DNA of 27,897 bases from the IMG/VR virus record IMGVR_UViG_3300000117_000033, positions 1-27,897 of that record; one strand, 5' to 3'. Position numbers and translations under genes: made by a program. Numbering within the stretch: the stretch's first letter is position 1; the number at the start of each line of letters is the position of its first letter. The stretch is from a virus. Positions 1 to 27,897 of this stretch are shown here, in pieces. Under the pieces are notes generated by a model. The model ran no database searches. It saw only the letters and a list, made by a program, of their open reading frames with translations, and was not told where the DNA came from.

Positions 1-276
1 GCACCACCAGCACCTACGGTAATAGTGTAAGCTCTACCAGGCACAACAGTTGTTCCTGTTCCTGTTCTGAATCCACCTGCTCCACCTGCTCCGCCACCGC
101 CTGCTCCGTCTTGACCACCACTTGAAGCTCCTCCTGCTACAACAAGAAAATCAATAGAGGTAACTCCAGCAGGGGCTGTCCATGTAGCACTTTCATTAAA
201 CACTTGAACATTAACAAATCCAATTGAACTGCCAGCTGCAAAATTAGAAAAAAGAAGTTGATGTATACCTGTCATA
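1..276 (-). CDS. Glycine-rich tail/fibre protein, 3' part beyond window edge
   Basis: The frame opens with ATG at 276 and runs off the left edge, so only about 92 residues are visible. After about 30 residues it reads TWTAPAGVTSIDFLVVAGG, followed by a run of glycine, alanine and serine and then VVPGRAYTITVGAGG. That layout is typical of glycine-rich domains at the tips of phage tail fibres and other secreted adhesive proteins, where they often contact the receptor. It begins 2 bases after the stop of the fibre gene at 279-2087, so it is the next gene of the tail operon and may be a second fibre component or tip. The Shine-Dalgarno (SD) sequence is weak, suggesting translational coupling. The domain type is recognised with moderate confidence; the receptor role is inferred. 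Confidence 0.75.
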
Positions 277-278
277 AT

Positions 279-2087
279 TTAACTCACATTTCCTGTAATT
301 ATACAACCATTAGCTGATGCAAATAATACACTAGCAACTCCATTATAAGCTAGTGTTACTAGAGCAGTTGACGTTTCTGCTCCAGCTACAAAACAAGAGT
401 TCATTTGTGCTGCTGAAAATGTTGTAACAGCAGCAGCAGTTTTACCTCCATAAGGAGAATTAAATATAGAAACTATGTCTCCTTGAGCAAATGTATCTAC
501 AGGTATAACTAAAACTTGTGTTGAAGAAGCTGTGCCTTTAAGTAAAATATAATTACCTACATCAGTAGCAGCAGCAGATCCAATTTGTGTAGCAATTGAT
601 CTAGATTCAGGAATTGCTCTTAGTTTACCATCAGCATCAGATACTCCACCTGTGCTTAATAATGTACCACCAACTGATGCAGCACCTTTAATAGCTAATG
701 TGCCTGCTCCTGATGCATTTCCTGTAAAAGTAAATGTACCTCCAACAGAAGTATTACCAATAGCTGATAGTGTTCCTGCATTATCTTGATTACCTGTAAC
801 TGTAAATGTTCCACCTACAGATGTATTACCAATAGCTGATAACGTACCAGCATTAGTTTGATTATTAGTAACTGTTAATGTACCACCTACAGATGCATTT
901 CCTAAACTACTAACAGATGCTCCAGACATAGCACCTGTTACTGTTAATGTAGTTCCTACAGAAGCTGCACCTAATGAACTTATAGAAGCTCCAGACATAG
1001 CTCCTGTTACTGTTAATGTACCACCTACTGATGCATTACCTAAAGAACTTATACTTGCACCTGATATAGCACCCATACCACCTGTAACTGTTAATGTTCC
1101 ACCTACAGAAGCATTTTGTCTAATGTCTAAAGTGGTTGTTCCTGATATACCACCTGCTACATCTATATCTCCAGTTAGTACCATTGATCCACCAACTGAT
1201 GCAGCACCTACATTATCAAATCTATCAAGGCCTACATAATCATTAGTAACTGTTAATGATCCTCCAACTGATGCATTTCCAACTGCACCAATTGCATCTT
1301 TAGCAATAATATTATTTGTTATTGTAAGTGTTCCACCTACAGAAGTATTGCCTACAGCATCTAATGTTCCTGCATTTTCTTGATTACCTGTTACTTTTAA
1401 TGTACCTCCTACAGAAGCATTACTTTTAACTGCAAGTGTAGATGCTCCTGATATAGCTCCAGTAATAGTTGTAGCACCACCTACTGATGCTGCACCTTTA
1501 ACATCTAATGTTCCAGCACCTGAAGCATTACCTGTTACCGTAAATGTGCCACCTACAGAAGTATTACTTATAACACTTAAAGTAGTACCCACAGAAACAG
1601 AATCTGATACTCCTAAACTTCCTGTTACATTAGCTGTAGCAAAATTAAATGTTCCACCTATACTTAAAGATCCATCTACAGAAGCATTTCCACTAACTCC
1701 TAAACTACCTCCTACAGATGCAGCACCTACTACACTTAAAGTAGAACCCATAGTTACTGCACCAATAACATTAGCTGCATCAGCAGATATATTATCTAAG
1801 TTAGCAGTACCATCAAGATACAAATCTTTAAATTGTTTAGCACTACCACCTAAGTCTAAAGTATTAGTAGTTGCTGGAGATAAACCAGAAGCACTAATTT
1901 CTAATTGTTGTGCTGGGCCAACTTTTACAATAGCTGCACCTTCAGCAGATGTGCCATCATGTGAGTGTCCATCTGTTTTAAATGCATTAACTATTGCATC
2001 AAATTCACCATCTAAATCTGATGCATTAATTACATTACCATCAGCAATATTATTGCTGGAATCGTTTCTATTGTAGCCTGTACCCAT
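279..2087 (-). CDS. Tail fibre protein with conserved N-terminus and 16 internal repeats
   Basis: This 602-residue protein probably forms a trimeric tail fibre or spike that contacts the host. The first ~100 residues (GYNRNDSSNNIADGNVINAS, DGEFDAIVNAFKTDGHSHDG, then TTNTLDLGGSAKQFKDLYLDG) match, from memory, the head-proximal N-terminus of fibre proteins in many marine phages. Residues ~121-482 are a low-complexity shaft built from 16 copies of a (N/A)(A/T)SVGG(T/S)-type motif, usually 18-24 residues apart, separated by short beta-prone segments such as TLTVTG. Residues ~483-602 are a non-repetitive C-terminal domain with two Cys residues. It follows the 664-residue tail gene by 17 bases. The fibre role is confident from N-terminus, position and repeat architecture; the receptor is unknown. 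Confidence 0.85.
   Translation of the reverse strand: MGTGYNRNDSSNNIADGNVINASDLDGEFDAIVNAFKTDGHSHDGTSAEGAAIVKVGPAQQLEISASGLSPATTNTLDLGGSAKQFKDLYLDGTANLDNISADAANVIGAVTMGSTLSVVGAASVGGSLGVSGNASVDGSLSIGGTFNFATANVTGSLGVSDSVSVGTTLSVISNTSVGGTFTVTGNASGAGTLDVKGAASVGGATTITGAISGASTLAVKSNASVGGTLKVTGNQENAGTLDAVGNTSVGGTLTITNNIIAKDAIGAVGNASVGGSLTVTNDYVGLDRFDNVGAASVGGSMVLTGDIDVAGGISGTTTLDIRQNASVGGTLTVTGGMGAISGASISSLGNASVGGTLTVTGAMSGASISSLGAASVGTTLTVTGAMSGASVSSLGNASVGGTLTVTNNQTNAGTLSAIGNTSVGGTFTVTGNQDNAGTLSAIGNTSVGGTFTFTGNASGAGTLAIKGAASVGGTLLSTGGVSDADGKLRAIPESRSIATQIGSAAATDVGNYILLKGTASSTQVLVIPVDTFAQGDIVSIFNSPYGGKTAAAVTTFSAAQMNSCFVAGAETSTALVTLAYNGVASVLFASANGCIITGNVS
642..1727 (-). repeat. Degenerate in-frame repeats of the fibre shaft
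   Basis: Sixteen in-frame copies of a motif read as (N/A)(A/T)SVGG(T/S) occur in residues ~121-482 of the fibre protein. Units are mostly 18-24 residues long. Neighbouring copies in the 3' half are the most alike, for example the GNTSVGGTF-plus-VTGNQ units near 715-850. This suggests recent duplication or recombination among units. Confidence 0.85.
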
Positions 2088-2104
2088 TTTAAATTACCTC
2101 GTTA

Positions 2105-4099
2105 TTATCGTCTATCAAAAGTGCCATATTCTAATGTTGCAGCATCTAAAGAATATGAAGGGTTTGAATCAGTAGATGAAAACAATACTGATACGTTAAA
2201 TCCTGATCCTACTGTTTGTGCTGTAAATTTCTTTTTTAATCTACCACCATATATTGCTGTACCATAAGTAGCAGTAGGTCTACCATATACACCTGCAACT
2301 CCTGATGTTGTATTAGATAATGCTATTGATGCTGGTTGCACACTACCCTCTTCATTTAAATCAAACTTTAATCTAGCTGTACTATCAAAACTACCTGAAG
2401 GCTCTGTATATAAATGTAGTTTAAAAATAGTTTTTCTAAACTCAGGATCACTTAAAGCTACAAAAGGTGATGCAAATGTAGCCTCTATGGCAACACCATC
2501 AAAAGTATTAGTTGTATCCATGTTATATATAAAACCATTTGTATTTGCAAATACTATTGTTTCAACCTTAGATTTATAATTACTATCTGCAACAAATGCT
2601 TTAAATCCTCTAGTTTCTGCCCAACCAAACATAGAACCTTCTGGCCCTGCTAACTGTGTTCCTATAATACCAGTAGCAGCAGAATCACTAATATTAGAAT
2701 TAAATCCTAGTAATCTATATTGAGATTTATTTTTTATAGTTACACTCATAAAAGAATCATTAGAACTAATAACATCTGTTACTTCTTTTTGTATAGTTTT
2801 TGATATAACTGCTAAATCAAAATCTCCTACTTTATCTGATCCACTTAAAGATCTAATACCATCAGGCCCAAGAAATACTACATCTCCTGCAACCTCTCTA
2901 ATAGTATCTGAATCTATACATCCTATATTTCTAGTTACAGGTTGTAAAACAAAATCAGCTATAGTATTACCTACTAACCTATCAATTTTATTTTCACTAA
3001 ATATAATTAGCTGATCTCTAAAAGCAATTAAACCTGTTATGTTAGAACCTACACTTATATTTCCAGCACCATTACCTGCATTAAAATCATTATCTGTATA
3101 TGGTGCAGTAAAAGTTAATACATCACCTTTAGCAAAAAACAATTGATTCTTATATGATGCTGTATGAGATGCACCTAATACATCATCAGGTGCTCCTGTT
3201 AAAGGTGTATAAGTAGTTCCATCATATACAAATGGATAATTAGTACCATCTACACCTGCTATCTTTTCTGTTGTACCTATTCTATATTTAGAAAATCTAT
3301 TTATATTAGTAGCTGCATTTACTTTTGCTGCTGTTAAAAATGTTATTACAGCATCATCACTTGGGCTACTATTTAAATTAGGTGATATAGCTATTGCTGA
3401 TTCACCATCTGCATTAATTGTAGGTTTAGTTGTTATTGTATAGACTAAAGCTACACTTGCAATAGTAAATGTATCTCCTACTTGTGGTGCTGATGTTAAT
3501 CCATCAACATTTAAAGTTCCACCACTTTGACTACCACCATTTACTTTAGGTACTCCATACTGACTAACATTTATCTGTGTAAATCCTGAACCTCCTGAAC
3601 TATAAACATTATTGTTTCTTACTGCTATGACTGTTGATTCCCATGCAGCTAATCCATGTACAGCTTCATTAGAACCACTAGTAAAAGTTACATTAGCTTG
3701 ATCAGCAGGGCTACTATCTAAACTAGTAGTTAAAGTAAGTGTAGCTCTTTTAGTTGTACTACTATAACTTACTCCTCCTGATGCTATTGTATATGTACCA
3801 TCTACTCCTGTTATTGTTAAAGTATTTCCTACAGCAGGTGTAAAATGTACGTTAGCTATTATTAATGTTGTACCTGATTGACTAGCTCCATGTACTTTAC
3901 AAACATTAAAACCTGGAACTATATTACTATCAAACTTATTATAACCTAATATTTTTTTATAACCACCTTCTATTGAAGGCTCAAAGTTTCTCAGTATCCT
4001 AGCAGTACCTGGTTGCTGTATACCATGCTGTAAAGGTGCTAGATTACTTATTAATCCACCTTTAAATTCAAAAGCATATGTTTGTAAATTATCAGGCAT
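2105..4099 (-). CDS. Tail tubular protein B / P22 gp10-like tail protein
   Basis: This 664-residue protein is probably the large tail-tube or nozzle component of a short tail. The N-terminal segment (FKGGLISNLAPLQHGIQQPG, then ARILRNFEPSIEGGYKK) is typical of the short-tail protein that follows the adaptor in podoviruses, the position of T7 gp12 or P22 gp10. Two tandem, diverged copies of a ~70-residue beta domain sit at residues ~69-141 and ~186-256; both begin with a GxSQSG(T/G)TL motif and end with SSP(A/S)D followed by ITF or VTF. The rest (ITGLIAFRDQLIIFSENKID, GPDGIRSLSG) looks like a beta-propeller body. It shares one base (TAATG) with the upstream adaptor gene. The family is inferred from order and motifs, not from a search. 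Confidence 0.7.
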   Translation of the reverse strand: MPDNLQTYAFEFKGGLISNLAPLQHGIQQPGTARILRNFEPSIEGGYKKILGYNKFDSNIVPGFNVCKVHGASQSGTTLIIANVHFTPAVGNTLTITGVDGTYTIASGGVSYSSTTKRATLTLTTSLDSSPADQANVTFTSGSNEAVHGLAAWESTVIAVRNNNVYSSGGSGFTQINVSQYGVPKVNGGSQSGGTLNVDGLTSAPQVGDTFTIASVALVYTITTKPTINADGESAIAISPNLNSSPSDDAVITFLTAAKVNAATNINRFSKYRIGTTEKIAGVDGTNYPFVYDGTTYTPLTGAPDDVLGASHTASYKNQLFFAKGDVLTFTAPYTDNDFNAGNGAGNISVGSNITGLIAFRDQLIIFSENKIDRLVGNTIADFVLQPVTRNIGCIDSDTIREVAGDVVFLGPDGIRSLSGSDKVGDFDLAVISKTIQKEVTDVISSNDSFMSVTIKNKSQYRLLGFNSNISDSAATGIIGTQLAGPEGSMFGWAETRGFKAFVADSNYKSKVETIVFANTNGFIYNMDTTNTFDGVAIEATFASPFVALSDPEFRKTIFKLHLYTEPSGSFDSTARLKFDLNEEGSVQPASIALSNTTSGVAGVYGRPTATYGTAIYGGRLKKKFTAQTVGSGFNVSVLFSSTDSNPSYSLDAATLEYGTFDRR

Positions 4100-4824
4100 T
4101 AAGAAGCCAATCTATAAACATAAGTACTACGTTGTGTTCTTGTTAACATAGTTGATCTAACATAAGTATTTTTATTAATTAAAATAATTCTCATGTTTTT
4201 TAAACCATCTTTAAACTTTTTCTCTGCAACCATTGCATCTTGTGTATTGCCTCTAAACATATAGGCATAATGCATAGCACCATCAACAACCACATTTCTA
4301 TATATTTCAGGTATCTTAGGTACATCAGTTGAATCTATTAAATCTGTACTAGTTAAATAGTATTCATAAACTACAGTATAAGCTTTATTAGGTGTGGGTG
4401 ATAATATATATTCTAATCCATTTCCTTTAGCTACAAATACAGGAACACTTCTTAAACTTGTATCAGTTGTATATTCTTGCTCAACAAATCTATCTAAGTA
4501 TTCTTCATAAGTTAATACTTGTAACTTTTGTGTTCTATTACCTAACGTAGTATTTTCTTTTATTCTAAAACTTTCAAAATCTAATACAGTAGCATTAGCA
4601 GGATAACTATATCTAGTAATACCATTAGTTAAAGTATCTTCTTGTTCAACAAAGTTATAAGGCCACTCAGGATACTCCTGATCTATTTCTTGTATTGCAG
4701 CATTAACACTATCTTTAACTTGTGAATAAAATCCTACTGCACTAGCAAAATTAGAACTAGTAAGTTCTACTTCGTTAAGCCTACGATTAACTTCATTAAC
4801 AAGTCCTAAAAAATTATATGCCAT
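4099..4824 (-). CDS. Head-tail adaptor / tail tubular protein A-like
   Basis: This 241-residue protein is probably the ring-forming adaptor between portal and tail nozzle (T7 gp11 / P22 gp4-like). It opens with MAYNFLGLVNEVNRRLNEVE, then a helical segment and an IQEIDQEYPEWPYNFVEQED motif, a pattern common in this family: an N-terminal helix bundle followed by W- and Y-containing beta strands. The C-terminal part contains a conserved-looking helix (VVVDGAMHYAYMFRGNTQDA) where adaptor proteins have a helix packing against the portal. It lies directly before the tail tubular B-like gene, with one-base overlaps at both ends, matching podovirus gene order. Assignment rests on order, length and recalled family features. 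Confidence 0.7.
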   Translation of the reverse strand: MAYNFLGLVNEVNRRLNEVELTSSNFASAVGFYSQVKDSVNAAIQEIDQEYPEWPYNFVEQEDTLTNGITRYSYPANATVLDFESFRIKENTTLGNRTQKLQVLTYEEYLDRFVEQEYTTDTSLRSVPVFVAKGNGLEYILSPTPNKAYTVVYEYYLTSTDLIDSTDVPKIPEIYRNVVVDGAMHYAYMFRGNTQDAMVAEKKFKDGLKNMRIILINKNTYVRSTMLTRTQRSTYVYRLAS

Positions 4825-5144
4825 TATGTTTCCTTAATAGGAAGTAGTACTGTTCTTTCAGCAATTGTTCCAGTTGTATCTGTTATTTGACAACTAAATT
4901 TATATTTAAAATTATTAGTACCTAGTGCAACATTTATAGTAGCTACAGTATTAGTATTAGATTTACCTACAAACTGTATTCCATTTACTATATCATTAAC
5001 ACTAGCTAATTCAGTTTTAGTTCCTGAAGCATTATCAACAAACCAAGTAACAGAACTAATAGTAGCTTGATCATTTAAATACCTTGACCAATCCATACTA
5101 AAGTCTACTGTTTCATCAGGGTCTTTACTAGGCCATGTAAACAT
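4824..5144 (-). CDS. Small beta-rich virion protein (possible fibre-tail adaptor)
   Basis: A 106-residue protein with no charged tail and no membrane segment. It begins with FTWPSKDPDETVDFSMDWS and continues as alternating beta strands (ISSVTWFVDNASG, FKYKFSCQITDTTG) that look like one immunoglobulin-like or bacteriophage beta-sandwich domain. Similar small proteins with a WPSKDP-type start occur in tail regions of other podoviruses, as far as I recall, and some are described as fibre-tail adaptors. It lies between a small structural gene and the adaptor gene in one tightly packed operon. The virion role is inferred from context; the exact role is unknown. Confidence 0.55.
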   Translation of the reverse strand: MFTWPSKDPDETVDFSMDWSRYLNDQATISSVTWFVDNASGTKTELASVNDIVNGIQFVGKSNTNTVATINVALGTNNFKYKFSCQITDTTGTIAERTVLLPIKET

Positions 5145-5145
5145 A

Positions 5146-5400
5146 TTAAGCTACCTTTACTGTTCTATCTGAAGATGTAGTTGATCTATGTACATGAACT
5201 GTTCTACGTCTTTCATAGTTATCAGCTACTGCTGTATAATCAAACTGTGTTGCAGTAATACTTTCTTCACCTAATGATGATGTTGCTTTAACTCCATCAG
5301 GTATAAATGTTCTACTATTAATAATTCCATATGTAGATGTACCATATGTAGCAACACCAAATACATCTCCTGTGCTATCAACTATTTCTCTAGTAGCCAT
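5146..5400 (-). CDS. Small structural-region protein, unrecognised
   Basis: An 84-residue protein rich in Thr, Ser and Val. It contains TYGTSTYGIINSRTFIPDG, then a C-terminal part rich in Arg and His (NYERRRTVHVHRST). No signal peptide, membrane segment or catalytic motif is visible. It sits one base upstream of the small beta-rich gene and 4 bases downstream of the 147-residue gene, so it is co-translated with tail components and probably belongs to the virion or its assembly. I do not recognise the family. Confidence 0.6.
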   Translation of the reverse strand: MATREIVDSTGDVFGVATYGTSTYGIINSRTFIPDGVKATSSLGEESITATQFDYTAVADNYERRRTVHVHRSTTSSDRTVKVA

Positions 5401-5404
5401 TTAC

Positions 5405-5848
5405 TTAATCAATCCTTATAATAGATGTAGTGCTATCTGCCGTAGGAAAACTTACTATAAAATCACTAGTTGTTGTTGTTCTATCTGCACTAAAATCTAA
5501 TACACATATAGCATTAGTAGTATCAGATGTACCACTTGTTGTTGTGTTATATACTAAAGCACCTCGTACTGTTACAGAAGCATTAGTAAATGTAGCATTA
5601 TCAAAACTAGTAAATGCTACTGTACCTGATGTAGTAGCAGTTTTATTAGTTAAATTTAATCCACCACTTGTATATCCTGCACCTGCTACTTCTCCACTAG
5701 TAGTATAACTTGTAGTGCCTGCACTTAATGCTGCACCTGCACTATACAAAGCAATTTTAAAAGTATGCCCACCAGAAACAGAAAAGTCATGCTTACCTTC
5801 AAGCAATTCTTTTTTAAATGATGTACATAAAGCTTGTGTTATTGCCAT
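5405..5848 (-). CDS. Conserved virion structural protein, beta-rich
   Basis: This 147-residue protein has a short charged N-terminus (SFKKELLEGKHDF) followed by an almost entirely beta-prone, Thr/Ser/Gly-rich body. It includes FKIALYSAGAALSAGTTSYT and ends in a strand series (SDFIVSFPTADSTTSIIRID). I recall similar proteins annotated simply as virion structural in many marine and soil tailed phages; the FKIALY start of the domain is the usual recognisable point. It is the first gene after the intrinsic terminator at 5861-5897, so its expression is likely lower than that of the capsid genes upstream. Exact role unknown. Confidence 0.6.
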   Translation of the reverse strand: MAITQALCTSFKKELLEGKHDFSVSGGHTFKIALYSAGAALSAGTTSYTTSGEVAGAGYTSGGLNLTNKTATTSGTVAFTSFDNATFTNASVTVRGALVYNTTTSGTSDTTNAICVLDFSADRTTTTSDFIVSFPTADSTTSIIRID

Positions 5849-5860
5849 TACATTACTTTC

Positions 5861-5897
5861 AAAAAAAATGGGTAACCCTTATAGCAAGAGCTACCCA
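5861..5897 (-). terminator. Intrinsic terminator after the capsid genes
   Basis: On the minus strand a 12-bp stem (arms 5886-5897 and 5869-5880, two G-U pairs, the rest Watson-Crick) with a 5-base loop is followed at once by eight U residues (5868-5861). It lies 18 bases after the stop of the gene at 5916-6419 and before the tail genes. Its position is like that of the T7 late terminator behind the capsid gene, where partial read-through keeps capsid mRNA in excess over tail mRNA. Confidence 0.85.
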
Positions 5898-5915
5898 CAT
5901 ATCAACAATATAGCA

Positions 5916-6419
5916 TTAAGCTAATTGATCACGATCCACTTCATCTGGGCCAACATCATTACTAATGTCTTGTAAAACAGCCCAAGCACGAAATACACCT
6001 GTTGTAGGTAGTGCTGTACCTTGAGTAGCAGCAGCAGCAATTGTAAGATCTAAAGTTAAATCTGAACCTACAACTACAGGCTGATAAGCAGCAGCTTGTT
6101 GAGTGATTGTTCCAGCAGCTATTGATGAACCCCATAGAACTCCGTCTACATTGTTATCAGCATCTACAGTTGAAACACCTAAGTCTACTGTATAATGACC
6201 ATCACCTACTGTTACCATCTCAAGTCCTGCTGCATACAACAAAGACTTACCTGGAATATCCAACACTTGAATTACGTCTGCTGATCCGATAGCTGAACCT
6301 TTAGTGGTTGTAACAGTTGCTAAATTAACATCTGTTTCAATTTTGTAAGGCATCTTACGGATAGCTCTTGAAGGATGTGTACCTCCATTTATACCACTTG
6401 ATTGATCTACTGTAGCCAT
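5916..6419 (-). CDS. Small head-associated structural protein (decoration-like)
   Basis: A 167-residue protein with a basic N-terminus (HPSRAIRKMPYKIETDVNLA) and then a beta-prone, Ala/Thr/Val-rich body. It includes YTVDLGVSTVDADNNVDG and a C-terminal FRAWAVLQDISND. It lies 12 bases after the major capsid gene and before a strong terminator, so it shares the high expression expected for the capsid gene. That position and size suit a capsid decoration, head-completion or minor head protein. An SD of the AAAGGAGAAAA type precedes the ATG. I do not recognise a specific family; the role is inferred from position. Confidence 0.6.
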   Translation of the reverse strand: MATVDQSSGINGGTHPSRAIRKMPYKIETDVNLATVTTTKGSAIGSADVIQVLDIPGKSLLYAAGLEMVTVGDGHYTVDLGVSTVDADNNVDGVLWGSSIAAGTITQQAAAYQPVVVGSDLTLDLTIAAAATQGTALPTTGVFRAWAVLQDISNDVGPDEVDRDQLA

Positions 6420-6431
6420 TTATTTTCTCCT

Positions 6432-7505
6432 TTAAGCAGCAGTATTATATTTAGCAGTAACGATTGCTTCAGGTCTTAAAATCTTACGACCATAAAGATG
6501 CATACCACGAACGATATCAGCAAAGCTGTCAGGATCTCGATAGCTTTCTGTCTTAGTAATCTGTTGAGCCGTAGCTATAGCAGATGAATGTCCAGCAACA
6601 ATAACACCAAAGTTGGCATTTTGATTAGCTGTACCTGTTGTTGAAGAACCTGTTCCTACTGATGGAAGGTTGTTTGAAATATACACTTTAAAGCCGTGTA
6701 GATTATTCAATACTAATCCATTCTGTAAGCCTGATCCACCATAGTCTGAGTCAAATAGTCTGCTATCCTCATCCTTTAGTACTTCAGCAAATACAGGATC
6801 AACTACTAACCATCTGTTTGCTGTATCAACAAACTGAGTATCAAGTAAACGACTCATACGAGCTATTACTTGTAAAGGTGAAGCAGTTGCTGTTGGTACT
6901 GAAGTAGCACCTGGCAAACGTGTAGCTAATGGAATAGAATGTTCACCTGCACTACTTGTAGTAATACTAGCAAAACTACCTTTGTTTAATTTCATAGTAG
7001 TTAAAAGCTCATCACTACCTGCTGTTGAAACAGCATTAGTACCAGGGGAAGTTGTTCTAGCTGTATTAGCTGCACCATGCTTTGCTGATTGTTCAAAGCC
7101 ACAAAGATAACCAAATACATCTTGATCATATTGATCTCTTAAACGATATGCAGCACGATCAGATGCCATTGATAAAAAGTTTACATGACTGTGAGCTTCT
7201 TCAATATCATCCATCTTAAATGCATAGTAGTTAGCTTGATCAACAACTAATGTGAAATCTTCATCATCAAGATCCTGTGCAGTAATCTGTGTGCCACGAT
7301 TGTAAGCCTGTACAGAAACTTCAGGTTCTTTAATGATTTTAACTGAATCACCCATATTAGCAATCTCACCAAAATAATCACTATTGGTAATATCTTCTAC
7401 TATGGAGGATTTACGGAAAGCAAGTTGTACCTGCTTTGAGTATATTACTGGGCTAAAATTACCATTAGGTAAATTATTATGGCCTGTTGCCTTAGGAAAA
7501 GCCAT
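6432..7505 (-). CDS. Major capsid protein (HK97-fold, P22 coat-like)
   Basis: This protein forms the icosahedral shell. The start is placed at ATG 7505, which has an excellent SD (AAGGAG, 5 bases upstream) and yields 357 residues beginning MAFPKATGHNNLPNG; the in-frame ATG at 7556 has no such site. Family-like features are FSPVIYSKQVQLAFRKSSIV near the N-terminus, then DSVKIIKEPEVSVQAYNRG and DLDDEDFTLVVDQANYYAF followed by KMDDIEEA, the usual E-loop and spine-helix region of P22-type coats. The C-terminal part has LVVDPVFAEVLKDED and GFKVYISNNLP. Scaffold gene upstream and head gene plus terminator downstream fit the role. A 260-base structured leader precedes it. Confidence 0.88.
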   Translation of the reverse strand: MAFPKATGHNNLPNGNFSPVIYSKQVQLAFRKSSIVEDITNSDYFGEIANMGDSVKIIKEPEVSVQAYNRGTQITAQDLDDEDFTLVVDQANYYAFKMDDIEEAHSHVNFLSMASDRAAYRLRDQYDQDVFGYLCGFEQSAKHGAANTARTTSPGTNAVSTAGSDELLTTMKLNKGSFASITTSSAGEHSIPLATRLPGATSVPTATASPLQVIARMSRLLDTQFVDTANRWLVVDPVFAEVLKDEDSRLFDSDYGGSGLQNGLVLNNLHGFKVYISNNLPSVGTGSSTTGTANQNANFGVIVAGHSSAIATAQQITKTESYRDPDSFADIVRGMHLYGRKILRPEAIVTAKYNTAA

Positions 7506-7765
7506 TGTATTTCTCCTTGAAAAAAAGTATAAGTATCCAACGCAGTTCTTACACAATCATTCTAGGGGCTGTCTTTATTGGTGCAAGTTATATAGATGCC
7601 GTCACAAGCTATATAATATGGGCAATCAAGTTTCAGGTATTCCGAAAATTGTTTGTATTGCGTTATAAAATTTTGTAAGTGTAGTTTGGTATCCTTACAG
7701 GGGCAAGCCACACTTACTTTAATGTTGATTTATAGTTATAAATATAAATAGTTGATTGTCAAGTA
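7506..7765 (-). promoter_or_regulatory. Long structured 5' leader of the capsid gene
   Basis: About 260 bases lie between the scaffold stop and the capsid ATG, by far the longest gap in the leftward module. In minus-strand RNA two stem-loops are visible. One has 14-base arms at 7704-7717 and 7675-7688 (one G-U, one C-A mismatch, loop with its own small CCU-GUA-AGG hairpin). The other has perfect 8-base arms at 7609-7616 and 7588-7595 with a 13-base loop. Neither has a strong U-run after it. Possible roles are an internal promoter region, RNA processing or mRNA stabilisation. No clear -35/-10 pair was found. Confidence 0.5.
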
Positions 7766-8638
7766 CTATCTTGCTGAACCTGTTAAATCATATATAAATT
7801 TACCACTTTGTATTGCTTTAGTTATTTCTTCTTGATTTGCTTCATATTCTCTAGATGACATTTTTTCTATATCTGACTCTCTAATTGTTCCTATTTCAGA
7901 TGAACTATTAGGATTTCCTTTTTGAGTAGTAGATACAGATTTAGCTGCATCAAGGCTTTTATCTTTTGCAGTTACTTTTTTATTGCTAATACCCATATCA
8001 GACTTATAAAGATCTATAGCTCTTGCAGCAGAGTTAGCATCATTTTCATTTTCATATAATGCTTGTTGCACCCATTTAGGTTGTTCTTCTACCCAATCAT
8101 GAAACTCATCTTGATTTTTAATATCATTAAAGTCAGGATGTTTTTTAAGTAATTCTACTTCAGCTTTTTCTCTTAATGCATCAGCTTGCATTTCATCTAC
8201 TTTTTTCATTCTATCTTCTAGTATAGATGATTGTTCTTTAGCTTTTTTAATAGCTATAGTTTCTACTATACCTGCTACATCTGGATATTCTTTTGTCCAA
8301 GCATCTATCTCTTCTTCAGTTTTAGGTAACTTAATTTCTTTTTTAGTAGAAGCATCTAGTTGAACTCTTAACTCATCTATTTGTTTTTGAAAATCTTGTT
8401 CTTTCTTTTGAGAGTGCCTTCTTAAATCACCATATCTTTTTTTAAAACTTCTTTCTTCTGCTGTAGTAGGTTCAACTTCTTCTTGTTCTACCTCTTCTAC
8501 ATTTTGTTTTTTTAAATTTTCTAGTTCTTTTTCTTCTTGCTCTATACGTTCTTTATTAGCAGATCGTGTAGCAAACCCTACTACTTTTTTTTCTTGTGAT
8601 TTAACTTCTGGTTTTTCTATTGTTTGTGCTTCAGCCAT
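7766..8638 (-). CDS. Scaffolding protein
   Basis: A 290-residue, highly charged, helical protein that probably guides capsid assembly and is removed from the procapsid. It has a basic and acidic N-terminal tail, an AEERSFKKRYGDLRRHSQKK segment at about residues 80-99, a predicted coiled coil (EQDFQKQIDELRVQLDAS) and a conserved-looking C-terminus with RESDIEKMSSREYEANQEE and QSGKFIYDLTGSAR. From memory, KKRYGDLRRH and the GKF(I)YDL ending recur in scaffolds of related marine podoviruses. The gene directly precedes the major capsid gene, as expected. The SD (AAAGGAAG) is good. Function rests on position, charge pattern and recalled motifs. Confidence 0.75.
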   Translation of the reverse strand: MAEAQTIEKPEVKSQEKKVVGFATRSANKERIEQEEKELENLKKQNVEEVEQEEVEPTTAEERSFKKRYGDLRRHSQKKEQDFQKQIDELRVQLDASTKKEIKLPKTEEEIDAWTKEYPDVAGIVETIAIKKAKEQSSILEDRMKKVDEMQADALREKAEVELLKKHPDFNDIKNQDEFHDWVEEQPKWVQQALYENENDANSAARAIDLYKSDMGISNKKVTAKDKSLDAAKSVSTTQKGNPNSSSEIGTIRESDIEKMSSREYEANQEEITKAIQSGKFIYDLTGSAR

Positions 8639-8702
8639 TTTGTACTTCCTTTCGTATTGGGGCTATCCGTAGCCTGTAAGGGGGAGATAAGGTAGCCAAT
8701 TA

Positions 8703-10301
8703 TTAGGATTTAGTTTTTTCTTTGCCCAATCCTGTAGGAGCAAGTATAGTTCTTGTAACTTTACGTTTTGTTTTCTTTAAAGCTTGATTAATAAATATTT
8801 GTTGTACTTGTTCTGCTGACAATTGTTTACCTTGAGCAGCTGCTTTTACATAAGCTCTAGTTAATACTTCACTTGAATTTTTAAGAAACTGATATGTACC
8901 TGGATTATTTTGTAACTTATCACCTAGTCTATTTTCAATAGAGTTTCCTACTACTGTAGATGCACCATAAGACATTAATGTACTTGCTATACCATCAGTA
9001 AAATCTCTACCTTGTACTAAATTCATTACACCTGTTCTAATTCCCATTGTACCTAAACCAATAACATCTTTGTATTCTAAATTACTATTGTCTGTTATAA
9101 ATTTTAAATCTGATTCATCAAATATACTTGTCATTAATTTAGTACCACCTGCTTTAAATGCACCTTTTAAAGCACCATTTTTCATAGCTGTACCTACATC
9201 ACGACCTGATACAGCAGCTACAAGTCCTTCAGTAATAGACCTATTAATTGCACCACCTGCTACTTCTCTAAATAAACTATCTGTAGGTACATTAGCAAAA
9301 ATAGTATTACCCATTGCAGTATCTAAACCTTTAGATATTGCAGGAACTGCCATACTAGTTATCATATTTTTACCAAAAGAACTAGCAAAATCTCCACCTT
9401 GTAAAGCAGTAAAACTAGAATTAATAAGAGCATTACCAAATGCTTTTCCTGCTACTGCACCATATGAACCAGTAACTCCTGATAAAGATCCTAATTGTGC
9501 TGGAACACCCATACTAGCTAAAGCTACAGTTGCCATTAAAGTAACACCTGTTAAATCTGTAGCAGTATCTGAATACTGAGGAACTATTAAAGCTTGTCCA
9601 TCTTTATCAAACTGAATCATAAAGTCTGTCATGCCTTCAGTTTGTGTAGTATTACCCCATCTTAATAAATCATTTGATGTTTCATCACCTTTACCATGAC
9701 CTAAAACACCACCATATTTACCTTGAACTACTTGTTCTCCTGTATCTTTATTAATTAATATTCTTTGAGTTACTGGTTTAACTAATGCTTTTGTTGCTAT
9801 TTCATTAGGCTTATAATTTTTTAAATCTTCTGGTGATATTTCTGTATATTTATATTTAGTTTCTTCATTTGAAAATGCACCACCTGATGACTTTAAAGGT
9901 ACTTTATGATAATATTTTAAACTTTTAAGTTCTTCAGAATCTACTTCTGTGCTTCTATATTGTTGTTGTCCACCCCCATGAGTAGACGTACCACCAGTTT
10001 TAATTGTTGCTTGTTCAAAATAATATTTACCATTTTTTTTAGTTACAAATCTTTCTGATTCTGGCCCTTTTACTTCTTTTAAACCTAATTGACGTAAGTC
10101 TGTTATACCTGCATGTGACAAAGTTTCCATCATATAGTTATTGATAAATGGCATATCTTTTTGATGTGGATAGTTATATCCTTTTCTTGCAAGATATTTA
10201 TTTTGATGATCTAACTGTGATAATAAATTTGATCTACCATCTTCTATAGATAAGTTTTTATAATCTTCTGGCCCTGAAACAAAACTATAAGATTGTTGCA
10301 T
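8703..10301 (-). CDS. Large Ala/Gly-rich protein, putative internal virion protein; frame open up to the slippery site at 10634
   Basis: From ATG 10301 this gives 532 residues, but that ATG has no SD and the same frame is open for 121 further codons upstream, as far as a TGA at 10665-10667, without any ATG, GTG or TTG. The upstream frame is the -1 frame of the preceding gene (10607-11236), which ends with an A AAA AAG slip site. A -1 shift there would give about 201 + 111 + 532 = 844 residues. The N-terminal extension carries two copies of KLNARSILEAEYGKDF. The middle (about residues 240-460 of the 532) is rich in small residues with amphipathic helices (VTLMATVALASMGVPAQLG), and the C-terminus is basic. 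This composition suits an internal or ejected virion protein, but no family is recognised. Confidence 0.7.
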   Translation of the reverse strand: MQQSYSFVSGPEDYKNLSIEDGRSNLLSQLDHQNKYLARKGYNYPHQKDMPFINNYMMETLSHAGITDLRQLGLKEVKGPESERFVTKKNGKYYFEQATIKTGGTSTHGGGQQQYRSTEVDSEELKSLKYYHKVPLKSSGGAFSNEETKYKYTEISPEDLKNYKPNEIATKALVKPVTQRILINKDTGEQVVQGKYGGVLGHGKGDETSNDLLRWGNTTQTEGMTDFMIQFDKDGQALIVPQYSDTATDLTGVTLMATVALASMGVPAQLGSLSGVTGSYGAVAGKAFGNALINSSFTALQGGDFASSFGKNMITSMAVPAISKGLDTAMGNTIFANVPTDSLFREVAGGAINRSITEGLVAAVSGRDVGTAMKNGALKGAFKAGGTKLMTSIFDESDLKFITDNSNLEYKDVIGLGTMGIRTGVMNLVQGRDFTDGIASTLMSYGASTVVGNSIENRLGDKLQNNPGTYQFLKNSSEVLTRAYVKAAAQGKQLSAEQVQQIFINQALKKTKRKVTRTILAPTGLGKEKTKS

Positions 10302-10362
10302 TGCATCTTGTTGTTGAATAGCTGTTTGTTTTTTTGGGCCATTTAATATAGAAGATGTAGAA

Positions 10363-10490
10363 AAATCTTTACCATACTCAGCTTCTAAAATACTTCTAGC
10401 ATTTAACTTATTGCCATCTTTATCTTTTAATAAATTTTTTACATTAAAATCTTTACCATACTCAGCTTCTAAAATACTTCTAGCATTTAA
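10363..10490 (-). repeat. Two exact 44-base direct repeats
   Basis: Bases 10363-10406 and 10447-10490 are identical over 44 bases, 84 bases apart. In the open frame upstream of ATG 10301 each encodes LNARSILEAEYGKDF. The 84-base period is a multiple of three, so the duplication keeps the frame. This supports the idea that the stretch upstream of ATG 10301 is translated. Confidence 0.85.
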
Positions 10491-10606
10491 TTTATTTGAT
10501 GTAGCTTCTACTGGTTTTTTTATATCTGGTTTAGTTTCAATAGCTTGATTTATTGTTGCTGTAGGTTCAGCAGTTTTTTCAGGAGTTAAACCTCCAATAT
10601 TAAAAT

Positions 10607-11236
10607 TTAATCTTGTATTAAATCTGCTATTGACTTTTTTTTTACAGGTAATGCTTCTTCTGTTTCAGATACAGTTTCTATAGAATCTTTAGATGATGTC
10701 TGTGAGGCCATTTCTGTTTCAACTTCTTTAATGATGCTATCAATATCACTATCAAATTCTCCTGTGTCATCTTCTGTTGCTTCCTCTGAGTTACCCATTT
10801 GACCCATACGATCCATCTTACCTAGACCTTCTTTAGCTTCTTGCCTTAGTTTCATAAGATTATTTAATCCTATAAATCTAACTACATCAGCAGGAAATAC
10901 AAACTCTCCTTCACTTAGCTGTGCAGGTATATCATCTCTAACTTCTTTTTTAGTAGAACCTACAGGTACATCATTACCACTTACAGGATCTTTTGTACCA
11001 CCTTGTTGTAATAGACCACCATCATCCATCATAGCTGGGGGCATAGGCATTTTAGGTTTAGTAGCTAATTGTTTTTCTAATCTAGCTATACGTGCTTGAA
11101 GTGCAGCAGCACCTGTAGAATCTTTTTGTTCTTTTCTTACTGCATCTCTAGGATCAACAATAGATTTTGTTGGGCCTGGAGTTTTAATTTTTTTCTTTTT
11201 AGCAACTGTAGGTTTTTTTACTTGTTGGTTTATCAT
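10607..11236 (-). CDS. Conserved head-region protein, 209 aa, with C-terminal slip site
   Basis: The protein starts with a Lys/Pro-rich tail (KKPTVAKKKKIKTPGPTK), a short coiled coil (AALQARIARLEKQLA), and then a region I recall from many marine phage genomes: MMDDGGLLQQGGTKDPVSGN, DVPVGSTKKEVRDDIPAQLS, EGEFVFPADVVRFIGLNNLM, followed by KLRQEAKEGLGKMDRMGQ. The remainder is acidic and low complexity. Function is not established to my knowledge; it lies between portal and scaffold and probably belongs to the head or the ejected proteins. It overlaps the previous gene by ATGA. The final residues PVKKKSIADLIQD include the slippery run that could send a fraction of ribosomes into the next ORF, producing a long fusion with the Ala/Gly-rich protein. 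Confidence 0.7.
   Translation of the reverse strand: MINQQVKKPTVAKKKKIKTPGPTKSIVDPRDAVRKEQKDSTGAAALQARIARLEKQLATKPKMPMPPAMMDDGGLLQQGGTKDPVSGNDVPVGSTKKEVRDDIPAQLSEGEFVFPADVVRFIGLNNLMKLRQEAKEGLGKMDRMGQMGNSEEATEDDTGEFDSDIDSIIKEVETEMASQTSSKDSIETVSETEEALPVKKKSIADLIQD
10634..10643 (-). promoter_or_regulatory. Candidate programmed -1 frameshift site (A AAA AAG)
   Basis: In minus-strand RNA the zero frame reads GTA AAA AAA AAG TCA, so the last seven bases of the A9-G run form A AAA AAG in the correct phase, the same heptamer as in E. coli dnaX. Slipping by -1 avoids the TAA at 10607 and enters the open frame that continues to 8703. A small GGAG/CTCC hairpin lies about 38 bases downstream, farther than is usual for a stimulator. 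A missing base in the homopolymer would produce the same picture. Confidence 0.55.
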
Positions 11237-11487
11237 TTGTTATTTTCCTGTTCAGCATTTACATAATCTTTTAAATGCTTTAAATATTTAATTGTTTTTA
11301 TAGAACCTTGTGCTTTATAAATATCTATAGTATCAGTAGCTTGTTCCATAGTCTTGTGTTCCATTTCAATTAAAAATTCCAACAACTCATTAAATGCTTT
11401 CCATTGGGTTGTATTATTTACAAACCCTTTAAGCTTGAGGAGGTATTGGTGCTGCTGGTGCTGGTGCTTGTTGTTGTGCATTTCCAC
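11233..11487 (-). CDS. Small conserved protein following the portal
   Basis: An 84-residue frame whose first ~19 codons overlap the portal 3' end. The informative part begins at about residue 15: KGFVNNTTQWKAFNELLEFL, then MEQATDTIDIYKAQGSIKTI and KYLKHLKDYV. I recall a family of ~80-residue phage proteins after the portal with the same W..L...L and AQG(A/S)I pattern, function unknown. Start choice is uncertain: GTG 11487 or ATG 11481, both preceded by AAGGA, since no usual start codon exists after the portal stop. Its stop overlaps the next gene as ATGA, which supports real translation. It is probably a small helical head or packaging accessory protein. Confidence 0.6.
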   Translation of the reverse strand: MEMHNNKHQHQQHQYLLKLKGFVNNTTQWKAFNELLEFLIEMEHKTMEQATDTIDIYKAQGSIKTIKYLKHLKDYVNAEQENNK

Positions 11488-13570
11488 TAAATCCTTGTTC
11501 TCCAGGTATAGGTGCTTGTCCTATTCCTATATTACCACCACCACCTCCAGTTGGATCTGCTACATTTGGTACTCCTGGTGCTCCACCTTTAGGTGGTTGC
11601 TGTGGCATTGGTGGTGCAGGGGGTTGTTGTTGTTTCATTATTTCAGCTTGTCTTGCTGCTTCTTCCATACTATTAGTTACTTTGTCAGGATCAAGTTCCA
11701 TTGACTTAGCAATCTCTCTAATGATATAAGAAAATTTAGCAAATGGTGCTAGTGTAGGATTACTAGATACTTGTAAAAACTGCATAAGTCTTTGACTACG
11801 AACTTCATTAGCCATTAAACTTTCAGTACCTCTAGCCTTAACTTCTAAATCACCTTTAATTTCTTGATCATAATCAAACTGCATATTAAAACTAAAAAAA
11901 GCTTCACCGATAGGTCTTAATAAATAATCATCAACATTTTTAATAACTGTTTTTATTGAACCTGATGCTGCATTCATTAGCATACTAATACCACTTGCAG
12001 TTCTACCGACACCTGACACACCTGTTTGACCATGTGCAAATGATGGGAATCCTGTTGACTCATCTGCTAACACTCTTGCCTTGTCAAACAATTGCATGTT
12101 TTCATTAGATACGTTAGGGAACTTAGTGCCAAAGATTCCCTGACCTGGTGCACCTCCTTGTCTCCTAAATACCTTACCTGGATATACAGATAAGTCCTGC
12201 CCTGGAACCATGTTGGTTTCATCTACTTCAAATATAAGGTTGCCAGATAAGACTGCATTATCAACTGCCATACGCATGAAACCATTCATCAAAGTCTGAG
12301 TATCATCCATGTTTTCTGCGATACCTATTCCGAATAAAGAGTAAGGGTTTAGTTCGTATGGAACTGCATAATACGGAATCTTAGCTGGCTTAAAAGGATT
12401 GAGTACTAATCTAATAATTTTATTATTACATATCCATATATTAGCTTGTAATTGATCTACATTTTGTAATGATTCAGGTATATCAGTTTCATTTTCTTCT
12501 AGAAGTTTTGTATCTACTACACCCCAAAACTCTAATACTTCAAATCTATCTACACCTTTATCTACTTGATAATCATTAAGATCATCTTCCCAATATTTTT
12601 TATAATATGATTCTCCCATATCAATTACTTCATCAAGTACTTTAGTTCTAAAAAAAGGTCTTTTCTTTAAACTTCTTAATTGTGAACGACTCATCTTATG
12701 ACGTTCAATAACATACTGAGCTTCATCCATATTATCAGCATCAGGATCTACATAAAAATTCCATACACTTACATGTGATGTAGATGGTACAGTTTTTATT
12801 GCTGGATTATATTCACCATCATCACCCCAGTTAGGATATTCTTTATCTACTGCAAATGGGCCTTTCATAATACCTGTACCAAATAAAGACATTTCAAATG
12901 CTGTAGATCTTAATTGCTTAGAAGCACTACTTGCATCTAATTGATCTTTAATTTTCTTTTCCATTTTTTTAGCAGCTACCATTGCAGGATAAAAATTAAT
13001 AGCTGTTGGAGTTATACCTGCTCCTTCTTTTACATTAGGTATATTAGAAAGATCATCTTCTAAAGCACCTAGTCTTTCACTTAAAGAATTAAATGTAGCT
13101 CCTGCTGGTAGTTTTTTACCATCTCCAGCATAGCCATATAAAGTATCCATACCTTTAGCCATTGGAGCCATCTTAGGTTTACCCATATCTTTAGGTGCTT
13201 TAGGATCAAAATGTACAGATTCAGCTACACCTTCTGGTAATATACTAGGTTCTACACTTAATGGAAATGTATTATTAGAAAATAGTACTTCTGTTATTTG
13301 ATTATATGCAGCTAATACTTTAGTCTTAGTTACTTTAATAAAGACTCTACTTTTTTCTGCTTCAGTAAATTGTACATCAGGGCCATATATACCACGATAA
13401 TTTCTATATGCTCTAAGCCATCTTTCTTCATCTGTTCTTCTAGAATCTTCTGCTTTAATATATCTTTCAGATACATAATCTATCATTGCATTAGCAACTC
13501 TATCTTCAGGCAAATCATTTTCTTTATCTTCTAAAATAATTTGTTTATCTTCTGTATACTCTTCTTCCAT
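11429..13570 (-). CDS. Portal protein
   Basis: This 713-residue protein probably forms the dodecameric portal through which DNA is packaged and ejected. Supporting features are an acidic N-terminus, then DEERWLRAYRNYRGIYGPDV, a wing region with ISVWNF-like strands (SHVSVWNFYVDPDADNMDEA), QYVIERHKMSRSQLRSLKK, EVLEFWGVVDTK, the clip/stem segment (PYYAVPYELNPYSLFGIGIA, then MDDTQTLMNGFMRMAVDNA), and a crown/barrel helix with SGVGRTASGISMLMNAASGS and VIKNVDDYLLRPIGEAF. The C-terminal ~90 residues are Pro/Gln/Gly-rich and disordered. The terminase gene lies just upstream. Length and motifs match, from memory, the HMO-2011-type portal family of marine podoviruses. Confidence 0.88.
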   Translation of the reverse strand: MEEEYTEDKQIILEDKENDLPEDRVANAMIDYVSERYIKAEDSRRTDEERWLRAYRNYRGIYGPDVQFTEAEKSRVFIKVTKTKVLAAYNQITEVLFSNNTFPLSVEPSILPEGVAESVHFDPKAPKDMGKPKMAPMAKGMDTLYGYAGDGKKLPAGATFNSLSERLGALEDDLSNIPNVKEGAGITPTAINFYPAMVAAKKMEKKIKDQLDASSASKQLRSTAFEMSLFGTGIMKGPFAVDKEYPNWGDDGEYNPAIKTVPSTSHVSVWNFYVDPDADNMDEAQYVIERHKMSRSQLRSLKKRPFFRTKVLDEVIDMGESYYKKYWEDDLNDYQVDKGVDRFEVLEFWGVVDTKLLEENETDIPESLQNVDQLQANIWICNNKIIRLVLNPFKPAKIPYYAVPYELNPYSLFGIGIAENMDDTQTLMNGFMRMAVDNAVLSGNLIFEVDETNMVPGQDLSVYPGKVFRRQGGAPGQGIFGTKFPNVSNENMQLFDKARVLADESTGFPSFAHGQTGVSGVGRTASGISMLMNAASGSIKTVIKNVDDYLLRPIGEAFFSFNMQFDYDQEIKGDLEVKARGTESLMANEVRSQRLMQFLQVSSNPTLAPFAKFSYIIREIAKSMELDPDKVTNSMEEAARQAEIMKQQQPPAPPMPQQPPKGGAPGVPNVADPTGGGGGNIGIGQAPIPGEQGFSGNAQQQAPAPAAPIPPQA

Positions 13571-13579
13571 TTATTATCC

Positions 13580-15166
13580 TTAATATCCCATTGTAGGATC
13601 TGAGGGTGTAAAACTAGAAACTTTAGCAGTTGTAGGATCATAATCCCACAAATTTGATCTAGGTCTACTCATTACTCCATATCTTAAAGCATCATATAAA
13701 TGATCTTCTGATTTAGTATTTATATCCTCTGGATTATTTTTATCCAAAGGTAGTATAGGTAATTGTGCAATTAAATTTCTACAATTATTAGTTATAACCA
13801 TTCTAGGTGCTTCTGTAAATTCATCTATTTGTAATCGTCTATGTATTTCATTCTTACCTGCTACTCTACTACCTCCACTTCTATCTGATGGCCTCCATCT
13901 ACATCCTTCTTTTATCATAGTTTCTGCAAGTGATGGGCCTGTGTCTCCTCTTTTATGCCAGCATGAAGAATCAAGTACACCATATCGCATTGAATGATCA
14001 TCTTCTTCTGCTTCAAGTATCATATGAGCTAAATCTTTAGCTAATACTTTACTAACATATAATTCTCTATAAACTATTAGTTGTTCATCAGGAGCTACAG
14101 CAAACCATAGTACTGCTGAATAACTACCATATCCATAATCACATGATCTAAACTTAGTCCAACTTCCTGGTACACTTTCTTCTTCAATTACATGTATTTC
14201 TCTATTAAACTCTGTAAATGCTGCACCTTCTGCTACATCCCAATTACCATCTAATAGTTGTTTCCTTTGATTCTCTGGTAATGACAGCAACATTGTTTCA
14301 TAATCACCCTGTTCTGCTAAATATGGGTTATCAGCTAGTATTGCTGGTATAAACTTACGTTTAAATAAAGGTTCATTCTCTTTACTATGCCCTTTTGGGT
14401 ACGTTAAAGTCCTACCTGTTTCTATATCTGTAGCCCAAAACGATTCATTAGGCTTTGCAGGGTCAATAAACATCTTCTTTACCCATGAATGACCAGGGCC
14501 ACCAGGGTTTGTTGTAGCTCTAGCATATACAGGTAGGTCTGATGCAGTACTTCTAAGCCTTGACCTCATGTAATCCCACGGAAATGGTGTAGGCCATTGG
14601 GTTAACTCATCAAATCCTACCCAACTAAATGCTAAACCTTGATATCTAAGTACATCTTCATCTCTATCAAGGTATGAAAACCATAATCTTGCTCCACTTG
14701 GAGCTACCCATTGCATTTTTCTTTCTGACCACTTAATACCTGGGTATATCTTAGGGTACATTTCCTGACTTTTCCAAATCAATTCCCTTAATTCTTCTGT
14801 TGTATGCCTCAATAACAAACCACTAAACTGTGAGTGAGCCATATAACGTAGTGGATCAGCTAACATAGCATAAGATTTACCACCTCCTGCTGCTCCACCA
14901 TACAAAACTTCTCTTTCACCTGCTGCTAAGAACCTAGTTTGAGGCCCAACATTAGGTTTAAATATTATATTCTTTTCAGATAAGTCTAAACTATCTGTAG
15001 GTTCAAGCTGCTCCTCTATATTCAACTTCGGTTTTTGTTTCTTCGGTGCTAATTGTTTTTTTGTAGCCTTTGGTTTCTTCAAACTTTTTTGCGAGCTTGA
15101 TAGCTTTTTCGAGCCTTGTAGCCCATTGTTTAAATAACTGAGCTTTCCTTTTGTTTCGTCCTTCAT
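13580..15166 (-). CDS. terL: Terminase large subunit (ATPase and nuclease)
   Basis: The DNA-packaging motor. In this frame: Walker A GGAAGGGKS at ~90-98, Walker B with the catalytic acid in FSWVGFDELTQW (D186-E187), a coupling motif TTNPGG at 219-223, and an RNase H-like nuclease with acidic residues in RSCDYGYG (D343), GVLDSS (D399) and EDHLYDALRYG (D488/D492). The start is doubtful. The ATG at 15166 has no SD and its first ~50 residues, which overlap the upstream gene, are a Lys/Ser-rich sequence typical of out-of-frame translation; recognisable terminase begins near EEQLEPTDSLDLSEKNIIFK (residues 51-70). A TTG at 15025 is the only other usual start. See the recoding candidate at 15003-15017: relatives, as I recall them, carry the upstream HTH part in the same polypeptide. 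Confidence 0.93.
   Translation of the reverse strand: MKDETKGKLSYLNNGLQGSKKLSSSQKSLKKPKATKKQLAPKKQKPKLNIEEQLEPTDSLDLSEKNIIFKPNVGPQTRFLAAGEREVLYGGAAGGGKSYAMLADPLRYMAHSQFSGLLLRHTTEELRELIWKSQEMYPKIYPGIKWSERKMQWVAPSGARLWFSYLDRDEDVLRYQGLAFSWVGFDELTQWPTPFPWDYMRSRLRSTASDLPVYARATTNPGGPGHSWVKKMFIDPAKPNESFWATDIETGRTLTYPKGHSKENEPLFKRKFIPAILADNPYLAEQGDYETMLLSLPENQRKQLLDGNWDVAEGAAFTEFNREIHVIEEESVPGSWTKFRSCDYGYGSYSAVLWFAVAPDEQLIVYRELYVSKVLAKDLAHMILEAEEDDHSMRYGVLDSSCWHKRGDTGPSLAETMIKEGCRWRPSDRSGGSRVAGKNEIHRRLQIDEFTEAPRMVITNNCRNLIAQLPILPLDKNNPEDINTKSEDHLYDALRYGVMSRPRSNLWDYDPTTAKVSSFTPSDPTMGY
15003..15017 (-). promoter_or_regulatory. Candidate RF2-like +1 frameshift site
   Basis: Minus-strand RNA reads AGAGGAG CA GCU UGA A. 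An SD-like AGAGGAG (15017-15011) lies two bases before the last sense codon, which is followed by UGA. In E. coli prfB a similar SD, three bases before CUU UGA, drives +1 shifting. Here +1 reading continues in frame with terminase (GAA CCT ACA). The P-site codon GCU would re-pair poorly with CUU, so this is weaker than prfB, and a one-base assembly insertion would look the same. Confidence 0.35.
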
Positions 15167-15461
15167 CTTTTATTCTTTTTAAAAGTCCTGTATGTGATAT
15201 AGATCTTCCTGTAGTTTTAGTTAGCCATGCAGCTACTTTACGAGAAGAGTATTGTTTTACATACTGTTTAGCTTTTTCTAAAGCTTTAAGCTCATTAGCT
15301 ATTGGTTCTAATACAGCATCATCTTTTTCTGATACCTTATATCCAAATGGAATACAATTAGATTTTTTTAAATTAGGTATCGGTAAAAAATTACTATCTT
15401 CAAAAGCATTTTTAGGTTGTGGCAATATCCACAAACCTATATGTGGTAGTTTATCTTTCAT
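15003..15461 (-). CDS. HTH-containing N-terminal part of the large terminase, in a separate frame
   Basis: A 152-residue frame starting KLPHIGLWILPQPKNAF with a helix-turn-helix-like segment at ~71-100 (YSSRKVAAWLTKTTGRSISH, then TGLLKRIKDE) and a basic helical tail. I recall this same order (HIGLW, then VAAWL...GRSISH.GL..R) as the N-terminal domain fused to the large terminase in related marine phages; a DNA-recognition role in packaging is plausible. Here its stop (TGA at 15003) interrupts the frame, and terminase continues in the +1 frame. If joined by a +1 shift at GCT-TGA the product would be about 626 residues. If not, it is a separate terminase-associated DNA-binding protein. Its start overlaps the small terminase stop as TAATG, indicating coupling. 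Confidence 0.7.
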   Translation of the reverse strand: MKDKLPHIGLWILPQPKNAFEDSNFLPIPNLKKSNCIPFGYKVSEKDDAVLEPIANELKALEKAKQYVKQYSSRKVAAWLTKTTGRSISHTGLLKRIKDEGRNKRKAQLFKQWATRLEKAIKLAKKFEETKGYKKTISTEETKTEVEYRGAA

Positions 15462-15826
15462 TACTCTTCTGAGCTATCCTTTGGTGGTAATATCATTAAA
15501 CCATTAGTAGCTTCTACTTGTACTTTTTCAGTTTTAACTAAACCTACTCTGTCTAATAAATCTTTAGCAGCAGTAAGCTTATCTTTCATACCAAGCTCAG
15601 TAGGTTCTAGCATACCATCAACAAGTGACATAGCAGCCCTAGGAGCATTTCTAGCCATATAAAGTTGTGTGACTTCTAATAGCTCCTCTTTAAGGGCTTT
15701 TACTATTTCACTTGTAGAATTGTTTGGTGAATAACCTGCTAACTCTTTAGCACGAACAACATTCCCACCTGCTTCATCAAATAAAACATCTAAGAATTTT
15801 TGTTGTTTATCTGTTAAAGTTCTCAT
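15461..15826 (-). CDS. terS: Terminase small subunit
   Basis: This 121-residue protein probably recognises phage DNA for packaging and regulates the large subunit. It starts with MRTLTDKQQKFLDVLFDEAG, then GGNVVRAKELAGYSPNN, an N-terminal helix-turn-helix of the terminase small subunit type (TDKQ.KF......G....A...AGYS). A central helical oligomerisation region follows (ARNAPRAAMSLVDGMLEP) and a C-terminal tail (LVKTEKVQVEATNG), like many small terminases that end in a leucine/valine-rich strand before an acidic tail. It lies directly before the terminase genes and overlaps neighbours by ATGA and TAATG. Family motif and position agree, so this call is fairly secure. Confidence 0.82.
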   Translation of the reverse strand: MRTLTDKQQKFLDVLFDEAGGNVVRAKELAGYSPNNSTSEIVKALKEELLEVTQLYMARNAPRAAMSLVDGMLEPTELGMKDKLTAAKDLLDRVGLVKTEKVQVEATNGLMILPPKDSSEE

Positions 15827-16086
15827 GTTACTTTTCTGTAGCTTCTTGTTTTTTTGGCAATCTTAGTAGGTTGAGCCACAAATTGGTTGCCTTTTTTAGT
15901 TCCTTCTCGTTTTGCTCTACTAGTTGCTGCATACTCTTTTGTTGATAAGCTAGCAATTGCTTTAGCTGGAAGATACCTTTCTCCTGTAGCTTTATTGCCT
16001 TGTGTGCTATTCTTTCCACTTTTAGTCCTCCAGTTTTGATTAGTCCACGATTTTAATTCACGTTGTGGCTTTCTTAATATTGCCAT
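15823..16086 (-). CDS. Small basic conserved phage protein, 87 aa
   Basis: A Lys/Arg-rich protein with LKSWTNQNWRTKSGKNSTQG, then GERYLPAKAIASLSTKEYAA and TSRAKREGTKKGNQFVAQP. The pattern W..WRTKSGK, (G)ERYLP.KAI..L...EYAA...AK....KG.QF is familiar from many marine phage genomes near the terminase genes, but I know no experimentally assigned function. The high positive charge suggests nucleic-acid binding. It overlaps the small terminase start as ATGA and is one base from the next gene upstream. Confidence 0.65.
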   Translation of the reverse strand: MAILRKPQRELKSWTNQNWRTKSGKNSTQGNKATGERYLPAKAIASLSTKEYAATSRAKREGTKKGNQFVAQPTKIAKKTRSYRKVT

Positions 16087-16087
16087 A

Positions 16088-16390
16088 TTATTTTTTTCTT
16101 TCTTTAGTTTTTAATTTCATAGCATTGATAAACTTTCTATATACAGCAGCAGCTTTTAATTTTCCTGCTACCTTTGCTCTTTGTTCCATTGCTATTGCTG
16201 CTTGTATCTTATGTGCATGAGTTTTACCACTTTTTTTAATAATTGCAACACTACGTTTAGCATCAGCTTCTGTAGCAAACTTTAAACCTTTAATTGTACC
16301 TTTAGGATTTTCATCTGTATACAAGTCAGAATGTTTCTTAGATCCTTTAGGTTGCCCTTTCTTTCTAGGGATTCTAGCATTTGATGTCAA
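16088..16390 (-). CDS. Small basic conserved phage protein, 100 aa
   Basis: I place the start at TTG 16390, because it overlaps the stop of the upstream gene (TTGA) and is preceded by a long GGAGGGGG purine run. An ATG at 16456 would make 22 extra residues that duplicate the upstream gene in another frame. The protein has GQPKGSKKHSDLYTDENPKG and then HAHKIQAAIAMEQRAKVAG, followed by AAVYRKFINAMK. The SKKHSDLYTDENPKGTI and HAHKIQAA.AMEQRA segments are ones I recall from many marine phages and metaviromes. Function is unknown; basic composition suggests DNA or RNA contact. Confidence 0.6.
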   Translation of the reverse strand: MTSNARIPRKKGQPKGSKKHSDLYTDENPKGTIKGLKFATEADAKRSVAIIKKSGKTHAHKIQAAIAMEQRAKVAGKLKAAAVYRKFINAMKLKTKERKK

Positions 16391-16593
16391 CTTTTGTACC
16401 CACCCCCTCCAGCTTTGTAAGCTTTGGCAAGCATTTGGGCTTTTCTTGCCGACCATTGTCCAGGTGCTCCACCCTTCCCACCTGCCTTAATTTTATTAAA
16501 TAGTCTTTTGCGTAGAGAGGGCTTCGTATAGTTACCAGATTCATTTACTTTACTTTTAGTTTTTTTCTTTTTAGTACCTGTATTAATTGACAT
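16387..16593 (-). CDS. Small basic conserved phage protein, 68 aa
   Basis: Starts at ATG 16593 with an SD (GAGG) overlapping the stop of the upstream peptide. It is Lys-rich at the N-terminus and ends in GGKGGAPGQWSARKAQMLAK, then AYKAGGGGYKS. The motif PG.WSARKAQ(M/L)LA..YKA.GGGY occurs, from memory, in short proteins of many marine tailed phages and is usually found next to structural or packaging genes. No function is known to me. It is translationally coupled to the 100-residue gene by a TTGA overlap. Confidence 0.65.
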   Translation of the reverse strand: MSINTGTKKKKTKSKVNESGNYTKPSLRKRLFNKIKAGGKGGAPGQWSARKAQMLAKAYKAGGGGYKS

Positions 16594-16597
16594 TAAA

Positions 16598-16675
16598 TTA
16601 CCTCATTATAACATTTTCTACTACACCAACTATTAATGCTGGTATTACAATTATAAAAAATAATATTAGCCCCAT
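16598..16675 (-). CDS. 25-residue single-span membrane peptide
   Basis: A short frame, ATG 16675 to TAA 16598. It begins MGLILFFIIVIPALIVGVV and ends with a short polar tail (ENVIMR), so nearly the whole peptide is one hydrophobic span. An SD of the AAGGA type lies 5-6 bases before the ATG, and its own 3' end supplies the GAGG for the next gene. The intervening region would otherwise be an unexplained 90-base gap. Short hydrophobic peptides in late operons can be holin- or spanin-like accessories or virion membrane-contact proteins; nothing here decides among them. Confidence 0.6.
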   Translation of the reverse strand: MGLILFFIIVIPALIVGVVENVIMR

Positions 16676-16683
16676 ATGTTTCC

Positions 16684-17061
16684 TTATCTTAGAGGATCAA
16701 AAAATTCCTCAGTTGATACTGTTAATGTAAAATTACTAGTAGCCCCAGTTCCTGCAAAAGCTACTAACTGATCACCACTATGTAATGCTAACTGATCTCC
16801 ATCTAATAGATTAGTAATAGAACTAGATTCCATTCTTAATCCAGTAACTATAGTATTATATGCAGATGCTGAATTATCAAACATCTGAACAGAAACTTGT
16901 TTGTCACCACCTGCCCCTGAACTAACTAGTAATAATTTAACTAAAGCTGTAAAGTTCGTTGGGCACGTATACAAAGAAGTAGCATTGGCTGTACCAACAG
17001 TAGAAGATATATTAACAACTTCAGTTACAAATTTACTGCTACTGTTATTTACTATTGGCAT
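16684..17061 (-). CDS. Small beta-rich virion-like protein
   Basis: A 125-residue protein with the character of a single beta-sandwich: VTEVVNISSTVGTANATSLY, then TALVKLLLVSSGAGGDKQVS and a C-terminal strand FTLTVSTEEFFDPLR. It has little charge and no membrane segment. Similar small proteins are common virion or tail-associated proteins of marine phages, usually annotated as structural or hypothetical; the CPTNFTALVKLLLVS part is typical of that type. It shares one base with the stop of the 486-residue gene upstream (TAATG). I infer a virion role but cannot place it. Confidence 0.55.
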   Translation of the reverse strand: MPIVNNSSSKFVTEVVNISSTVGTANATSLYTCPTNFTALVKLLLVSSGAGGDKQVSVQMFDNSASAYNTIVTGLRMESSSITNLLDGDQLALHSGDQLVAFAGTGATSNFTLTVSTEEFFDPLR

Positions 17062-18521
17062 TACTTAATATTTCCTAATCTTATATTATTAATTATTTCA
17101 TTCATAAGTGCATCAGAAGTAATATCTTCTTCTTCACCAAATACATTAATACCACTTTTTGTATAATCTTCTAATCTTTTTTTTCTTTCATTTAATACTT
17201 CAATTTTAGATGGATCTGCACCTTCTTTTTTAATTGCATTTTCTAAATTAATAATTCTGATTTTAGCTAATTCTATAATTTGTTTTTTTCTATCTGATTT
17301 TAAATCAAAAGCTTCAGGATCTACTCCTGATTCTAAGTATGCTTTACCTACATTTTTAGTTTTTATAGCACTCTTTTTTTGTTTTAGTAGTCTTTCCATT
17401 TCTTTTGCAGATTCAGGTCTAAATGAATTAACTTTTTTTATTATAGCTTTTTCAATTGTTCGTATAGATGATCCTAATCTATTTAAATTCCCTACCAATG
17501 TTTGAATTTTTTCTTTTTGTTTTTCTGTTAATACAATTTTAATTTCTTTTACAATATTAGGTACAGAGTCTAATAACTTTCGTATTTGATTACGTCTGTT
17601 GTTAAGATAATCTCTATCATAACTTGTTAATTCATCACCTAAAGCTCTTTGTCTTATAGCATTTGTTTTCTCTCTTACTTTAAGAGGAGTCATCTCATCT
17701 AAAGTTTTATTTAAATTATTTATAGTTTTTCTAAGTTTAAGTACATCTCCTCCTCTATCTTTATATAAATTGATAGCTTTATCAGGCATAACATATTTAT
17801 GTTTATCGACACTATATTCAAGTTTAAAACCTGGAGCACCTTTTAAAGGTTTTAAAGATTCATCAATATTTAAATTAATAGTTTTTACACCTTCCTTAAC
17901 TTTTTGCATAGCAATAAAATAATTTTTTTCTTCTACACTTCCAACTTTTATTCCTGCTACAAGTTCTTTTGGTATACTTTTGTATTGTTTTGTTATTAAA
18001 TCTTTTGAAGCATAAAATTTTGTTTCCTTGTCTGCTTCTACTTTTAATTCATTTGCATCTTTTTTATCTCTTGGATCTATCTTTCCTCCAGGAATCTCAT
18101 CTTGTACTTTATCACCATAGTCTTTTTTTAATTTAAAAAAGTTACCAATTGTTTCAAGTTCTTTTTGTGTATACTCTTTATTTTTTATTTCTTGAAAATT
18201 TTTAGCTATGTTTTCTTTGTATATGTCTTGCATATCTGTAGGTAAACTATCTATAAACTCAGGATCTTTTAATTTTTTATTAAGAAAACCTAATTGCTGC
18301 TTAGTTAATTTTGCTCTTTTTTTTACAAAAGGTTTTTTTAATTTATCTGCTTCTAATTTTTTATCTACATCATCTACATATGTTTGACTACTTCTGTCTC
18401 CATAATAAGAGCTTCCTGGTTCTTTATTGTACTTCCTACCACTAAAAGGATCTTGTTGACCATCAGATCTATATGATAAGAGTTTCTTACCAGCTTTTAT
18501 TAATGCTTTTCCTTTACTCAT
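17061..18521 (-). CDS. Large Lys-rich coiled-coil protein, unrecognised
   Basis: A 486-residue, strongly charged and almost wholly helical protein. Lysine and glutamate dominate, with predicted coiled coils at roughly residues 250-300 (LRKTINNLNKTLDEMTPLKV) and 320-360 (EKIQTLVGNLNRLGSSIRTI). The N-terminus is basic (KGKALIKAGKKLLSYRSDGQ). It has no enzyme motif, signal peptide or membrane span. It follows the 286-residue basic protein by 2 bases. Two large, low-homology, helical proteins in the late region are typical of internal or ejected virion proteins, which would act inside the capsid and in the cell envelope; this is inference only. Confidence 0.6.
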   Translation of the reverse strand: MSKGKALIKAGKKLLSYRSDGQQDPFSGRKYNKEPGSSYYGDRSSQTYVDDVDKKLEADKLKKPFVKKRAKLTKQQLGFLNKKLKDPEFIDSLPTDMQDIYKENIAKNFQEIKNKEYTQKELETIGNFFKLKKDYGDKVQDEIPGGKIDPRDKKDANELKVEADKETKFYASKDLITKQYKSIPKELVAGIKVGSVEEKNYFIAMQKVKEGVKTINLNIDESLKPLKGAPGFKLEYSVDKHKYVMPDKAINLYKDRGGDVLKLRKTINNLNKTLDEMTPLKVREKTNAIRQRALGDELTSYDRDYLNNRRNQIRKLLDSVPNIVKEIKIVLTEKQKEKIQTLVGNLNRLGSSIRTIEKAIIKKVNSFRPESAKEMERLLKQKKSAIKTKNVGKAYLESGVDPEAFDLKSDRKKQIIELAKIRIINLENAIKKEGADPSKIEVLNERKKRLEDYTKSGINVFGEEEDITSDALMNEIINNIRLGNIK

Positions 18522-18523
18522 TA

Positions 18524-19384
18524 CTATTTAGATTTCTTTTTTAATCTGCTCCTTACACCTAAAAATGAAGGATCATAAACTTCATACTTATCATACTTAC
18601 TAGTTTTTTTAAGAGGTTTAGTACGTTTATTACTTTGTACCTTTTTCTTTTTATTAGCAGAATCTTTTAGCTTTTCTTTTTTTCTTAATGCCATAGCTCG
18701 TTTATTATCTGCAATAAGTCTAGCTTTTCTTTTTTGTGCAGCAGTTTGATTAGATGTATTATTATTTTTAGGTTTTTCTTTAGGAGCTTCTACTTTTTTT
18801 GATTTTAATTTAGTTTTATTTACTTTAGTTGGCATATCAAATAAAGAACTTGCAACAACTAAAGCACCTGCTCCTCCAACACCTCCAATAATAATCTTTT
18901 TATTTTTTACTAAGTCTTTTAGTCTTTGTTTATTCTTACTTGTACTTGTAGTTTCATTAGACTTATTTTTTTCTTTATCTGTAAATCCACGTTTTTCTTT
19001 AGGATCTTCTACTTTTTTTGACTTTGATCCTTTTGGTACAGCTAAAGTAAACTCTTTTCTTACTGGTACTTTAGTTTTTTCAGATCCTACACGTTTTGGC
19101 CCTTCACCTTTTACAACAGCTATAGATTTACCAGACCCTACACGTTTCGGCCCTTCACCTTTTATAAGAGCTATTGAAGTTCCAGGTTTTTTAGCCTTAC
19201 TAACTCTACTTATTTTTAATCTTTTAAAATAATCTATAGCTTGTTTTTTTAATTGTTTATCTTCAATCTTTCCAAATTTATCATTAAGTAATTTATAAAC
19301 ATCTGTTAAAGGTGTTTGAAAATCTGTTTCATTCTTTATTAAATCTTTTAAAGCTTTAGCTGTTGCTTTGGCAATTGCACCCAT
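18524..19384 (-). CDS. Very basic protein with tandem 17-residue repeat and one membrane span
   Basis: A 286-residue, extremely Lys-rich protein. Residues ~82-115 hold two tandem copies of a 17-residue unit, SIALIKGEGPKRVGSGK and SIAVVKGEGPKRVGSEK. A single hydrophobic Gly/Ala segment (IIIGGVGGAGALVVASSLFD) at about residues 163-182 could span a membrane; most of the rest is disordered and basic. No catalytic motif is seen. Lying between the conserved 226-residue gene and a coiled-coil protein, it may be an ejected or DNA-binding virion protein. The family is unrecognised. Confidence 0.6.
   Translation of the reverse strand: MGAIAKATAKALKDLIKNETDFQTPLTDVYKLLNDKFGKIEDKQLKKQAIDYFKRLKISRVSKAKKPGTSIALIKGEGPKRVGSGKSIAVVKGEGPKRVGSEKTKVPVRKEFTLAVPKGSKSKKVEDPKEKRGFTDKEKNKSNETTSTSKNKQRLKDLVKNKKIIIGGVGGAGALVVASSLFDMPTKVNKTKLKSKKVEAPKEKPKNNNTSNQTAAQKRKARLIADNKRAMALRKKEKLKDSANKKKKVQSNKRTKPLKKTSKYDKYEVYDPSFLGVRSRLKKKSK
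19086..19187 (-). repeat. Tandem 51-base repeat
   Basis: Two adjacent ~51-base units start at 19086 and 19137 and differ at several positions. They encode the two 17-residue KGEGPKRVGS units of the 286-residue basic protein. The multiple-of-three period keeps the frame. Confidence 0.8.
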
Positions 19385-19387
19385 TAC

Positions 19388-20068
19388 TTATTCCTTGTAT
19401 AAATTATTAAATGTTATTTCAGGATCTGTATAACTATCATCTTGTTCTGCACAATGTATATACTGACTTGGTCTAAAGTCTGGTGCTCCTTGACCAGTTT
19501 CCCAATATGCAGGGCTTGTTACTCTAACTCTATTATTAGGTAAAGCTACTACATTACCTTTCCATTGTCCTTCAGTAAGTATTAGCACATGTGATTGTTT
19601 ATGCTGTGCTGGATCATCTGCAACCTGACTTTCTGTAAAGTCTACTGTAAACAAATATCTAGCTTTATAAAAATCTCCATCAATCTTACAAAGCCAAGGG
19701 CTAGGATTAGCTCTAGCAAATCTAACAATACTATGATAATGTGATGGGCAATCCCAAGGTTGAACTAAATGAGTAGGCATACGTTCAGGCCACTCATCTA
19801 ATTCTATATCCCCTACTAAAGCACTAATGGGCATCCTTGCCCACATAGCTCCCCCATGTACATTCTCCTGACTACCATCATCAGCTTCACAACCTGTAAA
19901 CATTACCTGAAAACTTAAACTTCTATCAGGCATTGTATTCACAGCCATAACTATTGCATGTACAAATTCTCCATGATAGTTATTATGTCCATTAGTAAAC
20001 TCTTTTCTGATCCAACATTTAAATAGTGGAATGTTGTAATCACTTAAATCACTTATCAAATAGGGCAT
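19388..20068 (-). CDS. Conserved late-region protein, function unknown
   Basis: A 226-residue soluble-looking protein with many aromatic residues: ISDLSDYNIPLFKCWIRKEF, then HGEFVHAIVMAVNTMP, SFQVMFTGCEADDGSQENVH, followed by GGAMWARMPISALVGD, then CKIDGDFYKARYLFTVDF and NNRVRVTSPAYWETGQGAPD, then FRPSQYIHCAEQD. I recall close relatives throughout marine phage genomes and metaviromes, always annotated hypothetical. Strong conservation of the whole chain, with GGAMWARMP and WDCPS.(Y/K)HS..RF blocks, indicates a folded, important protein. Five Cys and several His residues are present, but I see no standard metal-binding spacing. Its place at the start of the late operon suggests head assembly or virion function. 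Confidence 0.65.
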   Translation of the reverse strand: MPYLISDLSDYNIPLFKCWIRKEFTNGHNNYHGEFVHAIVMAVNTMPDRSLSFQVMFTGCEADDGSQENVHGGAMWARMPISALVGDIELDEWPERMPTHLVQPWDCPSHYHSIVRFARANPSPWLCKIDGDFYKARYLFTVDFTESQVADDPAQHKQSHVLILTEGQWKGNVVALPNNRVRVTSPAYWETGQGAPDFRPSQYIHCAEQDDSYTDPEITFNNLYKE

Positions 20069-20077
20069 AAAAACTTT

Positions 20078-20773
20078 TTATCTATAAATATTAAAGTTTA
20101 CTGGTTTCTTTTTAGTTGTATTTTTATTAGTTTTTATTTCTACTTTTTTATTTTTATTTAATCTTTTTTTTCTAGCAGCAAGGTTTGCAGCAGTTTCTTT
20201 TTTAATTCTTGCTTGATATTGAGCAAGTGTTTCATTTTTTCCAGTAGATCGACCAATGCCTCTAAATACATTTGTTTTTTTACCAGAACTTCTAGGTGTT
20301 AATGCTTTACTTCTTTTAGTATATCCTGTACCTGCTTTATTAATTTCATAAGCATTTCTAAATTCTCTAAGAGTCATGCCTAGTTTATTTAATCTATCTT
20401 TAGTTACAATAGGTGCTTTCTTTTTAGCTGTATTTGTAGGAGATATATTTTTTGTACTCTTTACACTACCAGGCATTTTTCTATTACCTATATCATAATC
20501 AGATGTTACATCAGTTCCACTAGCAGCCATTAACTTTTTCTTTGTTGGCATACCACCACCAGCCATCATTTTTTTCTTCATAGCTACACCACCTGCTGCA
20601 TAACCTTTTTTGTACATAGCACTACCACCTTTTGCCATTTTGCCAACTCCATCCATTGCGAATGAAGGCATCATCTTGCCTGTCTTTGGGTCTTTTGCCA
20701 TAGGCATCCCACCAGCAGCATAACCTTTTTTTTTCATGTTACCACCAGCAGACATCATTTTTTTCTTCATCAT
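20078..20773 (-). CDS. Met/Lys/Gly-rich repeat protein
   Basis: A 231-residue protein whose first ~85 residues are a low-complexity repeat: MMKKKMMSAGG, MKKKGYAAGGMP, YKKGYAAGGVAM, KKKMMAGGGMP, KKKLMAASG. The rest is basic, disordered and ends in a poly-Lys/Asn tail. I recall KKGYAAGG repeat proteins in many marine phages, with unknown function and some evidence of virion association that I cannot cite exactly. The extreme Met content is unusual. The start overlaps the previous stop as ATGA. Its role could be DNA condensation or a minor virion component; this is speculative. Confidence 0.6.
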   Translation of the reverse strand: MMKKKMMSAGGNMKKKGYAAGGMPMAKDPKTGKMMPSFAMDGVGKMAKGGSAMYKKGYAAGGVAMKKKMMAGGGMPTKKKLMAASGTDVTSDYDIGNRKMPGSVKSTKNISPTNTAKKKAPIVTKDRLNKLGMTLREFRNAYEINKAGTGYTKRSKALTPRSSGKKTNVFRGIGRSTGKNETLAQYQARIKKETAANLAARKKRLNKNKKVEIKTNKNTTKKKPVNFNIYR

Positions 20774-21093
20774 GATCGTTTCAATCCTTTAACGTGTTTT
20801 TGAGATTTAGGAGGGGTTCTTTTACTACCACTAGTGCCTGCCCACAAAACTTTATTAGCCCAATAAGCTGCACTTGTTTTACCTTTAGCAATGTTTTTGC
20901 CATGTCTAGCTTTAAAACTTTTTCTAGCTTCAGGGCTATAGTTATGCCCCATTGAAGAATCACCAAAATGAATAATACGATACTTATCTTTATCTTTAAT
21001 AAGTACCATTTTCTTTTTTTTAGAATTGGTAGAGTTTTTAATTTGATTAACTCTACTAAAACCTTTTTTCTTATACCTATCAGGTATAGCCAT
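20770..21093 (-). CDS. Small basic conserved protein (DUF6321-like by recall)
   Basis: A 107-residue protein with DKYRIIHFGDSSMGHNYSPE, then ARKSFKARHGKNIAKGKTSA, then AYWANKVLWAGTSG and a basic C-terminus. The RKSFKARHGKNIAKGKTSAAYWA motif is a familiar signature of a small domain found in many tailed phages and some giant viruses, which I remember as DUF6321; the number should be checked. Positive charge suggests nucleic-acid contact, but no function is known to me. It lies one base after the first gene of the leftward module. Confidence 0.65.
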   Translation of the reverse strand: MAIPDRYKKKGFSRVNQIKNSTNSKKKKMVLIKDKDKYRIIHFGDSSMGHNYSPEARKSFKARHGKNIAKGKTSAAYWANKVLWAGTSGSKRTPPKSQKHVKGLKRS

Positions 21094-21094
21094 A

Positions 21095-21298
21095 TTACTT
21101 ATTCCATCCTTCTGCCTTCATAGCAGATTCAATATGTTGTAATGAATATTTAATTCCTGAACGAGATTCAATTGCTGCTCTCACATAAAAGACATCACTA
21201 TGATAAATGTGAATACTGTACAACTTATCTTTTTTTATAGCATTATAGAAATCTGACAATACAGAATTGTCTTTTAGGTATATCTTTTTTTTACTCAT
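21095..21298 (-). CDS. First gene of the leftward module, small unknown protein
   Basis: From ATG 21298 this is a 67-residue protein (a TTG at 21304 in the same frame would add two residues). It reads MSKKKIYLKDNSVLSDFYNA, then YSIHIYHSDVFYVRAAIESR and YSLQHIESAMKAEGWNK. It is mixed alpha/beta in character and not obviously DNA-binding. No SD is clear in front, so leaderless or weakly initiated translation is possible. As the promoter-proximal gene of the late operon, immediately after two repeats of an operator-like sequence, it could be regulatory, but I do not recognise it. Confidence 0.55.
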   Translation of the reverse strand: MSKKKIYLKDNSVLSDFYNAIKKDKLYSIHIYHSDVFYVRAAIESRSGIKYSLQHIESAMKAEGWNK

Positions 21299-21320
21299 AG
21301 TCAAGTTATATCTAATAAAA

Positions 21321-21361
21321 GTACAAACAGGAAGTACTTTTAAATGTACAAATAGAAGTAC
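21321..21361. repeat. Pair of operator-like repeats (GTAC..AAGTAC)
   Basis: GTACAAACAGGAAGTAC at 21321-21337 and GTACAAATAGAAGTAC at 21346-21361 are 25 bases apart, each bounded by GTAC. They lie 20-60 bases upstream of the first leftward gene. The spacing of about two to two and a half helical turns is compatible with binding by one regulator, but no protein is known. Confidence 0.5.
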
Positions 21362-21403
21362 ATATATAAGTGAGAGAGTTTAGGTAAGGATCTGACTTTG
21401 TAT

Positions 21404-21480
21404 CACTATAAGTGTTTATACATTAAAAGTGTTTTTAATAGTTATAAGTGTTTTACTTTTAACTAATCACTTTTAGTGAC
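21404..21480. repeat. Iteron-like AAGTGTTT cluster
   Basis: AAGTGTTT occurs at 21410-21417, 21427-21434 and 21446-21453 (steps of 17 and 19 bases). It is preceded by the inverted CACTATAAGTG (21404-21414) and followed by CACTTTTAGTG (21469-21479). Each copy is embedded in AT-rich DNA. Such clusters are typical of initiator-binding iterons or repressor operators. Confidence 0.5.
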
Positions 21481-21631
21481 CCCCTTTGGTCTATTATATG
21501 CACAAATGATAATCTGTCAAGCACTAAATACATAATAACATAAAATACCAAACCTAAACTTTAGTATATGTTAATAACTTTGTATTGGTTTACATACACT
21601 TGCACTACTTATCCCCTAATAATCGACTACC

Positions 21632-21640
21632 TGTGGATAA
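21632..21640 (-). promoter_or_regulatory. Perfect DnaA box
   Basis: The minus strand reads TTATCCACA, the exact E. coli consensus DnaA box. A 7-of-9 match (TTATCCCCT, plus strand) lies at 21609-21617. Together with the nearby iteron-like repeats and AT-rich flanks this suggests an origin that may use host DnaA. A single perfect 9-mer in 28 kb can also arise by chance. Confidence 0.45.
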
Positions 21641-21694
21641 CTTTCAAAAATCCTGATCTGTGTAGAGTGTTATGTATTATATACGTAGGGTAGC

Positions 21695-21730
21695 CGTATA
21701 CCCCACACACCCCCCTACCTTGACTGGCAC
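21695..21730 (-). repeat. Inverted ~36 bp element, copy A
   Basis: On the minus strand this reads GTGCCAG, TCAAGGTAGGG, then GGTGTGTGGGG and TATACG. It matches copy B (23203-23239, plus strand) at 32 of 37 aligned columns. Continuing leftward on the minus strand, a TATAAT hexamer lies at 21681-21676, upstream of the leftward module, but no -35 element is present. Possible roles: promoter-associated element, protein-binding site, or recombination site. Confidence 0.7.
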
Positions 21731-21803
21731 AGTTAATAGCCTGGCTAAGAGTGTAATAACAATTAGTAACTCATTGATTTATATATTTATTCTATTATTA
21801 TTT

Positions 21804-21820
21804 ACTGATACACTATCAGT
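21804..21820. promoter_or_regulatory. Perfect palindrome ACTGATA-CAC-TATCAGT
   Basis: Seven-base arms and a three-base centre, just upstream of a weak rightward promoter candidate. The geometry is that of a dimeric repressor operator. No regulator gene is recognised in the window. Confidence 0.5.
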
Positions 21821-21829
21821 CTAACTTAT

Positions 21830-21859
21830 TTAAGTGTAGCAAATTGGGTACTATATAAA
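21830..21859 (+). promoter_or_regulatory. Weak candidate rightward promoter
   Basis: TATAAA at 21854-21859 is preceded at 18 bases by TTAAGT (21830-21835), which matches the -35 consensus at only three of six bases. A start near 21866 would give a ~275-base leader containing all three stem-loops before the gene at 22141. Low confidence. Confidence 0.25.
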
Positions 21860-21880
21860 AAGGTGTGTTATTCAAAGTGG

Positions 21881-21915
21881 CTTACTATCAAATAAAACAA
21901 ATGCATGATAGTAAG
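21881..21915 (+). other. Leader stem-loop I
   Basis: Perfect 10-base arms CTTACTATCA (21881-21890) and TGATAGTAAG (21906-21915) with a 15-base A-rich loop. The first copy of the AATAGTGCC motif follows three bases later. The arm shares TAGTAAG with leader stem-loop III. Confidence 0.65.
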
Positions 21916-21917
21916 TA

Positions 21918-21938
21918 AATAGTGCCTACGGCAGGGTA
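21918..21938 (+). repeat. AATAGTGCC-NN-GGCA motif, copy 1
   Basis: AATAGTGCCTACGGCAGGG followed by TA. It contains a TGCC/GGCA mini-hairpin with a three-base loop. A second copy at 22990-23010 also follows directly on a strong stem-loop and differs only at loop and purine positions. Confidence 0.6.
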
Positions 21939-21944
21939 TCATTG

Positions 21945-21994
21945 CAGCTATCTATATCTGTTGTAAAACATTTGGGTACAAATATAGATAGCTG
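21945..21994 (+). other. Leader stem-loop II
   Basis: Perfect 13-base arms CAGCTATCTATAT (21945-21957) and ATATAGATAGCTG (21982-21994) enclose a 24-base loop whose ends (TTGT / ACAA) can pair further. No U-run follows, so it is not a typical terminator. Confidence 0.65.
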
Positions 21995-22018
21995 TAACAA
22001 TTAAGCTGTTAAATAAAT

Positions 22019-22108
22019 ATTAACTTACTTACTACATATGCCTACCACGTCTAAAGTAACACCACTTATCTATCGTTACGGCAAAGAACATGTAGTAAGT
22101 AAGTTAAT
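22019..22108 (+). other. Leader stem-loop III, perfect 19-bp inverted repeat
   Basis: Arms 22019-22037 (ATTAACTTACTTACTACAT) and 22090-22108 are exact reverse complements, separated by 52 bases. The 3' arm is followed by a short T-run (22108-22112) and ends 32 bases before the ATG at 22141. It could act as an RNA structure controlling the leader, or as DNA sites for a protein that binds TAGTAAGTAA. Confidence 0.7.
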
Positions 22109-22140
22109 TTTTATTTTAAATCATAACCAAGGAGTAATAT

Positions 22141-22686
22141 ATGAATAGCAAAAAACAAACCCTCGTAGTTGCTGAGAACGTTGAATTGAAATGGGCTGAA
22201 GCTCATAGAGAAGTTCCAATAGAAACATTCGTTCACTCAGCTTATGGTAATGAAGATGGCACAGTAGAAGATGGTGTTTCAGTTCATCTCAATGCTAGAA
22301 GTGAGAACGTATTAATTATTGATTGCCCTACTCCTGAAGTTCGCAGAGAGTTAGAGAAACTGCATGGTGATTATGCTTTCCATCTTCCTAGAGTTGTTAG
22401 TGATTACGTAGGTCGTGATAAGGAAGGCAATGAAGTAGAGAAGATGGAAATATTCACCAAGGCTATATCCAATTGCACAGTTAATAAAAGATGGAGCAAT
22501 AAGGATCATGCAATGGTTAATATCAGCATCAATGGTAGAGTTCATGCTAGAGGTACTGCATATGCACTAAAGCCATTAGCTTACAAGATGCCAGCCCTTA
22601 ATAAAGATGGTGCAGTTATGAAGGGTGTCAAAGGTAAGTACATGGGTTCTGCTTCCTACCTAAAAGAAGTAGGTGGTAACTCATGA
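22141..22686 (+). CDS. First rightward gene, unrecognised 181-aa protein
   Basis: The ATG has an AAGGAGTAATAT SD. The protein starts with NSKKQTLVVAENVELKWAEA and includes DGVSVHLNARSENVLIIDCP, EVEKMEIFTKAISNCTVNKR, then AMVNISINGRVHARGTAYAL and KGVKGKYMGSASYLKEVGG. It looks like a compact mixed beta protein without membrane spans or a DNA-binding motif I can name. Codons are better balanced (GAA, AAG, GAT) than in later small genes, suggesting strong expression. A long structured leader precedes it and its stop overlaps the next gene as ATGA. Likely an early, abundantly made protein; function unknown. Confidence 0.65.
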   Translation: MNSKKQTLVVAENVELKWAEAHREVPIETFVHSAYGNEDGTVEDGVSVHLNARSENVLIIDCPTPEVRRELEKLHGDYAFHLPRVVSDYVGRDKEGNEVEKMEIFTKAISNCTVNKRWSNKDHAMVNISINGRVHARGTAYALKPLAYKMPALNKDGAVMKGVKGKYMGSASYLKEVGGNS

Positions 22687-22931
22687 AGATTACTCACTAT
22701 GCATACATTCCTCCTACTCGAAAGAGTGGGGGGATTACCGAGGGATCAAAAGCTTTAGGTAATGGTTGTTATCATAACATCACAAGCAGTTACATAGCTT
22801 GGGATTATAAGGAACTCATAGAAACTGTTACAGATTCTAGACCTTTCCTTGATTCTATTGATCGTGATGAAATGAATCATCAACAGGTTAAAACTATACT
22901 AAAGGAGCAGAAGATTAAGTTTAAGAAGTAA
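22683..22931 (+). CDS. Second rightward gene, unrecognised 82-aa protein
   Basis: The ATGA overlap with the upstream gene shows coupling. It reads MKITHYAYIPPTRKSGGITE, then NGCYHNITSSYIAWDYKELI, and a charged C-terminal helix (QQVKTILKEQKIKFKK). No domain recognised. It is the last gene before a strong GNRA-loop hairpin (22937-22979), so the two-gene unit 22141-22931 is probably a separate early transcript segment. Confidence 0.6.
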   Translation: MKITHYAYIPPTRKSGGITEGSKALGNGCYHNITSSYIAWDYKELIETVTDSRPFLDSIDRDEMNHQQVKTILKEQKIKFKK

Positions 22932-22936
22932 GTTAT

Positions 22937-22979
22937 ATAGATGGTGGTGCGACTCGTAAGAGTTGTGCCACCTATCTAT
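22937..22979 (+). other. 19-bp hairpin with GUAA tetraloop
   Basis: Arms 22937-22955 and 22960-22979, loop GTAA (a GNRA loop). The stem has three G-U pairs and one bulged base. The pairs that are not Watson-Crick are all G-U, which points to an RNA-level structure. No U-run follows, so RNA processing or mRNA 3'-end protection fits better than intrinsic termination. Confidence 0.7.
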
Positions 22980-22989
22980 GTGTAAGATT

Positions 22990-23010
22990 AATAGTGCCTT
23001 TGGCAAGGAT
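22990..23010 (+). repeat. AATAGTGCC-NN-GGCA motif, copy 2
   Basis: AATAGTGCCTTTGGCAAGG followed by AT. It differs from copy 1 (21918) at the loop and at purine positions, and keeps the TGCC/GGCA arms. Like copy 1 it follows directly on a stem-loop and is preceded by GTAAG a few bases earlier. Confidence 0.6.
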
Positions 23011-23025
23011 AAAAACAATGATAAC

Positions 23026-23165
23026 CTTTTTTGTAAAAAAGTTTAACCAAAAAACTTTCTTAAAATCAACATCGAATCTTACCCAAGATTCATCAGGGAA
23101 AACTTTCACAAAGTTTTATAAACGTATTATGATGCTTCGCATGTATTTAATTAGTTGCTTCGCAA
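23026..23165 (+). other. Cluster of five small perfect hairpins
   Basis: C-TTTTTT-GT-AAAAAA-G (23026-23041); GAATCTT-ACCC-AAGATTC (23074-23091); AAAACTTT-CAC-AAAGTTTT (23099-23117); ATGC-TTC-GCAT (23132-23142); TTGC-TTC-GCAA (23155-23165). The last two share the loop and GC clamp. The density is unusual for AT-rich phage DNA and suggests a structured RNA. Confidence 0.45.
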
Positions 23166-23202
23166 TAGAGAATGAGTATGAAACATCTGATCTAAGAGGT
23201 TC

Positions 23203-23239
23203 GTGCCAGCCAAAGTAGGGGATGTGTGTGGGGTATTCG
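23203..23239 (+). repeat. Inverted ~36 bp element, copy B
   Basis: On the plus strand: GTGCCAGC, CAAAGTAGGGG, then ATGTGTGTGGGG and TATTCG; 32 of 37 aligned columns match copy A (21695-21730, minus strand). It lies 50 bases upstream of the gene at 23290, the first of the second rightward gene group. Together with copy A it brackets the origin region, the two-gene unit and the hairpin cluster. Confidence 0.7.
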
Positions 23240-23289
23240 TGGACTTGACGGATGGACTGGACTCTTAACTTATAAAAAAGGAAAAATAA

Positions 23290-23553
23290 ATGACAAATAA
23301 TAATGAAATTCTTACAGGTTTATCTTTAATAATAGACATGAAGAATAAATTTAACTACGAAGATTTTGGTAAAGCTTTTGCTGCACTACCATCTGATGAA
23401 ATAAAAGATAAGACTAGAATAGATATGATTAATGAAATAAAAAACTTATTAAGTTCAATGGGTAAAGAGGTACATGAATCTCGTATGACTAAAATATTAA
23501 TACATACTGCACGAATGAAAACTAAAGAAGAGATAATAAATTTCTTAACCTGA
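23290..23553 (+). CDS. Unrecognised 87-aa helical protein
   Basis: The ATG has an AAGGA SD 8 bases upstream. The protein is helical and mixed-charge: EILTGLSLIIDMKNKFNYED, then FGKAFAALPSDEIKDKTRID and KNLLSSMGKEVHESRMTKIL. No known motif. It is the first gene after the structured stretch and copy B of the inverted element, so it may be the promoter-proximal gene of the second early unit. Confidence 0.6.
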   Translation: MTNNNEILTGLSLIIDMKNKFNYEDFGKAFAALPSDEIKDKTRIDMINEIKNLLSSMGKEVHESRMTKILIHTARMKTKEEIINFLT

Positions 23554-23563
23554 AAGGTACAAC

Positions 23564-23830
23564 ATGGATACTAATACATTAGCAACAGAGTTATCTACCA
23601 ATGATTCATTTTATAAAGAAGTAAAGCATGAAGTTGTTCGTGATTTAGTTTATGATCCATCTACATTTGGTATGTCACATCAGTTTGTAAATTGTATAGG
23701 ATCATGGAAAGAAATAGATGCTTGGGTAGATCGTAAATCAAAAGGATGGATAGCAGAGTTAGTGCTAGAAGGATGGAGTGAAAGTAAAATAGAACATGTA
23801 TATCAGTACACACATGAGTGGATGCAGTAG
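23564..23830 (+). CDS. Unrecognised 88-aa protein
   Basis: ATG 23564 follows a GAAAGG SD, 10 bases after the preceding stop. It reads NTLATELSTNDSFYKEVKHE and SWKEIDAWVDRKSKGWIAEL, ending with SKIEHVYQYTHEWMQ, and is acidic, helical and Trp-rich. No family recognised. A long G-U-compensated stem-loop (23831-23897) begins directly after its stop codon. Confidence 0.55.
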   Translation: MDTNTLATELSTNDSFYKEVKHEVVRDLVYDPSTFGMSHQFVNCIGSWKEIDAWVDRKSKGWIAELVLEGWSESKIEHVYQYTHEWMQ

Positions 23831-23897
23831 TATAAATTCTGAAGCTCACTCGTAAATCCAATTACCGAATTTGGTGGAGTGAGTTTCGGTATTTATA
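23831..23897 (+). other. Intercistronic 21-bp hairpin
   Basis: Arms 23831-23851 and 23877-23897 pair over 21 positions with one T-T mismatch and two G-U pairs; the 25-base loop contains a further partial pairing (CCAATT with AATTTGG). No U-run follows. The two G-U replacements again indicate an RNA-level structure. It fills the gap between the 88-residue gene and the small membrane peptide. Confidence 0.65.
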
Positions 23898-23911
23898 TTA
23901 GAGGAGTGAAC

Positions 23912-23989
23912 ATGAAAGAACAATGGGCTGATTGGGTTTGGGCTGTAGTAATTATTGGTGTTTGGTTTATTGGTTTAACTCATTTATAG
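23912..23989 (+). CDS. 25-residue single-span membrane peptide
   Basis: A short frame, ATG 23912 to TAG 23989, with a good SD (GAGGAG, 5 bases upstream). It begins MKEQWADWVWAVVIIGVWF and ends IGLTHL, so a charged N-terminus is followed by one Trp-rich hydrophobic span. It sits between a structured leader and the next gene. Small early membrane peptides of phages often act on the host envelope, but nothing in the sequence identifies a target. Confidence 0.6.
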   Translation: MKEQWADWVWAVVIIGVWFIGLTHL

Positions 23990-24001
23990 GAGATACATAA
24001 T

Positions 24002-24190
24002 TTGAAAGAGATTAAATTAGAGATGAATAGCTATCAAGACTTTCCTAGGTTTATAACTTGGGAGGATTTGATAGTTGAAGGTTGCATATCTATTAGTGCA
24101 TTTAATAGATTACATAAACTAGAAAGTGATAGGAAGGAAGTAGAGGAGCATGAGCAGCAACAGCAGTTGAATAATCAAGATGTATTTTAA
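24002..24190 (+). CDS. Unrecognised 62-aa protein, TTG start
   Basis: TTG 24002 is preceded by AGGAGATACATAAT; no in-frame ATG occurs before residue 8. The protein reads KEIKLEMNSYQDFPRFITWE, then DLIVEGCISISAFNRLHKLE and a Glu/Gln-rich tail (EEHEQQQQLNNQDVF). The middle part could be a small helix-turn-helix (TWEDLIVEGCISISAFNRL), but this is weak. It lies 12 bases after the membrane peptide. Confidence 0.5.
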   Translation: MKEIKLEMNSYQDFPRFITWEDLIVEGCISISAFNRLHKLESDRKEVEEHEQQQQLNNQDVF

Positions 24191-24212
24191 TTTAAACTAA
24201 GGAGAAATTAAC

Positions 24213-24575
24213 ATGGCTAAGATTAAAGCTATTGAAACAAGAGTATTCATTAAAGATAATCCAGGTAAGAGTGCATCAGGAATATCTAAACCTGCATTAA
24301 ATATTAAAGTAGATGTTAGACAGGACTTTGTAACTGACTTTAATATTAATCAGATTGAAGGTGGTATGGATGCTTGGGTTGAACAAATGTTATCTACAGG
24401 TAGAGTTATTATACCTGCTGGACTTAAGTTAGATGGTGGTGCTTGGATCTCTAGCAAACTTACAGTTAATGGAGATAAGCAAGCTACTGGTGGACTTGAT
24501 AATCCATACAACCCTGATGCAGTAAACGTATCTAGTGAAGGTGTTGTAGCTGAACCACAATTAGCTGCTGCATAG
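24213..24575 (+). CDS. Unrecognised 120-aa beta-rich protein
   Basis: The ATG has an AAGGAGAAATTAAC SD, one of the best in the rightward module, and the gene is followed by an intrinsic terminator, so it is probably well expressed. The protein reads KIKAIETRVFIKDNPGKSAS, then LNIKVDVRQDFVTDFNINQI, then AGLKLDGGAWISSKLTVNGD, and ends in an Ala-rich tail. It is beta-prone and lacks membrane spans. A single-strand DNA-binding or other small beta-barrel function would fit its shape, but I see no diagnostic motif. Confidence 0.6.
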   Translation: MAKIKAIETRVFIKDNPGKSASGISKPALNIKVDVRQDFVTDFNINQIEGGMDAWVEQMLSTGRVIIPAGLKLDGGAWISSKLTVNGDKQATGGLDNPYNPDAVNVSSEGVVAEPQLAAA

Positions 24576-24614
24576 TAATAAAAACTAGACACAGTAGTTT
24601 AACTGTACTAAATT

Positions 24615-24651
24615 AAAAGGTGTGAGGACGTAAGTTCTCATACCTTTTTTT
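24615..24651 (+). terminator. Intrinsic terminator
   Basis: A 15-bp stem (24615-24629 with 24634-24648, two G-U pairs) with a GTAA loop (24630-24633) and a run of seven T from 24645 to 24651, 39 bases after the preceding stop. The GNRA loop is the same as in the hairpin at 22937. Confidence 0.85.
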
Positions 24652-24663
24652 ATAGGAGATGTT

Positions 24664-24867
24664 ATGAGTCACGAAGGTAATGTAAAATTTTTAGAATGGT
24701 GTGAAGAAAAGTATTACTTTGATTGGAAAGTAGACAATATGGCTACTATTATGTCACTAAGACCAGGTCAAATTGGTAGCTTGTTTGTTGATGATATGTT
24801 TGATTGTGATGGACTTTGGCGACCTCGTAGACATGATCACTTATGGGAAGATAGTTATGGTAGATAA
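24664..24867 (+). CDS. Unrecognised 67-aa protein
   Basis: ATG 24664 is preceded by AGGAGATGTT. It is Trp- and acid-rich: NVKFLEWCEEKYYFDWKVDN, then SLRPGQIGSLFVDDMFDCDG, then LWRPRRHDHLWEDS. First gene after the terminator, so it must be read from a promoter between or by read-through. It overlaps the next gene by 11 bases. No family recognised. Confidence 0.55.
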   Translation: MSHEGNVKFLEWCEEKYYFDWKVDNMATIMSLRPGQIGSLFVDDMFDCDGLWRPRRHDHLWEDSYGR

Positions 24868-25138
24868 AAAATTAAAAGGATTTAACTTATTAGCTTATAT
24901 GTATGTGAGGACTGATGCTAAGAGTTGGGCTGATGCACTAGCATATACACCTAATAGAAAAGAAGTAATGTTGGACTTGAGGAATCAACTATCTTCATTA
25001 GATAAATTAATACCTAGTAATGATGCAGGATTCTTAAATTATTTAGATGATGTTATTACTAAAGATGATTTGTTAAATAAAGATCTTAAACACTTAAAGA
25101 TTTTAGGTGACGATACTAACTTAAAGGAGAATGACTAA
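24857..25138 (+). CDS. Unrecognised 93-aa protein
   Basis: I use the ATG at 24857, which overlaps the previous stop by 11 bases and has GGGAAG upstream; an ATG far upstream in the same frame would only duplicate the previous gene. The protein reads VDKKLKGFNLLAYMYVRTDA, then SWADALAYTPNRKEVMLDLR, then LDKLIPSNDAGFLNYLDDVI and a Lys/Asp-rich tail. It is helical and acidic. The stop shares a base with the next start (TAATG). Function unknown. Confidence 0.55.
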   Translation: MVDKKLKGFNLLAYMYVRTDAKSWADALAYTPNRKEVMLDLRNQLSSLDKLIPSNDAGFLNYLDDVITKDDLLNKDLKHLKILGDDTNLKEND

Positions 25139-25374
25139 TGGCTTTTACACAAGAACAGTTAGACAATTTAGCAGATAATAACCCTGACTTACATGACAAG
25201 ATGTGGAGTAAAGCATCAGATAAACTTAGAGAAATGTCTGTTCGTGATTTTGAATGGGAGCTTATAGATGAAGATTCTACAAATGGTAAGGTTGCTTTCT
25301 CTGTATTCCAATCTTTATGGATACATTCAATTACTAGAGAGATGAAAAAGATGGGGGATAAAAGAGATGACTAA
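25138..25374 (+). CDS. Unrecognised 78-aa acidic protein
   Basis: TAATG overlap with the upstream gene and a GGAGAATGACTA SD. It is mainly helical: AFTQEQLDNLADNNPDLHDK, then MWSKASDKLREMSVRDFEWE and a charged end. A VRDFEWELIDED segment gives it strong negative charge. No known domain. It overlaps the next small gene by 8 bases. Confidence 0.55.
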   Translation: MAFTQEQLDNLADNNPDLHDKMWSKASDKLREMSVRDFEWELIDEDSTNGKVAFSVFQSLWIHSITREMKKMGDKRDD

Positions 25375-25540
25375 GTTAAAAGAGATCACTAAACCTTATA
25401 GTGACATGGAAATGTTACATATGTTAGTTGATGATTTGTTTTGGGAGCAAGACAGAATGACTAGTAGTGGAGTAGATGGTTTAAATAATCTTGCAAATTT
25501 TGTAGATGAAATTAAAAGTTTAACTATGAAAGGGAAATAA
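25367..25540 (+). CDS. 57-residue unrecognised protein
   Basis: ATG 25367 overlaps the preceding stop by 8 bases; an SD-like GGGGGA lies 13 bases upstream. The protein reads TKLKEITKPYSDMEMLHMLV, then DDLFWEQDRMTSSGVDGLNN, and is helical with a Met-rich first half. The frame is open over its whole length and its coding style matches its neighbours. Three bases separate its stop from the next ATG. Function unknown. Confidence 0.55.
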   Translation: MTKLKEITKPYSDMEMLHMLVDDLFWEQDRMTSSGVDGLNNLANFVDEIKSLTMKGK

Positions 25541-25543
25541 CTT

Positions 25544-25912
25544 ATGGGTTATACAAATTATTGGAAGCAACCTACTGATTTTACAGATGAAGAATGGGAT
25601 GCTGTAGTTAGAGAATTTAAATATGTATGTGATATGGGTGAAGATTATATTGAAAGAGTTGAAGCTCATAAGTTAACTAAAAATATAAAGCTAGACTATA
25701 TTAGTTTTGATGCAGCAGGTTGTGAAACATTTTATATAGATAAAAAAGCTGACAGATATAATAAAGGGGTTTCATTTTGTAAGACAGGTGCTAGGACTGT
25801 AGATATATTTGTATGGCACATGCTTACGTTTTGTCAAATGATTAAAGAGGACTTTACTTGTAGTAGAGATTGGTGGTATTGGGAAAAGAAAAATGAAAAG
25901 GAGAAAGCATGA
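25544..25912 (+). CDS. MGYTNYW-type conserved phage protein
   Basis: A 122-residue protein opening MGYTNYWKQPTDFTDEEWDA, then LDYISFDAAGCETFYIDKKA and VDIFVWHMLTFCQMIKEDFT, with RDWWYW near the end. The MGYT(H/N)YW start is a familiar mark of a small phage protein family with unknown function that occurs in varied phages and prophages. Several Cys and aromatic residues are conserved-looking. It overlaps the next gene by ATGA. Confidence 0.6.
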   Translation: MGYTNYWKQPTDFTDEEWDAVVREFKYVCDMGEDYIERVEAHKLTKNIKLDYISFDAAGCETFYIDKKADRYNKGVSFCKTGARTVDIFVWHMLTFCQMIKEDFTCSRDWWYWEKKNEKEKA

Positions 25913-26229
25913 AGCTATCTTATACATTAAATAATATTCAGATGTTTTTTCTAGGTGCTTTAATGGTATTAGGATTTCAAGAAACGATTAGTTATTTTTT
26001 ACCTATGATAAATAATAAAGGTTTGTTTTATTACCTATGTGTATATCTAACTACTGGTTTTATATTAGGTAGAGTAACTAAATCACATGGTGAATTTTAT
26101 TCTAAGTTAGAAGAAGGAGGACTTGACTGTGAGAGTAATAGCAAAAGAAGAAGTACCAGTATTAAAAATAGAGCTAACAAAATGGAAAGGGATCTTAGTA
26201 CAACTGATAGCAGGAATATACAAACATAA
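25909..26229 (+). CDS. Small membrane protein with two spans
   Basis: A 106-residue frame with hydrophobic segments at about 11-30 (QMFFLGALMVLGFQETISYF) and 40-56 (FYYLCVYLTTGFILGRV), then a hydrophilic tail. The last ~30 residues (SNSKRRSTSIKNRANKMERD) overlap the next gene by about 100 bases and resemble out-of-frame coding, so the functional part probably ends near residue 73. It couples to the MGYTNYW gene by ATGA. Likely an inner-membrane protein of the host-takeover region; specific role unknown. Confidence 0.55.
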   Translation: MKLSYTLNNIQMFFLGALMVLGFQETISYFLPMINNKGLFYYLCVYLTTGFILGRVTKSHGEFYSKLEEGGLDCESNSKRRSTSIKNRANKMERDLSTTDSRNIQT

Positions 26230-26434
26230 TACTAGTGATACTACCTATTGGATTAAGTATCAATGGGGTAATCATGTAACTAAAGAAGGTGAAATATTTT
26301 TTAATCGACCTGGAGTGCAAGAGTTTTTTTCTGCAAAAAAGTTAATGAGTTTTATACACAATGAACGTGATGAAATAGAACAGCAACTTAAAAAATTTAA
26401 AGTTAATCCTAGTAATCATATAGATCATTTATAA
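26129..26434 (+). CDS. Unrecognised 101-aa protein, GTG start
   Basis: I prefer GTG 26129, which has GGAGG 8 bases upstream, over the TTG at 26123. The protein reads RVIAKEEVPVLKIELTKWKG, then QLIAGIYKHNTSDTTYWIKY, then FFNRPGVQEFFSAKKLMSFI and a charged tail. It looks like a small soluble alpha/beta protein. The ~100-base overlap with the membrane gene upstream is unusual for this compact genome. No family recognised. Confidence 0.55.
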   Translation: MRVIAKEEVPVLKIELTKWKGILVQLIAGIYKHNTSDTTYWIKYQWGNHVTKEGEIFFNRPGVQEFFSAKKLMSFIHNERDEIEQQLKKFKVNPSNHIDHL

Positions 26435-26447
26435 AGGGAGTATAAAA

Positions 26448-26615
26448 ATGAACATAAATTATAAGAAGTTATTTACTGATGTAGCTAAAGAACATTATGA
26501 AAGTCTTAAAATAAAATATGATCATACTCCTACTTATACAGGTAAGAAGTTAAAGCCTGCTACTAGACGTAAGAAATATACTAAGAATAATAAGGGAGGA
26601 CTTAAAGATGTCTAG
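26448..26615 (+). CDS. 55-residue Lys-rich protein
   Basis: ATG 26448 has a good AAAGGGAG SD 7 bases upstream. The protein reads NINYKKLFTDVAKEHYESLK and then a very basic C-terminus (GKKLKPATRRKKYTKNNKGG). It overlaps the next gene by 8 bases. The basic tail suggests nucleic-acid contact. Function unknown. Confidence 0.55.
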   Translation: MNINYKKLFTDVAKEHYESLKIKYDHTPTYTGKKLKPATRRKKYTKNNKGGLKDV

Positions 26616-26907
26616 AGATTTTGAAATTCATAACTTATCTAATTTAACAGAAGAAGAACTGTGGGAGTCTGTAGATGAATTAAAAAGTAAAGTTGAAGGT
26701 GAAATAGAATACCGAAAAGAATGTGCTGAAAAAGAAAAAAAGATAGAAATACCAACAGAATTGTGGGTTGAATTAAATTGTGAGCTTTCTGCATATGTAG
26801 AAAATAAATGTTACCCAGAAGAAGGTGAAAGATCTGAAGATAATTTCTGTGAAATCGTTGATGAAGTAGGAGGTATATTAGAAAGTTACTTTAGAAAGGA
26901 TAATTGA
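26608..26907 (+). CDS. Unrecognised 99-aa very acidic protein
   Basis: ATG 26608 lies in the end of the preceding gene with GGGAGGA upstream. It is Glu-rich and helical: HNLSNLTEEELWESVDELKS, then RKECAEKEKKIEIPTELWVE, then NFCEIVDEVGGILESYF. The net negative charge is very high, a feature seen in DNA-mimic or inhibitor proteins of phages, but composition alone does not show this. One base separates it from the next ATG. Confidence 0.55.
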   Translation: MSRDFEIHNLSNLTEEELWESVDELKSKVEGEIEYRKECAEKEKKIEIPTELWVELNCELSAYVENKCYPEEGERSEDNFCEIVDEVGGILESYFRKDN

Positions 26908-26908
26908 T

Positions 26909-27100
26909 ATGCCAGTATTTCAAGTGTGCAGAACTATAACATATGCTTATACATATGAAGTAGAAGCTAAAGATGAAGATGAAGCTATAGACTTTGCTAT
27001 TGATGATGTAGATGGTGAGTATAGTAGTGCAGTTAATTTAACATCTTGTAATCAAGTAGATAGTGAAGTTACTGATGTTGAAAGGTTAAATGATGACTAA
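26909..27100 (+). CDS. Unrecognised 63-aa acidic protein
   Basis: ATG 26909 is preceded by an AGAAAGGA SD. It reads PVFQVCRTITYAYTYEVEAK, then DEDEAIDFAIDDVDGEYSSA, and is extremely acidic. The N-terminal half is a beta hairpin-like strand pair followed by a helix, a layout often seen in tiny phage proteins with an AxxEDEA(I/L) motif. It overlaps the next gene by 11 bases. Function unknown. Confidence 0.5.
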   Translation: MPVFQVCRTITYAYTYEVEAKDEDEAIDFAIDDVDGEYSSAVNLTSCNQVDSEVTDVERLNDD

Positions 27101-27311
27101 TATATTTGCTTTTGTATTAGGTGGACTGTTAGTATTTTACTTTATAGATATTAATACTGATAAAATATCTGACATATGGCAGCAAGCTTATCAGGTAGGT
27201 AGAGATGATGGTGAGAACTTAGCTATGTATCAATACAGACTTACTGATGAGCAGTTAAGGTATGAATGTGAACGTCTACATTGGGAAGTGCTAGATGGTA
27301 AAAAAAGATAG
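27090..27311 (+). CDS. Small N-terminally anchored protein
   Basis: A 73-residue protein from tandem ATGs at 27090 and 27093, with AAAGG upstream. It has a hydrophobic N-terminus (IFAFVLGGLLVFYFIDINTD) and then a soluble acidic helix (LTDEQLRYECERLHWEVLDG). The single span at the start suggests an inner-membrane anchor with a cytoplasmic or periplasmic tail. Overlaps the preceding gene by 11 bases. Function unknown. Confidence 0.55.
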   Translation: MMTNIFAFVLGGLLVFYFIDINTDKISDIWQQAYQVGRDDGENLAMYQYRLTDEQLRYECERLHWEVLDGKKR

Positions 27312-27319
27312 GAGGTTAA

Positions 27320-27520
27320 ATGAGTATTAGAGAATTACCTAAGTTAAAATTATATGTGGTAGACTATAAACATACTGATAAATATAGTATATGGGATGCA
27401 CATAGAATTTTTGATGACAAGTTAGCAGCAATGAACTTTAATAAGTTGATGAAACAACGAGAAGATAATTTATTTTTTAATAATTTACTAGACCCTGATA
27501 CGGGTTTTTTGAAAGGATAA
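27320..27520 (+). CDS. Unrecognised 66-aa protein
   Basis: ATG 27320 has a good GGAGG SD. The protein reads SIRELPKLKLYVVDYKHTDK, then SIWDAHRIFDDKLAAMNFNK, then NNLLDPDTGFLKG. No motif recognised. It lies 8 bases after the anchored protein and 3 bases before the last gene of the window. Confidence 0.5.
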   Translation: MSIRELPKLKLYVVDYKHTDKYSIWDAHRIFDDKLAAMNFNKLMKQREDNLFFNNLLDPDTGFLKG

Positions 27521-27523
27521 GAC

Positions 27524-27897
27524 ATGGGATTACCAACATTACCACAAGAAGCAAACTTCACACCAGTTAAAAAACCTTTTATAAATCCATATGCTGTTGA
27601 TGTAATGGATAGAGAAGTAGAAGATATGTATACTTGGGTTCACCCAGATACAGGTGCTTTTATATGTAACTCAGGAAGTAAACATAAAGCTACTAACTTT
27701 GTAGATAGATATGAACCTTTTAGACAACGTGTTGAAGAGTCAGATGTAATAGATGTATCTGAAATTACTGGTTCACCTAGGCTATATAACAAAGGTAGTG
27801 TACTACAAGCTAGGTTTAATCTTAAGAAATATGATATGCAAAAAGTATTAGGAGAACCTGCTGGTGTTCGTATGACCTACAGAGATTCACATAATCA
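27524..27897 (+). CDS. Partial gene at right edge, unrecognised (possibly DUF932-like)
   Basis: ATG 27524, open to the right edge, 124 residues visible, with GAAAGGA upstream. It reads GLPTLPQEANFTPVKKPFIN, then DMYTWVHPDTGAFICNSGSK, then ATNFVDRYEPFRQRVEESDV, and near the edge NLKKYDMQKVLGEP, then RMTYRDSHN. The RDSHN near a strand of aromatic residues vaguely recalls DUF932-type phage proteins (RNSHD...GLMRL), but the diagnostic part lies outside the window. Treat as unknown. Confidence 0.55.
   Translation, partial: MGLPTLPQEANFTPVKKPFINPYAVDVMDREVEDMYTWVHPDTGAFICNSGSKHKATNFVDRYEPFRQRVEESDVIDVSEITGSPRLYNKGSVLQARFNLKKYDMQKVLGEPAGVRMTYRDSHN

Follow-up and report, generated by a model that had tools for sequence, protein, structure and literature searches.

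A probable -1 frameshift at an A9G tract in a portal-adjacent phage gene whose relatives carry dnaX-like slip cassettes

A gene lying between the portal and the scaffold/major-capsid genes of an HMO-2011-type podophage very probably yields two products, of 209 and 844 residues, through a -1 shift at an A9G tract, a judgement reached without protein or RNA data. The two proteins would share their N-terminus: most translation is expected to finish in the zero frame with a 209-residue protein (domain A and an acidic linker), while at A9G a fraction would move to the -1 frame and run on to position 8703, giving an 844-residue protein of domain A, linker and C-terminal part. The shift would most likely be tandem tRNA-Lys slippage on A_AAA_AAG, with RNA polymerase slippage on A9 as a serious alternative or contributor. 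The shift is proposed as one form of an old device of this gene family, which more usually takes the form of a fused gene with a dnaX-like cassette, the long product then coming from frame 0 and the short one from shifting; the window lineage would have inverted this. That a shift occurs, by which mechanism and at what rate, and that a set short:long ratio plays any role, are inferences. The earlier note on this DNA had proposed the same pair of products (209 and ~844 residues) from a -1 shift at this tract, and that proposal is supported here as the best reading.

The window, meaning the whole stretch that was analysed (27,897 nucleotides, 28 kb), comes from a virus record of 51.5 kb and has a GC content of 32-34%. 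Its TerL shares 75-77% identity with the CRP-1 and HMO-2011 proteins, and judged by TerL, portal and capsid similarity and by gene order the phage is an HMO-2011-type podophage, a type described as dominant and widespread in the ocean (PMC9038755). The minus strand carries, in order, TerL, an SU10-type portal gene, ORF1 with its -1 extension, a phrog_13678 gene and the major head protein gene, and the order TerL, portal, X, phrog_13678-like, coat is common to the window, HMO-2011 and CRP-1. The homologue in the HMO-2011 and CRP-1 records is annotated only as one hypothetical protein, gp49 in both, which has a homologous domain A at the same place after the portal gene; unlike the window gene, it is a single ORF of about 715-762 residues with no slip cassette in its linker. 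As a separate observation, the spacer separating this gene from the phrog_13678 one (window 8639-8700; L021:6620-6690; L024:1555-1625) is nearly identical despite the divergence of these relatives elsewhere. It reads GGCTACC..CCCCCTTAC.GGCTACGG.TAGCCCCAA, and no unusual RNA fold was found in it.

The features of the junction are collected in Table 1. The zero frame reads CCT GTA AAA AAA AAG TCA ... GAT TAA around the slip site, with a run of exactly nine A (10643-10635) followed by G at 10634. The phase-correct heptamer A_AAA_AAG occupies 10640-10634, overlapped one codon earlier by A_AAA_AAA (10643-10637). The -1 frame is bounded upstream by TGA at 10667-10665, is open from 10664 and meets its next stop at 8705-8703, so that the predicted fusion joins ORF1 residues 1-201 to 643 further residues, with a predicted trans-frame peptide of KKK followed by VNSRFNTR. 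No Shine-Dalgarno (SD) sequence precedes ATG 10301 (AACAACAAGATGCA), and none of the ATT or ATA codons of the -1 frame before it has an SD at usable spacing. These observations bear out the anatomy given in the earlier note, namely the 209-codon ORF1 ending in GTA AAA AAA AAG with a phase-correct heptamer, the -1 frame open from the upstream TGA to 8703, the absence of ATG, GTG and TTG codons before 10301, and an ATG at 10301 without SD. The exact duplication it described in the -1 frame is likewise present and in frame, with a length of 45 bases rather than 44; over 51 nt the copies match at 98%, and their spacing of 84 nt equals 28 codons.

Table 1. Coordinates of the features at the window junction.
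Feature	Position	Strand	Remark
ORF1, zero-frame short product, 209 aa	10607..11236	(-)	C-terminal end ...LPVKKKSIADLIQD, then stop
Domain A in ORF1, strongly conserved	~residues 69-165		within the short product
A9G tract, zero frame GTA AAA AAA AAG	10634..10643	(-)	identical in L001 and L044
Zero-frame stop TAA	10607..10609	(-)	8 codons past slip site (6 in L001/L044)
-1 frame extension, 643 codons plus stop	8703..10634	(-)	no ATG/GTG/TTG before 10301
Start-less segment of -1 frame	10302..10634	(-)	FNIGGL motif as in fused relatives
First ATG of -1 frame	10299..10301	(-)	305 nt past ORF1 stop
Repeat copy 1, 51 nt, in frame, LNARSILEAEYGKDF	10446..10496	(-)	98% match with copy 2
Repeat copy 2, 84 nt downstream	10362..10412	(-)	similar peptide in start-bearing ORF2 of L004
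Predicted branched RNA structure 3' of slip site	10520..10635	(-)	weak evidence only

The tandem-like 51-nt duplication (10362-10496) encodes an EAEYGKDF-type peptide of which diverged copies occur in L001 and L004, and the linker seems to change in length by gain and loss of repeat units.

In the window there is no SD-like sequence within 25 nt upstream of the slip site, where only GAAGAAG is found. The predicted 3' structure, closed by UCAAUAGC (10633-10626) with GCUAUUGA (10544-10537), has z-scores of -4.7/-3.9 against shuffles, yet ranks at only percentile 12-15 when set against its own gene region; it is not clearly shared with L001, and two genomes are too few for covariation. The lack of an SD at the stimulatory position and a 3' structure that is ordinary within its own gene both count against the shift. 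The 6,470 codons of genes in the window contain 5 instances of A_AAA_AAG and 18 of A_AAA_AAA, and the chance of finding a site within the 19-codon overlap in which both frames are open is ~1.5% for A_AAA_AAG and 6.5% for either heptamer. This figure is modest, and on one genome the heptamer is a lead only. The site is clear of chance because it recurs in a relative and because the cassette is conserved in others.

The recurrence was observed in L001 and L044, which are the same relative from two other metagenomes (99.94% identity to each other) and share ~85% DNA identity with the window over the junction. Both have A9G and a start-less -1 extension as in the window, so that the conservation of tract and extension, named in the earlier note as a supporting outcome, is met in an independent phage. 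The overlap itself differs in sequence and by 6 nt, the zero-frame tails being SIMEIN in L001/L044 and SIADLIQD in the window. Every gap between the slip site and the first ATG is a multiple of 3, and over 97 aligned codons the -1 frame has 0 stops, whereas in the other two frames 11 and 18 codons contain stops. The linker dN/dS of 0.84 (window vs L001) is not strongly purifying, which says little because the linker evolves fast. The peptides encoded before ATG 10301 recur in translated contexts: FN[IVT]GGL is present in fused proteins of relatives, and the ILEAEYGKDF repeats are found in ORF2 of L004, which is ATG-started at the junction. A DNA pattern search for window-type junctions matched only L001 and L044, and the inverted arrangement is known in two distinct genomes only.

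The family comparison covered 147 junction-distinct homologues, the majority of which have a single fused frame. Split genes are of two kinds: ATG-overlap splits without a slip site, in which the ATG overlaps the ORF1 stop (L004, L017, L022, L023, L025-L027 and others), and the start-less A9G form of the window and L001/L044. The earlier note had reasoned that homologues fused without a slip site would point to an assembly indel; this test favours the note's reading, since the fused relatives nearest the window all have a slip tract at the homologous place, A_AAA_AAG or A9, and run into a -1 stop within 1-2 codons of it. In two fused marine subclades and one freshwater clade the tract is in-frame A_AAA_AAG/A, accompanied by an early -1 stop, GAGG upstream and a 3' hairpin, and the full dnaX-type cassette (heptamer, SD, hairpin, early -1 stop) was observed in L014, the L018 group, L061-L069, L179, L182 and L191-L193. 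As far as can be read from their frames, in these fused relatives frame 0 is the long product and -1 the short one.

In the L018/L020/L024/L028/L046/L171 group the site reads CCT GTA AAA AAG, a hairpin begins ~5 nt downstream and AGGAGG lies exactly 10 nt upstream, and the freshwater group (L061-L069, L179, L182, L191, L192) together with L193 has the same layout with different hairpin sequences. Among these A6/A7 forms GAGG lies 10 nt upstream (13 in L014 and L061), where the background frequency over linker codon positions is 1.4%, and the 3' hairpins rank among the lowest 0-4% when compared with other windows of the same gene region (L014: 3.6% at 50 nt). In an alignment of the freshwater group plus L193, 94.5% of cells are paired and 6/10 pairs have changes on both sides; the covariation score was reached by 0/500 shuffles, and slid registers were only 58-69% paired. 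A third fused subclade (L002-type) has A9 alone, with neither SD nor hairpin, and L013, L160 and L165 keep A9 although AAG has become AAT.

Other arrangements in the family were recorded alongside. L033 (A8) was considered as a second start-less case and dropped, having no SD, no hairpin and no close relatives. In a neighbouring group of relatives, L060, L087, L088 and L093 (also L059, L066, L077 and L078), a short ORF carrying domain A precedes a second one that may have its own start near the junction. L121 (635-805) has a short zero frame and a long +1 frame already open upstream, which looks like a plain sequencing indel or mutation and not a programmed shift. The region before domain A is modular: L007, L013 and L021 (e.g. 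L013:677-997) carry an HNH endonuclease-like segment, Pfam HNH scoring above cut-off for that of L013, and other relatives have two unrelated unnamed modules or almost nothing.

In a tree of domain A the window falls in a clade of 23 leaves (support 0.82), all of whose members have a slip tract or are split, and the fused members outside this clade are without the cassette. From this it is inferred that each of its members is equipped to produce domain A on its own and, in most cases, also joined to the C-terminal part. Here "its" refers to the clade of 23 leaves. A concatenated tree places the window and L001 as sister to an ATG-split phage (support 97). CCTGTA..AAAAAGTC is common to the window and the L018/L028/L171 group, the remaining linker having diverged; the window and L001 keep this homologous CCTGTA(AAA)AAAAAGTC but have A9, and GAAGAAG in place of GAGGAGG. 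On this comparison GAAGAAG is a decayed SD, and the polarity of the window lineage is inverted, with the predicted short product ending 8 or 6 codons past the site in the zero frame and the long one in -1.

That the window carries a sequencing or assembly indel, or that a gene which is normally fused was recently inactivated by mutation, is largely refuted and can be given very little weight. One added A would fuse the frames, and the wider family is mostly fused, but independent L001/L044 show the same A9, the same open -1 frame and indels of 3n only. Slightly less far-fetched, though still improbable, is a pair of independent genes, with the C-terminal protein made from ATG 10301 or a non-AUG codon and no fusion. 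The ATG-overlap relatives are truly split in this manner; they start at the junction, however, and not 300 nt downstream, whereas ATG 10301 stands far past the ORF1 stop with no SD, and initiation at near-cognate codons was rejected since none has a usable SD. The peptides upstream of 10301 are moreover conserved, and translated in relatives. Taken with the recurrence in L001/L044, this leaves next to no room for an error of assembly, and an internal start at 10301 becomes improbable.

Transcriptional slippage alone is harder to set aside. Here RNA polymerase would add or drop As on A9, and A10 mRNAs would encode the long fusion directly; as a variant within the two-product model it shares probability with the favoured explanation, and I regard it as a genuine possibility short of the favoured one. 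A homopolymer of about 9 or more A, the criterion for such slippage, is met in the window, L001, L044 and the L002 clade, where the tract is exactly A9 and the fused L002-type members have neither SD nor hairpin. The retention of A9 in L013/L160/L165 despite the loss of AAG fits it too, and dnaX of Thermus offers a precedent (PMC5009743). Against it, the A6/A7 relatives, to whose site that of the window is homologous, have an SD and a covarying hairpin, a design made for ribosomal shifting; the window also keeps AAG, its minority Lys codon (110/552). The simplest account is ribosomal -1 slippage on A_AAA_AAG, and the indications for it are strong in the A6/A7 relatives. It is less certain for the A9 members, and for the window lineage 'ribosomal' is not established because A9 is also a substrate for transcriptional slippage. 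The balance tilts modestly towards the ribosome, and both may act together.

The function of either product could not be read from sequence or fold. Searches of Pfam, PHROGs and PDB sequences found no family for either one, and the AlphaFold2 models were poor (ORF2 pLDDT 55, pTM 0.35; ORF1 pLDDT 62, pTM 0.21). As Foldseek with these models returned nothing at E <= 0.001, no function can be drawn from the fold. The position by the portal and capsid genes and the helix-rich C-terminus suggest a head-associated or ejected protein, without family, fold or proteomic evidence, and the label 'virion protein' used in the earlier note rests on gene position only and has not been shown.

Programmed frameshifts in phage genes are well known. 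The cassette of the fused relatives resembles that of Escherichia coli dnaX (gamma/tau) in its A_AAA_AAG, upstream SD-like sequence, 3' hairpin and -1 stop one codon on, but it lies in a phage gene by the portal and capsid genes, and the window lineage has reversed polarity, A9 and no SD. In the dnaX design the shift makes the short product (PMC5009743; PMC4066793). According to the former source, dnaX of a few bacteria, such as a Chlorobium candidate, has reversed polarity, short in the zero frame and long by the shift as in the window, and Thermus dnaX obtains the same product pair by different means, through A-tract slippage with near stops (PMC5009743). The present protein is unrelated to these, and here a single phage clade contains both polarities as well as an ATG-split form. 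Phage lambda G/GT and other tail chaperones likewise extend a protein C-terminally by a -1 shift near the end of a small ORF; here the phage is short-tailed, the extension is three times the short product and no sequence link was seen. Nor does the gene lie where lambda-type tail chaperones do, between the major tail protein and tape measure genes of a long-tailed phage, the neighbours being the SU10-type portal, phrog_13678 and major head protein genes and the relatives podoviruses. Gene 10 of T7/T3 (10A/10B) and the head protein of Lactobacillus phage A2 are also structural-module genes with a short and a -1-extended form, but this is not a coat protein, its slip site differs and its extension is the larger part. 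In the literature searched no paper mentioned both HMO-2011 and a frameshift, and the word 'frameshift' is absent from the main text of a 2022 survey of HMO-2011-type phages. Within that literature, the dnaX-like cassette in a phage gene, and the polarity reversal and alternative devices in one clade, are new.

I lean slightly towards a broader reading, in which a clade of abundant aquatic phages needs domain A both alone and, in most members, fused and obtains this by interchangeable devices at one homologous junction, and the short:long ratio sets the assembly of a portal-proximal head or ejection structure. The devices proposed in that reading are the dnaX-like cassette, A9 without stimulators (possibly used by RNA polymerase slippage), the inverted-polarity A9 and ATGA-coupled split genes. 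Fusion may not be essential, given that the ATG-split related phages manage without it. If true, a product goes unnoticed by gene callers in many relatives, and the family would offer a natural series (ribosomal shifting, A-tract slippage, polarity reversal, gene splitting) interchanging at a homologous site and, with it, a direct test of recoding evolution outside dnaX. It would also point to a set ratio of two forms of a head- or ejection-associated protein of unknown function.
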